Assembly (NCBI RefSeq): GCF_000019165.1
Contig: NC_010337.2
Span: forward strand, 289,501-353,500
Direction: 5' to 3'
Length of the DNA: 64,000 nucleotides
Source: Heliomicrobium modesticaldum Ice1
GTDB taxonomy: Bacteria; Bacillota; Desulfitobacteriia; Heliobacteriales; Heliobacteriaceae
Positions 1 through 64,000 of this stretch are shown here, piece by piece. The translations under genes were made by a program, and so were the position numbers. The notes under the pieces are model-generated. The model worked only from the letters and a program-made list of their open reading frames with translations. It was not told the DNA's origin and made no database searches. Every line of letters starts with the position of its first letter. Position 1 is the first letter of the stretch.

Positions 1-2
1 AC

Positions 3-125
3 AAATGCAGCCAACAGGCTGCCAACACCAACGCCCACCAGATGGAAGCCGCCAATGAACTGACTCCCAACAAGCAAGTGGACAACTGCCCGGCCTGCAA
101 AGAACCTGAAGTCGAAACGTGGTAA
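3..125 (+). CDS. C-terminal end of a small unknown protein (truncated by window edge)
   Basis: The frame is open from the left edge and ends at TAA (123-125), giving about 40 residues that finish in ..CPACKEPEVETW. A CxxC pair (NCPAC) is visible, and the rest is polar and rich in Asn and Gln. The start lies outside the window, so family and function cannot be judged. The next ORF begins three bases after the stop, which suggests translational coupling. It could also be a chance open frame. Confidence 0.35.
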   Translation, partial: KCSQQAANTNAHQMEAANELTPNKQVDNCPACKEPEVETW

Positions 126-127
126 TC

Positions 128-358
128 ATGGACGCGCTGGAAGATCTGCCGGAGGAATCCCCGGAAGGCTTGCCGGAGGAATCGTCGGAGATCTTGCCGA
201 AGGAATTGTCGGAGCCACAGTCCCGGTTTACCCGTCTGGATCATATGGCGGTCACGGAAGAAGCTAACAACCTGGGCGACGACCTCCTGATCGACAACCA
301 ACCGGCCGTCGACAAGCCGAGCGACCCTGGTCTACGGCCGAGCCAACAGCCAAGATAG
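128..358 (+). CDS. Small acidic repeat protein, unknown function
   Basis: This ATG-started ORF of about 76 residues is strongly acidic near its N-terminus. Residues 5-30 hold three imperfect copies of an eight-residue unit of the form LPEESPEG, LPEESSEI, LPKELSEP, mirrored in the DNA as a ~24-bp tandem repeat. There is no membrane segment or known domain. It begins just after the preceding stop and ends about 25 bases before a strong hairpin terminator, consistent with it being the last gene of a plus-strand unit. The Shine-Dalgarno match is weak, so the coding call is moderate. Confidence 0.4.
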   Translation: MDALEDLPEESPEGLPEESSEILPKELSEPQSRFTRLDHMAVTEEANNLGDDLLIDNQPAVDKPSDPGLRPSQQPR

Positions 359-382
359 CCGCATAACAGCCAATCAACAGGA

Positions 383-422
383 AAAAAGGGATCCCTGAGC
401 CGATGCTCGGGGATCCCTTTTT
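383..422. terminator. Bidirectional rho-independent terminator
   Basis: A 12-bp inverted repeat (AAAAGGGATCCC with GGGATCCCTTTT) encloses a ~14-base loop and has A-rich and T-rich flanks. It can end the plus-strand ORF at 358 and the minus-strand glycosyltransferase that stops at 506. Confidence 0.85.
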
Positions 423-505
423 CAACCTCTCCATAATTAGCGAAACAGCCACGCCGAAACAGGCCGGCTCCGTTGCCGCGCAGCCCTTTTCATCCTTTCC
501 ATAAA

Positions 506-1861
506 TTAGCGGAACGGCCCGCTCCGTCCATCGTCGCCCTTGCGCACGCCCAATAAGGCGTCTACCGACTCTATAACAGCATAAGCGGAAAAGAAAAAGA
601 TGATCGGCAGAAAAGGGATATTGTAGCGCGGAAATCCGAAGTAGAGGTTGTGCACCGCCGTGTAGTAGATGGGCATCGACAACAGCAGCAGCAGTCCTGT
701 CAGCCGTCCCCCGGCGCCCCAGCGATCACCGGGAACCTCGTCCCGCAACAAACCGCCCTGGGCGCGCAGCTCCTCCCGCCGGTTCCACCAGCGCCAAAGT
801 GCCATCGCTATCCCGCCCAGCGCAAGCACCATCAACAACTGGTGAATGAGATCGACCAAGTGGCGGATGGACCACCAGATAGGTTCCCACATGAAAGCGC
901 CGCCCCACATGAGCAGGAATTTGCCCCAAGTATACCACTTCAGATAGCGAAGCGGCTCCTTGGGCACATTCTCCTTCAACCGCTCAATGGCGAACTCCTT
1001 GTACTTCTGCTGGGTGTCCAACTCGTCCATCCCGACAGGCCAGTCCGGCGCCGAACCGTTGACCAGCCCCTCCATGTCGACATAAGTGCCGAGCAGCAGC
1101 GGCTCCCCGGCGCCCGAAGAAAAGGGGATGAAGCGGTCAAAGGCGATGTAATTGCGAACCCACCAGGGAGACATGGACAGAGCAAACACCATCAGCACGA
1201 TCAGCCCGTTGCGCAGCCAGCTCCGGAAGGCGTACCGCCGCCGCCAAAGCAGGTAGACCATGAAGACGAGCGGAAAAAGGGCAGCCGTTGCCCGCGTCAA
1301 CGTCAAGAGCGCCGTATAAGCCCCCAAGAGCCCGAAGAGGAACATCTCCGCCTTTTCGCTGCCTTGTTCCCCGTGGCTCAGTTTCACCAGCAGGAAAAGA
1401 TAACCGAGATTCAAGACAGTGAACAGCGTCTCCGTCAGGATCAGCCCGTTGACCAGAATGTTGGAGGGATAGACAGCCATAAAAAAAGCTGCCAGAAGAG
1501 CCGTGCGGCGTTCGCTCAACAGCTCCACGAGGCGGTACGTGAGAAAGACGGAGAGCAGGCCGAGCAACGCCTGGGCGTAGCGGACCGCCTGCACCCCGGC
1601 GTCATCACTGCCGAAAAAGGCGAAGATTATGGCCACAAAACCGGGAAACAGGGGACCCACGAAGGCGGTCGGCCGGTCCGAGCCAAAGGTCATGACACCT
1701 GTCTCGAGCCATTTAGCGGCGCAACGGATATACCCCGCGTCGTCGCTATTTAAAAAGAGGGCCGAGCCCTGCAGGGAAATCACGGTGACGCGAAGGACAA
1801 AGGCCAGCGCCAAGATGCCGAGCAGGAGCCCCTGAAGGGGTTTGTTTTCTTCGTTGAACAC
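506..1861 (-). CDS. GT39/ArnT-like polytopic membrane glycosyltransferase
   Basis: This 451-residue integral membrane protein begins with a hydrophobic helix (about residues 10-30) followed by an exported loop carrying the acidic motif NSDDAGY (about 38-44). That motif placement is typical of the PMT/ArnT superfamily, which transfers sugars from polyprenyl-phosphate donors to acceptors outside the membrane. About ten hydrophobic stretches follow, and the C-terminus is short and basic. The GTG start is supported by GGAGAGG five bases upstream. The gene lies 23 bp downstream of the Lon-like protease on the same strand, so the two may be cotranscribed. Donor and acceptor are unknown. The general family is secure, the substrate is not. 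Confidence 0.75.
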   Translation of the reverse strand: MFNEENKPLQGLLLGILALAFVLRVTVISLQGSALFLNSDDAGYIRCAAKWLETGVMTFGSDRPTAFVGPLFPGFVAIIFAFFGSDDAGVQAVRYAQALLGLLSVFLTYRLVELLSERRTALLAAFFMAVYPSNILVNGLILTETLFTVLNLGYLFLLVKLSHGEQGSEKAEMFLFGLLGAYTALLTLTRATAALFPLVFMVYLLWRRRYAFRSWLRNGLIVLMVFALSMSPWWVRNYIAFDRFIPFSSGAGEPLLLGTYVDMEGLVNGSAPDWPVGMDELDTQQKYKEFAIERLKENVPKEPLRYLKWYTWGKFLLMWGGAFMWEPIWWSIRHLVDLIHQLLMVLALGGIAMALWRWWNRREELRAQGGLLRDEVPGDRWGAGGRLTGLLLLLSMPIYYTAVHNLYFGFPRYNIPFLPIIFFFSAYAVIESVDALLGVRKGDDGRSGPFR

Positions 1862-1884
1862 GGCAGCCTCTCCAAAAACAGTTC

Positions 1885-4392
1885 TTATCCGTTCTCTCCG
1901 GAACGCTCCCCGGAACGAATCGAGGCAGGCTTACGGGATTTTTTCGCCTGTTTCGACGATTCTTGCCACTTTTCCTCCATGCGCAGCAGTTTTTCCGTTA
2001 TCAGCGCGTTCACCGTTCCGGGCGGATACTTCCCGTCCTCGTCCGGCTGTCCCGCCTGAACGCCGGAGAGGATTTCTATCCCCTCATCGACATGAGACAC
2101 GGCATAGATATGGAAGCGGCCGGCTTCGACCGCGTCGAGAACCGCCTGATCGAGCATCAGATTCGGCGCGTTACTCGCCGGAATGATCACCCCTTGCGAG
2201 CCCGTCAGCCCGCGCGCTTGGCAGAGCCGGAAAAAGCCCTCGATCTTTTCGTTGACGCCGCCGATGGGCTGCACCTCGCCTCGCTGGTTGACAGAGCCGG
2301 TGACAGCGATGTCCTGGCGGAGCGGCAGCTCGGACAGCGCCGACAGGAGCGCATACAGTTCTGCCGACGAGGCGCTATCGCCATCGATGCCGTCATAGAG
2401 TTGCTCAAAGGTCAGCGCCGCCGACAAGGAGAGCGGCCGCTCCCGGGCGAAGCGGGAGGCGAAGAAGGACGTCAGGATCAGCACACCTTTGGAGTGGCTC
2501 TGTCCGCTCAGGCGGATCTCCCGCTCGATGTGAATGACACCCTCGCGGCCGAGATAGACGCGGGCGGTGATTCGGTTCGGCTTGCCGAAAGCGTAATCGC
2601 CCAGGTCGAGGACGGCGAGGCCGTTCACCTGACCTACGACGGCGCCGTCCGTATCGACAAGCAGCATCCCGTCGCATATCGTCTCCTGAATGCGCTCCTC
2701 AATGCGGTTGACGCGGAAATTTTTCTCTTGGATCGCCTGATCGACATGGCCAGCCAAGACCTCGGTGGCCCCTTCGCTCTCGGCCCACATGGCCGCTTCC
2801 ACGATCATGTCCTTGATGTCATGAAACGAGGTGGAGAGTTTGCGCTGATGAGAAACGAGTCGGCTCGAATAGTCGATGACCCGCGCCACCGCCTCAGCCG
2901 TAAACGGCAGCAGCATTTCCCGCTCACAGACAGAACCGACAAAGGCGGCGTACTTGCGTATGTTTTCCTGATTCCGTTCCATGACACTGTCAAAATCGAC
3001 GCGAACCTTGAAAAACTTGCGGAAATCCTCATCCATGTTGTAGAGCAGGTAGTAGATGCGCGGACTGCCGATCAGGATCACCTTCACATCGATGGGCACC
3101 GGCTCGGGCTTCAAGGTGGCCGTCGAGGGCAGGCCCAGTTGTTCGCCCAGGTTTTCGATGCGCAGCTCCCGCGTCCTCAGCACCCGTTTCAGTCCCTCCC
3201 AGGCGCCCGGCGACGCGAGCAGCGGCAACGCCTGCAGGATCAGGTAGCCGCCGTTGGCCTGATGGACGGCACCCGGCTTGATCATCGTAAAATCGGTGGC
3301 CATGCTGCCGAAAGAGCTGCGGTATTCGACTTTGCCGAAGAGGTTCGTGAAGGTGGGATTGGACTCGACGATGACGGGCGCGCCCACCTGGGCGCCGTTC
3401 TCCACAAAGAGGTTGACCTCGTAGCGCGTCAGCTGGGAGGGCCGCTGCCCCCGCGCCAGCAGGATCAGCTGCGCCGGAGTGCCTTCCTCCTCCTCAGAGG
3501 GAGCGCCCCCCTTCAGGTCGCTCAGATTCTCCAGCACATCCTCCTGCACGTTGGTCAAAAACTCAACCACCTTGACGTGGTTTTTGTATTTTTCTTTCAA
3601 AGCATCCACCAAGTGTTTTGTCGCCTGGTGGGCCGAGTCGCGCTCGATCTCTTTCAGGTGGTTGTTCGCTTCCTTCTGCAGGTTCCGAGAGCGGCGCAGC
3701 ACGTCGGCCAGTCGGCTTTCCAGGCGATGTTCCCGATCGTTGATCTCCTGGCGCCTTTTCTCCTCCAGGCTGTCAAAGTCATCCTTGGACATGGGCTTGC
3801 CTTCCTCAGTCATGGGGATGGTGAAGATGCCTGACTGCCCTTTTTGCAGGATGAAGCCCTCTTCCTTGGCCAGTTCCTCCATCTCCCGGAACATGGCCGT
3901 CAGCCGTGTCTCCACCTGGCGCAAAAAGGCCGACCGGCGCTTCTCATGCGCCTCGCCTTCGAGAGCCTTGCGGATCTCGCCGTGCAGTTCCTCGACCAGT
4001 TCCTTCACGTCCCGCCGCAGCTCACTGCCCATCCCGGCCGGCAAGGTCAAAACGATGGGCCGGTCCGGCTGGCCGAAATGGTTTACATAGCAGATATCAT
4101 CGGGCGTCGACTCCGACTGGGCTACCTGTTTGACCTTAGTCACGGCGAAACCTGTTTTTCCCGAGCCGATCGGCCCGGAGATAAAGATATGAAAACCGGG
4201 ATGCTTGGCGCCGAGGCCGAATTCCATCGCCTTGACGGCTCGCGGCTGCCCGATGATCCCTTCTTCCAGCGGCGTAATCTCCCGGGTGGAGGAAAACTCA
4301 AAAATATCTGGCGCGCACCGGACGGTCAGCCGATCTAGCGGCAAACGGCGGGATTGCAACTGAGCAGCAGATAGCGCTTTCATGGCAGACAC
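1885..4392 (-). CDS. Lon-like ATP-dependent protease (AAA plus S16 peptidase, LonB/LonC-type)
   Basis: This 835-residue protein has a Walker A motif GPIGSGKTGFA near residue 74, a long helical, charged insertion (about 130-300), the rest of the AAA module, and a C-terminal Lon protease domain. The catalytic serine lies in GDSASSAELYALLSALS and the lysine in GGVNEKIEGF, giving the Ser-Lys dyad of family S16. The architecture differs from LonA (no N-terminal LAN domain) and from sporulation LonB (no N-terminal membrane anchor). It matches the COG1067 group of ATP-dependent Lon-like proteases. The likely role is cytosolic protein quality control. The GTG start has AAGGAGG 11 bases upstream. It is one of three Lon-family genes in this window. 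Confidence 0.9.
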   Translation of the reverse strand: MSAMKALSAAQLQSRRLPLDRLTVRCAPDIFEFSSTREITPLEEGIIGQPRAVKAMEFGLGAKHPGFHIFISGPIGSGKTGFAVTKVKQVAQSESTPDDICYVNHFGQPDRPIVLTLPAGMGSELRRDVKELVEELHGEIRKALEGEAHEKRRSAFLRQVETRLTAMFREMEELAKEEGFILQKGQSGIFTIPMTEEGKPMSKDDFDSLEEKRRQEINDREHRLESRLADVLRRSRNLQKEANNHLKEIERDSAHQATKHLVDALKEKYKNHVKVVEFLTNVQEDVLENLSDLKGGAPSEEEEGTPAQLILLARGQRPSQLTRYEVNLFVENGAQVGAPVIVESNPTFTNLFGKVEYRSSFGSMATDFTMIKPGAVHQANGGYLILQALPLLASPGAWEGLKRVLRTRELRIENLGEQLGLPSTATLKPEPVPIDVKVILIGSPRIYYLLYNMDEDFRKFFKVRVDFDSVMERNQENIRKYAAFVGSVCEREMLLPFTAEAVARVIDYSSRLVSHQRKLSTSFHDIKDMIVEAAMWAESEGATEVLAGHVDQAIQEKNFRVNRIEERIQETICDGMLLVDTDGAVVGQVNGLAVLDLGDYAFGKPNRITARVYLGREGVIHIEREIRLSGQSHSKGVLILTSFFASRFARERPLSLSAALTFEQLYDGIDGDSASSAELYALLSALSELPLRQDIAVTGSVNQRGEVQPIGGVNEKIEGFFRLCQARGLTGSQGVIIPASNAPNLMLDQAVLDAVEAGRFHIYAVSHVDEGIEILSGVQAGQPDEDGKYPPGTVNALITEKLLRMEEKWQESSKQAKKSRKPASIRSGERSGENG

Positions 4393-4528
4393 GATTCGCC
4401 ATTCCTCCTTATCTCCCCTCTGAACAATCTATTTCGCGCAAGGCCGATGGTGTTCCTGCGCCCGCAATAAACAATAAAACTTTCATGACCCGTCAGGTCG
4501 CAAGCGATGACGAAAAGAGCTTTGCATA

Positions 4529-4560
4529 AAAAAAGCCGCCCCCCTATTCAAGGGGACGAC
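4529..4560 (-). terminator. Terminator of the rod-binding protein gene
   Basis: Read on the minus strand, GTCGTCCCC pairs with the following GGGGGGCGGC and is followed by seven T residues. The left arm overlaps the last codons of the gene, whose TAG is at 4544-4546. Confidence 0.75.
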
Positions 4561-5050
4561 TCAATTCCTTATAGAGCATCTTGGCGAATCCGACTTCCTC
4601 GCGCTTGGCCATCGACTTGGCGTACTCCTCATCGAGCATGCTCTCCCAGATTTTGCGGCCCGGGGCTTCTTCGATCAGATCCGACTTGGGCACGGTGCTG
4701 CGCATTCCCTTCAGCATCTGGTGGATATATAGGGCCTCGAACTCCTGACATGCTTCGCGCAGTCGCTGGCGCTCTTTTTCCTTCTCCGCCTCAGACAGGA
4801 TCGAACCTACAGCGGAATTGGCCGCTCCGGCGGTGGGAGCAGCCGCTTCAGGAGATGGCGCAAGGCCGGCCTTTTGCGCCATCCTTTTTGTATCCCGAGC
4901 CGTTTCAGAAGAATCAGCCCTCTCGGCAGACTTTCGGAACTGTTCTTCCATCAACCGTGGAAAGAGGGCGCCCTCCTTGACCGTTGTCTGTCCTCTGACT
5001 GTGTTGACCAGACCAGATGTATCCATAATCCGCTGAATCGGTGTGATCAA
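4544..5050 (-). CDS. Flagellar rod-binding protein (FlgJ N-terminal domain-like)
   Basis: The C-terminal ~80 residues match the rod-binding domain family (EFEALYIHQMLKGMR, then a charged helix and VGFAKMLYKEL). This domain caps and guides assembly of the flagellar rod in the periplasm or cell wall space. No muramidase domain follows, as is usual for Gram-positive stand-alone versions. The N-terminal half is low complexity (Ala, Glu, Ser). I chose the TTG at 5050 because GGAGGG lies seven bases upstream, giving about 168 residues beginning MITPIQRIM. A longer upstream reading frame lacks a Shine-Dalgarno. The gene is divergent from the chemoreceptor at 5221, a motility-related neighbour. Confidence 0.8.
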   Translation of the reverse strand: MITPIQRIMDTSGLVNTVRGQTTVKEGALFPRLMEEQFRKSAERADSSETARDTKRMAQKAGLAPSPEAAAPTAGAANSAVGSILSEAEKEKERQRLREACQEFEALYIHQMLKGMRSTVPKSDLIEEAPGRKIWESMLDEEYAKSMAKREEVGFAKMLYKELSRPLE

Positions 5051-5105
5051 AAACCATCCCTCCCACCTGTAGTTATCGTCAAAAAATGCCCCTGCCTTTA
5101 GGACA

Positions 5106-5139
5106 AAACAAAAAACCTCCCCTACCGCATGCAAGGAGG
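5106..5139 (-). terminator. Possible minus-strand leader terminator upstream of the rod-binding gene
   Basis: On the minus strand, CCTCC (5135-5139) can pair with GGAGG (5116-5120) and is followed by a T-rich run (TTTTTTGTTTT). It lies between the divergent chemoreceptor and rod-binding genes, so it could attenuate a leader transcript. The stem is only five to six base pairs. Confidence 0.3.
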
Positions 5140-5151
5140 AATCATCGGTTG

Positions 5152-5180
5152 TTGCGCCACTCCGGAAAATCCAGTAATAT
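5152..5180 (+). promoter_or_regulatory. Candidate promoter of the chemoreceptor gene
   Basis: TTGCGC (5152-5157) and TAATAT (5175-5180) are separated by 17 bases, about 40 bases before the GTG start. The match to the housekeeping consensus is partial. No clear SigD-type sequence was seen. Confidence 0.35.
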
Positions 5181-5220
5181 AAAACTATATCGAAAATTCT
5201 GAAAAAGGGGTGGCGCAGCG

Positions 5221-7209
5221 GTGAAACTGCAAACAAAACTGACCGTCTGGACCTGCACCACCTTGTCGATCGGGTTGGTGGCGACGCTGGCCGTCTACGG
5301 TTGGATGGAGACCCGGAGCGTCCAAGCTCGGGTGGAGCGCGACCTTACCGCCAAAGGAGAAGCGCTCGTCATGTCAGCCGCTAAAGGCCTGGAAACGATG
5401 GTCGAAAGCCACATCCGCAACGGCGTCGAACTCCCCTCCGGCCAATTTGTCCGCGGTGAAGAACTCAAAGGGCTGCTCTTCGACGATGAGCTGACCCTGA
5501 TCCCGGAGAGCAAGGCAGAAGCAGACAAACGATATCGACCGGAGGAGACTGTAGAACGATTCGACGGTGCCCGCATCCCAATGCGAGAGTACGAGTATAA
5601 GTACATGTCCAAAGCCGACCCCTATACGGACCGGTACTGGCAGCACTACATCGACGCTTTCATGGGCAGCGATCCCGATGTCGTCTTCGCCCTGGCGACT
5701 AAACACTCATCTGATCCGGCGAAGACAGGATATATCTCCACCCATAACTCCTTCTACAGCCCCACCGACCCGGACCTTTCCCGCGACGCCTGGGGCGCCA
5801 CGGGGATCCTCAGCCAGAAGTACCGCTCAAACCGGATTTTCAACGACAAAGCCGGAGGCGCTGCGGCCTCCAACACAAATCGAGAAAAACCGCTCAAAAC
5901 CGTCTACGAGCGAAAGATTGAAGGAAAGACGGTCACCATGTGGGATATGTCCTACCCGATATACTTTGAGGGCAAGCACTGGGGCGGTTTCCGCCTCTCC
6001 ATCAGCAAGGAACGGGCCGACATGCTCATCGCCGCCCGCACGAAAGAACTCTTTTGGAAATTGCTGACTGTTGCCGCTGTGGCCATCGTCGGTCTCGCCG
6101 GCACAATGGTCCTGATCATCGCCGTCATCATCATCCGTCCTCTCAATGCCATGGTCTTTGTCTCCCATCGCCTGGCTGAAGGCGACTTTACCCACACTGT
6201 CGATATCCGCCAAGAGGATGAATTGGGCGATCTGGGCAAGGCCTTCAATTCCATGATCGCCAGCGTGAAAACCCTCGTTCACGGCATCATGAAAAGCACC
6301 TACGAGGTCAACCGCCTCGCCGGCAACCTCCAGTCGGCGGCTGGTCAGACGGCGGAGGCTGCTGACGAGATCGCCCGATCCGTTCAGGAGGTCTCAGCTG
6401 GCGCCGCCGACCAGGAACAGGAAACGGAAGCCACCGCCAACATCATCCGCCGCATCACGGCCCAACTGTCGGCGCTCTCGAAAACGGCGACGGAAGTTAC
6501 CGAGGCGACGACTCAGGCGCAGCGCCGCGCTCAGGAAGGGCAAGCATCCATCCATGAAGCCACCGGACAGATGAAAGTCATTCACGACACAGTGCTCCAG
6601 TCTGCCGGCGTGATTCACCAACTGGGCGAACGGTCAAAGGAGATTTCGCGCATCGTCGATACGATCACCGCCATCGCCGCCCAGACCCAGATGCTGGCCC
6701 TGAACGCGGCCATTGAGGCGGCCCGCGCCGGCCATGAAGGCCGAGGCTTCGCCGTTGTCGCCGAAGAGGTGCGCAAGCTCGCCGAACAGTCGCGCCATGC
6801 GGCCCAGGACATCGCCCGCCTCGTCGCCTCGGTTCAGTCGGAAAGCGCCCGCGCCATCGATTCGATCGAAAGCGAGACTGAAGTCGTACGGGCCGGCATC
6901 CAAGTCGTCCAGCGCACTGGCGAATTCTTTCAGGAGATCATCGCCGCCGTCTCCGATGTGACCTGTAAGATGCAGACCGTCTCTGCGGCGGTCATCGAAC
7001 TGGCCGGCGAGGAAAAGCAGGTCCTTGCGGCCGTCGATCACGTCTCTTCCATCGCTCGCAGCAACAACGACACCTCCCGGCACATCGCCCTCTCCACCCA
7101 GGAACAGACGGCGGCCATGCAGGAGATCGCCGCCTCTACCGAGATGCTGGCCCACACGGCGCGCAGACTCAGCGAACTGGTGCAGCGTTTCGTCGTGGAA
7201 CGCCAGTAG
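5221..7209 (+). CDS. Methyl-accepting chemotaxis protein
   Basis: This 662-residue chemoreceptor has the standard layout. The first membrane helix is at about residues 8-28. A ~250-residue extracellular sensor of Cache type follows (about 30-280), then a second helix rich in Ile and Val (about 282-307), a HAMP domain (about 308-360) and a long coiled-coil signalling domain. The signalling tip is easily recognised near residues 490-525 ([20 protein letters not shown] followed by VRKLAEQS). It would bind CheA/CheW and bias flagellar rotation in response to an unknown small ligand. The start is GTG, preceded by AAAGGGGTGG. The nearest neighbour is a divergent flagellar rod-binding gene, in keeping with a motile cell. 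Confidence 0.95.
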
Positions 7210-7299
7210 CGCCTATCCTGCCTGTAACCTCGGCGCGATCATTTGTTGCAGAAAGCGCCGTGACCGGTTGAATCCGGGCGCAGCCCTTTCTAACCCCTC

Positions 7300-7328
7300 T
7301 TGACGGTAGTCGTGAAATCGCCTATGAT
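7300..7328 (+). promoter_or_regulatory. Strong sigma-A-type promoter
   Basis: TTGACG (7300-7305) and TATGAT (7323-7328) are exactly 17 bases apart, each matching five of six consensus bases. Transcription would start near 7335, in a region without a recognisable gene, and reach a strong terminator at 7421-7472 before the small zinc-ribbon ORF. Confidence 0.7.
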
Positions 7329-7366
7329 AAGGTCATATTCAATCCGGTGCGGACATATCCTGTTCT

Positions 7367-7408
7367 AACGCAGCATCTTTTACCGTCAACGCAGCATCTT
7401 TTACCGTC
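7367..7408 (+). repeat. Perfect tandem 21-bp duplication
   Basis: Two identical adjacent units starting AACGCAGCATC and ending TTTTACCGTC occupy 7367-7387 and 7388-7408, inside the candidate small RNA. Confidence 0.9.
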
Positions 7409-7420
7409 GTCTCATCGTGG

Positions 7421-7472
7421 AGACCTTCTCGATTGACTGCCCGTCGCAGGCTGATCGAAAGGTCTTTTTTTT
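7421..7472 (+). terminator. Rho-independent terminator of the candidate RNA
   Basis: AGACCTT-C-TCGAT (7421-7433) pairs with ATCGA-AAGGTCT (7454-7465), a 12-bp stem with one bulge, followed by eight T residues. Confidence 0.8.
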
Positions 7473-7551
7473 ATGAAGTGCCATTCTCATCCACACTTGC
7501 AACCTGTGAACCCTGTTAGTGACAGAGTGATTTTAAGCGGAGGTGCGATTT

Positions 7552-7803
7552 ATGATCATTTCCAAACAAAAAGCAGTCATCTTAACATGCCGGGCCTGCC
7601 GGGAGCGCTTCGAACTCAGCGTCAAAGGGGTCGTTCACAACGAGGCCCTGCCGCACACGGTCCCTCTCGATGTGGTCTACATCGGTTCCACCCACTATGT
7701 AGCCGATGAAAGCCATGCGATGGCGGAGATCCTCTGCGTCTGTCCGAACTGCAGCGCCAAGAATAAGTTTGAGGCGTGGATTCCGAGGTATTTGCGCTTG
7801 TAA
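7552..7803 (+). CDS. Small zinc-ribbon-like protein, unknown function
   Basis: This 83-residue protein starts at ATG with GCGGAGG eight bases upstream. Two CxxC pairs, CRAC near residue 14 and CPNC near residue 66, are placed to bind one metal ion as a split zinc ribbon. Between them is a segment with a possible beta-sheet pattern (PLDVVYIGSTHYVADE). There is no signal peptide or membrane segment, so it should be cytosolic. It stands alone behind the candidate RNA unit and before a terminator. I do not recognise the family. A redox or nucleic-acid-binding role is possible but only a guess from the Cys pattern. Confidence 0.7.
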   Translation: MIISKQKAVILTCRACRERFELSVKGVVHNEALPHTVPLDVVYIGSTHYVADESHAMAEILCVCPNCSAKNKFEAWIPRYLRL

Positions 7804-7888
7804 GAAAATGTTATGCTCATCTTGTCTGTGACTTCTTGTCACCGGATTTGGAGCTCAAACTCGGTGCCCTGTGCTGCCCATAACGATG

Positions 7889-7934
7889 AAAAAGCCGCCC
7901 CCTGCGTATTTTTTTCGCATGAGACGGCTTTTTT
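7889..7934. terminator. Terminator after the zinc-ribbon ORF
   Basis: AAAAAGCCG (7889-7897) pairs with CGGCTTTTTT (7925-7934) around a T-rich loop that also contains an internal TGCG/CGCA pairing. The T run on the plus strand ends the 7552 ORF transcript. The A run gives a weaker terminator on the other strand for the liv operon. Confidence 0.65.
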
Positions 7935-8056
7935 GCTTCCTTCGCTGTTTTCCTGCTTTTTTCGTTCCTGTGAATTGCCGATGCTGGTGGTAACCTATTT
8001 TTCCGCCAATTTGGGCGAGTGGTAACAATTAGGCAATTCAGGGATTTATTAATTAT

Positions 8057-8747
<691 letters not shown>

Positions 8748-8761
<14 letters not shown>

Positions 8762-9527
8762 GGGTCACATCCTCTCCGAGATACGCTTCGATGACTTTCG
8801 GGTTCGACTTGATCTGCTCCGGCGTCCCCTCGGCGATGATCTGGCCGTAGTCGAGGACGTAGATGCGCTCGCAGATGCCCATGACGAGAGACATATCGTG
8901 TTCGATGAGCAGGATGGTCAGGTCGAACTCCTTGCGGACCCAGCGGATCATCTCCATCAGTTCGGCCGTCTCCTGAGGGTTCATGCCGGCTGCGGGCTCG
9001 TCGAGGAGCAGCAGTTGCGGTTGAGCGGCCAGGGCGCGGGCGATCTCGAGGCGGCGCTGTTCGCCGTAGGGAAGGTTTTTGGCCAATTCGTCTTTTTTGT
9101 GGCCGAGCTTGAAGATCTCCAGCAGGCGCTCCGCTTTCTTGTCCATCTCCTCTTCCCCATGGAAGTAGGAGGGCAGGCGCAAAATGGCGCTGAGCATGTT
9201 GTAGCTGCGGTGTTGGTGGTAGGCGATCTTGACGTTGTCCATCACCGTCAGGTTGGAGAAAAGGCGGATATTCTGAAAGGTCCGGGCGATCCCCTTCTGG
9301 TTGATCTGGTGGGGTTTCAATCCGACAATCGTTTCCCGGCGCAGGACGATATCACCGTCTGTCGGCTTGTAGACGCCCGTCAGCAGGTTAAAGAGGGTCG
9401 TCTTGCCGGCGCCGTTCGGTCCGATGAGTCCGACCAGTTCGCCGATCTTCAGTTCCATGTTGACATCGGAGACGGCCTTCAAGCCGCCGAAGGTTTTGCT
9501 CAGGTGATTAACCGACAGCAGTATCAT
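8748..9527 (-). CDS. livG: Branched-chain amino acid ABC transporter ATP-binding protein LivG
   Basis: This 259-residue ABC ATPase has Walker [10 protein letters not shown] (about residue 36), the LivG-type insertion after the Q-loop (region with [17 protein letters not shown]), a signature region [14 protein letters not shown] and Walker [14 protein letters not shown]. The PYGEQ form of the signature and the GMNP after Walker B are family hallmarks. It pairs with LivF on the LivHM permease. The start overlaps livM by 20 bp and livF by 14 bp at the other end, showing tight translational coupling. Confidence 0.95.
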
Positions 9528-10500
9528 TGCCGGCCCCCCTTCCTTTGCCGGTCAACCGCGCGTAGAGGCGGCGCATGCCGGCATAGCTGAATTCGGCCGT
9601 GCCCATGAGGCCTTGGGGACGGACGAGCATGACGATGACGAGCAGCAGCGAGTAGATGACCATGCGCAGTTCGGCATACTCCTGCAAGAAGGCCGACAGG
9701 ATAGTCAGGGCGATGGCCGAGATGACCGAACCGGTCAGGGAACCGAGGCCGCCGAGGACGACGAAGACGAGGATGTCGAAGGACTTCATGAAGCCGAAAG
9801 TGGTCGGCTGGATGGTGTAAAAGTAGTGCGCATGCAGGGAACCGGCGATACCGGCGAAGAAGGCGCCCATGGTGAAGGCGATCACCTTGTAGCGGGTGAT
9901 GTCGATGCCCATCGTCTCGGCAGCGATCTCGTTCTCGCGGATGGCGATGCAGGCGCGGCCGTGGGTGGAGGTCATGAAGTTCTTGATGATCAATACCGTC
10001 GCCACGGTGAGGAAGAAGAGCCATTCCCAGCTCGTGAATTGGGAGATGCCGTTCAAGCCGGCGGCGCCGCCGACATACTCAATGTTCAGGATGATGACGC
10101 GGATGATCTCGCCAAAGCCCAGAGTGGCGATAGCCAGGTAGTCGCCTTTGAGGCGCAGCGTCGGCATGCCGACGAGGAAGCCGGCGATGGCCGCGGCCAG
10201 GGCGCCCACGAGGATCCCGACGGGAAAGGGATAGCCCAGTTTCATGGTCATGATCGCCGAGCCGTAGGCGCCGATGGCCATGAAGCCGGCGTGACCGATA
10301 GAGAACTGGCCAGTCATGCCGTTGATGATGTTCAAGGACGTGGCCAGGATGATATTGATGCAGATCAAAAAGAGGTTTAACTTGTAGTAGTCATCGATGA
10401 AACCCAGCTCGAGGCCGAAGCTGACGAAACCGTAAAAGAGAAGCAGAACGGCGGCGACGATCAGGTTGGGCAGATTCAACAGTTTTTTCACGCCGCTCAC
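9508..10500 (-). CDS. livM: Branched-chain amino acid ABC transporter permease LivM
   Basis: This 330-residue permease has eight to ten hydrophobic helices and the family motifs NIINGMTGQFSIGHAGF (about 57-73) and GGLGSLTGSVI near residue 255. It forms the membrane channel with LivH. The GTG start immediately follows the livH TAG, with GGGAGA nine bases upstream inside the livH end. The short C-terminal tail is basic. Confidence 0.95.
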   Translation of the reverse strand: MSGVKKLLNLPNLIVAAVLLLFYGFVSFGLELGFIDDYYKLNLFLICINIILATSLNIINGMTGQFSIGHAGFMAIGAYGSAIMTMKLGYPFPVGILVGALAAAIAGFLVGMPTLRLKGDYLAIATLGFGEIIRVIILNIEYVGGAAGLNGISQFTSWEWLFFLTVATVLIIKNFMTSTHGRACIAIRENEIAAETMGIDITRYKVIAFTMGAFFAGIAGSLHAHYFYTIQPTTFGFMKSFDILVFVVLGGLGSLTGSVISAIALTILSAFLQEYAELRMVIYSLLLVIVMLVRPQGLMGTAEFSYAGMRRLYARLTGKGRGAGNDTAVG

Positions 10501-11382
10501 CTACACTTTCTCCCGCACGTTGCTGCCGAACAGCCCCGACGGTTTGACGATAAGGATGATGATCAGCAGCGCAAAAGCCACGGCGTCGCGGTAGAGCGAC
10601 TGGCCGTACCCGCTGACAAGGGCCTCAATAACGCCCAGGGAAAGACCGCCCACGAAGGCGCCGGGGATGACGCCGATACCGCCGACGACGGCGGCCACGA
10701 AGGCCTTCAAGCCGGGCATGATGCCCATGTAGGGGTTGATGGCGTTATAGTAAATCCCCACCAGTACTCCCGCTGCCGCGGCCAGCGAAGACCCGATGGC
10801 AAAGGTGGCGGAGATGGTGTTGTCGACGTTAATGCCCATCAGCATGGCCGCCTGAGTGTCATGGGAGACGGCCCGCATCGCTTTGCCGGTCTTGGTGTAA
10901 TGGACGATGTACTGGAGCAACAGCATCAACAAGACCGTGACGACCATGATGACGATCTGGCGGTTGGTGATGACGACGCTGCCGTTGAAGAAGTGATACT
11001 GCACCTCTTGGAAGACGTTGGGGAAAGTGCGGATTTTCGCGCCCACAGCCAAGACGCCGCCATTTTCCAGGAAAAAGGATACGCCGATGGCGGTGATCAA
11101 AACGGCGATCTTCGGCGCCCCGCGCAAGGGTTTATAGGCGAGCCGTTCGATGACGACCCCCAGGATCGCACAGACAACCATCGAAATGATCAGCGACGGA
11201 AGGAAACCCCATCCCTGGGTCGTCGCAAAAAACCCTACATACGCTCCGACCATGTACACATCACCGTGGGCAAAGTTGATCAATCGGATGATGCCATACA
11301 CCATCGTGTACCCCAGCGCGATGAGAGCATAAATGCTGCCCAGGGAGAGGCCGTTGATAAGCTGTTGAAAAAATACTTCCAC
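10501..11382 (-). CDS. livH: Branched-chain amino acid ABC transporter permease LivH
   Basis: This 293-residue permease opens with FFQQLINGLSLGSIYALIAL, the typical LivH N-terminus, and carries the GIIRLINFAHGDVYMVGAY motif near residues 30-50 and a GGIGVIPGAFVGG segment near 235. It is the partner of LivM. The gene follows livJ by ~115 bp containing a GC-rich hairpin, an arrangement known in other ABC operons that allows much more binding protein than permease. Confidence 0.95.
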   Translation of the reverse strand: MEVFFQQLINGLSLGSIYALIALGYTMVYGIIRLINFAHGDVYMVGAYVGFFATTQGWGFLPSLIISMVVCAILGVVIERLAYKPLRGAPKIAVLITAIGVSFFLENGGVLAVGAKIRTFPNVFQEVQYHFFNGSVVITNRQIVIMVVTVLLMLLLQYIVHYTKTGKAMRAVSHDTQAAMLMGINVDNTISATFAIGSSLAAAAGVLVGIYYNAINPYMGIMPGLKAFVAAVVGGIGVIPGAFVGGLSLGVIEALVSGYGQSLYRDAVAFALLIIILIVKPSGLFGSNVREKV

Positions 11383-11406
11383 TGTCAGCCCCTCCTTTGT
11401 CAGAAT

Positions 11407-11438
11407 GGAAGGGGGGTGGCTTCCCCCCTTCCTTTTTT
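11407..11438. terminator. Intercistronic hairpin between livJ and livH
   Basis: A perfect 10-bp stem (GGAAGGGGGG with CCCCCCTTCC) has a six-base loop. The T run is on the plus strand. For the minus-strand liv transcript the hairpin lacks a following U tract, so it more likely stabilises the livJ message or partly blocks readthrough than terminates fully. Confidence 0.55.
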
Positions 11439-11496
11439 AAGTAGCGGTCGCTTCGGAGCCTGTGATAACAGTTGCTTGGGAGCTATTTCATTGCGA

Positions 11497-12690
11497 TTAC
11501 TTCGGAGCCACTTTGTCCTTGAAGGTCTGCTTGCCGTCCTTCATCTCGATGATGGCGGCCGCTTTGATCGGATTGTGCTGTTCGTCATAACTGATCTTGC
11601 CGGTGACCGTCTGGACGTCCTTGGTGGCGGCCAGCGCCTCTTTGATCTTGAGGGGGTTAGGTTCGCCGGCGCGCTTCAGGGCGTCGACCATGATCAGAGC
11701 GCCGTCATAGCCGAGAACGGCCATGGAGTCGGGCACTTCACCGTACAGCTCCTTATAGCGCTTGACGAAGTCAACCACCAGTGGATCTGTGTCTTCCGAG
11801 GAGTAGTGGTTGGAGAAGAAGGTGTTGTTCAAAGCTGCTGCGCCGGCGATCTCCGTCAGCTTCGGCGAATCCCAGCCGTCGCCGCCCATGATCGGCATGG
11901 TCATGCCCAGTTCGCGGGCCTGCTTGACGATCTTGCCAACTTCTTCATAGTAACCGGGGACGTAGAGCACGTCAGGGTTCTTGCCGCGGATCTTCGTCAA
12001 CGTCGCTTTGAAGTCCTGGTCACCCGTCACGTAGCCCTCGTCAGCGACGATCTCGCCGCCGCCTTTGACGAAGGATTCCTTAAAGAACTGGGCAAGGCCC
12101 TTCGAGTAGGGGGCTTGGTTGTCGGTGAGCACAGCTGCGGTCTTCAATTTCAGGTTATTCAGGGTGAAATTGGCCATCACCGTCCCCTGGAAGGGATCGA
12201 TGAAACAGGCGCGGAAGATGAAGTCGTTCGTCTTCTTCGTGTTCTCATCGACAGTCACTTTGGGGTTGGTGGCCGATGTGGAGAGGACAGGGATCTTCTT
12301 GTCCATAGCCAGTTGGACCATGCCGAGGGTGTCGCCGGAGGTGGTACAGCCCAGGATGGCGACGGCCTTTTCAGAGTTGATCAACTTGGTCGCTACGTTA
12401 GTCGATTCAGTGGCCTCGGACTTGTTGTCCAGGACGACGAATCTGATCTTCTTGCCGTTGATGCCGCCTTCGGCATTCACCTTGTCAAAGACCATTTTCG
12501 CACCGTTCACAGCGGCCTTGCCGAAGGTGGCTTGTCCACCGGACAGTTCGAAGTTGCCGCCGATCACGAACTCATTGGCCGCAGGCGCGTTGGCAGCCGT
12601 ATCTTTGTTCCCTCCGCCGGAACAAGCGGTCAGCAGGCTGGCCGTTACTACGAGGGATACAGCCGTCACAACACTTTTTTTCCACCGCAC
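11497..12690 (-). CDS. livJ: Branched-chain amino acid ABC transporter substrate-binding lipoprotein (copy 1)
   Basis: This 397-residue extracytoplasmic binding protein starts at GTG 12690, chosen because AGGGGAGG lies eight bases upstream. A signal peptide ends in a lipobox (LLTACSGGG, lipid-modified Cys near residue 25). The mature part begins with FVIGGNFELSGGQATFGKAAVNGA and continues as a type I periplasmic-binding fold typical of LivJ/LivK. It would capture amino acids outside the membrane and deliver them to LivHMGF encoded directly downstream. A second, related binding protein lies upstream, so one permease may serve two receptors. Confidence 0.93.
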   Translation of the reverse strand: MRWKKSVVTAVSLVVTASLLTACSGGGNKDTAANAPAANEFVIGGNFELSGGQATFGKAAVNGAKMVFDKVNAEGGINGKKIRFVVLDNKSEATESTNVATKLINSEKAVAILGCTTSGDTLGMVQLAMDKKIPVLSTSATNPKVTVDENTKKTNDFIFRACFIDPFQGTVMANFTLNNLKLKTAAVLTDNQAPYSKGLAQFFKESFVKGGGEIVADEGYVTGDQDFKATLTKIRGKNPDVLYVPGYYEEVGKIVKQARELGMTMPIMGGDGWDSPKLTEIAGAAALNNTFFSNHYSSEDTDPLVVDFVKRYKELYGEVPDSMAVLGYDGALIMVDALKRAGEPNPLKIKEALAATKDVQTVTGKISYDEQHNPIKAAAIIEMKDGKQTFKDKVAPK

Positions 12691-13013
12691 GAACGTGACC
12701 TCCCCTTTCATTTTCCTACACAAGATATGTCCGGGTGATATATCCTCAGGAACCGCTCGCCGGAACCTATCTCGCACCACCTCCCCTGTCCGGCCGGGTC
12801 CGCATCGGCTCCTGGCAGTGATTGAGAGCACAACCGCTGGACATAAAAACAAGGTCGGGCGCAAACTTCCGTCGTCATGTTGACGGCGAACGTCATTGTC
12901 CGACCCCGTCGTAGGGAGTTTTCGGGAAATCCACTGCTGCTGAACCGCTTTCACGGGTGAATCTCATTGATAGTGTTCCGGTGTCCACAGCCGCAATCAC
13001 TACAGCTATCTCA
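12691..13013 (-). promoter_or_regulatory. Long 5' leader of livJ with possible attenuator
   Basis: The promoter at 13014-13043 predicts a leader of roughly 310 nt before the livJ GTG. Within it GGTCGG (minus-strand complement of 12900-12905) can pair with CCGACC (12853-12858), followed by TTGTTTTT, a terminator-like arrangement around a ~40-base loop that can fold further. A 24-codon ORF near 12975 lacks a Shine-Dalgarno. No T-box motif was found. Regulatory function is inference. Confidence 0.35.
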
Positions 13014-13043
13014 ATTGTACTTCTGCGTACATTTCCCTGTCAA
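13014..13043 (-). promoter_or_regulatory. Promoter of livJ (copy 1) and the liv operon
   Basis: On the minus strand TTGACA (13038-13043) is followed after 18 bases by TACAAT (13014-13019). It begins immediately past the terminator of the upstream livJ copy, so the two binding-protein genes are separate transcription units. Confidence 0.7.
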
Positions 13044-13045
13044 TG

Positions 13046-13085
13046 AAGAAAAAGACCCGGCAGAATCTTGTTGCTTCCGGGTCTC
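13046..13085 (-). terminator. Terminator of livJ copy 2
   Basis: AGACCCGG (13053-13060 as read on plus) pairs with CCGGGTCT (13077-13084). On the minus strand it is followed by TTTTTCTTC. Confidence 0.8.
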
Positions 13086-13117
13086 TTCTCCCCGGCAGGG
13101 CGGTGAACAACCAGCGA

Positions 13118-14302
13118 TCACTGGGCCTTGATCTTGGCGTTGACTGTCTGGACACCCTCTTTCAGTTCGACGATGACGATGTCTTTCACGGGGTCATGGT
13201 TTTCGTTGAGGGTGAACGTGCCGGTGACGGCCGGGAAGTCTTTTGTCGCCGCCAGGGCTTCTTTGATCTTCTCCGGTTCGGCGCTGCCGGCGCGCTGAAT
13301 GGCGTCGACGAGCAGGCGAGCGCCGTCATAGGCAAGGGCGTCGAGGGCGTCGGGCACTTGGCCGTATTTTTCTTTGTAGGCTTTTACGAAAGCCTGGACG
13401 GCCGGATCGGGATCCTCAGGGGTATAGTGGTTGGTGAAGAAGCAGTTGTTCAAGTTGTCCTTGCCGGCCACTTCGACCAGTTTCGGTGAATCCCAGCCAT
13501 CGCTGCCGACGAAGGTGGCCGTAATGCCGAGGCCGCGGGCCTGCTTGACGATCTTGCCGACGGCTTCATAGTAGGCCGGCAGGTAGATCACGTCGGGGTT
13601 TTTGCCCTTCACCTTAGTCAGGATGGCCCGGTAGTCGTTGTCGTTCTTGTCAAAGGCTTCTTCGGAGACAATCACGCCGCCGCCGGCGGTGAAGGCTTCC
13701 TTGAAGAACTTGCCGAGGCCTTTAGAGTACTCATCAGCCTGACTGACGAGGATGACGGCGTTCTTGGCGCCTTTTTTGAGGGCAAATTCGGCGGCCGCCT
13801 TGCCCTGGAAGGAGTCGAGGAAGCAGGTTCGGAAGACGTATTCGTGAACCTTGCCGGTCTTCGGATCGACGGTGACGTCAGGATTGGTGGCCGTCGGGGT
13901 GATGACGGGCACCTTCTTGTCGTCGGCGAAGGAGACGACGCTCAAGGTGTTGCCCGAGGTGACGGGACCGATGACAGCAGAGACCTTGTCCTGGGTGACC
14001 AGCCTGGTGACGACGCTCAGCGATTCGGCCTTGTCCGACTTGTTGTCATACTTGATGACCTTGATCTTCTTGCCGTTGATGCCGCCTTTGGCGTTCACTT
14101 CATCGAAGTAGAGCATGGCGGAGTTCAGAGACGACGTCCCGTATGTAGCAACGTCCCCCGATAGTTCGAAGTTCGCCCCGATCAGAATCTCATCGCCCGC
14201 TTGTCCCGGCGCCTTGGCCTCCTTGGACTGCCCCGAGCAACCCGCCAGCAAGGCCAGGCTGAGCACGACGCCCAAGCCTTTCAGCCATCTGCTTTTACCC
14301 AT
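13118..14302 (-). CDS. Branched-chain amino acid ABC transporter substrate-binding lipoprotein (copy 2)
   Basis: This 394-residue LivJ-type binding protein starts at ATG with AGGAGG six bases upstream. Its signal peptide ends in LLAGCSGQ (lipid Cys near 22). The mature N-terminus (ILIGANFELSGDVATYGTSS) and the region FVGSDGWDSPKLVEVAGK are collinear with copy 1, so the two arose by duplication, but identity is only moderate, suggesting different ligands. It has its own strong promoter (14355-14383) and terminator and no permease genes of its own. It probably feeds LivHMGF downstream. Confidence 0.92.
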   Translation of the reverse strand: MGKSRWLKGLGVVLSLALLAGCSGQSKEAKAPGQAGDEILIGANFELSGDVATYGTSSLNSAMLYFDEVNAKGGINGKKIKVIKYDNKSDKAESLSVVTRLVTQDKVSAVIGPVTSGNTLSVVSFADDKKVPVITPTATNPDVTVDPKTGKVHEYVFRTCFLDSFQGKAAAEFALKKGAKNAVILVSQADEYSKGLGKFFKEAFTAGGGVIVSEEAFDKNDNDYRAILTKVKGKNPDVIYLPAYYEAVGKIVKQARGLGITATFVGSDGWDSPKLVEVAGKDNLNNCFFTNHYTPEDPDPAVQAFVKAYKEKYGQVPDALDALAYDGARLLVDAIQRAGSAEPEKIKEALAATKDFPAVTGTFTLNENHDPVKDIVIVELKEGVQTVNAKIKAQ

Positions 14303-14354
14303 ATTTCTCCTCCTTCACTTGCCAATCTTTAAGCGATTGACGATCTTAGCACTA

Positions 14355-14383
14355 ATTATAGGGTTCGATATTCTGTCCGTCAA
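14355..14383 (-). promoter_or_regulatory. Consensus promoter of livJ copy 2
   Basis: On the minus strand TTGACG (14378-14383) and a perfect TATAAT (14355-14360) are 17 bases apart, about 52 bases before the ATG. The rest of the 332-bp gap between 14303 and 14634 holds only this promoter and the terminator at 14547. Confidence 0.85.
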
Positions 14384-14546
14384 TAAAAAACAATGTCCGA
14401 TCCAGAAGAACAATTTGACCTTTTTATGTCAAAAAAGCCGTAAACGGGAGAAATTGATGGATAAACGCATTAGAAACAAGTTTCACAATCGTCATGGCTT
14501 TTCTTGGGGCTGACCTTTTGCGGTCTGTCTCCCCCTGCTGTTTACC

Positions 14547-14598
14547 AAAAATGCCGCCAACGTGACGGAAAGTTCCAACTGTCATCATTGGCGGCATT
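14547..14598 (-). terminator. Terminator of the 14635-15384 gene
   Basis: AATGCCGCCAA pairs with TTGGCGGCATT across a ~30-base loop and is followed on the minus strand by a short T run (TTTTTGG). Confidence 0.7.
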
Positions 14599-14634
14599 CG
14601 ATCGCTTATTCCTGTTGCTCCTTGCAGAGAAAGA

Positions 14635-15384
14635 TTATACTTTGGACAGGTCGAGAAGGCTCCCCACCGGCGTTACAGGCAGCTCCGGCTGGAAGAGGGC
14701 GGCCTCGCTTTCCACGGTCACCGTGGGCGCGCTCATCGGCGCGGGGTCCGGCTCGGGACCGTCAAAGTCGCTCCCGTCCTTCCGGCTGGGGAGTTCGATC
14801 ACCTGGGAAGCGGCGGGGGATGACGCTTGCTTGACCCCCTCGCTGCGGTACTCTTCCAGCAGTTCTCCGATCCCCTTGAACAAGGCCTTCTCGCCGTAGA
14901 CATAGCGCATCATGCTGGGCACCTCTGCCTTGATCGTCGTGATGGTGATGTCTTTCCCTTTTTCCTCCAGGGAGCGCAACTGCGCAAAGACGGTGTGCCG
15001 GATCTCCTCATCGGTCGTCCCCCAACGGATGCGCGGGGTTTTGGCCTTTTCTTCGGACTTTTCTTTTTTGCGGCTGCGGGGTCGCCGGGCGGCGCCGCCG
15101 CTGTTCTCTGCAGAACCCGGCGCGGCCAGGTCAGGGGCGCGCTCGGACAGGTCGGTCAGGATTCCCTGGCCGGGGATTTGGGGGATGTCTGGCATGGTCG
15201 GCATCGATTCGAGTCGTTCGCGTATGGTCTGCAGTTCTGTTCGAACCGGTTCGAGCGCCTTTTGCATCATCGTCTCCGCCAGCGTGAAGGCGGCTTCCAG
15301 CGCCTGGCGGTAGCGACGGTACTCCTCGTCCAGCCTCTGCAATGCCTTTTCCCGTGTCGCTACTTCATTGGAAAAACCTGTCAT
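14635..15384 (-). CDS. Unknown protein with N-terminal coiled coil
   Basis: This 249-residue protein has no signal peptide or membrane segment. Residues 5-65 form a charged amphipathic helix likely to be a coiled coil (VATREKALQRLDEEYRRYRQ). A Pro/Gly/Ala linker follows (about 65-110), then a strongly basic stretch (RRPRSRKKEKSEEK, about 98-112) and a compact part near 120-185 (TTDEEIRHTVFAQLRSLEEK and MMRYVYGEKALFKGIGELL) that might be a small winged-helix-like domain. The C-terminus is acidic. It is monocistronic, with its own terminator, between livJ and asnB. I do not recognise the family. DNA binding is possible from the basic region but unproven. Confidence 0.7.
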   Translation of the reverse strand: MTGFSNEVATREKALQRLDEEYRRYRQALEAAFTLAETMMQKALEPVRTELQTIRERLESMPTMPDIPQIPGQGILTDLSERAPDLAAPGSAENSGGAARRPRSRKKEKSEEKAKTPRIRWGTTDEEIRHTVFAQLRSLEEKGKDITITTIKAEVPSMMRYVYGEKALFKGIGELLEEYRSEGVKQASSPAASQVIELPSRKDGSDFDGPEPDPAPMSAPTVTVESEAALFQPELPVTPVGSLLDLSKV

Positions 15385-15523
15385 CTCAACTCATCCTCCA
15401 TCAACACAAAGCGGCTTTTCCGATCGGCTTACCGATTTCCGTCGCCTTGAGTTTGTTCGTATTTTGGAAATAGTATATGCCTCTTTGAAATATTCAATAC
15501 ATAATGCAAACAGAAAGAATGTC

Positions 15524-15552
15524 AAAAGACCCCGGGACAGGCGTCCCAAGGT
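15524..15552 (-). terminator. Terminator of asnB
   Basis: GACCTTGGGAC pairs with GTCCCGGGGTC around a four-base loop and is followed by TTTTG on the minus strand, about 110 bases past the asnB stop. Confidence 0.65.
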
Positions 15553-15659
15553 CGAATATCCCACTTATTTCCTGTTTTTATGGGCTGCTCCCCGCCTCCG
15601 CTTGCGCGATGTAGACTTTACGCGGAGGAATATAAAGACTGCCTACAGGGTGATTTACC

Positions 15660-17504
15660 TTACCGAATGCTGATCTGCATAGTGCGCAACCAGAGGTCGA
15701 CCTGGGCCAGGTAGGCATAGAGCTGGGGAAGCCCCATCAATTGACCGAACCAGGGCAGGTCGGTCGTCACCGCGTCAGCCGCCGCCAGGGCGCGCACCTT
15801 TTCGACGTCGATGATCGGCAAAAGGGGCGAAGCGGGGTCATGGAGGATCTCTGTCAACCACTGGCGGACGGCTGCTGTATAGGCGGGGTGGTGCGTTTTC
15901 GGGTAGGGGCTCTTTTTGCGCCAGAGCACATCTTCAGGGAGGATGCCCCGCAAGGCCCGGCGCAGGAGGCCCTTCTCCCGCCCTTCGCAGGTTTTCATCG
16001 CCCAAGGGATATTCCAGACATACTCGACGATGCGATGGTCGCAGAAGGGGACGCGTACCTCCAGGCCATGGGCCATGCTCATGCGGTCTTTGCGATCCAG
16101 CAGGGTGGCCATGAACCAGTGGATGTTGAGGTAAAACATCTCGCGCCGTCGGGCCTCCTCGGCGTCTTCTCCCGGCAGACGTGGCACCTCGGCCAGCGTC
16201 TCCTCGTAGCGCCGCGCCACATAAGCCTCCGGCTGGATGTATTGGCGCATCTCCGGCGCCAGCAGGTCCGCCCGCTCGGCAAGGCGGCGGGACCAGGGGA
16301 AGGTGCCGACGTTCAGCAGTTCCGGGCGGTGGAACCAAGGGTAGCCGCCAAAAACCTCATCGGCGCACTCACCGGACAGGGCTACAGTGGCGCCTTTTTT
16401 GATCTCCCGGCAAAAGAGGTAGAGTGACGATTCCACATCGGCCATGCCGGGCAGGTCCCGCGCCCACAAGGCTGGCCGGAGGGCGTCGACCAATTCGGGC
16501 GTGTCGATGATCACGTCGTGGTGAACAGTGCCGAGATGAGCGGAAACGCGCTTGATCCAGGGGGCGTCGGCGTTGGGCTGGAAGGCGCTCGGCTTGAAGT
16601 AGATGTCATTGTCTCGGTAGTCGATGGAGTAGGTGTTCAAGGGGCCCAGTCCGTCTCGCGCATACACATGGGCAGCCACAGCCGTCAAGGTGCTCGAATC
16701 GAGCCCGCCCGACAAAAGGGTGCAGACGGGCACATCGGAGACCAGTTGCCGTTCAATGGCGTCTAAGAGCAGTTCGCGAAGCCGCTCTGTCGTCTGTTCC
16801 AGATTGTCCTCATGGGGCCGGCTCTTTAGTGTCCAGTAAGGCTTTTTCCGCATCGACGCGGCATCGATGGTGAGGGTGTATCCGGGGCGCACCTCCTGGA
16901 TGCCCTTGAAGACGCCGTGACCGGGCGTGCGGGCCGGCGCAATAGCGAAGACCTCGGCCAACCCCTCGGCGTCCAACTCCGGCCGGATGTCGGGATGAGC
17001 CAACAGGGCTTTGAGTTCCGAAGCAAACAGGAGGGCGCTGCCTCGGCGGACATAAAAGAGGGGCTTGACACCCATGCGATCCCTCGCCAGGAAGAGGCGT
17101 CGCTCCGTCTCGTCCCAGACGCCGAAGGCGAATATGCCGTTTAACTTCTGGACACAATCCTCGCCCCACTCGATAAAGGCGAGGAGCAGCGCTTCCGTGT
17201 CCGAGCGGGTGCGGAAGCGGTGGCCGCGCACCTCCAACTCTTGCCGCAGCTCCGGCGTGTTGTACAGCTCTCCGTTGTAAGTCAGCACATAACGCCGCCC
17301 GCCTACCTCCCGGATCATAGGCTGGACGCCGCCGATGCGGTCGACGACGCTCAGCCGCCGGTGGCCGATGAGCGCCTGCGGCGAGATCCATGTCCCCGAG
17401 GCGTCGGGACCGCGATGGGTCAGCGTCTCCACCATCGCGTCCAGGATTGTTCCCTGTTGGGAGAGGTCAGCCTCCCAGTCGACCCATCCGACGATACCAC
17501 ACAT
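15660..17504 (-). CDS. asnB: Asparagine synthetase (glutamine-hydrolysing)
   Basis: This 614-residue class II amidotransferase starts MCGIVGWVDW, where Cys2 is the catalytic nucleophile exposed by Met removal. I therefore choose ATG 17504, with AGGGTGA just upstream, rather than the GTG three codons earlier. The N-terminal Ntn glutaminase domain (1 to ~200, with RGPDASGTW and LTYNGELYN) releases ammonia. The C-terminal ATP-pyrophosphatase domain has the SGGLDSSTLTAVA P-loop near residue 262 and activates aspartate. Length and order match AsnB/AsnO-type enzymes. The gene is monocistronic. A terminator-like hairpin lies ~140 bases upstream on the same strand and may attenuate transcription. Confidence 0.95.
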   Translation of the reverse strand: MCGIVGWVDWEADLSQQGTILDAMVETLTHRGPDASGTWISPQALIGHRRLSVVDRIGGVQPMIREVGGRRYVLTYNGELYNTPELRQELEVRGHRFRTRSDTEALLLAFIEWGEDCVQKLNGIFAFGVWDETERRLFLARDRMGVKPLFYVRRGSALLFASELKALLAHPDIRPELDAEGLAEVFAIAPARTPGHGVFKGIQEVRPGYTLTIDAASMRKKPYWTLKSRPHEDNLEQTTERLRELLLDAIERQLVSDVPVCTLLSGGLDSSTLTAVAAHVYARDGLGPLNTYSIDYRDNDIYFKPSAFQPNADAPWIKRVSAHLGTVHHDVIIDTPELVDALRPALWARDLPGMADVESSLYLFCREIKKGATVALSGECADEVFGGYPWFHRPELLNVGTFPWSRRLAERADLLAPEMRQYIQPEAYVARRYEETLAEVPRLPGEDAEEARRREMFYLNIHWFMATLLDRKDRMSMAHGLEVRVPFCDHRIVEYVWNIPWAMKTCEGREKGLLRRALRGILPEDVLWRKKSPYPKTHHPAYTAAVRQWLTEILHDPASPLLPIIDVEKVRALAAADAVTTDLPWFGQLMGLPQLYAYLAQVDLWLRTMQISIR

Positions 17505-17640
17505 GGCTGTCACCCTGCTTTCTGATATTGATTTTCATTTTCATCCTGCTTGGTGCAGTATATGTTACGATCGGACCAGCGGTTCCCCGCCGTAGCTTTG
17601 ACATATTATGTGGAAAAGCGGATTTTGCGCCTGTCTCAAA

Positions 17641-17669
17641 TAAGAAAACCCCGGCATCGCTGCCGAGGT
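17641..17669 (-). terminator. Minus-strand terminator hairpin upstream of asnB (possible attenuator)
   Basis: CCTCGGCA pairs with TGCCGGGG around GCGA, an eight-base-pair stem with one G-T pair, followed by TTTTCTTATTT. It lies ~140 bases before the asnB start on the same strand, so it either ends a short upstream RNA or controls asnB readthrough. Confidence 0.6.
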
Positions 17670-17680
17670 CTTCATCGTCC

Positions 17681-17710
17681 TTTTATTCGGCCTTGTTTTA
17701 TACGGCCTTG
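17681..17710. repeat. Tandem 15-bp repeat in the asnB leader
   Basis: TTTTATTCGGCCTTG (17681-17695) is followed directly by TTTTATACGGCCTTG (17696-17710), differing at one base. Confidence 0.85.
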
Positions 17711-17826
17711 ATTGTCAGGGGTGGATGTTGCCCTGATAGACGCCCAAGAGAATTGTAGGCATCCTTCCTACTAAGGGGTCGATAAATAGAAATAAGTGGT
17801 CGCCCAATACCCGTGCAAAGGGTATA

Positions 17827-17860
17827 AAAAGCCGTTGACCGGGATGACCGAGCAACGGCT
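17827..17860 (-). terminator. Terminator downstream of the RND pump gene and repeat A
   Basis: AGCCGTTG (17830-17837) pairs with CAACGGCT (17853-17860). On the minus strand a T run (TTTTTATA) follows. Transcription of the RND gene would pass through repeat A before ending here. Confidence 0.7.
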
Positions 17861-17906
17861 AAAAACATGCTTTTCCATGCAGTGTATGTGTCTCGTAAAG
17901 GCCGGA

Positions 17907-18084
17907 TGTATTGGCGTAGCGAGCGCTTTGGGCGGAGCGGCGTCGTGAACGCCGCTTGCGAAGCGGAGCAGCGCGCCATCGACATGCAGAAAAACCCCAG
18001 AGTTTTGGCGCGCCAGCGCAGCAACCAAGCCGAACAGACGCGGAGCCCTTAGCGAGCGGAGCCAATACACCCCGCTTTACCGCA
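17907..18084. repeat. Dispersed repeat, copy A (~178 bp) with terminal inverted repeats
   Basis: The element begins TGTATTGGC (17907-17915) and ends GCCAATACACCCCG..TTTACCGCA, so its ends are inverted repeats. It aligns over its whole length with copy B at 54355-54523. Shared blocks include TTTGGGCGGAGC, TTTGGCGCGCC, GCGCAGCAACCAAGC, GAGCCCTTAGCGA and CGGAGCCAATACACCCCG. The middle (about 17945-17990) diverges. The ends can fold into a long imperfect hairpin. No transposase is nearby. It could be a MITE-like element, a REP/BIME-type repeat or a structured RNA. It sits 15 bases past the RND pump stop. Confidence 0.8.
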
Positions 18085-18099
18085 ACGTAATTTTAATTG

Positions 18100-21000
18100 C
18101 TACGCAGAAGCCCCGCCCTGGCTATACAACCGCTCCTTCACCTTCCCCCACCGCCGCCGCAACCCCTCTTTCCAATCCTCCATCAGGGTGTAGACGACAG
18201 GGATGATGATGAGGGTGAACAGGGTCGATGAAAGCAGACCGCCGATGAGCACCACGGCCATGCTGGAGCGCGTTTCGCTCCCCTCGGTGAGCGCCAGAGC
18301 CGACGGCAGCATGCCGAAGACCATGGTCACCGTCGTCATGATGATCGGACGGAGCCGCGTCTGACCGGCCTCGATCAGCGCCTCTTTCAGGGAACGCCCC
18401 CGTTCGCGCAGGGTGTGGGTGTAGTCGATGAGCAAGGTGCCGTTTTTGGCGACGAGACCGTCCATCATGATGATGCCGATGAGCGAGAAGATGTTGAGCG
18501 AGTTTTTCGTCACCGCCAGGGCGATCAAAGCGCCGGCGATGCCCAAGGGCAGCGACAGCATGCGGATGAAAGGCGTCATGTAAGACTCGTAGAGCATGAC
18601 CAGGACCATGTAGACGAGGACGATGGACAGGGCCAAGGCAGCGACCAGTTCGCGGAAGGAGTCCTGCATGCTCTGGGCCGAACCCGTAAATCTGTAGGAC
18701 ACGCCCTGGGGCAGCCCCTTGGCCTTGATCTTGCTGTCGACCTCTTTGAGAAAGTCGTCGAGGACGCGACCCTGCAACCCGGCGGAGATGGTGATCGTCC
18801 GCTGCCGATCAGCCCGGCGGATCTCCGTCGGTCCGACGCCGATACCGATCCGGGCCACCTGCTGCAGTTGGACGGGGAGGCCGGCATTGTTGGTCAAGGT
18901 CAGGGTACGCAAGGCGTCCAAGTCTGACTTGTTCAGCCGGTTGATTCGGACGGTGACGTCGTATTCCTTATCGCCGACGCGATACTTGGTGGAAACGTTG
19001 CCATTCAGGGACGCCCGCAGCGTTTCGGAGATGTCCTTCACCGAAACGCCCATATAGGCCGCCTTCAATCGATCGATGGAGATCTGGATCTCCGGCTGGC
19101 CGACCCGCCAGTTCGAGTCAGTGTCGCGAGAACCTGCTGTGGCGGCGACGATCGCTTTGATGTCATCGACGGCGGTGAGCAGCGTTTTCGGATCCGATCC
19201 GGAGACCTCGATCTGCACGGGATAGCCGGAGCCGGAGGCCATGGAATCGCTCTCGGTCACGGTGATCCGCCCATCCGGAAAATTGACGGCCCACTGGCGG
19301 ATCTGTTCGGACACGTCCCAGACAGACCGTTTCCGCTCTCTCTTGTTGACAAGGGAGACGCCGATGCGACCGATGTTCGAACCGGCCGATCCCATGCCGA
19401 TGCCGCCTGTCGAGCCAAGAGAGGTCTGGAAGTAGCGGATCTCGGGGATGGTCTGCAAATAGGATTCAATGGTTTTTAACGCCTGGTCCGTCTTCTGGAT
19501 CGGCGTGCCGATGGGCAGTTCTACATTCACCGTGATGTCGCCCTGGTCGGTGCGCGGTGCAAATTCGAAGCCGATCAGTTTGAGGGGGACGAGCGCCGCC
19601 GAGGCGAAGAAAAAGAGGACGCCGGCGGCGATGACTTGTTTGCGGTGACGGAAGGACCATTCGAGGATGCGCAAGTAACGGTCACGGAAGCGGGCGGCAT
19701 AACGGTCCACCGGTGCAAAGATACAGGCCGCCTGATACCAGGAGACACCGGCCAACGGATGGAGTTTTGCCCCGCCGCCGCGGGGCTTCATCAACCGCGA
19801 GGCGAGCAGCGGCGTCAGCGTGAAGGAGACGAAGAGGGACATCAATGTGGCGAAGACGACGGTCAGGCCAAACTGGCGGAAGAACTGGCCGACCATGCCA
19901 CTCATAAAGGCGATGGGCGCAAAGACGACCACGTCAGAAAGGGTGATCGCGATGGCCGCCATACCGATCTCGGAGCGGCCGTCGAGGGCTGCCTGCTTCG
20001 GGCTTTTGCCCATGGCCAGGTGACGGTGGATGTTTTCCAAGACGACGATGGAGTCGTCGACGAGGATACCGATGCACATGGCCATGCCCATGAGGGACAT
20101 GACGTTGAAGGTGAAGCCGGCGAAGTACATCCCCGCCAGTGTGGAGATGAGCGACACAGGGATGGCGATGAGGACGGAGACCATGGAACGCCAGTCGCGC
20201 AAGAAGAAGAGCAAGGCCACGCTGGTTGTGAGGATGCCTTCTAGGATATTGGCACGGGTGCCGTTGACAGAGAGGCGTATGTACTGGGAAAAGTCGCGGG
20301 CGATGATCAACTGGGTGTCGCCGGGAAGCTCTTTTTTCAGGGAATCGATCTCTTTCTTGACGCGATCGCCCACATCGACGAGGCTGGCGTCAGACTGTTT
20401 GAAGACCATCAGCGCGAGGGCCGGTTGGCCGTTTAAGCGGGTGTACTCGCGGAGCTCCTTGTAGGTGTCAGACACATCGGCGATCTCCCGCAGGGCGATG
20501 GACTTGCCGTTCGCCATGGGAATCTCCAGGTTGCGGATCTCCTCGACAGAACGAAACTGGCCGAGCACGCGGACCATGTACTCTGCTTCCGGGCGGTCCA
20601 GGCGGCCGGAGGGCTCATTCAGGTTTTCCGAGTCCAAGCGGCGGATGACCTGGTTGATGGAAAGACCGTACCGCTCCAACTTGGTCCGGTCGATGTTGAT
20701 CTGGATCTCCCGCTCCTGGCCGCCGGAGATGGTCACCTCGGCGACACCGGGGATCTTCTGCAACCGCTCCTTGATCAGGTCCTTGGCCATCTCGTTGGCC
20801 TCATAAAGCGGTCGCGAGGAGCTGAAGGCGATGGCGGCCACCGGCAGGGCGTTCATGTCCCGTTTGATGACCACCGGGTCTTTGACATCCTCGGGGAGGC
20901 GCCCCTTGATCGAATCGACCTTTTTCTGCACATCGATGGCGGCCTGGTTGGCGTCCGCCGTCAGTTCAAACTCGATGAGAATGGTAGCCCGCCCTTCCAC

Positions 21001-21252
21001 GGAGACGGAAGTGAGCTTTTTTAAGCCCGCCAGGGAGGAGAGCCCTTCTTCGAGGGGTTTGACTACCTGGGTCTCGATCTCCTCGGCGCCGGCGCCGGGA
21101 TAGGCCGCCGACACAGTGACAAAAGGCGTATTCAGGGCGGGGTACAGCTCGACGCCGATGCTACGGTAGCTGTAGAGGCCGATGACAACGAAAAAGAGAG
21201 CGACCATCGTCATCATGGCCGGTCGCTTGAGCGCCAGTTCTGTGATACGCAA
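18100..21252 (-). CDS. RND-family efflux transporter, HAE1/AcrB type
   Basis: This large inner-membrane pump of about 1050 residues has the RND layout of two six-helix halves, each with a large extracytoplasmic loop. The start (MRITELALKRPAMMTMVALFF) is the family hallmark. I assign it to TTG 21252 because GGAGG lies eight bases upstream. The helix-4 proton-relay motif GILVDDSIVVLENIHRH and the GMVGQFFRQFGLTVVFATLM segment are visible. The second half has GIIMMDGLVAKNGTLLIDY. It probably exports hydrophobic compounds or lipids by proton antiport. No membrane-fusion or outer-membrane partner is adjacent, as is common in Firmicutes. The gene is monocistronic. Confidence 0.93.
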   Translation of the reverse strand: MRITELALKRPAMMTMVALFFVVIGLYSYRSIGVELYPALNTPFVTVSAAYPGAGAEEIETQVVKPLEEGLSSLAGLKKLTSVSVEGRATILIEFELTADANQAAIDVQKKVDSIKGRLPEDVKDPVVIKRDMNALPVAAIAFSSSRPLYEANEMAKDLIKERLQKIPGVAEVTISGGQEREIQINIDRTKLERYGLSINQVIRRLDSENLNEPSGRLDRPEAEYMVRVLGQFRSVEEIRNLEIPMANGKSIALREIADVSDTYKELREYTRLNGQPALALMVFKQSDASLVDVGDRVKKEIDSLKKELPGDTQLIIARDFSQYIRLSVNGTRANILEGILTTSVALLFFLRDWRSMVSVLIAIPVSLISTLAGMYFAGFTFNVMSLMGMAMCIGILVDDSIVVLENIHRHLAMGKSPKQAALDGRSEIGMAAIAITLSDVVVFAPIAFMSGMVGQFFRQFGLTVVFATLMSLFVSFTLTPLLASRLMKPRGGGAKLHPLAGVSWYQAACIFAPVDRYAARFRDRYLRILEWSFRHRKQVIAAGVLFFFASAALVPLKLIGFEFAPRTDQGDITVNVELPIGTPIQKTDQALKTIESYLQTIPEIRYFQTSLGSTGGIGMGSAGSNIGRIGVSLVNKRERKRSVWDVSEQIRQWAVNFPDGRITVTESDSMASGSGYPVQIEVSGSDPKTLLTAVDDIKAIVAATAGSRDTDSNWRVGQPEIQISIDRLKAAYMGVSVKDISETLRASLNGNVSTKYRVGDKEYDVTVRINRLNKSDLDALRTLTLTNNAGLPVQLQQVARIGIGVGPTEIRRADRQRTITISAGLQGRVLDDFLKEVDSKIKAKGLPQGVSYRFTGSAQSMQDSFRELVAALALSIVLVYMVLVMLYESYMTPFIRMLSLPLGIAGALIALAVTKNSLNIFSLIGIIMMDGLVAKNGTLLIDYTHTLRERGRSLKEALIEAGQTRLRPIIMTTVTMVFGMLPSALALTEGSETRSSMAVVLIGGLLSSTLFTLIIIPVVYTLMEDWKEGLRRRWGKVKERLYSQGGASA

Positions 21253-21460
21253 CGGGTATACCTCCTGCGAAATGCCGAATAGGGTTGTCCGGTTCGGTCG
21301 CGATGGCTCCATTGTATCACGGCGATTCCCCCCGATCACCGATAAAAAGACGAAAAAGCTCGCCAAAGTTCAAAGATTTTTCCAGCTCAGAGGGCAAACA
21401 AGGGTTTTGACGCGGCAAGTCGAATAAAGGACAAAACGCAGAAAAGAAAGGAACAGGCCG

Positions 21461-23581
21461 ATGAACAGACTTGCCGAACCGCCGCGCCGGCTGTTGATGG
21501 GAAACGAGGCGATTGCCTGGGGCGCCATCGAGGCCGGCGTCCGTGTGGTCGCCGCCTATCCCGGCACACCGTCGACGGAAGTGACAGAAAAGATCCTGGA
21601 ACATGCTGCTGATTATGGGATATATGCCGAGTGGTCCGTCAATGAGAAAGTGGCCCTTGAGACGGCCATTGCCGCCTCCTGGGCGGGCGCCCGCGCTATG
21701 GCTTGCATGAAACAGGTCGGCCTCAACGTCGCCTCCGATCCCTTGATGACCCTGGCCTATCTGGGTGTGAAGGGCGGCCTCGTCCTGATCGTCGCCGACG
21801 ATCCGGGACCACACAGCTCCCAGACGGAACAGGATACGCGCCTTTTCGCCCGCTTCGCCAAACTCCCTGTCCTCGATCCGGCCACACCGGAAGAAGCCCG
21901 CGAGATGGTCAAAGCGGCCTTTCGATTGTCCGAGGACCTGCAGGTCCCCGTCATTGTCCGACCCACCACCCGAACGGCCCATGTCTGCCAGGACATGTCT
22001 TTTTCCCCACCGCCCCTACCCGCCCTCCCTCTCCCCCCGGTCCGCTTTGAGCGCGATCCAGGCTGGGTGATCCTACCCTCCCTGTCGGCCAAACGCCATC
22101 GCCGCCTCAACGCCATCCAGGATGAGATGCGCCGCTGGTTCCTGCAGCATCGCCTGAACGGCATCGCTCCGCTCTGTGGCGAAGACGGAACGGCCGGTTG
22201 CACCGGAAACTGCTCCGAAGACACTGGAAATGTCAAAAACGCCGGATATGCCGGTCATTCGGGGAAAGCCGTCGAGGACCTCGCCATCGTGGCCGGCGGT
22301 GTGGCCTATAGCTATGTTCAAGAAGGGCTGGCCATTCTCGGCGTCTCCATCCCCGTCTATAAGGTGGGCGCTCCCGTTCCCTTGCCGTCCGCGCCTATCC
22401 TCGACTTCCTCGGCAATAAAAAATCTGTGCTGATCGTAGAGGAGCAAGAACCGGTGATTGAAGAGCAGTTGACGGTCGAGGCCTATCGAACCGGCCTATG
22501 CCTGTCGATCATCGGAAAAAACTCGGGCCACCTTCCCCGGGAAGGCGAATTCAGCACCGATCTGCTGTTGCCGCTGCTGCGCCGCTTTGTCACCGGTTCG
22601 ATCCATTGCGACCGGACGCCGGCAGCTTCTGCCTCGCCGGCGCCGCTTACCCCAGTGGGGCAGCCGGGGTCCGCTCCCGCAATTTCTACCGGTTCGGCCG
22701 TCGCACCGGCCCCGGTGTCTGCCCATTCCCTGCCGGCGCCGCCGCTGCGCACCCCGATCCTCTGTGCCGGTTGCCCTCACCGCAACAGCTTCTACGCCTT
22801 CATCCAAGCCGCCCGTAGCCGCGACGCCCTCTTCACCGGCGATATCGGCTGTTACACCCTGGGCGCCATGCCGCCGCTGGGTGCTGCCGACACCATCATC
22901 TGCATGGGCGCCTCGGTGGCCATGGCCGCCGGCTTTTCCCACATCGAGCCGGATCGACCTCACATCGCCTTTTTGGGCGACTCTACCTTCTTCCACTCCG
23001 GTATCCCGCCCTTGATCAACGCCGTCTACCAGCAGGCTCGCATGACCCTGGTCGTCCTGGACAACCGGACGACGGCCATGACGGGTCACCAACCGCACCC
23101 CGGCCTGGGCCGCAAGGGAACGGGCGAGATCGCGCCGACCATCGATATCGCCGCTGTCGCCCGCGGCTGCGGCGTCGAGTGGGTGCGCACCGTCGACCCT
23201 TATGACATTGCGGCCACCATCGCCGCCGCCCGGGAGGCCCTCGACTATCCCGGCGTCTCCGTCATCATCGCCCGCCGCGATTGTGTCAACCTCGCGCGCC
23301 GTTCCACTCCCTACCGGATCGACGCGGAAGCCTGCCGCCGCTGCGGCATTTGCCTGCACAAGTTCGGCTGCCCCGCCCTTTACGAAGTGAAGCCTGCCGA
23401 CAAAGCGTCCGCTGCGCTTTCGGAAAAAAATCTATCTGTCGAAGGGGCTGGCGCTCCCACAACCGACACGGGTCAAGGCGGTAAACCGGCCGTCGCCATC
23501 GCACGCGAAAAGTGTTTCGGCTGCGGCGCCTGCGCCCAGATCTGTCCCTGGAAAGCCATTTCGCCGGAGGTGGCGTCATGA
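21461..23581 (+). CDS. iorA: Indolepyruvate:ferredoxin oxidoreductase, alpha subunit
   Basis: This 706-residue subunit oxidatively decarboxylates aryl pyruvates, made from Trp, Phe or Tyr by transamination, to aryl-acetyl-CoA, reducing ferredoxin. The N-terminal part (LLMGNEAIAWGAIEAGVRVV, AYPGTPSTEV) is the pyruvate-oxidoreductase domain. The thiamine-diphosphate domain carries CAGCPHRNSFYA and GDIGCYTLG near residues 430-470. Two ferredoxin motifs end the protein (CRRCGICLHKFGCP and CFGCGACAQICP). A Cys-containing insert (about 230-262) and a Pro/Ala/Ser linker (about 385-425) are unusual additions. The start has AAAGGA upstream. It overlaps iorB by four bases (ATGA). Confidence 0.96.
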   Translation: MNRLAEPPRRLLMGNEAIAWGAIEAGVRVVAAYPGTPSTEVTEKILEHAADYGIYAEWSVNEKVALETAIAASWAGARAMACMKQVGLNVASDPLMTLAYLGVKGGLVLIVADDPGPHSSQTEQDTRLFARFAKLPVLDPATPEEAREMVKAAFRLSEDLQVPVIVRPTTRTAHVCQDMSFSPPPLPALPLPPVRFERDPGWVILPSLSAKRHRRLNAIQDEMRRWFLQHRLNGIAPLCGEDGTAGCTGNCSEDTGNVKNAGYAGHSGKAVEDLAIVAGGVAYSYVQEGLAILGVSIPVYKVGAPVPLPSAPILDFLGNKKSVLIVEEQEPVIEEQLTVEAYRTGLCLSIIGKNSGHLPREGEFSTDLLLPLLRRFVTGSIHCDRTPAASASPAPLTPVGQPGSAPAISTGSAVAPAPVSAHSLPAPPLRTPILCAGCPHRNSFYAFIQAARSRDALFTGDIGCYTLGAMPPLGAADTIICMGASVAMAAGFSHIEPDRPHIAFLGDSTFFHSGIPPLINAVYQQARMTLVVLDNRTTAMTGHQPHPGLGRKGTGEIAPTIDIAAVARGCGVEWVRTVDPYDIAATIAAAREALDYPGVSVIIARRDCVNLARRSTPYRIDAEACRRCGICLHKFGCPALYEVKPADKASAALSEKNLSVEGAGAPTTDTGQGGKPAVAIAREKCFGCGACAQICPWKAISPEVAS

Positions 23582-24192
23582 AGACCTTTAACCTGATCAT
23601 CACCGGCGTCGGCGGCCAAGGCGGCGTCCTGGCGTCGCGCCTCTTTGCCGAAGCGGCGCTGGCCGCCGGATACAAGGTTCGCACATCGGAAACGATCGGC
23701 ATGGCCCAACGGGAAGGCTCTGTCATCAGCCATGTCCGCGTCGGAGAACGCCTGTGGAGCGCCCTGATCCCCGACGGCGCCGCCGATGTCCTCATCAGCC
23801 TAGAACTGGCGGAGGGTCTAAAGGGCTGGACAAAAGTCGCCCCGCACGGTCGAGCCATCATCAACCGCCGCCCAATCATCCCGCCGGCGGCCTCTCTGGG
23901 TTTGACCCGCTACGACGAAGGGGCCATTATCGAGTTTTTACAACAACAGGGACAGCGCGTCCACTTGATCGACGCCACCGCAGCCGCATTGGAGACAGGC
24001 AACGCCAAGACGACCAACATGGTCATGCTCGGCGCCCTGTCGACGCTGCCCGGCCTTCCCGTCACCGCAGACATGCTCTGGCAGGCGGCGGAGGCTCTCT
24101 TGCCTGCCCGCCTCCGCGAGATCAACCGCCAGGCCTTCCTGACCGGCCGAAGCCTGGGGTCTTGTGCCGGAACATCGCCTTTGGTATCCTAA
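23578..24192 (+). CDS. iorB: Indolepyruvate:ferredoxin oxidoreductase, beta subunit
   Basis: This 204-residue gamma/beta-type subunit completes the IorAB heterodimer. It begins MKTFNLIITGVGGQGGVLASRL, the typical glycine-rich start of the pyruvate-ferredoxin oxidoreductase gamma domain, and has ETIGMAQREGSVISHVR near residue 39. The ATG at 23578 overlaps the iorA stop as ATGA, so translation is coupled. The product acts in the cytosol on the ferredoxin pool. Confidence 0.95.
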   Translation: MKTFNLIITGVGGQGGVLASRLFAEAALAAGYKVRTSETIGMAQREGSVISHVRVGERLWSALIPDGAADVLISLELAEGLKGWTKVAPHGRAIINRRPIIPPAASLGLTRYDEGAIIEFLQQQGQRVHLIDATAAALETGNAKTTNMVMLGALSTLPGLPVTADMLWQAAEALLPARLREINRQAFLTGRSLGSCAGTSPLVS

Positions 24193-24289
24193 AGGATGAG
24201 ATGTAAGGTTCCTTTCTGACGGACGGGATCATTGCACCGCCTGAACATTCATAGAAAGGTCATGGAGCCGAGCCGAGACGCCTGAGAGG

Positions 24290-24359
24290 CACCTGAGCGT
24301 AATTGGGCAATTGAACAATTACGCAACCGAGCACCTGAGCAATGGAGACCCACCTGAGC
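24290..24359 (+). repeat. Three copies of a 9-bp direct repeat before paaK
   Basis: CACCTGAGC occurs at 24290-24298, 24332-24340 and 24351-24359. Between the first two lies an inverted repeat GTAATTG..CAATTAC. The ~200-base gap between iorB and paaK otherwise has no gene. The repeats could be regulator sites or slippage products. Confidence 0.6.
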
Positions 24360-24391
24360 CAATCAGTAGAGCATGAGAGGAGAAGAGAAAC

Positions 24392-25714
24392 ATGACCCCA
24401 TCTGCCGTCGCCTGTGAACGGACGGAGATGCGCCGTCCTATCGATTTTGACGCTATCGCCCAAAGCCAGTTTCCCCTGCTGGTGCAGACCATCCGTCGCG
24501 CCTACCAGATGAGCCCCTTTTATCGGGAGCGTTTTCAAGCGGCGGGGATCGCGCCTGACCATATCCGCTCCATGGACGACCTGGCTCGCCTGCCCTTCAC
24601 CACCAAGCAAGACCTGCGGCAAGCCTACCCGCTGGGCCTGATGGCTGTCAATGAAGAAGAGGTTGTCCGCATCCATTCCTCATCGGGAACGACAGGCAAA
24701 CCGGTCATCGTGCCCTATACCCGGAAGGATGTCGACGACTGGGCCGTCATGATGGCCCGCTGCCTGAAAACGGTCGGCGTCAGCCGCCGCGACCGCGTGC
24801 AGGTGACGCCCGGTTACGGCCTATGGACGGCCGGCATCGGTTTTCAAGCCGGTGTGGAGAAACTGGGCGCCATGACGATTCCCACCGGCCCCGGCAACAC
24901 AGATAAGCAGTTGGAGATGATGACCGACCTGAAGGCGTCGGTGCTCATCGGCACCTCCTCCTACGGTTTGCTGCTGGCCGAAGAAGCGGAACGCCGCGGA
25001 ATCCTCGAGGCGATCCAACTGCGAATCGGCATCTTCGGCTCCGAACGGTGGGGCGACAAGATGCGCAGGCGCATCGAGGAGATCTTCGGGATCGAGACTT
25101 TTGACATTTACGGTCTGACGGAGATCTACGGACCGGGCATCGCCATCGACTGCCCTTGCCACGAGGGCCTTCACTTCTGGTCCGATTACCTCATCTTCGA
25201 GGTCATCGATCCGGAGACAGGCCATGTCCTCCCGCCGGGCCAGGAAGGCGAACTGGTGATCACCACCATCGCCAAGGAAGGCATGCCCCTCATCCGCTAC
25301 CGCACCCGGGACATCACCACCATCGAGACCTACGCCTGTTCCTGCGGCAGCCCTTTCCCGATGATCCGGCGCGTGCTGGGGCGGACCGACGACATGATCA
25401 AGATCAAAGGGGTCAATATCTACCCCGGCCAGATCGACCATGTCCTCAAGCACACCCCCGGCGTGTCCAGCGAATACCAGATCGTCCTGGAGCGGGTGGA
25501 CAACAAGGACCATATCCGCATCCGCGTCGAGTTGTCCAACGGACACGAGCCGGAAGATGTCGCCCGGGCCTGCCGCAAAAACATCAAGTCGGTCATCGGC
25601 ATCGTCGCCGATGTGGAAGTCCTCCCCCATGGCGGGCTGCCGCGCAGCGAAAAGAAGACACGGCGGGTCTTCGATCACCGCTACGATTATCTGGAAAATC
25701 CACCCAAAGCATAA
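24392..25714 (+). CDS. paaK: Phenylacetate-CoA ligase (aryl-CoA ligase)
   Basis: This 440-residue adenylate-forming enzyme has the phosphate loop SSSGTTGKPVIVPYT (about 91-105), the YGLTEIYGPG motif (about 240) and YRTRDIT (about 305), followed by the C-terminal lysine domain with GRTDDMIKIKGVNIYPGQI. Length and motifs match PaaK. Beside iorAB it most likely interconverts aryl-acetate and aryl-acetyl-CoA. In an anaerobe this would either recover energy from the CoA thioester or activate arylacetates for reductive carboxylation to amino acids. The start has AGGAGAAGAG upstream. Confidence 0.93.
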   Translation: MTPSAVACERTEMRRPIDFDAIAQSQFPLLVQTIRRAYQMSPFYRERFQAAGIAPDHIRSMDDLARLPFTTKQDLRQAYPLGLMAVNEEEVVRIHSSSGTTGKPVIVPYTRKDVDDWAVMMARCLKTVGVSRRDRVQVTPGYGLWTAGIGFQAGVEKLGAMTIPTGPGNTDKQLEMMTDLKASVLIGTSSYGLLLAEEAERRGILEAIQLRIGIFGSERWGDKMRRRIEEIFGIETFDIYGLTEIYGPGIAIDCPCHEGLHFWSDYLIFEVIDPETGHVLPPGQEGELVITTIAKEGMPLIRYRTRDITTIETYACSCGSPFPMIRRVLGRTDDMIKIKGVNIYPGQIDHVLKHTPGVSSEYQIVLERVDNKDHIRIRVELSNGHEPEDVARACRKNIKSVIGIVADVEVLPHGGLPRSEKKTRRVFDHRYDYLENPPKA

Positions 25715-25727
25715 AGGGCATTTTTCC

Positions 25728-25758
25728 AAAGGCCTCCCGGTCTGACCGGAGGCCTTTT
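25728..25758 (+). terminator. Terminator of the iorAB-paaK unit
   Basis: AAAGGCCTCC-CGGTC pairs with GACCG-GAGGCCTTTT, followed by GCTTTT. It lies 14 bases past the paaK stop and just before gerB. Confidence 0.85.
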
Positions 25759-25783
25759 GCTTTTCGCGGTGCATACTAGAGGT

Positions 25784-26875
25784 ATGCGAAAAGAGTTGAT
25801 TTCTTCCACACAAGTTTTTGCGCTCGCCACCATCTTTTTGCTGGGATCGTGGATCATCTTGACGCCCTCGTCCCGCATCACCAAGCAAGACGCCTGGATC
25901 GGCTCGCTGTTGCTCGGACTCCCCGCCTGCGGCTACGCCCTCTTGCTCTCTGCCGTCAAAGACCTCTATCCCGGTGAAAACCTGATCGGCCTCTCCAGAA
26001 AGGCCTTTGGCCAACGAATCGGCTCCATTCTCGCGGTCTTTTGGCTCTGGTTTCCTTTGCATTTGGCCGCGCTGGTGTTGAACAACCTGACCAGCCTGCT
26101 CATGTACCAGATTTACCCTACCGCATCAGCCATCACCCTCTCCTTGCCGCTGATCATCGTTATCGCCTATAGCGCTGCCTTAGGTCCGGAGGTCATCGCT
26201 CGCTTTGCCCTGATCCTCTTGCCGCTGATCATCGCCGGCTTGTTGGCCATTTACGGGTTGGCCATCCCCCTCTTCGATGCGCATCACCTGTTCCCCCTCT
26301 TGGAAGCGTCGACAGGGGACTTCCTCCGCCAGGGATTGGCCGGCTTCTCTTTTCCCTTCGCCGAGATGATCCTCCTCTTCCCTTTCCTCGCCCATGCCCC
26401 CAAAGACAGGAGCCTCTTGCGACCACTCCTCTCCGCTGTTATCCTTTCGACGCTGCTCTTTGCGCTCCGCGACATGATCGCTATCGCCGTCTTTGGGCAA
26501 GCGGAAGTCGATACGCTCCTTTTTCCGCTCTTTAGTGTCGTGCTCCACGAAGAACTGGGGATTTTTCTCGATCGCCTGGATGTGGCCTTCATTCCCGTCT
26601 TTTTTTTCTCATCGCTGATCAAAGGCATGATCTGTTTCTATAGCTTCATTGAACATCTGACCGATTGGCTTGGCGCAAAGGAGCGCTCGCTTTTGATCCC
26701 ACCGGCGGCGCTGTTGACGGTAGGCCTCTCCTTGTTTGTCTACGAACACCTCCTCGACGTTTTTGACTTTGCCAATAAGGCCTACGCCCTTTACCTGCTT
26801 CCCTGGGCCCTTGGGTTTCCCCTCGGGGCGCTTATCCTTCGCTACCGGAAGAAAGTGAAGCCAAGCCAATCGTAA
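25784..26875 (+). CDS. Spore germinant receptor B subunit (GerB/GerKB family permease)
   Basis: This 363-residue protein has about ten hydrophobic helices and belongs to the endospore germination permease family (amino acid/polyamine/organocation fold). Its start, MRKELISSTQVFALATIFLLGSW, aligns with the usual family N-terminus. It would sit in the spore inner membrane with GerA and GerC and contribute the germinant-binding site. I prefer ATG 25784, although in-frame GTG and TTG codons lie just upstream and the Shine-Dalgarno is poor. Unusually, it is on the opposite strand from gerA and gerC, and its 3' end overlaps the convergent 80-residue membrane protein by 34 bp. Confidence 0.9.
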   Translation: MRKELISSTQVFALATIFLLGSWIILTPSSRITKQDAWIGSLLLGLPACGYALLLSAVKDLYPGENLIGLSRKAFGQRIGSILAVFWLWFPLHLAALVLNNLTSLLMYQIYPTASAITLSLPLIIVIAYSAALGPEVIARFALILLPLIIAGLLAIYGLAIPLFDAHHLFPLLEASTGDFLRQGLAGFSFPFAEMILLFPFLAHAPKDRSLLRPLLSAVILSTLLFALRDMIAIAVFGQAEVDTLLFPLFSVVLHEELGIFLDRLDVAFIPVFFFSSLIKGMICFYSFIEHLTDWLGAKERSLLIPPAALLTVGLSLFVYEHLLDVFDFANKAYALYLLPWALGFPLGALILRYRKKVKPSQS

Positions 26876-27084
26876 AGCCTTTCACCCATGGGCATGTACC
26901 ATTGACCGATCCAGCGCGTCGGGTGAAGCAGCGGCTCTCCCATCTGGCTGCCGATCAGGGTGTAGTAGACACCCGTCACCAACATAAATAGATAAGCCGC
27001 TTTCATCTTCCAAGGCGCCTTTTCGAGGGACGTTCCCTGCACAAGAAGCAGCAGGCCGGCAATACCAAGGAGGAGGATGATCAC
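26842..27084 (-). CDS. Small two-helix membrane protein in the ger operon (possible D subunit)
   Basis: This 80-residue protein has two predicted membrane helices (about residues 1-17 and 29-48) and a polar aromatic C-terminal tail (HPTRWIGQWYMPMGERL). Its ATG overlaps the gerC stop by four bases, so it is translationally coupled to the germinant receptor operon. Some Bacillus ger operons carry a small two-helix D subunit that modulates germination. By size, topology and position this is a candidate, although no sequence family is recognised. The 3' end overlaps gerB on the other strand. Confidence 0.7.
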   Translation of the reverse strand: MIILLLGIAGLLLLVQGTSLEKAPWKMKAAYLFMLVTGVYYTLIGSQMGEPLLHPTRWIGQWYMPMGERLYDWLGFTFFR

Positions 27085-28325
27085 TCTTCATCCCCCTGTT
27101 TCGCTTTTTGATTCTCCGAGATGACGCCCTTATCGATGGTCCCTACGTTGGAAAGGCGGACGCTCACATTGACATCCAGCGCGATCTCTCGCAACCGTTG
27201 GGACCATTGCTCTTTTTCTTTGCTCCAGATCTCAGGGTAGAACGCCTTCAGCTCTCGGCTAAGCTCGAATAAATCTGTTTCGGACTGCTGCGCTTGCTTC
27301 CAAGCGGCGAGCACATAGCGGCGCGCTTTCTCCGACGTCATCGCCTCTAACTGTTTCACTCGGTCTTTGACCAGCGGCGTCTCGCAATGATACTCCATCA
27401 ATTTGCCGCTGGCGGTAATCTCGATTTGAAAGGCAGGGATCCCGCCCTGGTCGACCACGTCTATCCTCCGCCGGATCGACGAAAGGATGACAGTCGCCTG
27501 TCTACCGACTTCTTCATCCATGCAATCTACTAGAACAGGCGCTACGGCCTTCTCTTTGGCGCGAACCAACAGGAAGCCTCGCGTCTCCTCTTCATTCAAC
27601 TGACCGCGCATGCGAAAATCGCGAACCATGGCGCCGCCACTCACGGCGGGGACGGCATAAGAGGCCAGCCTTTCCTTCTGTGTTCCTGTGGACTCGACAG
27701 GTGTAGGCTTATCCTTGCGCAAGTACGGGAATAGAACGCCCCTCTGCGGTTCATAGGAGGCTTGAATAAACTCGCTCATTCGCAAGCGCATCGTCCCACC
27801 CCATTCGCGGTAGTTTTCGATCATGCGCCATGTCTCCTGGGCAATGTTCATCTCAAATTCCGGTGACAAGACCATGTAATCGCGGGCACTGCCTTCCACA
27901 ATCGCCATATTGGCCCCCTTGCGTACCTCTATATTGCGGACCAAAAAGTCAACGATTTCCTTCATGCCCTCTTTGGCCGTCTCCTCACCGATGATATAGG
28001 TCCTTGCTTGATGCCAGCTGATCGGACCGTCCACACGTCGTCGCAGCTTCAGCGAGGCGTCCATCATGCTCTCCCCTTCGGCGCTGACGAGCCAGTAGGG
28101 ATTCATCTTCTCGCTTTCCACACCAATCCGAGCCGGGGCCTTGAAGAATTGCGCCGTCAAGCGGAACCGCCCTTCCTCTACCTTATCAATGCCAACGGCG
28201 ATGATGAAGGCCACCCGGTCCAACTCCTGTTTCCCCCCGCAGCCTGCGAAGAGGGGCGCCAAGAGGACTGCGAGCAACAAGACAGGGCCCATGCCCAGCC
28301 CCCTGCATGGTTTACTGATCACCAT
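27081..28325 (-). CDS. Spore germinant receptor C subunit (Ger(x)C lipoprotein)
   Basis: This 414-residue protein has a signal peptide ending in a lipobox (LFAGCGGKQELD, lipid Cys near 29) and then the typical Ger(x)C beginning DRVAFIIAVGIDK. It would be anchored by diacylglycerol to the outer face of the spore inner membrane and associate with GerA and GerB. The region LYGE-type linkers and the C-terminal domain with Lys/Glu helices fit the family. The start overlaps gerA by 14 bp and the end overlaps the small membrane gene, giving a compact three-gene operon. Confidence 0.92.
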   Translation of the reverse strand: MVISKPCRGLGMGPVLLLAVLLAPLFAGCGGKQELDRVAFIIAVGIDKVEEGRFRLTAQFFKAPARIGVESEKMNPYWLVSAEGESMMDASLKLRRRVDGPISWHQARTYIIGEETAKEGMKEIVDFLVRNIEVRKGANMAIVEGSARDYMVLSPEFEMNIAQETWRMIENYREWGGTMRLRMSEFIQASYEPQRGVLFPYLRKDKPTPVESTGTQKERLASYAVPAVSGGAMVRDFRMRGQLNEEETRGFLLVRAKEKAVAPVLVDCMDEEVGRQATVILSSIRRRIDVVDQGGIPAFQIEITASGKLMEYHCETPLVKDRVKQLEAMTSEKARRYVLAAWKQAQQSETDLFELSRELKAFYPEIWSKEKEQWSQRLREIALDVNVSVRLSNVGTIDKGVISENQKAKQGDEE

Positions 28326-29994
28326 CGCGCCTCCCCTCCACGCTGCCTTTCGGAGAGCGCACCATCTGACGTAAAGGCCTAAATGGTCGCCTTTTGTCGG
28401 CGGGAAGGCTGTCGATTTCTGGAGCCATCCAGGCCATCCTCCTTCTCCCGGCGCTTTTGCCGATTCTTCTTATGTTATGGGAAGGCGCCAAATAGTCTTC
28501 CCGCTTTGTCATTGTCCAAAAGGGAAAGCGCAACAACTTTGAACGCAACGCGAGCGGTTCTAGCGGGGAGAGGGGGCTTAAATAGGGGACCCCAAAGGAG
28601 CGAATTGCACAGAGGTGCAAGAGCAGGATCGATAATCCGCAGAGCAGCCCGAGGACGCCAAAGGTGCCGCCCAGCAAAAGCAGCAGAAAGCGAATCATGC
28701 GAAAAGCCTGGGCTTGATTGAAGGCAGGGATGGCAAAGGAGGTGATGCCGGTGATGGCCACGACAATGACCATGGCCTGCGAGACGAGCCCGGCTCGAAC
28801 AGCCCCCTCACCGATGACTAAGGCGCCGACGATGCTGACGGCTTGTCCCACTGACCGAGGCAAGCGAAGCCCCGCCTCCCGCAGCAATTCGAAGATGCTC
28901 TCCATGATGAGCGCCTCCATCAAGGCCGGAAAAGGGATCCCGGCTCGCGAGGAGGCAATGGAAAACAACAGGAGACTGGGAAGCATTTCAGGGTGAAAGG
29001 TTGTCAAGGCCACATAGATGGAGGGAAGGGTGAGCGAAAAAAAGGCGCCGATGTAGCGAAGAATCCGGGTAAAGCTGCTAAAGTAGTATCGTTCATACTG
29101 GTCTTCTGGGGAATGAAAAAACTCGATAAAGGTGGTTGGCGCGATCAAGATCGACGGAGAGCCGTCGACGAGAATGGCAAACCGTCCGTTCGCCAACGCT
29201 GAAGCGGCTACATCAGGCCGTTCGGTATGGGCTATCTGCGGCAATATCGAGATGGGATGATCCTCGATCCATTCTTCGATCGTGTTGCTGGAAGCCACTT
29301 CGTCAATATCAATGTGGGCCAGCCGCTCTTTTACTTCAGCCAGCACCCGCTGGTCAATAACCCCTTCGATGTAGAGGAGGGCGATTTTCGTCAGGGAAAG
29401 CCGCCCCACTTCCGCAACCTCCACCTTGAGCGAGCGGCTGTTTATGCGCCTGCGGACCAGGGCGATGTTCTCGTACAGGTCTTCCACAAATCCGTAGTGC
29501 GGGCCGCGCACCACTTGTTCCGCTTGTGGCTCTTCCGGGGAACGGCCTGACTTTTTGGGGATGCGCAAAGCGTATGTGACTGCGGCTCCCTCGACGAACA
29601 ACAGCGCCGCGCCAAAGAGCAACTCCTTCATCGCCTTATTCCAGTGGGTGATGGCGAATACGGAGCCGCCTGCCAACAGCTCCTCTGCAAAGCGTTTCCG
29701 GCGATCCAAAGGGGCTGTCGGCATGATGTCAGCTGAAAGGCGATCCCTTTGCAGGGACAGGATGATCCGATCCAGTCGATGCATATCTGTGACCGACACG
29801 AGAAAGGCCAGGGCGACCGGTATGGATTGTCCATCCATGTCTACATGGAGGCGACGGATCCGCAGGTCGTCGCTTCGTTCGAAATCAGCGCGGAGCTTTT
29901 GGATATTTTTTTCGATGTCTGTAAGGACCCTTTCGCTCCTTAAGGGCTGCCGCTTTTTTTGCTGCACCTTGCTCCACCTTACCCATGATTCCAC
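28312..29994 (-). CDS. Spore germinant receptor A subunit (GerA family)
   Basis: This 560-residue protein has a soluble N-terminal part (1 to ~300) and five or six membrane helices, with the family motifs PSIYVALTTFHPEMLPSLLL and GIPFPALMEALIMESIFELL near residues 320-370 and GQAVSIVGALVIGEGAVRAG near 385. It is the A subunit of the nutrient germinant receptor in the spore inner membrane. The start is GTG 29994, with AAGGAG seven bases upstream. Expression in the forespore (SigG) would be expected, but I could not identify a convincing SigG promoter in the short upstream region. Confidence 0.93.
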   Translation of the reverse strand: MESWVRWSKVQQKKRQPLRSERVLTDIEKNIQKLRADFERSDDLRIRRLHVDMDGQSIPVALAFLVSVTDMHRLDRIILSLQRDRLSADIMPTAPLDRRKRFAEELLAGGSVFAITHWNKAMKELLFGAALLFVEGAAVTYALRIPKKSGRSPEEPQAEQVVRGPHYGFVEDLYENIALVRRRINSRSLKVEVAEVGRLSLTKIALLYIEGVIDQRVLAEVKERLAHIDIDEVASSNTIEEWIEDHPISILPQIAHTERPDVAASALANGRFAILVDGSPSILIAPTTFIEFFHSPEDQYERYYFSSFTRILRYIGAFFSLTLPSIYVALTTFHPEMLPSLLLFSIASSRAGIPFPALMEALIMESIFELLREAGLRLPRSVGQAVSIVGALVIGEGAVRAGLVSQAMVIVVAITGITSFAIPAFNQAQAFRMIRFLLLLLGGTFGVLGLLCGLSILLLHLCAIRSFGVPYLSPLSPLEPLALRSKLLRFPFWTMTKREDYLAPSHNIRRIGKSAGRRRMAWMAPEIDSLPADKRRPFRPLRQMVRSPKGSVEGRRDGDQ

Positions 29995-30061
29995 TCCGTC
30001 GCTCCTTCGACAGATCTATTATCCCTTCTCCTTTGCATACTTACACAAGCACCATTCGCAC

Positions 30062-30096
30062 AAAAAATAACCGCCTCCGTAAGGGATGCGGTTATT
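30062..30096 (-). terminator. Terminator of engB
   Basis: AATAACCGC (30066-30074) pairs with GCGGTTATT (30088-30096). On the minus strand TTTTTTG follows, about 70 bases past the engB stop and before gerA. Confidence 0.85.
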
Positions 30097-30164
30097 CGCA
30101 GCTTGATAAGTTTGACCTCAGCTTTAAAAGGGCTTTAGCGACACAATTCCGGCGGTTTGCCGGT

Positions 30165-30842
30165 TTATAGGATCTCCCTTTCCTCCTCAGGCTGTATCCC
30201 GTTCCAGAAATAATCGAGCAGGTCGAGGACATCCTCTTTTCCATGACCTGTTTCTGCCGAGAAGACGATGATGGGGATCTCCTTGGGAATAGCCAGATCC
30301 TGACGGATCTGCTTCACATGCTTGGCATAGCGGCCCCGGTTGATCTTGTCCGCCTTGGTGGCGATGACGGCGGCGCCGATCTTGAAGTGGTTCAACCATT
30401 CGCGCATGGCGATATCGTCCTTTGTCGGCGGATGGCGGATGTCGACCAGTTGGATGACACCGCGGAGTTGAAGCCGTTTTTTCAGATAGTGCTCCATCAT
30501 AGGCCCCCAGCTGGCCCGCTGTGTTTTGGAGACGCTGGCATAGCCATAGCCGGGCAGATCGACGATATAAGCAGCCTGGTTGATCCGGTAAAAGTTGAGT
30601 GTCTGTGTCTTACCCGGTGTCGACGATGTCCGGGCCAGGTGGCGGCGGTTGCAGAGCTTGTTGATCAGGGATGATTTGCCTACATTGGAACGGCCGACAA
30701 GGGCCACTTCGGGGAGATTGTCTTCAGGGTACTGCTCCCCTTTGACGGCGCTGATCACAAACTCAGCCTCTTTGATTTTCAACGGCGATTCCCTATGACC
30801 GGCGTTCGCCACGTTGCCCTCAAAAGAAGTCTTATCACTCAT
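30165..30842 (-). CDS. engB: Ribosome biogenesis GTPase EngB/YsxC
   Basis: This 225-residue small GTPase has G1 GRSNVGKSSLI near residue 51, the G2 threonine region SSTPGKTQTLNFY, G3 DLPGYGYA and G4 TKADKINRG. It assists late assembly of the 50S ribosomal subunit. The N-terminal ~20 residues are a low-similarity extension. It lies downstream of lonA, the same order as lonA-ysxC in Bacillus, and ends at its own terminator. Confidence 0.95.
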   Translation of the reverse strand: MSDKTSFEGNVANAGHRESPLKIKEAEFVISAVKGEQYPEDNLPEVALVGRSNVGKSSLINKLCNRRHLARTSSTPGKTQTLNFYRINQAAYIVDLPGYGYASVSKTQRASWGPMMEHYLKKRLQLRGVIQLVDIRHPPTKDDIAMREWLNHFKIGAAVIATKADKINRGRYAKHVKQIRQDLAIPKEIPIIVFSAETGHGKEDVLDLLDYFWNGIQPEEEREIL

Positions 30843-30930
30843 CGCTTAACCTCAGTTCGACGCCACATTCTTCTATTTCGCACTGGTCTTTCATGCCCAT
30901 TGTCCCACCTTGGTTTGTTGACGAGACAAG

Positions 30931-30960
30931 GGGAAGAAAGGTACCCGAAGGTGGGTACCT
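30931..30960 (-). terminator. Hairpin between lonA and engB
   Basis: AGGTACCC pairs with GGGTACCT around a six-base loop, followed by TTTCTTCCCC on the minus strand. The weak U tract suggests partial termination between lonA and engB. Confidence 0.4.
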
Positions 30961-30996
30961 CTCGTCACGGCCCAGAAGACCAATCGAGCATCCCTA

Positions 30997-33438
<2,442 letters not shown>

Positions 33439-33566
33439 CTGGGCAAACACCTCCTACTCTTCTGAAGGGGCCAGAAGATTATCCTCATTTTACTATAATC
33501 GGGGAACAAAGCCCAGCGTTTTTCCTCCATGAACCGCTTGCAACCAGGTGATCCCATCCAAGCTGC

Positions 33567-35285
33567 TCAGGGAGGCGGCGCCGCACCGACGGCAGCCGCC
33601 GATAACAGGTCTGCGGCAGGCGCAACAGACGTCTCCACCACCGATGAATCTGTCAAAAGCGCTTCCGCAAAGACTTGTTCCATCGTATGCAATGGGATCA
33701 CGGAAATTCCTGGAATCGAAGAAAAACGTTCCAGCCAGTTCTCTGCCGGGATCAGCACGCGGGTTGCCCCGGCCAGTCGCGCCGCTTCCACCTTGGTGAC
33801 GATGCCACCCACCGGCTTCACCCGACCTCGGACCGATAACTCCCCTGTCATGGCCAGTCGGTTGTCGATGGCGACGCCCTTGACGGCCGAGTAAATCGCC
33901 GTCGCGATGGCGATGCCTGCCGAGGGGCCGTCGATAGGGGTTCCGCCGGGGAAGTTGACATGAATATCCCAGTCTCTCGGTTCGATCCCCTTTTGGGCGC
34001 GCAGGACCGTCAGCACGTTGTCCACCGAGGTTTTGACGAGGCTACGGCGCTTCATCGTCCGTCCGCCCAGCCCGCCCATCTCCTCTTCGTCGACAATGCC
34101 CGTCAGCGTCAGTGTTCCTGCACCGGGGGAGACCGGCAAGGCGGTCACTTCGATCTCCATCAGGGCGCCCAGCGACGGACCCATCACCGCCAAACCGTTA
34201 ACAACGCCGACCTGGGGTTCGGGGGGGATCTTCTTCTCTGGTCGGGGCGTGTACTGGCCGGAATGGACAACCCATTCCACATCCTCCACAGACAGGACAT
34301 TGACGCCGCGGGCGAGCGCCAGTCCGGCTGAAATCTGGACGATGTTGACGGCCTCGCGCCCGTTGGTCGCATAGCGACGGATCACCTCGACGGCCTTTTC
34401 GGGAATGGCCATGTCCATCTTCTTGGCCGCCCGGCAGGCCACAGCCCCGATCTCCTCCTGGGTCAAGGGGCGAAAAAAGACCTCAAGGCAGCGACTGCGG
34501 ATGGCGGAAGGGATCTCCTGAGGAAGCCGGGTCGTTGCGCCGATGAGCCGGAAGTCGGCAGGAAGGCCTTTTTGGAAGATATCGTGGATATGGCTGGGGA
34601 TGTTTTGGTCCTCGCTGGAGTAGTAGGCGCTTTCCAGGAGCACCTTACGGTCTTCGAGGACCTTGAGGAGCTTGTTGATCTGGATGGGGTGGAGTTCCCC
34701 CACCTCGTCGATGAAGAGCACCCCGCCATGGGCCTTCGTCACCGCTCCCGGTTTCGGCTGGGGAATGCCGGCCATGCCTAGGGCGCCGGCACCCTGGTAG
34801 ATGGGGTCGTGGACTGAGCCGATCAGCGGGTCGGCGATGCCTCGCTCATCGAAACGGGCCGTGGCGCCATCGATCTCGATAAACTTGGCCTGGACGGAGA
34901 AAGGGGACAGAGGATTTTTCTTGGCCTCCTCCAAAACCAACCGCGCTGCCGCCGTCTTGCCTACCCCTGGGGGACCGTAGATGATCACGTGCTGTGGGTT
35001 GGGACCGCAGAGCGCCGCTTTGAGCGCCCGGATGCCGTCGTCTTGGCCGATGATCTCTTCGAAGGTCGTAGGCCGTGTCTTTTCCGCCAGCGGCTCTGTG
35101 AGGGCGATCCGGCGCATCATCTGGAGCTTCTCTACCTCCTTGCGCGATTCGCGCTCCACCGCCAGTTTGGAACTCTGCTGATTCTTGAGCAGGTGCCAGA
35201 AGTACATGCCGATGATGATGATGAAAAAGATCTGGAGGAGGCCCAGCAATCCGCCCAATCCCGACCAAATGTTCACTGCCGTCAC
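33567..35285 (-). CDS. lonB: ATP-dependent protease LonB (membrane-anchored, sporulation type)
   Basis: This 572-residue protein has an N-terminal membrane helix (GGLLGLLQIFFIIIIGMYFW, about 11-30), a short coiled segment, an AAA module ([14 protein letters not shown] near 100; GGVLFIDEVGEL near 185) and the S16 protease domain with Ser in PIDGPSAGIAIAT and Lys in GGIVTKVEAARL. In Bacillus LonB is made in the forespore and lies between clpX and lonA, the position seen here. The C-terminal ~25 residues are Ala-rich. The start is well conserved in type. Confidence 0.95.
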   Translation of the reverse strand: MTAVNIWSGLGGLLGLLQIFFIIIIGMYFWHLLKNQQSSKLAVERESRKEVEKLQMMRRIALTEPLAEKTRPTTFEEIIGQDDGIRALKAALCGPNPQHVIIYGPPGVGKTAAARLVLEEAKKNPLSPFSVQAKFIEIDGATARFDERGIADPLIGSVHDPIYQGAGALGMAGIPQPKPGAVTKAHGGVLFIDEVGELHPIQINKLLKVLEDRKVLLESAYYSSEDQNIPSHIHDIFQKGLPADFRLIGATTRLPQEIPSAIRSRCLEVFFRPLTQEEIGAVACRAAKKMDMAIPEKAVEVIRRYATNGREAVNIVQISAGLALARGVNVLSVEDVEWVVHSGQYTPRPEKKIPPEPQVGVVNGLAVMGPSLGALMEIEVTALPVSPGAGTLTLTGIVDEEEMGGLGGRTMKRRSLVKTSVDNVLTVLRAQKGIEPRDWDIHVNFPGGTPIDGPSAGIAIATAIYSAVKGVAIDNRLAMTGELSVRGRVKPVGGIVTKVEAARLAGATRVLIPAENWLERFSSIPGISVIPLHTMEQVFAEALLTDSSVVETSVAPAADLLSAAAVGAAPPP

Positions 35286-35357
35286 TCCATTTCTGTTTTT
35301 GCCAATCCCCCATAGTATCCGACGGCGAAAGCTTTTTATGAGACGGAGGCATGGAAA

Positions 35358-35392
35358 ACCACAAACCCCGGAGGATCGAGATCCTCCGGGGT
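35358..35392 (-). terminator. Terminator after clpX
   Basis: A perfect 13-bp stem (ACCCCGGAGGATC with GATCCTCCGGGGT) with a two-base loop, followed by TTGTGGTTTTCC on the minus strand, lies between clpX and lonB. Confidence 0.65.
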
Positions 35393-35504
35393 CTGTGTCA
35401 TCGGCGCGTACCGGGTTTGGTTCGGGTCGTCGGGCGCTTGCCCGGGAGCGACGATTCAGGTGATCGCCCTATCGGCGTCTTGTCAGCCGGCTCACCCTGC
35501 GCCC

Positions 35505-36767
35505 CTAAGCCGACTCTTCCTTCTTTTTTTTTCTGTCACTCGTGACCAGCACCGGTTCCTTCTGCTTCAGGATGACTTCCTTGGTCACGGCGCACTTGGT
35601 AACGTCATTGCGGGACGGGATGTCATACATCACGTCGAGCATGACTTCCTCCAAGATGGCCCGCAGGCCGCGTGCGCCTGTGTTGCGCTTGATCGCCTCC
35701 TGGGCGATGGCTCTCAAGGCGTCATCGGTGAACTCCAACTGGACCTGATCCAGTTCAAAGAACTTTTGGTACTGTTTGACGAGGGCATTCTTCGGCTCTG
35801 TCAGGATACGCACCAAGGCGTCTTCGTCGAGGGCGTCTAAGGTGACGATGACGGGAAGACGGCCGACAAACTCGGGAATCAGGCCGAACTTGAGCAGATC
35901 GACAGGCAGGATCTCCCGGAGCGTTTCTCCGATCTTCTTCTCCTGCTTGCCTTTGATGTCTGCGTTGAAGCCCATCGTCTTTTTGCCGATGCGATTCATG
36001 ATCAGTTTTTCGATGCCGTCGAAGGCGCCGCCACAGATGAAGAGGATGTTCGTCGTATCCAGTTGGATGAATTCCTGATGGGGGTGTTTGCGACCGCCCT
36101 GCGGCGGAACGGAGGCCACTGTGCCTTCCAGGATCTTCAGCAACGCCTGCTGTACGCCTTCACCGGAGACGTCCCGTGTGATCGAGGGGTTCTCGGACTT
36201 GCGGGCAATCTTGTCGATCTCGTCGATGTAGACGATGCCTTTTTCCGCCTTCTCCACATCATAGTCAGCGGCCTGGATCAGCTTGAGCAGGATGTTTTCC
36301 ACATCCTCGCCCACATAGCCGGCCTCTGTCAGGGAGGTGGCGTCGGCGATGGCGAAGGGCACGTTCAAGATGCGGGCCAGCGTCTGAGCCAGCAGCGTCT
36401 TGCCGCTGCCGGTAGGTCCCAGCATGATGATGTTCGATTTCTGCAGTTCTATGTCGTCAATCTTGGAACCCAGGTTGATCCGCTTATAGTGGTTGTAGAC
36501 AGCGACGGAAAGGGCCTTCTTGGCCTGTTCCTGACCGATGACATACTGGTCCAGGATCTCGCGGATCTCCTTCGGTTTCGGCACATCGCCCAGATCGAAG
36601 GTATTTTCGTCCTGAAGTTCCTCTTCGATGATTTCATTGCACAGTTCGATGCATTCGTCGCAAATGTAGACTCCGGGACCGGCGACCAGCTTTTTGACCT
36701 GATCTTGCAGCTTACCGCAGAAGGAACACTTCAGTTGACTTTTATCGTCACCGAAACCTTTGTACAT
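35505..36767 (-). CDS. clpX: ClpX unfoldase, ATP-binding subunit of ClpXP
   Basis: This 420-residue AAA+ protein starts with a zinc-binding domain (CSFCGK and CDECIELC, residues about 14-43) that recruits adaptors. It then has Walker [14 protein letters not shown] near residue 120, the pore loop GYVGEDVEN and an IGF-type loop region that docks to ClpP. It unfolds tagged proteins and feeds them to ClpP encoded just upstream (17-bp gap). ATG 36767 is preferred over the upstream in-frame codon because GAGGTGAGG precedes it. The C-terminus is Lys/Glu-rich. Confidence 0.97.
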
Positions 36768-36784
36768 ATCCTCACCTCTCTGCT

Positions 36785-37384
36785 TCATGCCTTGGCCGGC
36801 GACTTAAATTCCATCACCCCGTCAATGATGCCGTAGGCTTTTGCTTCCTCTGCCGACATAAAGTAGTCACGATCGGTATCCCGTTCGATCCGTTCCAGAG
36901 GCTGACCGGTGCGGTCCGCCAGGATCTTGTTGAGTCGATCTCTGGTCTTGAGGATGTGGCGGGCATGGATCTCGATCTCTGTGGCCTGGCCTTTGACGCC
37001 GCCAAGGGGCTGGTGGATCATGATCTCCGCGTTCGGTGAAGCGTAGCGTTTTCCTTTTGCGCCGGCGGCCAACAGGAAGGCGCCCATGGAGGCGGCCATC
37101 CCGACGCAGATCGTGGATACGTCGCAGCGGATCAGTTGCATCGTGTCGTAAATGGCAAAGCCGGATGTGATCGCGCCTCCCGGACTGTTGATGTAGAGGT
37201 GGATGTCTTTGTCCGGATCCTCGGCCTCTAGAAAGAGCAACTGGGCGATGATGAGATTGGCAACATTATCGTCAATGGCACTGCCCAGGATAATGATCCG
37301 ATCCTTCAACAGCCTGGAATAAATGTCATAGGCCCGTTCACCGCGATTGGTTTGCTCGACGACCATGGGAACCAGATAACTCAT
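36785..37384 (-). CDS. clpP: ATP-dependent Clp protease proteolytic subunit
   Basis: This 199-residue serine peptidase has the Ser-His-Asp triad in [14 protein letters not shown] (Ser near 99), [10 protein letters not shown] (His near 124) and [11 protein letters not shown] (Asp near 173). It assembles into a tetradecamer that degrades substrates delivered by ClpX or ClpC. The start [11 protein letters not shown] is preceded by GAGGAGG at eight bases. It lies between tig and clpX, the usual gene order. No CtsR heptamer repeat was seen upstream. Confidence 0.97.
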
Positions 37385-37420
37385 CCGAGAAACCTCCTCA
37401 GGTATACAGTTCAATCTATG

Positions 37421-37454
37421 TCCGGGAAAGCTGTGCAGTTCGCTCTTTCCCGGA
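37421..37454 (-). other. Stem-loop between tig and clpP
   Basis: TCCGGGAAAG (37421-37430) is perfectly complementary to CTTTCCCGGA (37445-37454), directly after the tig stop. No U tract follows, so it is more likely an mRNA-stabilising or processing structure than a terminator. Confidence 0.6.
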
Positions 37455-38750
37455 TCAACCAGCGATTTCTTTGGCGCTGTCGACCAGGAACTTGGCAGCC
37501 TTTTTCAGAAGGATGCCCTCTGTCAGGGCGTCGATCTGACCGCGCGATTCGAGAATCTTCCGGATCTGGTCAGCCGGTTTCCGGTAGTTGGCAGCCATCT
37601 CCTCAATCTCTTTGTTCAATTCTTCATCGGATACGGACATTCCTTCGGCCTTGGCCACTGCTTCCAAAACAAGTTCCTCTTTGACCACTTTTTCCGCTTC
37701 CGGAATAAACTGCGCCTTCAGATCCTTCTGCGTTTGCTTGGTCATGGCGAGAAACTGTTCCATGGAGATACCCTGGTAGCGCAGACGATGCCCGTACTCT
37801 TCCAGCATCTGATCGACACGGCTGTCGATCATGACCATGGGGATATCCACCTGGGAAGCCCCGACGACCTTTTCGACGACGGCATTCCGTTTGGCCTGCT
37901 CGCGGGCTTTTTCAGCCGCGCTCATCAGGTTTTTGCGGATATCTTCTTTCAATTCGTCGAGAGTCTCGAAGTCACTGACATCCTTGGCAAACTCGTCATC
38001 GATGGGGGCGTACTCCTTGCGTTTGAGCTCTTTGACGGTGACCTTGAACAGGACGGGCTGACCGGCCAGTTCTTCCACATGGTACTGCTCGGGGAAGGTC
38101 AGGTGGAGATCGACCGTTTCACCTACCGAAACACCGACAAGTCCTTCTTCGAAACCGGGGATGAAGGTGTTGCTGCCCAACTCCAGGGGGTGATCGGTGC
38201 CCTTGCCGCCCGGGAAAGACAGGCCATCTTTGAAGCCTTCAAAGTCGATGACCGCCGTATCCCCCATCTGGGCTTCCCCTTCCGTCAGGGTGATCAAGCG
38301 GGCATGGCGCTTTTGCATGGTCTCCAGTTGACGTTGAACATCCTCTTCACGCACTTCGACCGGCTGGACCTCCACCTCGATACCTTTGTATTCGCCGAGA
38401 ACGACCTCCGGCTTGACTGTGACAAGGGCCTTGAAGATCAAGGGCTTGCCAGCCTCAATCTGGATGACGTCGATTTTCGGCTGTTCTACAGGCTCCACAT
38501 TGTGTTCCGCGATGGCCTGCTTGTATGCGTCGGGCACGATGAACTCGACGGCATCTTCGAAAAGAATCTCTTTGCCGTAACGGGCCTCCAGGATCTTGCG
38601 GGGAGTCTTGCCTTTGCGGAAGCCGGGGACGGCAACCTGACGGACGACTTTTTTATAGGCCTTTTCCAGCCCCTGTTCGAATGTTGCCTCGTCGATCTCG
38701 ATTTGCAACGATACCTGGTTGTTTTCGAGCCGTTCTACTGAAGCCTTCAC
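37455..38750 (-). CDS. tig: Trigger factor (ribosome-associated chaperone and peptidyl-prolyl isomerase)
   Basis: This 431-residue protein has the N-terminal ribosome-binding domain with the signature [11 protein letters not shown] near residue 46, the FKBP-type isomerase domain (about 155-240, [16 protein letters not shown]) and a C-terminal helical chaperone domain. It binds nascent chains at the ribosome exit. I chose GTG 38750 ([12 protein letters not shown]), with GAGAGGGG seven bases upstream, over an ATG 30 codons earlier, because the family begins at this point. It heads the tig-clpP-clpX cluster. Confidence 0.96.
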
Positions 38751-38953
38751 GTATGTACCCCTCTCATCGATCGTATCGTAAATTTGACTGTCATCTGCCG
38801 GATCGACCTCTACTAGTCTATCCGAAAATTTAAAAAGCATAAGGATGTTATTCTACGGCAATCTCGCATTTCCTGCTCTCTTGAACAGAATAGAACGCCA
38901 GCTTTCATATTTTTCCCAGATATTAGGGTTTCATTCTCCCCCTTTGCTTGATC

Positions 38954-38986
38954 AAAAATAAAACCTCGGCGACGGATCACCGAGGT
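38954..38986 (-). terminator. Terminator of the tRNA operon
   Basis: ACCTCGG pairs with CCGAGGT around a ten-base loop, followed on the minus strand by TTTTATTTTTG. It ends the tRNA transcript. No gene lies between it and the tig start region. Confidence 0.8.
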
Positions 38987-39018
38987 AAGCGGTCATGCTG
39001 CCGGTTTGCAAACGACGG

Positions 39019-39101
39019 TGGTGCGGGAGAAGGGACTCGAACCCCCATGGTTGCCCGCTGGAACCTAAATCCAGTGCGTCTACCAATTCCGCCACTCCCG
39101 C
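39019..39101 (-). tRNA. tRNA-Leu (TAG anticodon)
   Basis: The acceptor stem is GCGGGAG/CTCCCGC with discriminator A and an encoded CCA. The anticodon loop TTTAGGT lies between CTGGA and TCCAG, giving anticodon TAG. It has a long variable arm as expected for class II tRNAs, and the T arm GGGTTCGAGTCCC. It is the last of three tRNA genes in the minus-strand order Pro-Arg-Leu. Confidence 0.95.
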
Positions 39102-39166
39102 ATTTTCAGCTCCTGCATCTTATAACTTTAATTCCTGCTCCGATGGTTGTCAAGAGAAAATGAAAA

Positions 39167-39243
39167 TGGCGCGCCTGGAGGGATTCGAACCCCCGACGCC
39201 CTGCTTAGAAGGCAGGTGCTCTATCCAACTGAGCTACAGGCGC
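39167..39243 (-). tRNA. tRNA-Arg (TCT anticodon)
   Basis: Acceptor GCGCCTG/CAGGCGC, discriminator G and encoded CCA. The anticodon stem CCTGC/GCAGG encloses CTTCTAA, giving TCT. D arm AGCTCAGTTGGATAGAGC and T arm GGGTTCGAATCCC are canonical. Confidence 0.95.
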
Positions 39244-39303
39244 TTCACGGAAGACAGCGTGTCCGCTAAAGCGATAGTACCGCCGGACAAGGAGTGGAAA
39301 AGA

Positions 39304-39380
39304 TGGTCGGGGCGACAGGATTTGAACCTGCGGCCCCCTGCTCCCAAAGCAGGTGCGCTACCAAACTGCGCTACGCCCCG
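39304..39380 (-). tRNA. tRNA-Pro (TGG anticodon)
   Basis: Acceptor CGGGGCG/CGCCCCG with discriminator A and encoded CCA. The anticodon stem CCTGC/GCAGG encloses TTTGGGA, giving TGG. The D arm has AGCGCAGTTTGGTAGCGC and the T arm AGGTTCAAATCCT. Confidence 0.95.
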
Positions 39381-39503
39381 TTACGAATCGATCGACCTTG
39401 TTCTGCGGACATCGAGTGGTATTATAACATACGAAGATTTCGATGACAAGACGACAAGTCCTACGTCGCCTGCCAATATTTATAACGTATTGTAGGTTTT
39501 CTA

Positions 39504-39534
39504 CGCCGGGGCGGTTCAAGGAACCGCCCCGGCG
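39504..39534. other. GC-rich perfect stem-loop
   Basis: CGCCGGGGCGGTTC and GAACCGCCCCGGCG form a perfect 14-bp stem with a three-base loop. No U tract is present on either side. It lies just past the end of the small cysteine-containing ORF and may protect its message or act as a U-less terminator. Confidence 0.6.
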
Positions 39535-39556
39535 ATCGCCTTGGGCATCATCGCTG

Positions 39557-39754
39557 TTAGCACCAGCGTGTTCTTGCAAAATCATTCACCAATCGAGTCA
39601 GGTTTTTTACGTGTTTTTCGATGATGGTTTTCCGATTCGCGCAGGAACCAAGCTTTTTGCCCCCAGCGCATCTCCTGCCATAGCCGTCGCAATGTGCTTT
39701 TGCTACAGAAAATGAGCCGCCTTTGTGCAGTCGATATGGCTTTGCCTGGGACAT
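39557..39754 (-). CDS. Small basic cysteine-containing protein, unknown
   Basis: This 65-residue ORF has an excellent Shine-Dalgarno (AAAGGAGGAG, about five bases before ATG) in an AT-rich upstream region, which supports real translation. The product is basic with four Cys (HCDGYG, RRCAGG, GSCANR and a C-terminal WC) and no membrane segment. The Cys spacing could bind a metal, but no family is recognised. A 14-bp stem-loop follows the stop. It sits alone between rdgB and the tRNA genes. Confidence 0.6.
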   Translation of the reverse strand: MSQAKPYRLHKGGSFSVAKAHCDGYGRRCAGGKKLGSCANRKTIIEKHVKNLTRLVNDFARTRWC

Positions 39755-39948
39755 CGCTGCTCCTCCTTTCTGTTGTGTTATTGTATCTTACGCACAGCTA
39801 TTACATTTATTTACAATTTTTACGGCTCCTCGATCGTCCTGCAATGAATCTCTTGCTTTTTCATAAAAGTAAAAACAGACAGTTCCAACGAGAAACCGTC
39901 TGCACCGCAAAATTCTTATTCATACAACTCTGGAGTATCGCCTTGGAT

Positions 39949-40590
39949 TTATAGATTCGGCCGCCTAATCGGCTCCGGTTCGGGAAAGAGCAATACGCGC
40001 AACAGAAAGAACATCTTTTCCATCGCTGATGCCCGGTGACTGATCTTGTTCTTGAGCTCCGCAGGCAGTTCGGCAAAGGTCTTTTCATAGGCCGGCAGGT
40101 AAAAGAGAGGATCATAACCGAACCCGCCGTCGCCGCGTCCCTCCGTAGCGATGACACCGTCACAGACGCCTTCGGCAAAAAACTTCTGCCCGTCAGGCAT
40201 GGCCAATGCCAGGACGCAGACGAAGCGAGCCTTCCGTTGTTCGAAGGGAACCTCTTGCAGAAGCTTCAGCAGTTTTTCATTGTTGCGCCGGTCGTCCTTG
40301 GGTTCTCCGGCAAAGCGGGCCGAGTAGACGCCGGGCGCACCGTTCAGCGCGTCCACCACCAGACCCGAGTCGTCCGCCATGGCAGGAACGCCACAGGCAC
40401 GGGCAACCTGTTCGGCCTTCATCAAGGCGTTATCGCGGAAGGTATCACCTGTCTCCTTGAGTTCGGTGATCTGGGGGAAGTCGCGCAGCGACAGCCACCG
40501 GATCGGCAGCGCCGGTGTCTGCGCCCGCGTCATGGCCTCAAATTCACGGACCTTCCCCATGTTTTGGGTCGCCAAGATGATGTTATACAT
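39949..40590 (-). CDS. rdgB: Non-canonical purine NTP pyrophosphatase (XTP/dITP diphosphatase)
   Basis: This 213-residue HAM1-family enzyme removes ITP, dITP and XTP from the nucleotide pool. It shows the substrate loop ATQNMGKVREFEAM (about 7-20), MADDSGLVVDALNGAPGVYS (about 70-90) and GYDPLFYLP near 158. ATG 40590 has GAGGGG upstream. A longer in-frame extension lacks one. It follows rph, as in the rph-rdgB pair of Bacillus, but with a strong terminator between them. Confidence 0.95.
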   Translation of the reverse strand: MYNIILATQNMGKVREFEAMTRAQTPALPIRWLSLRDFPQITELKETGDTFRDNALMKAEQVARACGVPAMADDSGLVVDALNGAPGVYSARFAGEPKDDRRNNEKLLKLLQEVPFEQRKARFVCVLALAMPDGQKFFAEGVCDGVIATEGRGDGGFGYDPLFYLPAYEKTFAELPAELKNKISHRASAMEKMFFLLRVLLFPEPEPIRRPNL

Positions 40591-40704
40591 ACCGCTTCCC
40601 CCTCGCAGGCCCGATAGCGAAATGGTATTAATTTGTAAAAATAATTGATCAAAATGATCGTACTTCTTCCATCTGCCGCTTGTCAAGGCATCGTGAACAG
40701 ATAT

Positions 40705-40739
40705 CCCAAAAGAGCCGGCAAGGCGCCGGCTCTTTTGGG
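40705..40739 (-). terminator. Terminator between rph and rdgB
   Basis: AAAAGAGCCGGC pairs with GCCGGCTCTTTT around a short loop. The T run follows on both strands. It should separate rph from rdgB transcription. Confidence 0.85.
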
Positions 40740-40810
40740 CATAAGGGCTTGTTGGGCAGTGCGACGTTTCACCCGTTCTACAGTCGCCTACCGATAATGA
40801 TTCGAATCGA

Positions 40811-41542
40811 CTACGCCTGGGCAGACTCCGCTAACGCCTGATTCTGCGCCTCTATCAATTCACAGATGCCTTTTTCCGCCAATCGGAGCATGGCGTCCAA
40901 TTCATCGCGGCCAAAGGGCGTCCCCTCGGCTGTGCCTTGCAACTCGACGAAGCGCCCCCCAGCGGTCATGACCACGTTCATGTCCACCTCGGCCTTTGCG
41001 TCTTCCTCGTAGGCCAGGTCCAGCAGGAGTTCTCCTGCTACCTTGCCGACGCTGACAGCGGCCAGCGCCTCGATGATGGGGTCTTTTTGAATCTGCTTAT
41101 TCTTCAGCAGTCTGCGGCAGGCATCCTTGAGGGCGACGAAGGCGCCAGTGATCGAGGCGGTTCGCGTGCCGCCATCAGCCTGGATAACATCACAGTCGAT
41201 CCAGATGGTGCGCTCACCGAGCCGCTGCAGGTCGACGACAGAGCGGAGCGCCCGCCCGATCAGCCGCTGGATCTCCATGGTTCGGCCAGTCGCTTTGCCG
41301 CGGGTGACCTCCCGCTGGGTGCGGGTTCCTGTCGCCCGCGGGAGCATGCCGTACTCGGCTGTCACCCAGCCTTTGCCGGAGCCTTTTTGAAAGGGCGGCA
41401 CCTTCTCCTCCACCGTCGCTGTGCAGATCACCTTCGTGTTGCCGACGGTGATCAACACGGAACCTTCAGGGTGGATCAGGTACTGCCGCTGGATCTGAAC
41501 CGGACGCAGTTGATCGGCCTGGCGTCCATCAACACGTTCCAT
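40811..41542 (-). CDS. rph: Ribonuclease PH
   Basis: This 243-residue phosphorolytic 3'-5' exoribonuclease trims tRNA 3' ends. The N-terminus [17 protein letters not shown], the [21 protein letters not shown] region and the phosphate-binding [15 protein letters not shown] near residue 125 are typical. The RNase PH C-terminal ~240-residue size is exact. GAGAGGAG lies seven bases before ATG. It follows fumB by 60 bp on the same strand. Confidence 0.96.
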
Positions 41543-41601
41543 TGAAAAACTCCTCTCCGGGCGACGAGCGGATTGCCACCACCGGTCGCGCCGGGAGGTG
41601 G

Positions 41602-42156
41602 TTAAGCCCGCTGGTACTGAGCCCGCCCTTGTTCGTAGAGGTTATTGCCTTCGGCATCGATGCAGACGATGACAGGGAAATCTTCGACGACCAGTTCGCG
41701 TACGGCTTCAGTGCCGAGGTCGTCATAGGCGATGACCTTCGCTTCCTTGATGGAGCGGGCCATCAGCGCGCCGGCGCCGCCAATGGCGACAAAGTAGACA
41801 CAGCCGTGCTTTTTCATGGCGTCAACGACAGCCGGTCCCCGCAACCCTTTGCCGATCATGCCGGTCAGGCCCTGCTCGATCAACCGGGGCGAGTAGGTGT
41901 CCATCCGATAGGACGAGGTGGGGCCGGCGGAGCCGATCACCTGACCCGGCTTGGCCGGACAGGGACCGACGAAGTAAATGACGGCGTCCTTTACATTAAA
42001 CGGCAGATCTTCCCCACGGTCAAGGGTTTCTACCAGGCGTTTGTGGGCGGCGTCGCGGCCGGTGTAGATGGTGCCGCTGATCAGAACCGTATCGCCGGCC
42101 TTCAGTTGGCGCAGAACCTCCTGCGTCAACGGTGTTGTCAACCGTACAGCTTTCAT
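41602..42156 (-). CDS. fumB: Class I fumarate hydratase, beta (C-terminal) subunit
   Basis: This 184-residue subunit matches the C-terminal domain of oxygen-sensitive Fe-S fumarases. It has [14 protein letters not shown] near residue 27, [10 protein letters not shown] near 62, [16 protein letters not shown] near 75 and [11 protein letters not shown] near 125. With the alpha subunit directly upstream (31-bp gap) it interconverts fumarate and malate. In an anaerobe this serves a partial or reductive citric acid cycle. It could alternatively be annotated as L-tartrate dehydratase, but the neighbour and motifs favour fumarase. Confidence 0.92.
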
Positions 42157-42187
42157 GATTCCAACTCTCCTTCCCTTCTATGCCGGT

Positions 42188-43027
42188 CTACAGTTCCGTT
42201 TCGCTGTGACGAGCCACATGGCAGTTGATGTTGACGGCGCAGGGCAGCCCGGCAATGTGGGTCGGGTAGGTTTCTACGTTGACTGCCAGCGCTGTCGTGC
42301 GACCGCCGAGACCCTGGGGTCCGATGCCGAGGTTGTTGATCTTCTCGAGCAGTTCTTTTTCCAAGGCGGCGATGTGCGCCTTATCGCTGTGATGGCCGAT
42401 ATGGCGAAGAAGGGCTTTCTTGGCCAGGAAAGAAGCTTTTTCCATGGTGCCGCCGATACCGACGCCGACGACGATGGGCGGGCAGGGGTTGGGACCGGCC
42501 TTCTCGACAGCCTCGATGACGAACTTTTTGATCGCCTCGACGCCGTCTGCCGGTTTGAACATCTTCAGTTGGCTCATGTTCTCACTGCCGAACCCTTTCG
42601 GAGCGACCATGATGTGCAGCTTGTCCCCGGGAACGATGTCATAATGGATGACGGCCGGCGTGTTATCACCCGTGTTCACGCGGATCAAGGGATCCTTGAC
42701 GACAGACTTGCGCAGGTAGCCCTTTTCATAGCCGCGGCGCACACCTTCATTGATGGCGTCAGTGAGGCCGCCTTCGACGAAGACTTCTTGGCCGATGGTG
42801 ACAAAGACGACAGTCATGCCCGTGTCCTGACAGATGGGCACCATTTCATTTTCGGCGATGGCGTTGTTCTCCATGATGTGACCGATGATGGTCTTGCCCA
42901 GAGGCGATTCTTCCGCCGCGTGGGCCTTCTCCAGCGCTTCTTTCACATCGGCGCCAATCTGGGTGTTGGCTTTGATGCACAGCCCTTCCACAGCCGAAGC
43001 GATCTGTTCAAATGTGATAGTACGCAA
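42188..43027 (-). CDS. fumA: Class I fumarate hydratase, alpha (N-terminal) subunit
   Basis: This 279-residue subunit carries the catalytic [4Fe-4S] cluster. Likely ligands are Cys in PICQDTGMTVVF, in NPCPPIVVGVGIGG and in GLPCAVNINCHVARH. I assign the start to TTG 43027 (MRTITFEQIASAVEGLC), which has AAAGGAGG nine bases upstream and matches the family N-terminus. The ATG three codons earlier abuts the Shine-Dalgarno. It is coupled with fumB. A strong hairpin in the 5' leader (43078-43106) may be a terminator for the upstream gene. Confidence 0.94.
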   Translation of the reverse strand: MRTITFEQIASAVEGLCIKANTQIGADVKEALEKAHAAEESPLGKTIIGHIMENNAIAENEMVPICQDTGMTVVFVTIGQEVFVEGGLTDAINEGVRRGYEKGYLRKSVVKDPLIRVNTGDNTPAVIHYDIVPGDKLHIMVAPKGFGSENMSQLKMFKPADGVEAIKKFVIEAVEKAGPNPCPPIVVGVGIGGTMEKASFLAKKALLRHIGHHSDKAHIAALEKELLEKINNLGIGPQGLGGRTTALAVNVETYPTHIAGLPCAVNINCHVARHSETEL

Positions 43028-43077
43028 TCCAGGCATCCTCCTTTGATTGATCTTTTTATGATTTGCTGTTGTATAAA

Positions 43078-43106
43078 TGAAACTGTCCCGAGATGGGACA
43101 GTTTCA
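43078..43106 (-). terminator. Hairpin between the BadF-like gene and fumA
   Basis: A perfect 12-bp stem (TGAAACTGTCCC with GGGACAGTTTCA) with a five-base loop, followed by TTTATAC on the minus strand, lies ~135 bases past the BadF-like stop. It could end that gene or shape the fumA leader. Confidence 0.55.
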
Positions 43107-43240
43107 ATGCTGACCCGAAGCAATTTTTAACTGACCGGTAGCCGAAATCCTGTTCGAAGTTCGAAAATCGAGCCCAACCCATATGATTCAACAGGCAGTG
43201 CGAAAAACCTGCCTCATTGCGAGATTTTACGTGAAAAATT

Positions 43241-43984
43241 TCACACAGCGCAACCGATGGCCCCGTTCAGTTGAGGATAGGCGGGAAGAATGACCTGTAC
43301 AGGGAGAGCATCCTCCAGCATGGCGCGGATCGCCTGGTTGCGGGCAACGCCGCCGGTAAAGACGACGACCGGGCTGTACAGTTCCCGCAGCATCGGCTCG
43401 ACACGCTTGACGATGGTGCGGTTCACCCCCGCCGCCAGGTGCTCAATGGGGTGGCCTTCAATGATCTGACCGATCAGTTCCGACTCGCCGAAAACGGCGC
43501 AGGTGGAGGACAGCTCCACCGGCTCATCCCGGCACTCGCCGAGCGCCGCCACATCCATCGCCAGCACCGCCGCCATGTTCTCCAGGTAACGTCCAGATGA
43601 GGCGGCGCACTTGTCATTGGTGCGAAAGTCGACCATGCGCCCTCCCGCCACCTTGATCACCTTGCTGTCCTGACCGCCCAAGTCGAGGAGCGTAAAATCA
43701 GAGAGCCCCGTCTGAAAGATCGCCCCCCGCGTATGCGCCCGCAACTCAGGAATCACCTGCCCCCCGGCAAGCTTGACCAGATTCCGCCCGTACCCTGTCG
43801 ACGTGATGGCCGCACCCGTAGGCCAACCGAGCCGCTCATAGTCGACGACCAGCTCGCCGTCAACCTTGCGGCCATATTCACGGTAAAAGGCAAGGGTGTC
43901 GTAACAGCGGTAATCAACAAGCCGTCCATCCTCCATAAAAACGGCCTTTACATAGCGGCTGCCGAGGTCGAGTCCAATCTTCAC
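43241..43984 (-). CDS. BadF/HgdC-type ATPase, activator of a 2-hydroxyacyl-CoA dehydratase-like partner
   Basis: This 247-residue member of the ASKHA ATPase family begins KIGLDLGSRYVKAVF, the phosphate-1 loop. Two conserved Cys, in NDKCAASSGRYLE (about 127) and SSTCAVFGESE (about 165), would hold a [4Fe-4S] cluster shared across a homodimer. FTGGVARNQAI near 217 is also typical. Such proteins drive ATP-dependent single-electron transfer at very low potential to dehydratases or double-cubane proteins. GTG 43984 has AGGGGGCG upstream. The partner gene lies 140 bp upstream. Confidence 0.88.
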   Translation of the reverse strand: MKIGLDLGSRYVKAVFMEDGRLVDYRCYDTLAFYREYGRKVDGELVVDYERLGWPTGAAITSTGYGRNLVKLAGGQVIPELRAHTRGAIFQTGLSDFTLLDLGGQDSKVIKVAGGRMVDFRTNDKCAASSGRYLENMAAVLAMDVAALGECRDEPVELSSTCAVFGESELIGQIIEGHPIEHLAAGVNRTIVKRVEPMLRELYSPVVVFTGGVARNQAIRAMLEDALPVQVILPAYPQLNGAIGCAV

Positions 43985-44124
43985 GAAGTCTTCGCCCCCT
44001 GATGTGTAAGTAGTACCGCCAATCGGTGGTCTAACCGGTGCAACCGTAAACCCCGCAGGCGTATGCAGCACGCGCCCTAAGCCTAAGTAGCAACTAGGCC
44101 GCTCCAGGGCGATTCCAGCGGGCG

Positions 44125-45123
44125 CTACCTCGCGAGCATGTCCAGAAAAGCGTCAATCCTCATCCGGCTCCGCGCATCCAACGGCCCCGGACGGTCCCCC
44201 TCCAGGGTCAACACCGGCACTGCCGTGCGCTGGCGAAGGATGATATCCTCGATCTGCCGATAGCAGAAGCTCTGCGTGTAATGGATGATCCCGTCAACGC
44301 GCCGCCGCGCTACCTCCCGGTTGATATCGTCGATCCGGTCGAAAATCGAATAAGGATAGGTGTAGCGACGATACTGCTCGATGATATCGTCCTCATCAAA
44401 GGGCATGGCGAATTGCCGCTGAACCTCGTTGAAGACCACCCGCGCGCCCATGCTTTCTACATAGGAGTACAAATCGGAGACGATCGGGGGAACCCCCACG
44501 TAGGCCAGTCGAACCGCCTGCCGATCGCCGGCCAACCCTTGTGTCGAATTCCGCGCGGCCTCCGCGATAATCCCGTCCAAATACGCTTCGTAGGCGTCAG
44601 GATCGCCGTTGAAATCAGAACAGCCGACAAGGGCGAGATGATTCGTCTGACCGTCGACGACACCTGCTTCCCAGGTGAGCCGGTCGATTTCATGGGCTTT
44701 TTTCCGTACCTGATCGAGCCGCTTTTTCCAACGGCCCACTGCTTCCCAATCAGCGCCCAACAGCTGCATCAATTTCTCCATCTGCAGACGCAAGAGATCG
44801 GCGTCGCGGTCGTAGGGAAAGGCAAAAGGGATCACCGCCACACCGGCCACCTGCCATGTCTCCATCAAGGCATGGGTATTGGAGCAATCTCCCTGGGTGA
44901 CGGCGATGACCTGCCGCAGGCTCTCCTGTTCGAGCAGCGTCGTATAAAGGCCTTTGATCCAGCCGCAGATGTTGCGCGGGTAGCCGGCTTGTTCCGCCCG
45001 GTCGACCAACCGGCCCGGCGCGTCGCAGGTGATAAAGAGGTTATTCAAGTCCACCGGGATTTTTCCGGCGGCATAGACGATCTCTACGGGGATCGTTGTC
45101 GTCAATCCTATTTTGTCCGCCAT
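44125..45123 (-). CDS. 2-hydroxyacyl-CoA dehydratase-like / double-cubane cluster-type protein
   Basis: This 332-residue protein belongs to the HgdB/FldC-like family (COG1775). Five Cys are visible (ITCDAPG, NICGW, QGDCSN, GCSDFN and SFCYRQ near 290), suitable for Fe-S binding. No second dehydratase subunit gene and no CoA-transferase are adjacent, which argues against the classical two-subunit dehydratase. It resembles the arrangement of double-cubane cluster proteins with their BadF-like reductase, described in Carboxydothermus. The natural substrate is unknown. ATG 45123 has AGGTGG five bases upstream. Confidence 0.8.
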   Translation of the reverse strand: MADKIGLTTTIPVEIVYAAGKIPVDLNNLFITCDAPGRLVDRAEQAGYPRNICGWIKGLYTTLLEQESLRQVIAVTQGDCSNTHALMETWQVAGVAVIPFAFPYDRDADLLRLQMEKLMQLLGADWEAVGRWKKRLDQVRKKAHEIDRLTWEAGVVDGQTNHLALVGCSDFNGDPDAYEAYLDGIIAEAARNSTQGLAGDRQAVRLAYVGVPPIVSDLYSYVESMGARVVFNEVQRQFAMPFDEDDIIEQYRRYTYPYSIFDRIDDINREVARRRVDGIIHYTQSFCYRQIEDIILRQRTAVPVLTLEGDRPGPLDARSRMRIDAFLDMLAR

Positions 45124-45252
45124 CGGCGCCACCTACCTGTTTGTTCCGCCTTGTTGAGCGAAAACATCGTTGACAAAGAGAGACCCGGCGCACAGGCCGG
45201 GAGCGAAGGAAAGACCAGGTCAGACGTAACGTACTTCAGGTAAAAAGCCACT

Positions 45253-46107
<855 letters not shown>

Positions 46108-46465
46108 CTTTCTCACTCCCAGCCGAACATGGCGACAGAGCCCTGCATCTTCCCGCAATCAGCAGACCTTTAAACCATAACATAGAATATTCCCGCTGAA
46201 AAGAAAGGTTCTCCCTCGCTCAGGTTTTTCAAAAAAGCACACCATGTCCACCGCTCCCGCAGCGCTGGATGTACTGCCAACACCATCTTTGGTGCGCAGT
46301 CCTCTTCCCGTATTGTAAAACGTTTTCACCCCCCTGCCCAGCCTTTGCGCCATTGTCTGAGAACTTTCTCCAGACATAGGTCCCCTTGGTTGCAGCTTCT
46401 CATTTGATGAAAATAGGAAAAACGCCCGGCGCTGCGAGAGGCCGAACGTTTTTTCCGAGTATCTT
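46108..46465 (-). other. Gap between gerM and murI
   Basis: This 358-base stretch has no convincing gene. It contains the gerM terminator (46418-46455) and an imperfect palindrome (46354-46376, TGTCTG..CAGACA). A weak TATGGT box near 46175 may belong to the murI promoter. Confidence 0.4.
46418..46455 (-). terminator. Terminator of gerM
   Basis: On the minus strand AAAAACGTTCGGC pairs with GCCGGGCGTTTTT (two G-T or mismatched positions) around a ~10-base loop, followed by TCCTATTTTC. Confidence 0.7.
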
Positions 46466-47194
46466 TTAATGATTTTTCTTCTCTGCCTCATCGGCGCCGC
46501 CCTTTTGCGTCTCGCCGGAAGCCTTCTGCGCTGTTTCCCCCTCCTTGGCGATCATCGAGTTTTTCCTTGCCATCGCCTGGGAAACGTCCATATGGCCGGC
46601 CAGCGTCTCAATCTTTTTCCCTTCTACGAGGAGCTGCACCTTCTGGATTGCCTGAAACTGGGTCAGCGTGTTGACGATGGAGTACACCGTCAAGGCTTCA
46701 CTGGCCGACCCTCCCTGATGGTTCTTTTGCAGTTCCTTGCTCAGGTTGACCGTGCAGAGCCCATCCTTGATATTGATATCGATCAGCCGCGTCCCCGTGG
46801 GGATTGTGGGCAGGGCGCCCGAATGGATGCTAGGGCCCTTGATCAGTTCGTTCACCGCCGCCTTGGCGATGCTCCCCGTTTTAGGAATCGACCGTCTTTC
46901 TACGACCAGATTCTGTCCCTTGGCGTCGGCGAAATAGAGCATGATTGCCTGTTCCGGCCCGGGAGGAGGATCCACCGTGGCTTGCCCGTCAACCGGCAGC
47001 GCCTGTCCCTGCGTTACAGGCTGTTCGTTTTTTCCCAACTGTTCCTGTTTCGCGGCGCCCGTCTCCTTGGCTTTAAAATCGTCCTTCATAGAGATGAAGC
47101 GATCGACGGCCGAGCATCCGCCCAGACCGAAGGCGATAACGAGGGCCGTCACCACAAGGATTATGCCGGCCGACCAGCTGCGCTCCCTGTCCAT
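46466..47194 (-). CDS. gerM: GerM-domain lipoprotein (germination/sporulation)
   Basis: This 242-residue protein has an N-terminal membrane or signal segment ending in a lipobox-like GLGGCSAVD (Cys near 27), a variable linker rich in Gln, Pro and Lys, and a GerMN domain (about 85-190: IMLYFADAKGQNLVVERRSI, AVNELIKGP, GLCTVNLSKEL). GerM in Bacillus acts in engulfment and cortex formation at the mother cell/forespore interface. ATG 47194 has GAGGAGG eight bases upstream. The acidic C-terminal tail (about 205-242) is low complexity. Confidence 0.88.
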   Translation of the reverse strand: MDRERSWSAGIILVVTALVIAFGLGGCSAVDRFISMKDDFKAKETGAAKQEQLGKNEQPVTQGQALPVDGQATVDPPPGPEQAIMLYFADAKGQNLVVERRSIPKTGSIAKAAVNELIKGPSIHSGALPTIPTGTRLIDINIKDGLCTVNLSKELQKNHQGGSASEALTVYSIVNTLTQFQAIQKVQLLVEGKKIETLAGHMDVSQAMARKNSMIAKEGETAQKASGETQKGGADEAEKKNH

Positions 47195-47296
47195 CTGTTG
47201 ATCCTCCTCATTCATTCATTTTCTGATCCATAGATATGGACAAGGTCAGATGGATATTCCATTTTTTTCAAATCAACGCAGCCGTCGCTTCGCTTC

Positions 47297-48052
47297 TTAG
47301 TGATGCATTCCCGAGAGGGCAGCCATGCCCAGCGCCCCCACAATCGCGCCGGTGATAGCCCAGCGAGGCGAGCGCTTGCTCGCTTCCGGCCACAATTCGT
47401 CCCAGACCAGATAGGCCATGGCGCCCCCGGCCAAGGCGAGCAACTGGGCGAGCGACTTCGTCGACAGCGCCAAGAGGCCGAATCCGAGCAGGGTGCCCAA
47501 GGGGGTAAAAAAAGCCATGACCATGGTGAGCCCAATGATTTTCCAGGGCGCCATGCCGCTCATGCGCAGCGGCGCCGCCGTAGCGACCCCTTCGGGGATG
47601 TTATGCAAACCGATGGCCAACGTCACGACCCAGCCGAGGTGGTGCTCTGCCGCCGTTCCGGCGGCGATGGCGATACCCTCGGGAAAGTCGTGCAAGGAGA
47701 TGCCTAGGGCGATGAGATAGCCCATCTTGCGCAAGGGTCCCGCTTGTCTCCCCCGCTTCGATGCAAGGGCAAACTGGGTCAAAACTACGTCACAAAGCGC
47801 GATGAGCAGCGCACCCAGGCAAAAGCCGGTGAGAACCGACCAGGGGCCTCCCCAATTCCAGGCTGTTGGAAGCAGATCCAGCACAACGACGCTGACCATG
47901 ACCCCAGCGGCAAAGCCGAGGAGCGCGCTCAGGGTCCGCGCTCCCAGCGAGCCCAGCATCAACAGGCACAAGGCGCCGGCCGTGGTGGCCAAGCCCGCGA
48001 TCAGGCTGATCGCCAACATGGGCCAGATCATTGTTGGGAAAAGGTCTTCCAT
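47297..48052 (-). CDS. ZIP-family divalent metal transporter
   Basis: This 251-residue protein has eight hydrophobic helices. The metal-binding helices 4 and 5 carry the diagnostic motifs SLHDFPEGIAIA (near 120) and GLHNIPEGVATA (near 148). It resembles bacterial ZupT-type importers of Zn2+, Fe2+ or Mn2+ in the cytoplasmic membrane. The gene is monocistronic. A perfect palindrome overlapping a TATAAT box 70 bases upstream suggests metal-dependent control. Confidence 0.93.
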   Translation of the reverse strand: MEDLFPTMIWPMLAISLIAGLATTAGALCLLMLGSLGARTLSALLGFAAGVMVSVVVLDLLPTAWNWGGPWSVLTGFCLGALLIALCDVVLTQFALASKRGRQAGPLRKMGYLIALGISLHDFPEGIAIAAGTAAEHHLGWVVTLAIGLHNIPEGVATAAPLRMSGMAPWKIIGLTMVMAFFTPLGTLLGFGLLALSTKSLAQLLALAGGAMAYLVWDELWPEASKRSPRWAITGAIVGALGMAALSGMHH

Positions 48053-48117
48053 ACCCTTTTCGTCCTTCCCTCTGCCTCGCCCTCTTCATCAACGACGATC
48101 GCAACCGATTTTCATTT

Positions 48118-48131
48118 TTGATTATAATCAA
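48118..48131 (-). promoter_or_regulatory. Palindromic operator overlapping the ZIP gene -10 box
   Basis: TTGATTATAATCAA is a perfect 14-bp palindrome and contains a TATAAT on the minus strand. A Fur/Zur-family metalloregulator is a reasonable candidate given the gene it precedes, but the match to the Fur consensus is only partial. Confidence 0.5.
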
Positions 48132-48163
48132 CGCCCATAGCGGAAAGAACAGCACGGCACCAC

Positions 48164-48189
48164 AAAAAAAAAGCCTCCCAGAGGGATGC
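48164..48189 (-). terminator. Orphan minus-strand terminator
   Basis: GCATCCC pairs with GGGAGGC (one mismatch) around TCT and is followed by nine T residues on the minus strand. No annotated minus-strand gene ends here. It may close an antisense RNA from the TauE-like gene's 5' region. Confidence 0.5.
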
Positions 48190-48307
48190 GCATAAAGGGA
48201 GTTTTCTGTTTACCGCATGGCGACAGGTGTTGAAGGCATTTTGCGGTGAAAAAAAGCACCATAATCGAGATTCCGGCGGGGCAAACTGAAGGCGGAGGTC
48301 GTCTGCC

Positions 48308-48682
48308 ATTTTTCACCTGAGCAACAGCCGCACGAAGATCATCCTGATCCTGTCCGGATTGTCGACCGGTCTCATCAACGGTCTCATCGGCATCGGCGGC
48401 GGGACGATCGTCATCCCTACCATGGTCTTTCTGCTCGGCGTCGCCCAGCACCAGGCCCATGGGACTTCGCTCGCCGTCATTCTGCCAACCTCCGTGGCCA
48501 GCGCCTTCGTCTACTGGTGGAAGGGCCATCTTTCCTGGTCGCTCTTCTGGCCCATCGTGCTGACAGGGGTGGCCGGCGCCTATCTGGGCGCGCGGCTGAT
48601 GAACCGCCTTTCCCCCGAACGCCTGCGCCAGTTGCTCGGCATCGTCATGATCGCGGCTGGGGTGCGGCTGCTATGGAGATGA
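48308..48682 (+). CDS. TauE/SafE-family half-transporter, first half
   Basis: The reading frame encodes half of a TSUP (sulfite/anion exporter) protein, with GLIGIGGGTIVIP in the first helices and AHGTSLAVILPTSVASA in helix 3. The usual starts are missing. The first TTG (48359) would cut the first helix, while GGAGGT lies nine bases before an ATT codon at 48308. That start gives 124 residues, matching the 121 of the second half, so I use it as a hypothesis. A CTG at 48317 is an alternative. The stop overlaps the next gene. Together the two chains would build one full eight-helix transporter. Confidence 0.65.
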   Translation: MFHLSNSRTKIILILSGLSTGLINGLIGIGGGTIVIPTMVFLLGVAQHQAHGTSLAVILPTSVASAFVYWWKGHLSWSLFWPIVLTGVAGAYLGARLMNRLSPERLRQLLGIVMIAAGVRLLWR

Positions 48683-49038
48683 TCAGCCTGTCGGTCATCG
48701 GCTTTTTCAGCGGCATCCTCAGCGGTCTTGCCGTCGGCGGCGGCACACTGCTCGTCCCTGCCCTGATCCTGGTGCTCGATGTGCCACAGCACCAAGCCCA
48801 GGCGCTGGCGTTGACCACTTTTCTTCCCGTCTCCGCTGTCGCGCTGGCAACCCATTTCAAGAACGGCAATGTGCGGCCAAAACTGGCTTTCCTGCTCGCC
48901 TTGGGCGCGATCAGCGGCGCCATCGGCGGCGCGCTGCTGGCCGCCCACCTGCCCGGTCCCCTCCTGCGGAAGATCTTCGGCCTCTTCCTGGTGGCGATGG
49001 GCGGGTATGAGATTGTATCGAAACCTAAAAAGTCCTAA
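48673..49038 (+). CDS. TauE/SafE-family half-transporter, second half
   Basis: This 121-residue protein has about four membrane helices. It repeats the pattern of the first half: GLAVGGGTLLVPALIL near residue 20 and AQALALTTFLPVSAVALATHF in helix 3, ending in a short basic tail. ATG 48673 has GGGGTG eight bases upstream and lies within the end of the first-half gene (overlap of ten bases). Full-length TSUP proteins fuse two such repeats, so this is either an ancestral split pair or a split fusion. The transported anion is unknown. Confidence 0.8.
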   Translation: MEMISLSVIGFFSGILSGLAVGGGTLLVPALILVLDVPQHQAQALALTTFLPVSAVALATHFKNGNVRPKLAFLLALGAISGAIGGALLAAHLPGPLLRKIFGLFLVAMGGYEIVSKPKKS

Positions 49039-49059
49039 TAGCGGCAAAAGACCTGTTTT

Positions 49060-49449
49060 TTATCTCTTTTTGGACATGCCAAGGAGCTTCGCTTCTTGAT
49101 GGCTCACCCTCAACGCAAGCAGATCCAATAGATTTCCCCGGTCTTCCTGTGTCTCGCGAATATCATCGATAGACGCTTGCGTTTGGACGGCGATGACTTT
49201 CAAACTGTCTATATCTCGCCGCATCACATTCATATCCTGCCGCAGCGCGTCGATATCCCGACGTAACGCATCGATATCCTGACGCATAACGCCCATTTCC
49301 TGTTTCATGAAGTCAACATCCTGCCGCAGTTCCTCGACGGCAGCATTGATATTCCCCACGATCCGAACCAGATCGGCCACCATTTGTGTCAGTTGGGCCT
49401 GTCCATCCTGCAAAGACTTAAATTCCTGTAAAATCCGCTCATCCGCCAT
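49060..49449 (-). CDS. Heptad-repeat coiled-coil protein, unknown
   Basis: This 129-residue protein is almost wholly helical, with a central run of near-perfect seven-residue repeats (MRQDIDALRRDIDALRQDM and similar, residues ~54-85) reflected in the DNA. It probably forms a parallel oligomeric coiled coil. No signal or membrane segment is present. GGGGAGG lies before the ATG. Similar short coiled-coil proteins are common and often uncharacterised. Its convergent neighbour is the TauE-like pair. No function can be assigned. Confidence 0.7.
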   Translation of the reverse strand: MADERILQEFKSLQDGQAQLTQMVADLVRIVGNINAAVEELRQDVDFMKQEMGVMRQDIDALRRDIDALRQDMNVMRRDIDSLKVIAVQTQASIDDIRETQEDRGNLLDLLALRVSHQEAKLLGMSKKR

Positions 49450-49480
49450 GAGTACCCTCCCCTTTCACGCAAGAACAGGC

Positions 49481-50971
49481 TTAAAACATTTTCCCCAGGT
49501 CAAAGAGCCAAAACCCCTCGGGATGCCACTCGCCCGTCAGCCCACCGAGGTGAGTCGGCGGTTTTTCATAGGGCCAGACCAGATAGGCCGCCCCTTCAGC
49601 ACGGACCCCTGCCAGGTACTCAGCACTACACTCCTCCGGAGGGATAAACCAGCCGAAGCGACGGCTGTAAAAAAGGCTGCGCGGAGTTTCCTCAGCGATA
49701 AGGAGCAACGCCTCTGCCGGAGTGATCTGTTCCAGCGCCCGGCCTACCTTCAGCACCTTATCGTCCAACTGATACCAGCGTTCATACGTCCAAGGCTGGT
49801 AGCGCAGCCATCGTTCCGGCAACAGGCGCTGGAAGGAGGCAGAAACCAGGAAAGCTCCTCCGACCAGGACGAGCAGCGCCAAGCTGGCGGCGGTGGCGCG
49901 GCGGAGCAAACCCCTTCGACTGACCGTCAACCACTCCGTCGATAGACCGACAAAAAGCGCTGCCAAGGGAACGGCGGGAAGGAAATAATACTGGAGATTA
50001 TTCAGCACATGGCTGCCAGCCAGCAGGAAAAAGGCTGCCACCCCAGCCAACCAGGCAACGATCCAGCGTCGTTCCTTGGAAAAAAGACCGCGCAAGCAGC
50101 CCAACAAGGCGGGCAACACGAAAACAGGCGTACAGACAAAGAAAAAAATCCCGCGTCCTACATCGCCGTACCAGTCCACCGGGATCCCCTCCTGCCAGAA
50201 CCGTTCCATAAAGGAAAGGGCGATTCCAGAGACGAAGGGATGCTCGGCGATCCCGTGGATGGACTGGAGATAAATCAGCAGCGCCGCAAGGGGCGCGATC
50301 AGGTAAGCCAGTCCCACCACAAAGCTACCAGCCTGTCCCGAACGATAGGCGGACCACCACCAAAGGGAGAGGGGCAGATAGGCGATCGCCGCCGGCGGCT
50401 TGACGAGCACGGCCAAGGTCAGCCAGAGGCACCCTCGCCAGGCATGAGCGCGCGAACCCTCCCTGGACCAAGCGAGGAAATCGGCGAGAGCGGCCAGCGA
50501 CAAGGCGAGCATGGGCACATCCGGCTGAAAGGAACGGGAGAAGTAGACATAGAAGGGTTGGACGGCCATGGTCAAGGCGGCGACCAGCCCCGGCCAGAGC
50601 CCCCAGAAATGGGCACCGATCCGATAGACAGACACTAGCGACCAGAGGGAAAAGAGGATGATCACCGTTCGAGCCACCCAAGACGCTTCCCCGAATATGT
50701 AATACAACCCCGCCGCGATCGCGGGAACCAGCGAAAACTCCAGTTCGGCATAGTTGGGCGGCGCGCCGTAATAGGGCAGCTGGGGACGCAGGAGATTGAA
50801 CTCCCGCTCATAAAAGTAGCGGGCCACGGCAGCCGTATCGCCCTGGCGCCAGCCATGGAAATCGACAAAGGGCGAATCGAGCCCCTTGAGCCGTAGCAGC
50901 AGACCGATCAGGCAGACGGCGACCAGCGCCCATGGCGCGAAACCCCGCCAGGCGCTGCGGCGATTCCCCAT
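49481..50971 (-). CDS. GT39/ArnT-like membrane glycosyltransferase
   Basis: This 496-residue protein has about 11-12 hydrophobic helices. Its first exported loop carries VDFHGWRQGDTAAVARYF (about residues 26-43), a pattern found in PMT_2-type glycosyltransferases that use polyprenyl-phosphate sugars. YVYFSRSFQPDVPML near 150 and a soluble C-terminal domain (about 380-496) also fit. ATG 50971 overlaps the stop of the SMR-like gene by one base (TGATG). With the GT2 enzyme and the SMR-like protein it forms a three-gene operon like ArnC/ArnE/ArnT, which load a sugar on a lipid carrier, flip it and transfer it outside. The acceptor here is unknown. Confidence 0.85.
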   Translation of the reverse strand: MGNRRSAWRGFAPWALVAVCLIGLLLRLKGLDSPFVDFHGWRQGDTAAVARYFYEREFNLLRPQLPYYGAPPNYAELEFSLVPAIAAGLYYIFGEASWVARTVIILFSLWSLVSVYRIGAHFWGLWPGLVAALTMAVQPFYVYFSRSFQPDVPMLALSLAALADFLAWSREGSRAHAWRGCLWLTLAVLVKPPAAIAYLPLSLWWWSAYRSGQAGSFVVGLAYLIAPLAALLIYLQSIHGIAEHPFVSGIALSFMERFWQEGIPVDWYGDVGRGIFFFVCTPVFVLPALLGCLRGLFSKERRWIVAWLAGVAAFFLLAGSHVLNNLQYYFLPAVPLAALFVGLSTEWLTVSRRGLLRRATAASLALLVLVGGAFLVSASFQRLLPERWLRYQPWTYERWYQLDDKVLKVGRALEQITPAEALLLIAEETPRSLFYSRRFGWFIPPEECSAEYLAGVRAEGAAYLVWPYEKPPTHLGGLTGEWHPEGFWLFDLGKMF

Positions 50972-51354
50972 CAACTCTGTGCGACCATGACGACGCCGAA
51001 ACAAATCACCAGCACCCCGCCGATTCGAATCATGTTCACCGGCTCACCCAGGAAAGCCCAGGAAGCAAAGAGGACGATCACGTACCCCAGACTGACCAAG
51101 GGATAGGCCAGGCTGAGTTGCACCTTCGACACCGAGACGATCCAGAGCAATGAACTGACGCCGAAAACCAAAAGCCCCCCCAGAAGGAGGGGGTTTTTCA
51201 GCATCTGCACGATCACCTGCGGCGCCACTTCGAGGATCGGTCCCGTCCGGATATCGAGCCGATTGGCGCCCATCTTGAGCAGCACCTGTCCGACCGCTCC
51301 AAGGGCGACTGCCAGCAGGATCAGATAGATCCCCTCACCCAAGCCGTTCTTCAT
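50971..51354 (-). CDS. SMR/EamA-like small membrane protein (possible lipid-sugar flippase)
   Basis: This 127-residue protein has four membrane helices, like small multidrug resistance and ArnE/ArnF proteins. It has GQVLLKMGANRL near 22, a Glu in the last loop (AFLGEPVNMIRIGG near 103) and SLAYPLVSLGYVIVLF. ATG 51354 lies inside the GT2 gene end (20-bp overlap) and the stop overlaps the GT39 gene, so all three are coupled. In this setting flipping a polyprenyl-phosphate sugar is more likely than drug export, but this is inferred from context. Confidence 0.8.
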   Translation of the reverse strand: MKNGLGEGIYLILLAVALGAVGQVLLKMGANRLDIRTGPILEVAPQVIVQMLKNPLLLGGLLVFGVSSLLWIVSVSKVQLSLAYPLVSLGYVIVLFASWAFLGEPVNMIRIGGVLVICFGVVMVAQS

Positions 51355-52111
51355 GCAAAACCTCCCACCTCGACACCTTCCGGGCCAGGAAGAAATACTG
51401 CAGCACCGTTTCCAGCACCGGCATCTTGCTCTGCCCGGCTTTGCGGTCATAACGGAGCACCAGAGGCACCTCGGCAAAGCGCAGATTCAACATCCTCATC
51501 TTCAATAATATCTCGGCCATGCATTGAAAGCCACTGGCCTCGATAAAATTTTCTCCGAACCGTTCAAAGGCGTGCCGTAACACGCCGATGCGATAGGCCC
51601 GGTAACCGGACGAATAGTCCCGAACGCCGTCGATACCGAAGATCCAGCCGAGCAGCGTCGACGCCCCCCAGGAGAGGATGCGGCGCAACGGTGACAGGCC
51701 CACCTGCTCGCCTCCCTCCTGGTATCTGGACGCGATCACCACATCGGCGCCCCTGTTGATCTTATCCAACATCTCAGGGATGAGGCCGGGGTCATGGGTG
51801 TCGTCAGCGTCCATGGTGACGACCACATCATCGGCGGCGCCGTGGCTGCAAACATAGCGGAGGCCTGTGTTCATCGCGCAGCCCAGTCCGCAGTTCCGCC
51901 TATGCCGGACGACTGTCACAGCCAACCGATCTGCAAACCCTTCTGCCACCTCTGCCGTCTCATCAGCGGACCCGTCGTCGACCACAACAATCTGCAGTTT
52001 AGGATAGCGCGCCTGCAGAGGCATAAACTTCTCCAACAGCCTGGGCAGCGCAGCTGCTTCATTGTAAGCGGGCAAGAGCACAAACAGGGCCAACGCCCTC
52101 CTTCGAATCAA
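51335..52111 (-). CDS. GT2 glycosyltransferase (polyprenyl-phosphate sugar synthase-like)
   Basis: This ~258-residue GT-A enzyme has LLPAYNEAAALPRLL at the N-terminus, VVDDGSADETAEVA near 45, the metal-binding VVTMDADDTHDPG near 98 and SSGYRAYR near 165, all as in dolichol-phosphate mannose synthase-like proteins. It has no C-terminal membrane helices. It would load a sugar onto a polyprenyl phosphate at the cytoplasmic face for the downstream flippase and GT39 partners. The start is uncertain: the TTG given here lacks a Shine-Dalgarno, and AAGGAGG sits six codons later, so translation may begin a few residues into the protein. Confidence 0.87.
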   Translation of the reverse strand: MIRRRALALFVLLPAYNEAAALPRLLEKFMPLQARYPKLQIVVVDDGSADETAEVAEGFADRLAVTVVRHRRNCGLGCAMNTGLRYVCSHGAADDVVVTMDADDTHDPGLIPEMLDKINRGADVVIASRYQEGGEQVGLSPLRRILSWGASTLLGWIFGIDGVRDYSSGYRAYRIGVLRHAFERFGENFIEASGFQCMAEILLKMRMLNLRFAEVPLVLRYDRKAGQSKMPVLETVLQYFFLARKVSRWEVLHEERLG

Positions 52112-52188
52112 ATCGGAGACTTTTCTATGACTCTTTCGAATCGATCCACAACCGCAGCAACTTCGTAATTCCTCAACTGCATCGGAAC

Positions 52189-52551
52189 CTACAATCCCTC
52201 GGGGAGATAGCCATACATTTCCTTGAACACCCCGGAAACAATGCGCCTCTCTTCCTCATGAAACTTACGGGTGATCGAAAACTCGACCACCGTCGTCTGT
52301 TTCCCGTTGGGCAAGGCATGGATCTCGCAGCGCTGAATGCGGCCGATGCCGATCGTTTCCTCGCGGTTCGTCACGATCAACACAGGCATGCCGACAGGAT
52401 ACATGCGCCCGCCTTCCCGAGTAAAACCGAGGATGATGTTGCCGTGGGTGCGTCTCCAGAGCAGTTGCTCGCCAGGGCTTTGAGACGGTTCCTTCGGGAG
52501 TTCCTCCACCGGCAGCCGCAGGACCCAGGTGAACTCAAAGGTATAACCCAA
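52189..52551 (-). CDS. Unknown small protein
   Basis: This 120-residue soluble protein (GYTFEFTWVLRLPVEELP at the start, YPVGMPVLIVTNREETIGIGR in the middle) looks all-beta followed by a C-terminal helix. No conserved motif is recognised. The start is TTG 52551, with GGAGGAGG nine bases upstream. An overlapping ATG in another frame is not supported. It is divergent from the helicase gene and upstream of the GT2 operon, which it may join because only ~77 bases separate them. Confidence 0.6.
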   Translation of the reverse strand: MGYTFEFTWVLRLPVEELPKEPSQSPGEQLLWRRTHGNIILGFTREGGRMYPVGMPVLIVTNREETIGIGRIQRCEIHALPNGKQTTVVEFSITRKFHEEERRIVSGVFKEMYGYLPEGL

Positions 52552-52764
52552 AGGGGCATCCCTCCTCCTTATTCGACCTCATTCACCACCACATGTAGTA
52601 TGTACATATTTCTGAAAAATTTCCAGGATAAGAACAGGTCGTTTCCACACAATAACAAGCGATCGAGGTTGATCATCGTCAATTATCGGAAAAAACCCTT
52701 CAAAAGATCAGTGACCGACACGAAAACGGCATTATCTGGATCGTCGCCTGGGAGGAAGACAGCT

Positions 52765-54282
52765 TTGGGCCGGATCACCTGTCTCAGCCAGTTAGCGTTT
52801 GAGCCCCTTCCCCACCAGATCGACGCCGCCTGGAGAGCCCTCTATCCCATGGGCGGTCGGGCGATCCTGGCCGACGAAGTGGGTTTAGGCAAAACGATCG
52901 AAGCAGGCATCTTTTTAAAAGAACTGCAACTGCGCGGCCAGTTGAATAAAACGCTCATCCTCACCCCCAAAAACCTCACCGGTCAATGGGCCAGCGAGAT
53001 GCGCAACAAATTCGGCTTCCCCTGCTGGGTCAACAAGCGGGAGTACGGCTGGCACTGGCATCCCTTCGTCGTCGCCTCTATCGATCTGGCGAAACGGTCG
53101 CCCCACGCCGACATCATCCGCCAGATCCCTTATGACGCCGTCATTATCGACGAGGCCCACCGGTTGAAAAACCCGCGTTCCAGCAACTATCAGTTTGCCC
53201 GCACCATCAACAGCAAAAACCTGCTGCTGCTGACGGCAACACCGGTACAGAACGACCTGAAGGAACTCTTTCACCTGGTCGACCTGCTCCGACCCGGCTA
53301 TTTCGGCAACTTTGCCGACTTCCAGTCGGCCTTCCTCCGGGGCAAACGGGAACCGAAAGACCCCCGGGAACTGCAAGAGATCCTCTCGGGCGTCCTCATC
53401 CGCCACCACCGGGAGACGTGCGCTGTCAAACTGCCCAAGCGGCATGTTCACCTGCTCCCCATCGACCTGACCGAGCCGGAGCGGGAGCTCTACAACGCCG
53501 TCATCCAGTACCTGCGCGGCGAATTCCGACGACGGAAAAAGAACCGCAAGAGCACCCTCAGCCTGCTCATCCTGCTCCGCGAGATCTGTTCCAGCTCATT
53601 CGCCGCCCTCGGCACTATCGAGCAGATGGGATTGGAGGAACTGGTCCCCCTGGCCCGCAGGATCCGCCAGAACGCCAAAGGCCACGTGGTCACCGAATTC
53701 CTCAAGCAGAACCGAGAAAAGGTGGTCATCTTCACCGAGTACTTTCAGACGATGGACTATCTATCCCTGCACCTGCAAGCGGCGGGCATCCCCGTTCTCG
53801 TCTACCACGGCGGCTTGGGCCGCTGGACCAGGGCGATGACCCAGCACCAGTTTCAAAAAAGTGACGTGCCCGTGTTGATCTCGACAGAGTCAGGCGGCGA
53901 GGGGATCAACCTGCAATTTTGCAGTCAGGTGATCAACTACGACCTGCCTTGGAACCCAATGCGGGTGGAACAGCGCATCGGCCGCGTCCACCGACTCGGA
54001 CAGAGCCGAGACGTCCATGTCTACAACCTGAGCACGCGAGGCACCATCGAGGAGCAGATGCTGCGCCTGCTCTCCGAAAAAATCGAAATGTTCGCCCAGA
54101 CGATCGGCCCTATCGAGCGGATCCTTTACAGCCAAAAGGTCGAAGGGAACCTGGAGAAACAGGCCCTCGAATACCTCCTCGACCTCCAAGAGGAGATCTC
54201 CCGGGAACAAAAAGAGACGGCCCCGGCCGCCCCTGTCCCGCCGGAGTTTCAAGCAGTGCCGGCGCCCTTATTCTTTTTCTAA
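52765..54282 (+). CDS. SNF2-family DEAD/DEAH-box helicase or translocase
   Basis: This ~505-residue ATPase has motif I ADEVGLGKTIEAGIF near residue 35, motif II IIDEAHRLKN near 128, motif III LLTATPVQND near 156, and in the second RecA domain STESGGEGINLQFC and the arginine-finger motif QRIGRVHRLGQSRD near 410. I place the start at TTG 52765, with GGAGG nine bases upstream, because the frame upstream overlaps the opposite gene and has no homologous look. Bacterial stand-alone SNF2 proteins remodel RNA polymerase or DNA-protein complexes. No restriction or defence partner is adjacent, so a defence role is not supported. Confidence 0.88.
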   Translation: MGRITCLSQLAFEPLPHQIDAAWRALYPMGGRAILADEVGLGKTIEAGIFLKELQLRGQLNKTLILTPKNLTGQWASEMRNKFGFPCWVNKREYGWHWHPFVVASIDLAKRSPHADIIRQIPYDAVIIDEAHRLKNPRSSNYQFARTINSKNLLLLTATPVQNDLKELFHLVDLLRPGYFGNFADFQSAFLRGKREPKDPRELQEILSGVLIRHHRETCAVKLPKRHVHLLPIDLTEPERELYNAVIQYLRGEFRRRKKNRKSTLSLLILLREICSSSFAALGTIEQMGLEELVPLARRIRQNAKGHVVTEFLKQNREKVVIFTEYFQTMDYLSLHLQAAGIPVLVYHGGLGRWTRAMTQHQFQKSDVPVLISTESGGEGINLQFCSQVINYDLPWNPMRVEQRIGRVHRLGQSRDVHVYNLSTRGTIEEQMLRLLSEKIEMFAQTIGPIERILYSQKVEGNLEKQALEYLLDLQEEISREQKETAPAAPVPPEFQAVPAPLFFF

Positions 54283-54354
54283 ACAATAGGGATTTCGCAA
54301 CACTGCACAATCTCGCCTGGAAACAAAATTGTCCAGTTGAACGTAGACGCTGGG

Positions 54355-54523
54355 TGTATTGGCGGAGTGAGCGGTTTGGGCGGAGCAGCGTCGAGAGCGC
54401 AGGTTGTAACGCGAAAAAGCGCGCCTGCAGAAAAGCCCAGAGCTTTGGCGCGCCCGCGCAGCAACCAAGCGAACAGCCGCAGAGCCCTTAGCGAACGGAG
54501 CCAATACACCCCGGTTTACCGCA
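54355..54523. repeat. Dispersed repeat, copy B (~169 bp) with terminal inverted repeats
   Basis: This second copy of the 17907-18084 element starts with TGTATTGGC and ends in GCCAATACACCCCGG.TTTACCGCA. With flanking bases its ends form a 12-bp perfect inverted repeat (GGGTGTATTGGC). It lies between two convergent genes (helicase and YitT-like) in the same orientation as copy A. The interior from about 54398 to 54430 differs from copy A by substitutions and length. Confidence 0.8.
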
Positions 54524-54532
54524 CAAATATAC

Positions 54533-55387
54533 TTAAGACGAATGCCAGTTGCGAAACCCCTCGCCGAGAACCTCATGGACCTCATTGACGATCATGAAAG
54601 CTCTCGGATCCAGTTCGTAGACGAGCGTCTTCAGCCGCACCAATTCGGAGCGGCTGACAACGCAGTAGAGGACGTTTTTCTCGGCATCCGTGTAGACGCC
54701 GCGGGCGCTGAATACGGTGGCGCCCCGTTCCAACTCCTCAAGGACGCGCTGAGCGATCTCCGTCGATTTTTCCGAAATGATCATGGCCGCACGGGCGGAA
54801 TAAGCGCCCTCCTGGACGAAATCGATGATCCGGCTGGCCACGAAGACAGCCACCAGGGTATACATGGCGACGGAGCGACCGAAGATAAATCCCACCGAGG
54901 TGATCACCACCACGTCGACCAGGAAGAGAACCCGACCCATGGGCCAGCCCCAGCGGTGGTTGACCAAGCGGGCGATGATGTCGCCACCACCTGTCGATCC
55001 GCCGAACAAAAAAATGACCCCCAGCCCGAGGCCGATGGCCGACCCCCCGTACAGAGACGCCAGCAACAGGTCTCCAGGCATGGGAGATTGGAAGGCGCGA
55101 GTCAGGTCGACGCCGATGGATGCGACAGCAGTGCCAAGAACCGTCTTGAGGGCAAACTCGGTGCCGAGCACCCGCCAGCCGATGACAAAGAGAGGGACGT
55201 TCATGAGCAGGTAGGTCGTGCCGACAGGCCAGCCGAAGAGGTAGTGCAGCGTCAAAGCCACACCGGTCAGACCGCCCTCGGCCAAATGGTTGGCGATGAT
55301 GAAGTAGTTCAGGCCAAAGGCGAAGATCAGCCCCCCGAGGGCGATGCCCAAGACATCCTTCAGCCAAGTGCCGATATCCTTCTTCAA
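54533..55387 (-). CDS. YitT/DUF2179-family membrane protein
   Basis: This 284-residue protein has five or six N-terminal membrane helices (GLIFAFGLNYFIIANHLAEGG near 20-40, GGSTGGGDIIARLVNH near 130-145) and a C-terminal soluble DUF2179 domain (about 200-284, GATVFSARGVYT, NVLYCVVSRSEL). YitT family proteins are of unknown transport function. The start is TTG 55387, with CGGAGAA upstream. It lies just beyond repeat copy B and is convergent with the helicase. Confidence 0.9.
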   Translation of the reverse strand: MKKDIGTWLKDVLGIALGGLIFAFGLNYFIIANHLAEGGLTGVALTLHYLFGWPVGTTYLLMNVPLFVIGWRVLGTEFALKTVLGTAVASIGVDLTRAFQSPMPGDLLLASLYGGSAIGLGLGVIFLFGGSTGGGDIIARLVNHRWGWPMGRVLFLVDVVVITSVGFIFGRSVAMYTLVAVFVASRIIDFVQEGAYSARAAMIISEKSTEIAQRVLEELERGATVFSARGVYTDAEKNVLYCVVSRSELVRLKTLVYELDPRAFMIVNEVHEVLGEGFRNWHSS

Positions 55388-55442
55388 TGCTTCTCCGTCC
55401 TTCCATCCCTTGTTTAGATTTCCCGGGATGGCGGCGTCTCAA

Positions 55443-56501
55443 TCAGCGCAGCACGTCCTGGATAAAAATCGTCGTGTCCTTAATCATATCATACTCCTTC
55501 GGCTCAACGAAGCGGTGCCGCTCCATGAGCACCCGTACGACAGGGCGCATGGGGATGGACTTGTTCTGGTCCACGACGACACCGATCTCGCCGGTGGAAA
55601 GGCGCACTGAGATGCCCGTCGGGTAGGTCGCCACATTTTTCAAGAAGAGCTGGACGAGGCTTAAATCGAAGTAGCGGCCCGACAACCCCATCAGCACCTC
55701 ACAAGCCTGGTGGGGGGGCAGCGGCCTGGCGCCCATGGCGCCGTTGATCAGTTTGTCGTAAAGATCGACGATCGCCACGATCTTACCGTACAGATGGATA
55801 TCGGGATCCTGGATCCCTCGGGGAAAGCCTGTGCCGTCGACGCGCTCATGGTGCTGGTAGGCCACATGGGCAGCGACGATGCTCAATTCGCCCGTACGGC
55901 GGATGATATTGAAGCCCTCTTCGGCGTGCTTTTCATAGATCTCCCGCTCCTCTTTGCCGAGCCGATCCTCTCCCTTGTCCAGGATCTCTTTGGGCACCGT
56001 CGTCAGGCCCACATCGTGGAGCAACGCCCCGACGGCCAAGTCCTGGAGACGGTGTCGATCGAGACTGCGGGCTATGCCGAGCATCGTCGCCATCACACAG
56101 ACAGAAACGCTATGGGGGAGCAGCCAGTTGTCCTTCGTCCGCATATCCATCAGGTTCACAAGGACACCATGGCTGTTGAAGCAGTCCTCGATGACCGAAT
56201 TGACCGAGTTCTTGATCTTTGCGCCGTCGATCTTGCGGCCGGAGCGGACGTAATCAGTCGCATCCTTCAGGCTCTGCAGCGCCTCCCGTCGGGTTTCTTC
56301 ACTGACGGCATCTTCCACCTTCACATCCTGAAAACGGTCATCTTCGATATAGATCGCCGAGATGCCTAGATTTTTCAGTTTCGAGATGTAGCCAGCCGTC
56401 AACAAAACCCCTTTGCCGAGCAGCACCTGTCCATCGGACGTAAAAATCGGCCGGGCCAATTTATCGCCGATTGTGACAAATTCAATACCCATCTGGCGCA
56501 C
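55443..56501 (-). CDS. HD-GYP domain protein (putative cyclic-di-GMP phosphodiesterase)
   Basis: This 352-residue protein has an N-terminal DUF3391-like region (about 1-100) and an HD-GYP domain with the metal-binding LLHDVGLTTVP near 187 and YQHHERVDGTGFPRG near 240. The last motif has GFP in place of GYP. It would hydrolyse cyclic di-GMP or a related dinucleotide in the cytosol. GTG 56501 has GGGGAGG nine bases upstream. An ATG three codons downstream is possible. No receiver or membrane sensor domain is visible. Confidence 0.9.
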   Translation of the reverse strand: MRQMGIEFVTIGDKLARPIFTSDGQVLLGKGVLLTAGYISKLKNLGISAIYIEDDRFQDVKVEDAVSEETRREALQSLKDATDYVRSGRKIDGAKIKNSVNSVIEDCFNSHGVLVNLMDMRTKDNWLLPHSVSVCVMATMLGIARSLDRHRLQDLAVGALLHDVGLTTVPKEILDKGEDRLGKEEREIYEKHAEEGFNIIRRTGELSIVAAHVAYQHHERVDGTGFPRGIQDPDIHLYGKIVAIVDLYDKLINGAMGARPLPPHQACEVLMGLSGRYFDLSLVQLFLKNVATYPTGISVRLSTGEIGVVVDQNKSIPMRPVVRVLMERHRFVEPKEYDMIKDTTIFIQDVLR

Positions 56502-56601
56502 TTTTCTGTTCCTCCCCACCGTGGTCTACAGGCCCAGAAACTGTAATCTCTGAACAAGAAAGGGTCACAAAAAGAATTAATCGCAACGGGAATCCCTTTA
56601 G

Positions 56602-56636
56602 AAAAGAAAAGCGGTTTTCGTTCAGCACGAAAACCA
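56602..56636 (-). terminator. Terminator of pduL
   Basis: GGTTTTCGT (56613-56621) pairs with ACGAAAACC (56627-56635), followed on the minus strand by GCTTTTCTTTTC. Confidence 0.8.
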
Positions 56637-56669
56637 CCTTTGCCCCAGAAAAGAATAACACAAAGCCGC

Positions 56670-57308
56670 TTAAGAAGCGGCCAACGCCGCCGCGACCGGA
56701 GCTTCCGCCGCTTCAGGGTCGCATTTCTCAATGATATAGGCCATTTCGCCGCTTTTGAGCAGGCAAGCGTTGGCCTCATCAGTATCCAGGTGAAATTCAA
56801 GAGCCATCGCATCGCCGGCGCGAACGAGCACATTTTGGAAAAGAACACTCCGCTCGCCGCCGAAAGCGACGGTGATGCGGTCCTTGTCCTTCAGGTTGAG
56901 CGCCTCTGCTTCCGTCGTGTGGATGTGCAGGTGCCGCGAGGCAAGGATCAGGCCTTCCTTGAGGATCACCGATCCCTTCGGACCGATCAGAACGCAACCG
57001 GGGGAACCGGCCAGATCGCCCGAATCGCGTACAGGCGGTTGGAGCCCGAGCACAAAGGCGTCGCTCCGGGAAACCTCCACCTGGGTCTGCTTGCGCGTCG
57101 GTCCCAAGACGCGCACATTCGCGATGACCCCTTTCGGTCCGGCGACGATAAGCACCTCTTTGCAGGCATACTGACCTGGCTGTTTCAGCGGCTTCATCTC
57201 CGTCAGCGAATACCCGGCCCCGAAAAGAGCCTCCAGATCCGCCTGGGAAAGGTGGATATGCCGATTTGAAACACCGACCGGTACTTGCACGGGTACATTG
57301 TATTTCAT
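56670..57308 (-). CDS. pduL: Phosphate propanoyltransferase / phosphotransacylase (PduL)
   Basis: This 212-residue enzyme has the PduL fold with the zinc-binding HxH-type motifs VSNRHIHLS (about 13-21) and SRHLHIHTTEAEAL (about 123-136). It interconverts acyl-CoA and acyl phosphate, and in many Firmicutes replaces Pta in acetate formation. No microcompartment shell genes or encapsulation peptide-like N-terminus is visible, so a cytosolic role in acetyl phosphate metabolism is likely. The Shine-Dalgarno AAGGAG is rather far (~13 bases). Confidence 0.93.
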   Translation of the reverse strand: MKYNVPVQVPVGVSNRHIHLSQADLEALFGAGYSLTEMKPLKQPGQYACKEVLIVAGPKGVIANVRVLGPTRKQTQVEVSRSDAFVLGLQPPVRDSGDLAGSPGCVLIGPKGSVILKEGLILASRHLHIHTTEAEALNLKDKDRITVAFGGERSVLFQNVLVRAGDAMALEFHLDTDEANACLLKSGEMAYIIEKCDPEAAEAPVAAALAAS

Positions 57309-57457
57309 CGACGATCAAGTTCTCCTTCCCCATACTCCGACGAGTATAGACCTGCAAATACTACGTATTTATTATACTCAAGACGGCCGAATGCCTGCAA
57401 GCAAAGGGAAACTCATCACAATCATCATAATCGCGGCAAAAATCTGACTTTCCGGGC

Positions 57458-57484
57458 AAAAAGAAAAACCCTCCGCAGAGGGCC
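57458..57484 (-). terminator. Terminator of the DUF1858 gene
   Basis: GGCCCTC pairs with GAGGGTT around TGCG, followed by TTTCTTTTTG on the minus strand. Confidence 0.75.
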
Positions 57485-57498
57485 TTCTTTACCAGCCG

Positions 57499-57732
57499 TT
57501 ATTCGCAGCTGCAGCCGCAGCCGCAGGCATCGTCATCCTTGCCGACGACTTTGTTCAGTTCTTCGATCAGTTTATCCACATCGATGCCGTGGGCCCTGGC
57601 GCCTTGCCCGATGTTTTCAAAGCGAGCCGCCGAGCAGCCCAGGCAACTCATGCCGAAGCTCATGAAAACAGGCACCGTATTGGGAAACTTGGCCACACAC
57701 TCACCAATACCCATCGTTTCAGTGATCTTCAT
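57499..57732 (-). CDS. DUF1858 / hybrid cluster protein-associated redox disulfide domain protein
   Basis: This 77-residue protein has the full domain: MKITETMGIGECVAKFPN, then FMSFGMSCLGCSAARFEN with the CxxC redox disulfide near 31-34, then AHGIDVDKLIEELNKVV. It ends in a cluster of extra Cys (DACGCGCSCE). It is thought to act with Fe-S or hybrid cluster proteins or in sulfane/disulfide chemistry. AAGGAGG lies nine bases before ATG 57732. A CsoR/CstR-like operator covers its promoter. The metal-binding or persulfide-binding tail fits such control. Confidence 0.88.
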   Translation of the reverse strand: MKITETMGIGECVAKFPNTVPVFMSFGMSCLGCSAARFENIGQGARAHGIDVDKLIEELNKVVGKDDDACGCGCSCE

Positions 57733-57761
57733 CTGGCAACACCTCCTTACGGGAGCTGTCC

Positions 57762-57806
57762 GTACCCCCTGAGGGGTATTATACATCAGATTCCACCTTC
57801 ATGCAA
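57762..57806 (-). promoter_or_regulatory. Promoter with CsoR/CstR-like operator for the DUF1858 gene
   Basis: On the minus strand TTGCAT (57801-57806) and TATAAT (57778-57783) are 17 bases apart. The -10 box is followed directly by the palindrome ATACCCCTCAGGGGGTAC (57762-57779), which matches the TACCCC-GGGGTA operators of CsoR, RcnR and CstR regulators. Which regulator binds is not known from the window. Confidence 0.65.
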
Positions 57807-57913
57807 AGCCCCGAGGCAAAAATCCCTTTTTTATCGCCTCTTATCGCGCCTCAGAAGAAGTATTCCCACCTTTCTCCCCAGGTCTGCCCCCTCGGAGACA
57901 AGGAAATTTCCGG

Positions 57914-58264
57914 TTATATTGTCGTCGTCTGAATCGCCTCGAGCGACTGCTCCTCTGTCTCGTCGATGGCAAAGACCTGATCCAACTTGGTCATCACAAA
58001 AATCTCATAGATCATAGGAACCAGGCAGGCAATCCGCAAGCGCCCCCCGTGCTTGAGCGTCGTCTTCAAAATCGAAACAAGAAAGCCAAGACCGGTCGAG
58101 TCGATAAAGTCGACGCCGCTGAAGACAAAGACGAACTTCCGTTTCCCCTGTTCGATGCGCTGAACAACATGAGCCCGAAAGGCGGCTGCCCCCGAAGCGT
58201 CGAAACAGCCGGACAAGGTCAATATCTCCACATCTCCCACGTTCCGGGAATCGTAGCGCAGCAT
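57914..58264 (-). CDS. STAS-domain anti-sigma factor antagonist-like protein
   Basis: This 116-residue single STAS domain has the phosphorylatable Ser in VDFIDSTGLGFLVSIL near residue 56. Such proteins bind and release anti-sigma kinases of the SpoIIAB/RsbW type in response to phosphorylation. AAAGGAG lies nine bases before ATG. No kinase or sigma gene is adjacent, so the partner is unknown. It follows the STAS-cheC pair but is separated from it by a strong terminator. Confidence 0.9.
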   Translation of the reverse strand: MLRYDSRNVGDVEILTLSGCFDASGAAAFRAHVVQRIEQGKRKFVFVFSGVDFIDSTGLGFLVSILKTTLKHGGRLRIACLVPMIYEIFVMTKLDQVFAIDETEEQSLEAIQTTTI

Positions 58265-58337
58265 CCCATCCCTCTCCTTTCCAGCAACGAGCGCTTCGCC
58301 GCAACGATGTCAGTGAAGGCAAAAACCACAGAATGTG

Positions 58338-58365
58338 AAAAAAAGCCCCACCGTTCAGGCGGGGC
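58338..58365 (-). terminator. Terminator of the STAS-cheC unit
   Basis: GCCCCGCC pairs with GGTGGGGC around a five-base loop, followed by seven T residues on the minus strand. Confidence 0.85.
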
Positions 58366-58382
58366 ATTCATCGCTTCGTCGG

Positions 58383-58994
58383 TTAGGCTAAGCCCAGGGA
58401 ACCGAGGATCAGCTCAAGGGAACCCTCTTCCGGGATCAAGAATAAGAACCCGGCGATCTGCTGCCCTTCGCCGATAAACTCGGTGGCCAGCAACAGCGCA
58501 TGGTCGCCCACCTCGGCGATGGACGTGAGCACCACGCTGATGATGGCCGCCGCCATGTCGATGGCCAAGGCGGGCACGGACTGCTCGAAGGTGAGCCGCG
58601 TAAACATGGACAGCGCGCTGAGGTAGGTGCCGGCCAGGATGTTCCCCACCTCTTTGAGGGCCGATGCCTCCATCTCGCCGATCGCCTGGGTGGTACCAGC
58701 AGGAAAACCCATCAACATATCCACAAGCGCCTTCGCAGAATCGATGGGGAGCACAAAGAGCAGGTTAGCCGGTGCCTTGCCTTCCACCCGCAGGTAGACG
58801 CCTGCCACCAAGGTTTCCGGTCCGCCCATGTGATCGGCCACGTGATCAAAAGGCACAACCCCCAGCGAGGGGACTTTCATGTCGATCGCTTTTTGGACCA
58901 TCTGGGAGAGGGCTGTCGCCGAGTTGCCGGCGCCCACGTTCCCTACTTCCCGCAGGGCATCCATTTGCAAAGGGGTCAAACTCAAAAAATCCAC
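58383..58994 (-). CDS. cheC: CheY-P phosphatase CheC
   Basis: This 203-residue protein has two CheC active-site repeats with the E-xxx-N pattern (LREVGNVGAGNSATALS near 14-30 and LKEVGNILAGTYLSALS near 113-129) and the FDHV insertion region. It removes phosphate from CheY-P and, in Bacillus, works with CheD. The GTG start has AAAGGAG nine bases upstream, reading into the STAS gene stop (six-base gap). No cheD is adjacent. The pairing with a STAS gene is unusual. Confidence 0.93.
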   Translation of the reverse strand: MDFLSLTPLQMDALREVGNVGAGNSATALSQMVQKAIDMKVPSLGVVPFDHVADHMGGPETLVAGVYLRVEGKAPANLLFVLPIDSAKALVDMLMGFPAGTTQAIGEMEASALKEVGNILAGTYLSALSMFTRLTFEQSVPALAIDMAAAIISVVLTSIAEVGDHALLLATEFIGEGQQIAGFLFLIPEEGSLELILGSLGLA

Positions 58995-59000
58995 GGCTCC

Positions 59001-59351
59001 TCACTCCTTTGCCGCGCCCACCAACGCGAGGGCATCCTCTTCAGAGTCGACGATGGCGATCACCTTGTTGAGTCGGACAATTTCGAAGACCTGCCGGATG
59101 ACGTCTCTGAGCCCGAAAACAGCCAGTTGCAGGTTGTCCGACTGCAGCTGTTTATAGTAGGCCACCAAAGCCCCCAAACCGGAACTGCTGATAAAAACCA
59201 CATCGGTAAAATTCAACACGATGGCTTCACATTGTTCCGTAACCGCTTCCGTCAAAGCCTTTTTAAACCGTTCGAGGCCGAGACCATCGATCTCGCCTTT
59301 CAGATCAACAATATTGCACGAGCCGAGCTTGCGCGTCCTGTACTCTAACAC
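59001..59351 (-). CDS. STAS-domain protein coupled to cheC
   Basis: This ~116-residue STAS domain has the Ser motif VVFISSSGLGALVAYY near residue 52. I use GTG 59351, which has AAAAGGGG nine bases upstream. The ATG three codons before it abuts that Shine-Dalgarno. The cheC gene follows six bases later, so the two proteins are made together. The STAS protein may link a phosphorylation-controlled partner-switch to chemotaxis, but this is inferred. Confidence 0.85.
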   Translation of the reverse strand: MLEYRTRKLGSCNIVDLKGEIDGLGLERFKKALTEAVTEQCEAIVLNFTDVVFISSSGLGALVAYYKQLQSDNLQLAVFGLRDVIRQVFEIVRLNKVIAIVDSEEDALALVGAAKE

Positions 59352-59423
59352 CCGCGCCATCCCCTTTTCTCAAAAAACAAAATCTATTTATCTTTTTTCA
59401 TTCTGCTTTTTTTTAGCATACCA

Positions 59424-60134
59424 TCAGATGGGCATTCTGGCAAGGTTGAGACCTGTAAGGAACGGCGCCAGCAGCACCGCTGACTCATAGCAAAGGGAAA
59501 GCCCCTCAGAATCGCTCCAAGGGCCGGGCGGGTAGTCCGATAAGCGCAACCCCATCGAGGCAAAATGCACCCCCCGTGAAGACAGGAGGAGCTGGCGAAC
59601 CAGGGCATCTTCGCCGGCGTTTAGTATCCGCTGACGGAGTTTCTCTGCCCGGTGAGAGACGGGACAGCAAAAATAAGTCCGGCAGACAAGGGGGCGAAAG
59701 GTGTGGCGGAGACAGCGCTGTTTGGCATGGTCAAAAAGGCCGCACCAGCCGGCCTCGGTTCGACGAAGGGTGACATCCATCACCCTTCCCTGGATGTGAA
59801 TCTCTCCAAAAACATCGATAGCCTGCAGCAGGTCTTCTGCCGTCAGCGCCCCCGCCGCCCGGACGCGGTCAGCCACGGCGGGCAACGACAGGGCCAGGCG
59901 AATCGCATCGCCGATCGTCAAGGGGATCCGCTCGCGGCAGCAGTTCGGACAGCCCTCACAGTTGGCCCATCCGACAAAATCACGGCCCCGGCGAAGACCC
60001 GTCCAGGCCGAATTGGAAAAAAAAGCCTCGACCGCCTCCAGGTAATCAGCCACCGTCGCGTCAGGGTGACAGGCAACTACATCATATCCGGATCCGTTAG
60101 AAAAATGGCGCAGTTCCAGAACAACTCTCGCCAT
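59424..60134 (-). CDS. YkgJ-family cysteine cluster protein
   Basis: This 236-residue protein has the CxxCxxCC motif (NCEGCPNCCRERIPLT near 59-74) and the distal Cys pair RPLVCRTYFCCPV near 145-157, matching the Fe-S/zinc-chelating YkgJ family. It is cytosolic with no membrane segments. The function of the family is unclear. Translation is coupled: its ATG follows the TAG of the previous gene directly, and GAGGAG lies nine bases upstream. It is the last gene of the PHP-queD-unknown-ykgJ operon. Confidence 0.82.
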   Translation of the reverse strand: MARVVLELRHFSNGSGYDVVACHPDATVADYLEAVEAFFSNSAWTGLRRGRDFVGWANCEGCPNCCRERIPLTIGDAIRLALSLPAVADRVRAAGALTAEDLLQAIDVFGEIHIQGRVMDVTLRRTEAGWCGLFDHAKQRCLRHTFRPLVCRTYFCCPVSHRAEKLRQRILNAGEDALVRQLLLSSRGVHFASMGLRLSDYPPGPWSDSEGLSLCYESAVLLAPFLTGLNLARMPI

Positions 60135-60722
60135 CTAGAGGGACTCCTCGAAATGGCCCGAGTGGTGCAGCGCTTGCAACACCCTGGCGATCTCACGGCA
60201 GAGGGGCGCCAGTTCGAGGCGCTCTGTATTCAGCGGCACGGGCCAACGGTAAAAGGCGTAAGCGCGGTGCACATTGACCACCTGATCGGGAGCCACAGAG
60301 ATCTCGAAATTCACTTCCGGAAAGTTCTGGTGGTCGACGATCGCCATGATGATGTTCTGGACGGTCCGGGTCAAAAACCCTGCCGATTCAAAATCCTTGG
60401 CCGGAAAATAGTACTTGATCTCCAATTCGAGAGCGTCGGTCATGGCGCCGTCGCGGGAGAGGAAGCCGGGCAATGTCCGAAAGCCGCTTGGCGGCGCAGC
60501 CTCGTGGCCGTAGACGGAACGGGCCGTCATGACGGCATCCCAGACAAAGGCGATCTCGGCCCGAATCTCCGAACCGGCCCTCGCCCCTGTGACCTGGCAA
60601 TAGCAGCGAAATTCTCGGAGACAAGTGCTCATCTCAATAAAGTTCTGCACATCAAAGGCTTCCAGCCCCGAATCCTCCAGTGCGGCCAACAGGTCATCCC
60701 AAACGTCTTCGTATGTCAGCAT
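60135..60722 (-). CDS. Unknown protein between queD and the YkgJ-like gene
   Basis: This 195-residue soluble protein has no recognised family. It begins MLTYEDVWDDLLAALEDSGL and shows a mixed alpha/beta pattern with ELEIKYYFPAKDFESAG near 105 and AYAFYRWPVPLNTERLEL near 155. Two Cys near the N-terminus (CLREFRCYC) stand out. AAGGAG lies six bases before ATG. Its stop touches the start of the YkgJ-like gene, so they may work together. Confidence 0.7.
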   Translation of the reverse strand: MLTYEDVWDDLLAALEDSGLEAFDVQNFIEMSTCLREFRCYCQVTGARAGSEIRAEIAFVWDAVMTARSVYGHEAAPPSGFRTLPGFLSRDGAMTDALELEIKYYFPAKDFESAGFLTRTVQNIIMAIVDHQNFPEVNFEISVAPDQVVNVHRAYAFYRWPVPLNTERLELAPLCREIARVLQALHHSGHFEESL

Positions 60723-60755
60723 GCTAGACTCCTTGGTTGATTTTTCCGCCTCCGC

Positions 60756-61148
60756 TCAGGCCGAAATGTCGTCATCGGCCCGGTAGCAGATTGACGCCCG
60801 CGGCGATTCCCAGATGCGAACCGTGCCGACCCGGACATGAGGGTGATTTTCTTTCAGCCAGCCGGCCAGTTCATGAAAGAAGTAACAGGATAGGTTTTCC
60901 GCCGTCGGGTTGCGCTGCAGAAAATAATCGTGTTCATTGATCATCCGGTGATCCAATTGGTCGCAAATCGCCTTGACCGCCTTTTTGACTTCCTTAAAAT
61001 CGATGAGCATTCCCAGATCGTCCAGTTGACGACCCACCAGGGTCACTTCCACCTGCCAGGTGTGACCGTGGACCCGAGCGCAATCGCCAGGGTAATCCCG
61101 GAGATAGTGGGCGGCGTCAAAGTGGGTCTGCACGATCAGTTCATACAT
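60756..61148 (-). CDS. queD: 6-carboxytetrahydropterin synthase / PTPS-family enzyme (QueD)
   Basis: This 130-residue T-fold enzyme has the zinc-binding His residues in TQTHFDAAHYL-type (VQTHFDAAHYL, near 7-17) and ARVHGHTWQVEV near 28-39, plus DHRMINEHDYF near 72. It makes 6-carboxytetrahydropterin for queuosine and other deazapurines, or pyruvoyltetrahydropterin. No queC, queE or queF lies in the window. ATG 61148 is preferred to the upstream GTG that abuts the Shine-Dalgarno. It overlaps the PHP gene by 13 bp. Confidence 0.9.
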   Translation of the reverse strand: MYELIVQTHFDAAHYLRDYPGDCARVHGHTWQVEVTLVGRQLDDLGMLIDFKEVKKAVKAICDQLDHRMINEHDYFLQRNPTAENLSCYFFHELAGWLKENHPHVRVGTVRIWESPRASICYRADDDISA

Positions 61149-61996
61149 GGACCGATCCACTCCTCAATGCGTTTTTGAACCTCCTCCGGCAGGGGACCCC
61201 CGTCAGGCAGGATGCAGCCCAGGCGGGCCGATGGCTTGCCGCCGCCATGGAAATCACTTCCACCGGTGACATAGAGGCCCGTTTCTTCTGCCAGACGGAC
61301 GAACTTTCGGATATCATGGACGGAATGCTCCGGATAATAGGCTTCAATCCCCATCAGACCGGCAGCCTTCAGGCGCTGCAACAGCGGCAACAATTCGGAA
61401 TAAGATTGTTCGGCCAAAAAAATCGGGTGGGCCAGCACAGGAATGCCCCCGGCCCGGCGCAGCAGGGCGATCCCCTCTTCGGGGAGAAGCCGCTCCTTTG
61501 GCACATAAGCCGGCTTTCCGCTACCCAGGTACCGGGCAAAGGCTTCATCAACAGAGGCGACGACGCCCTTTTTCACCAACACCCGGCCGAAATGGGGACG
61601 ACCGATGACAGTGCTCCCCGCCTCCTGTGTCACTTCTTCCATAGTAATCGGAATTCCCATCGACCGCAACCGTTCGATGATTTTCGGATTGCGTTCCTCC
61701 CGGTAATGGATCAGACGCCGCAAGCCCTCCTGAAGGACGGGATTTCCCGGATCGATACGGTACCCAAGGAGGTGCATCTCCCGGTGTTCATGGTCGACAC
61801 TCAATTCCACGCCGTTTAGGATCTGAACGCCCAATTCCTCTCCCGCTTTCCGGGCCTCGGCGACACCATCGACGGTGTCATGATCAGTCAAGGCCATCAG
61901 GCCCACCCCTTCGCGCTTGGCCAGCGCGACCAGTTCTCGCGGTGTCAATGAACCGTCTGACGCGGTGGAGTGGCTGTGCAAGTCCATCTTTTTCAT
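61136..61996 (-). CDS. PHP-domain phosphoesterase (TrpH/3',5'-nucleotide phosphatase-like)
   Basis: This 286-residue metal-dependent phosphoesterase has the four PHP motifs: DLHSHSTASDGSLTP near 5, ALTDHDTVDGV near 35, NGVELSVD near 61 and TGGSDFHGGGKPS near 245, all with the expected His/Asp. E. coli TrpH (YciV) removes phosphate from 3',5'-nucleoside bisphosphates and short RNAs. AAGGAG lies six bases before ATG. It heads the queD operon. Confidence 0.92.
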   Translation of the reverse strand: MKKMDLHSHSTASDGSLTPRELVALAKREGVGLMALTDHDTVDGVAEARKAGEELGVQILNGVELSVDHEHREMHLLGYRIDPGNPVLQEGLRRLIHYREERNPKIIERLRSMGIPITMEEVTQEAGSTVIGRPHFGRVLVKKGVVASVDEAFARYLGSGKPAYVPKERLLPEEGIALLRRAGGIPVLAHPIFLAEQSYSELLPLLQRLKAAGLMGIEAYYPEHSVHDIRKFVRLAEETGLYVTGGSDFHGGGKPSARLGCILPDGGPLPEEVQKRIEEWIGPCMN

Positions 61997-62195
61997 CCGG
62001 TTCTCCTTCCTGCGATCTGGCGAATCGGCATCTTACGGATTGGCAGATCCCGAAATAGGGCCTACTCTGCGGATCGACCGTTTTAGCGGTTTGGCCGCTC
62101 CTCGTCGTTCTGCCTCTTCCTACATAAATGACTGCACTATCATCCTTGACACCTAATCATTTGGCTAGTCCCGTGAAAAAACCTGCCGGGATCGG

Positions 62196-62224
62196 CGAAA
62201 AAAACAGAGCCCCTGCGGGCTCTG
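62196..62224 (-). terminator. Terminator of the rubrerythrin-like gene
   Basis: CAGAGCCC pairs with GGGCTCTG around a short loop, followed on the minus strand by a run of T. Confidence 0.85.
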
Positions 62225-62264
62225 CTTTTGCCTGTCCGATTTCGGCAACCTTTGCCGAATCAAG

Positions 62265-62684
62265 TTACTTGAAGTACCGGTCCAGCATCCCTTTGAGCAT
62301 CTGGGCGTGCCGGGCCTCATCTTTGGAGGACTCATCGAAAAAATCATGGGCGGCGTCGATATCGTTTTGCTTGGCCTCAGTGGCGGCCATCTTTTTGCCC
62401 TTATTGGCGCCGATCTCGCCGGCCAGCATCTTCTCCAGGTTCTCCTTCGTCGATTCGGAGATCATCCCGTTCAATTCGGCAAAATGGGCGGCATGCTCCG
62501 CTTCCTCCCAGGCGATGCGCTTCAGCACTTCCGCCACTTCAGGGTAGCCTTGCCGCTGGGCTTGGCGGGCCATGGCCAGGTAGAGGCCCGTCTCTTGCGT
62601 CTCACCGCGGAAATTGGCATTCACAGCATCTTCCACGACAGTTCCTTTGGTGACACCCAGTTTCACTTCATTGACAAATTCCAT
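62265..62684 (-). CDS. Rubrerythrin-like diiron protein (ferritin-like domain, no rubredoxin domain)
   Basis: This 139-residue ferritin-like protein has the ligand sets of a rubrerythrin: [17 protein letters not shown] near residue 27, [14 protein letters not shown] near 60 and [16 protein letters not shown] near 118. The C-terminal rubredoxin domain of classical rubrerythrin is missing, and a free rubredoxin is encoded nearby. It would reduce peroxide in the cytosol. ATG 62684 has AGGAGG eight bases upstream. It has its own strong promoter and a PerR-box-like site in the leader. Confidence 0.92.
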
Positions 62685-62703
62685 TCCGGCAACCTCCTGA
62701 TAA

Positions 62704-62718
62704 TAATAATAATTGTTA
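62704..62718 (-). promoter_or_regulatory. PerR/Fur box-like site in the rubrerythrin leader
   Basis: On the minus strand TAACAATTATTATTA matches the PerR-box consensus TTATAATNATTATAA at 12 of 15 positions. It lies between the -10 box and the Shine-Dalgarno. The surrounding run of TAA repeats makes a chance match possible. Confidence 0.5.
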
Positions 62719-62735
62719 CTACTTAATTTATCTTT

Positions 62736-62764
62736 AGTATAGCCGTGGTTTTTCCCATTGTCAA
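62736..62764 (-). promoter_or_regulatory. Consensus promoter of the rubrerythrin-like gene
   Basis: On the minus strand a perfect TTGACA (62759-62764) is followed after 17 bases by TATACT (62736-62741). Confidence 0.85.
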
Positions 62765-62839
62765 CCATGATCCAGCATTTTTTGCTTCCTTCCCCCCGAT
62801 AGTATGGGCCGGCGGTTATCGGCCTATTCGGTGAATCAA

Positions 62840-62873
62840 GAAAAACCGCCCTCCCGATTTCCGAGAGAGCGGT
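62840..62873 (-). terminator. Terminator of the rubredoxin gene
   Basis: ACCGCTCTC pairs with GAGGGCGGT (one bulge) around a ten-base loop, followed on the minus strand by TTTTTCTTG. Confidence 0.75.
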
Positions 62874-62928
62874 AGCGAAAAATCGCTCCCAAGGGTCTTC
62901 CCCTCAAGATTTTTCCTTTGGATCTCGA

Positions 62929-63087
62929 TTATAGAGTCTCGAACTCGTCCTTGCCGACGCCGCAGAGAGGGCAGACCCAGTTGTCTGCAAGCTCTTCAAA
63001 GGGGGTTCCGGGAGCAACGCCGTTGTCCGGATCTCCTTTGGCGGGATCATACACATACCCGCAAACCAGACAGCCGTACTTTTTCAT
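62929..63087 (-). CDS. rd: Rubredoxin
   Basis: This 52-residue electron carrier has both CxxCG motifs ([12 protein letters not shown] near 4-15 and [13 protein letters not shown] near 37-49) that bind one iron. It passes electrons from NADH:rubredoxin reductase to rubrerythrin, flavodiiron protein or similar oxygen- and peroxide-reducing enzymes. AAAGGAG lies ten bases before ATG 63087. It is 76 bp downstream of the reductase-like gene, presumably in one operon. Confidence 0.95.
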
Positions 63088-63162
63088 GACCGGTTCACTC
63101 CTTTCTCGTATCTCATCATAACAAATCAATGCAATCATTGCCAAGCCTGTCCAAAAAAGACC

Positions 63163-64000
63163 TTATTCATCCGCCAGAGCCGCCAAAAAGGCCTCCATGG
63201 TCCCCGTGGCCCCGGAAAAATCACGGCCGCTCTCCATGGCCGCCTTCAACCGATTGGCCCACTTCAGGTCGCCCATGAGGACCGCCCCCACCAGCCGGCC
63301 GTCGCTGAAGAAAAACTTTTTGTATTCCTTGGCGCTGGCTTCCTCATCGCCCAGTGTGACTCCCGAGGAAACCGCACCGAGCGAAAAGATTTTGATCCCG
63401 AAGACGTGGAGCATGTTCGAAGGCGCCGCCGGACGGTAGGGCGTCCAATCGGTCTGCGGGAGGACCGCGTTGCGCCCCGCCCTCTTTCCCTGCTCGGCAG
63501 CGACCGACCAGAGCCCCGGCAGGTTGCCCTTAAACTCCGCCACATCGCCAGCCGCAAAAATGGCGGGAACAGAGGTCTGCATCCATTCATCGACACAGAT
63601 GCCCCGCCCCGCAGCGATCCCCGCCGATCGCGCCAGTTCCAGATTGGCCCGAATCCCCGTGGAGAAGATGATCCGTTCCCCCTCGACCGTTCGCCCGTCG
63701 GCGAGGCGCAGGCGAAGCACCCCTTCCCCTTTCTCAATGGCCATGCTGTCCGCTTCGGTAAGAATGGTGATGCCCTCGTCTGCGGCCAGCCGCTCCAAAA
63801 GCCGCGATCCGCCCGCATCCAGTTGGCGGCTGAGGAGACGTGGACCATGCTCCACGACCGTGACGGCGATCCCTTGCTCGTGCAGCGTCCAGGCCGCCTC
63901 CAGCCCTAGGATCCCGCCGCCGACGACGATCACCCGGCGGCCGGGACGCAGGTCGGTGTTGATCGCCGCCACATCGTCCACTTGCCGCACCGTATAGACA
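63163..64000 (-). CDS. NADH:rubredoxin oxidoreductase-like FAD enzyme (5' part outside window)
   Basis: The visible ~279 C-terminal residues belong to the pyridine nucleotide-disulfide reductase fold. They include an NAD-binding site VIVVGGGILGLEAAWTL, the FAD motif ALFAAGDVAE-like sequence (PAIFAAGDVAEFKGN) and a C-terminal FAD/NAD-type domain (KKFFFSDGRLVGAVLMGD). The N-terminal FAD domain is cut by the window edge. The protein resembles NROR/NirB-type reductases. Because rubredoxin follows directly, it most likely reduces rubredoxin with NADH as part of peroxide and oxygen defence. The frame is open to 64000. Confidence 0.87.
   Translation of the reverse strand, partial: VYTVRQVDDVAAINTDLRPGRRVIVVGGGILGLEAAWTLHEQGIAVTVVEHGPRLLSRQLDAGGSRLLERLAADEGITILTEADSMAIEKGEGVLRLRLADGRTVEGERIIFSTGIRANLELARSAGIAAGRGICVDEWMQTSVPAIFAAGDVAEFKGNLPGLWSVAAEQGKRAGRNAVLPQTDWTPYRPAAPSNMLHVFGIKIFSLGAVSSGVTLGDEEASAKEYKKFFFSDGRLVGAVLMGDLKWANRLKAAMESGRDFSGATGTMEAFLAALADE

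Follow-up and report, generated by a model that had tools for sequence, protein, structure and literature searches.

What regulates the gene of a small DUF1858 protein (a domain of unknown function) whose promoter carries a palindrome resembling the operators of CsoR-type repressors, and to which signal would it respond? The question is raised by a locus in the window, a stretch of 64,000 nucleotides from Heliomicrobium modesticaldum Ice1, where a sequence-only reading had proposed a CsoR/CstR-like operator over the promoter of such a gene. In the open-licence literature no link was found between DUF1858 and CsoR, Leptospira proteomics turning up instead, or between heliobacteria and CsoR, and nothing on regulation was found for Heliobacterium modesticaldum and copper.

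The palindrome overlaps the promoter of the DUF1858 gene

The features of the locus are collected in Table 1. The palindrome had been described as lying directly at the -10 box, and this is exact: on the minus strand TACCCCTCAGGGGGTA overlaps the promoter by sharing the end of TATAAT, and the longer palindrome ATACCCCTCAGGGGGTAC (57762-57779, minus strand) has the last two letters of the box as its first two. The layout of the minus strand is TTGCAT-17-TATAATACCCCTCAGGGGGTAC...AAGGAGGTG...ATG, with 30 bp between the palindrome and the gene; the promoter scanner called 57778-57807, given as TTTGCA-18-TATAAT. The gene is probably transcribed as a monocistron, since a terminator-like stem-loop follows it.

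Table 1. Features of the DUF1858 locus, in positions of the window
Feature	Position	Strand	Basis
Candidate CsoR-type operator TACCCCTCAGGGGGTA, TAC-X10-GTA with C4/G5 tracts	57763..57778	-	Exact match; csoR-copA geometry
-10 box TATAAT	57778..57783	-	Last base common to operator core
-35 box TTGCAT	57801..57806	-	17-nt spacer
RBS AGGAGGTG of the DUF1858 gene	57740..57747	-	Sequence; similar sites in orthologues
DUF1858/TIGR03980 (hybrid cluster protein-associated redox disulfide domain) gene, 77 aa	57499..57732	-	Profile matches; start backed by homologues
CLGC codons	57634..57645	-	CxxC invariant in alignment
Cys-rich tail CGCGCSC codons	57505..57525	-	Four-Cys form common to heliobacteria with csoR-copA; shorter in one more
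Terminator-like stem-loop 3' of the DUF1858 gene	57464..57487	-	Scanner

In Streptomyces lividans the CsoR consensus is described as ATATACCCCTNAGGGGTATAT, TAC-X9-GTA, with TAC/GTA dyads around G-tracts; mutation of the triplets left no detectable CsoR binding, and known CsoR sites are typically X9 (PMC3902906). The TAC/GTA inverted repeat around two G/C tracts that marks type 2 CsoR operators is present in TACCCCTCAGGGGGTA. The spacing is X10, against the typical but not strict X9 of such operators, and the csoR-copA site of the same genome is also X10. Assignment of the site as a putative type 2 CsoR operator is well supported, by the two CsoR-family genes of the genome and by a palindrome of this kind at the csoR-copA promoter. 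The palindrome was also considered as an RNA hairpin or attenuator; this reading was rejected as unlikely because the predicted transcription start would fall inside the palindrome.

The strict site is unique in the genome

The exact pattern TACCCC-N4-GGGGTA (TACCCCNNNNGGGGTA) occurs once in the 3.08-Mb genome, and with up to one mismatch at six places genome-wide, compared with three for the reversed control. The 18-mer with up to three mismatches was found once in the window against 0.02 expected. ATACCC-N4-5-GGGTA gave 12 strand hits in this genome and none for the control; in nine heliobacterial genomes taken together the counts were 70 and 20, respectively. The 12 hits represent seven places, four before genes and three in ORFs (two of these being copies of one ORF). 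There was no clear enrichment for TACCC-N3-7-GGGTA (17 versus 15 for the control), for TACC-N4-5-GGGGGTA (six versus four in this genome) or for TACCC-N6-GGGTA (five versus two here and 20 versus 15 over the nine genomes, forward counts), and X10 sites as a class were barely over control. When the window was simulated with a Markov-1 model, X8-X10 sites arose at 0.40 per Mb; the reversed-pattern controls were relied on instead for the chance level because they were higher in real genomes. The site family is real, with enrichment seen for the N4-5 class. The DUF1858 site, being X10, lies outside this class; its candidacy has three grounds, namely that it is unique, where it lies, and that it resembles the csoR-copA site.

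Matches to TACC-N4-5-GGGGGTA at L180, L181, L185, L194 and L251-L253 were set aside as lying, by eye, in RBS-like or other contexts. A TACCCCC-AGGTA segment adjoining a GTGGAATA motif is conserved in five genomes (L251, L252, L253, L185 and L194) and is RBS-like. A stem-loop of the form GGTACCC...GGGTACC between lon-like and engB-like genes was not counted as a regulatory site; it is conserved (L010, L255 and L256, with gene names by reading) and is probably an RNA hairpin.

The DUF1858 protein carries a CxxC motif and a Cys-rich tail

The encoded protein scores above the cut-offs of both the DUF1858 (72.4 bits, cut-off 32.2) and TIGR03980 (90.5 bits, cut-off 44.95) profiles, and the CxxC domain and Cys-rich tail previously ascribed to it correspond to CLGC and CGCGCSC. 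A longer ORF from 57786 was set aside, as it begins inside the promoter, while homologues and the RBS back the start at 57732. The CLGC motif is unchanged in 29 of 29 aligned sequences, the query included. Selenocysteine forms, CxxU, are described for DUF1858 in PMC9312934, which fits a redox-active CxxC, and that of the 77-aa protein is probably redox-active. The AlphaFold model has four helices and a mean pLDDT of 81.9, with residues 70-75 of the tail at low confidence. The solved DUF1858 structures 2k53 and 2k5e match in sequence with E values of 2.7e-12 and 1.4e-9; the domain is shared, but the matches end at query residues 65 and 62, respectively, ahead of the Cys-rich tail.

A second DUF1858 protein (L017, G000 C1:2152513-2152683) has neither the tail nor an operator, and its neighbours are, by reading, ribosomal protein L28-like and Asp23-like genes. 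Just upstream of the DUF1858 gene in the window (57914-59360) a CheC-like gene lies between two STAS-like genes; the first STAS was assigned by profile search and the others were named by reading.

The genome encodes two CsoR-family regulators

Two CsoR-family (PF02583) genes, here called CsoR-A and CsoR-B, were found where a CsoR/CstR homologue had been anticipated. CsoR-A (C1:1712640-1712879) is the first gene of csoR-copA-copZ, where the next genes encode an HMA-domain P-type ATPase and a stand-alone HMA protein. The site at the csoR-copA promoter, TACCCTACCGGGGGTA, has the spacing TAC-X10-GTA and a G5 tract as at the DUF1858 gene. CsoR-B is followed by a thioredoxin gene. Both regulators keep Cys-His-Cys, and only CsoR-A has a Tyr ahead of the first Cys; the Tyr-Cys, His and Cys positions of CsoR-A are those that we take to matter for copper. 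With Cys-His-Cys and its link to copA and copZ, CsoR-A has the marks of a copper-sensing CsoR. The CstR pattern, two cysteines with the copper His ligand missing, is absent from both regulators of this genome, the His position being kept. Of the operator type first proposed, CsoR/CstR-like, the CsoR half is thus backed by the two CsoR genes and the csoR-copA palindrome, but the CstR half is not, as Cys-His-Cys is kept. Copper is favoured over persulfide as the predicted signal because the X10 spacing and the G-tract of the DUF1858 site fit the CsoR-A operator and not the X9 operators of CsoR-B. Assignment of the site to CsoR-A is likewise favoured, and a sulfur signal at this promoter less so.

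PF02583 is present in all nine genomes of the order. CsoR-A is found in G000, G001, G002, G003 and G004, and in all five the csoR-copA operator is X10. CsoR-B is found in these and in G005-G007, G008 having one divergent copy instead. The operator of CsoR-B itself is intact in five of the eight CsoR-B genomes, always as X9, and degenerate in G000, G003 and G004. Cys-His-Cys is kept in seven of the eight; the thioredoxin-linked CsoR-B of G005 (L059) has Gln at the His ligand, a CstR-like pattern. The divergent CsoR-family gene of G008 (C23, L060/L220) has Cys-His with the final Cys missing. An NrfC-like ferredoxin gene stands back to back with it, and an operator-like site lies between the two.

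Palindrome, tail and CsoR-A occur in the same genomes

In the comparison set of nine heliobacterial genomes (G000-G008) the DUF1858 orthologue is preceded by TACCCCTCAGGGGGTA, with the full TAC/GTA dyad, in G000 and G004, by TCCCCTCAGGGGGTA in G003, of the same genus, and by TGCCCCCAGGGGGCT, where both triplets are missing, in the Heliobacterium genomes G001 and G002. No palindrome precedes the orthologue in G005-G008. The full dyad is thus present in two of the nine genomes, or two of the five with CsoR-A, and the C-tract/G-tract palindrome in all five. The four-Cys tail is found in G000-G004, a shorter CGCC in G008 and no such tail in G005-G007. The same five of nine genomes therefore carry CsoR-A, the C-tract/G-tract palindrome and the four-Cys tail, which may reflect one ancestral event.

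Among DUF1858-type loci of the order, TACCC-N3-7-GGGTA (up to one mismatch, within 250 bp) is found at 3 of 27. A scan of the 200 bp ahead of 79 named DUF1858 loci found neither the same motif nor its reversed control; these loci come from 80 returned, with the fragment L144 left out, and for two of them the upstream sequence was limited to 138 and 186 bp. Five of the named loci are heliobacterial (L065, L066, L067, L072 and L076, from G002, G001, G006, G008 and G005, respectively). At least three Cys are present in the tail at 4 of the 79 (L065, L066, L072 and L125).

Other genes with CsoR-like sites

In each of the five CsoR-A genomes a small 4Fe-4S ferredoxin gene has TACC-NNN-AGGGGGTATG at its -10 box, with X9 spacing and a G5 tract (L145-L149, the promoter being at about position 1480 on the strand of the gene). 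A like site, TACCTACGGGGGGTA, lies near the ferredoxin orthologue of G006, a genome without CsoR-A. In the window's genus a second HMA P-type ATPase is encoded a few kb from the small ferredoxin gene. A CoA-binding/thioredoxin-reductase fusion has an X9 site at its promoter in six of the nine genomes, G000-G005 (L012 in G000, L235 in G001, L238 in G002, L223 in G003, L225 in G004 and L246 in G005). X8/X9 sites also precede genes for a TlpA-like lipoprotein in seven of nine (G000-G004, G006 and G007) and an NrfC-like ferredoxin in five of nine (G000, G004, G005, G006 and G008), and in two of nine an X8 site lies about 120 bp ahead of the start of a DsrE/DsrF-like gene (L222 in G002 and L233 in G001). 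The domains of this wider set are Pfam-backed for one representative each and otherwise assigned by reading, and matches before other genes or inside ORFs are left out of the counts. The X8/X9 gene set suggests a paralogous thiol/sulfur regulon, which would most simply be that of CsoR-B.

Discussion

On balance, it would seem that CsoR-A represses the DUF1858 gene at a type 2 operator and that Cu(I) relieves the repression, with the protein protecting thiols or Fe-S sites or buffering Cu(I). The operator-like site, the promoter, the gene, csoR-copA-copZ with its like site and the protein motifs are read directly from the DNA; repressor binding, copper induction and protein function we infer as follows. 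Apo CsoR-A, sitting on the palindrome, would block transcription of the DUF1858 gene by covering the start site together with the 3' edge of the -10 box. Binding of Cu(I) at the Cys-His-Cys site would release it, and the DUF1858 protein would then be made alongside the copper exporter. Most likely the protein, with its CxxC and CxCxCxC tail, would buffer Cu(I), or reduce or protect copper-damaged thiols and Fe-S sites. Counting against CsoR-A are the presence of the full dyad in only two of its five genomes, the absence of the motif from the 79 named loci and the X10 spacing where X9 is typical.

The regulator at this site might instead be CsoR-B, placing the gene in a thiol or reactive-sulfur regulon with the thioredoxin reductase, TlpA-like, NrfC-like and DsrE genes. 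Such a regulon is consistent with the X8/X9 sites before these genes and csoR-B, and a disulfide-type DUF1858 protein would suit a thiol role. We consider this unlikely, however, as G005-G007, which have CsoR-B without CsoR-A, lack the palindrome before the DUF1858 orthologue, the site is X10 where the operators of CsoR-B are X9, the operator of CsoR-B itself is degenerate in the window's genus, and CsoR-B, with Cys-His-Cys in all but G005, is unlike CstR. It is improbable, to a further degree, that the segment is no operator but a GC-rich start-site sequence, palindromic by chance or as a relic. The looser motif versions show no clear enrichment and three of five relatives have lost some or all of the dyad triplets, but the strict site is unique in the genome and exactly on the -10 box, the C-tract/G-tract palindrome is kept wherever CsoR-A is found, and the TATAATACCC arrangement recurs at the ferredoxin promoter of this genome. 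Least likely of all is that both paralogues bind such sites, giving joint copper and thiol control. The two site classes differ slightly, the ferredoxin site combines X9 with the G5 tract, and G006 has such a site without CsoR-A, all of which would fit; against this, S. aureus CsoR is reported (PMC5480029) to be unresponsive to sulfide stress and separate from its paralogue CstR.

If CsoR-A is the regulator, the copper-type operator and a Cys-rich tail that tracks the copper sensor make copper the first testable condition for one DUF1858 lineage. Tentatively, the CsoR family of heliobacteria may have diverged into two paralogous regulons, with copper stress met by export together with replacing or protecting thiol and Fe-S redox carriers. 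The copper arm would comprise csoR-copA-copZ, the small 4Fe-4S ferredoxin and the DUF1858 protein with its gained, putatively Cu(I)-binding CxCxCxC tail, and the thiol/sulfur arm thioredoxin, the CoA-linked thioredoxin reductase and the TlpA-like, NrfC-like and DsrE proteins. The wider site set suggests that Fe-S-rich strict anaerobes link their thiol and ferredoxin genes to the sensing of copper.

Several known systems resemble parts of this arrangement. The CstR and YrkD persulfide sensors belong to the CsoR family and have thiol- or sulfur-related targets, as the X8/X9 sites here appear to, but in both regulators of this genome the His ligand position is kept and the targets are not sqr/cstAB-type clusters (PMC5480029, PMC9918477). 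The Thermus sulfur-oxidation regulator TTHA1953 is likewise of the CsoR family with scattered sulfur-related targets, although its motif is without G-tracts of at least four (PMC10318464). DUF1858 is also described in Thermus DrpB (PMC6282519) and in the NnrR regulon of Bradyrhizobium, where a DUF1858 gene is similarly controlled by a stress-type transcription regulator, but one of the CRP/FNR type acting in denitrification and not a CsoR (PMC6710368). The closest likeness is to the CsoR copper regulons of Firmicutes and Streptomyces, which share the type 2 TAC/GTA G-tract promoter operator and the copper-type CsoR with copA and copZ; they differ in the X9 spacing, X10 here, and in the target, here a DUF1858 protein. 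A survey of CsoR in gut Firmicutes lists csoR, copA, HMA and DUF2318 proteins as targets, the words ferredoxin and thioredoxin being absent from its accessible text (PMC4938975). A DUF1858 protein as a CsoR target would be a plausible and modest extension of these known copper regulons.
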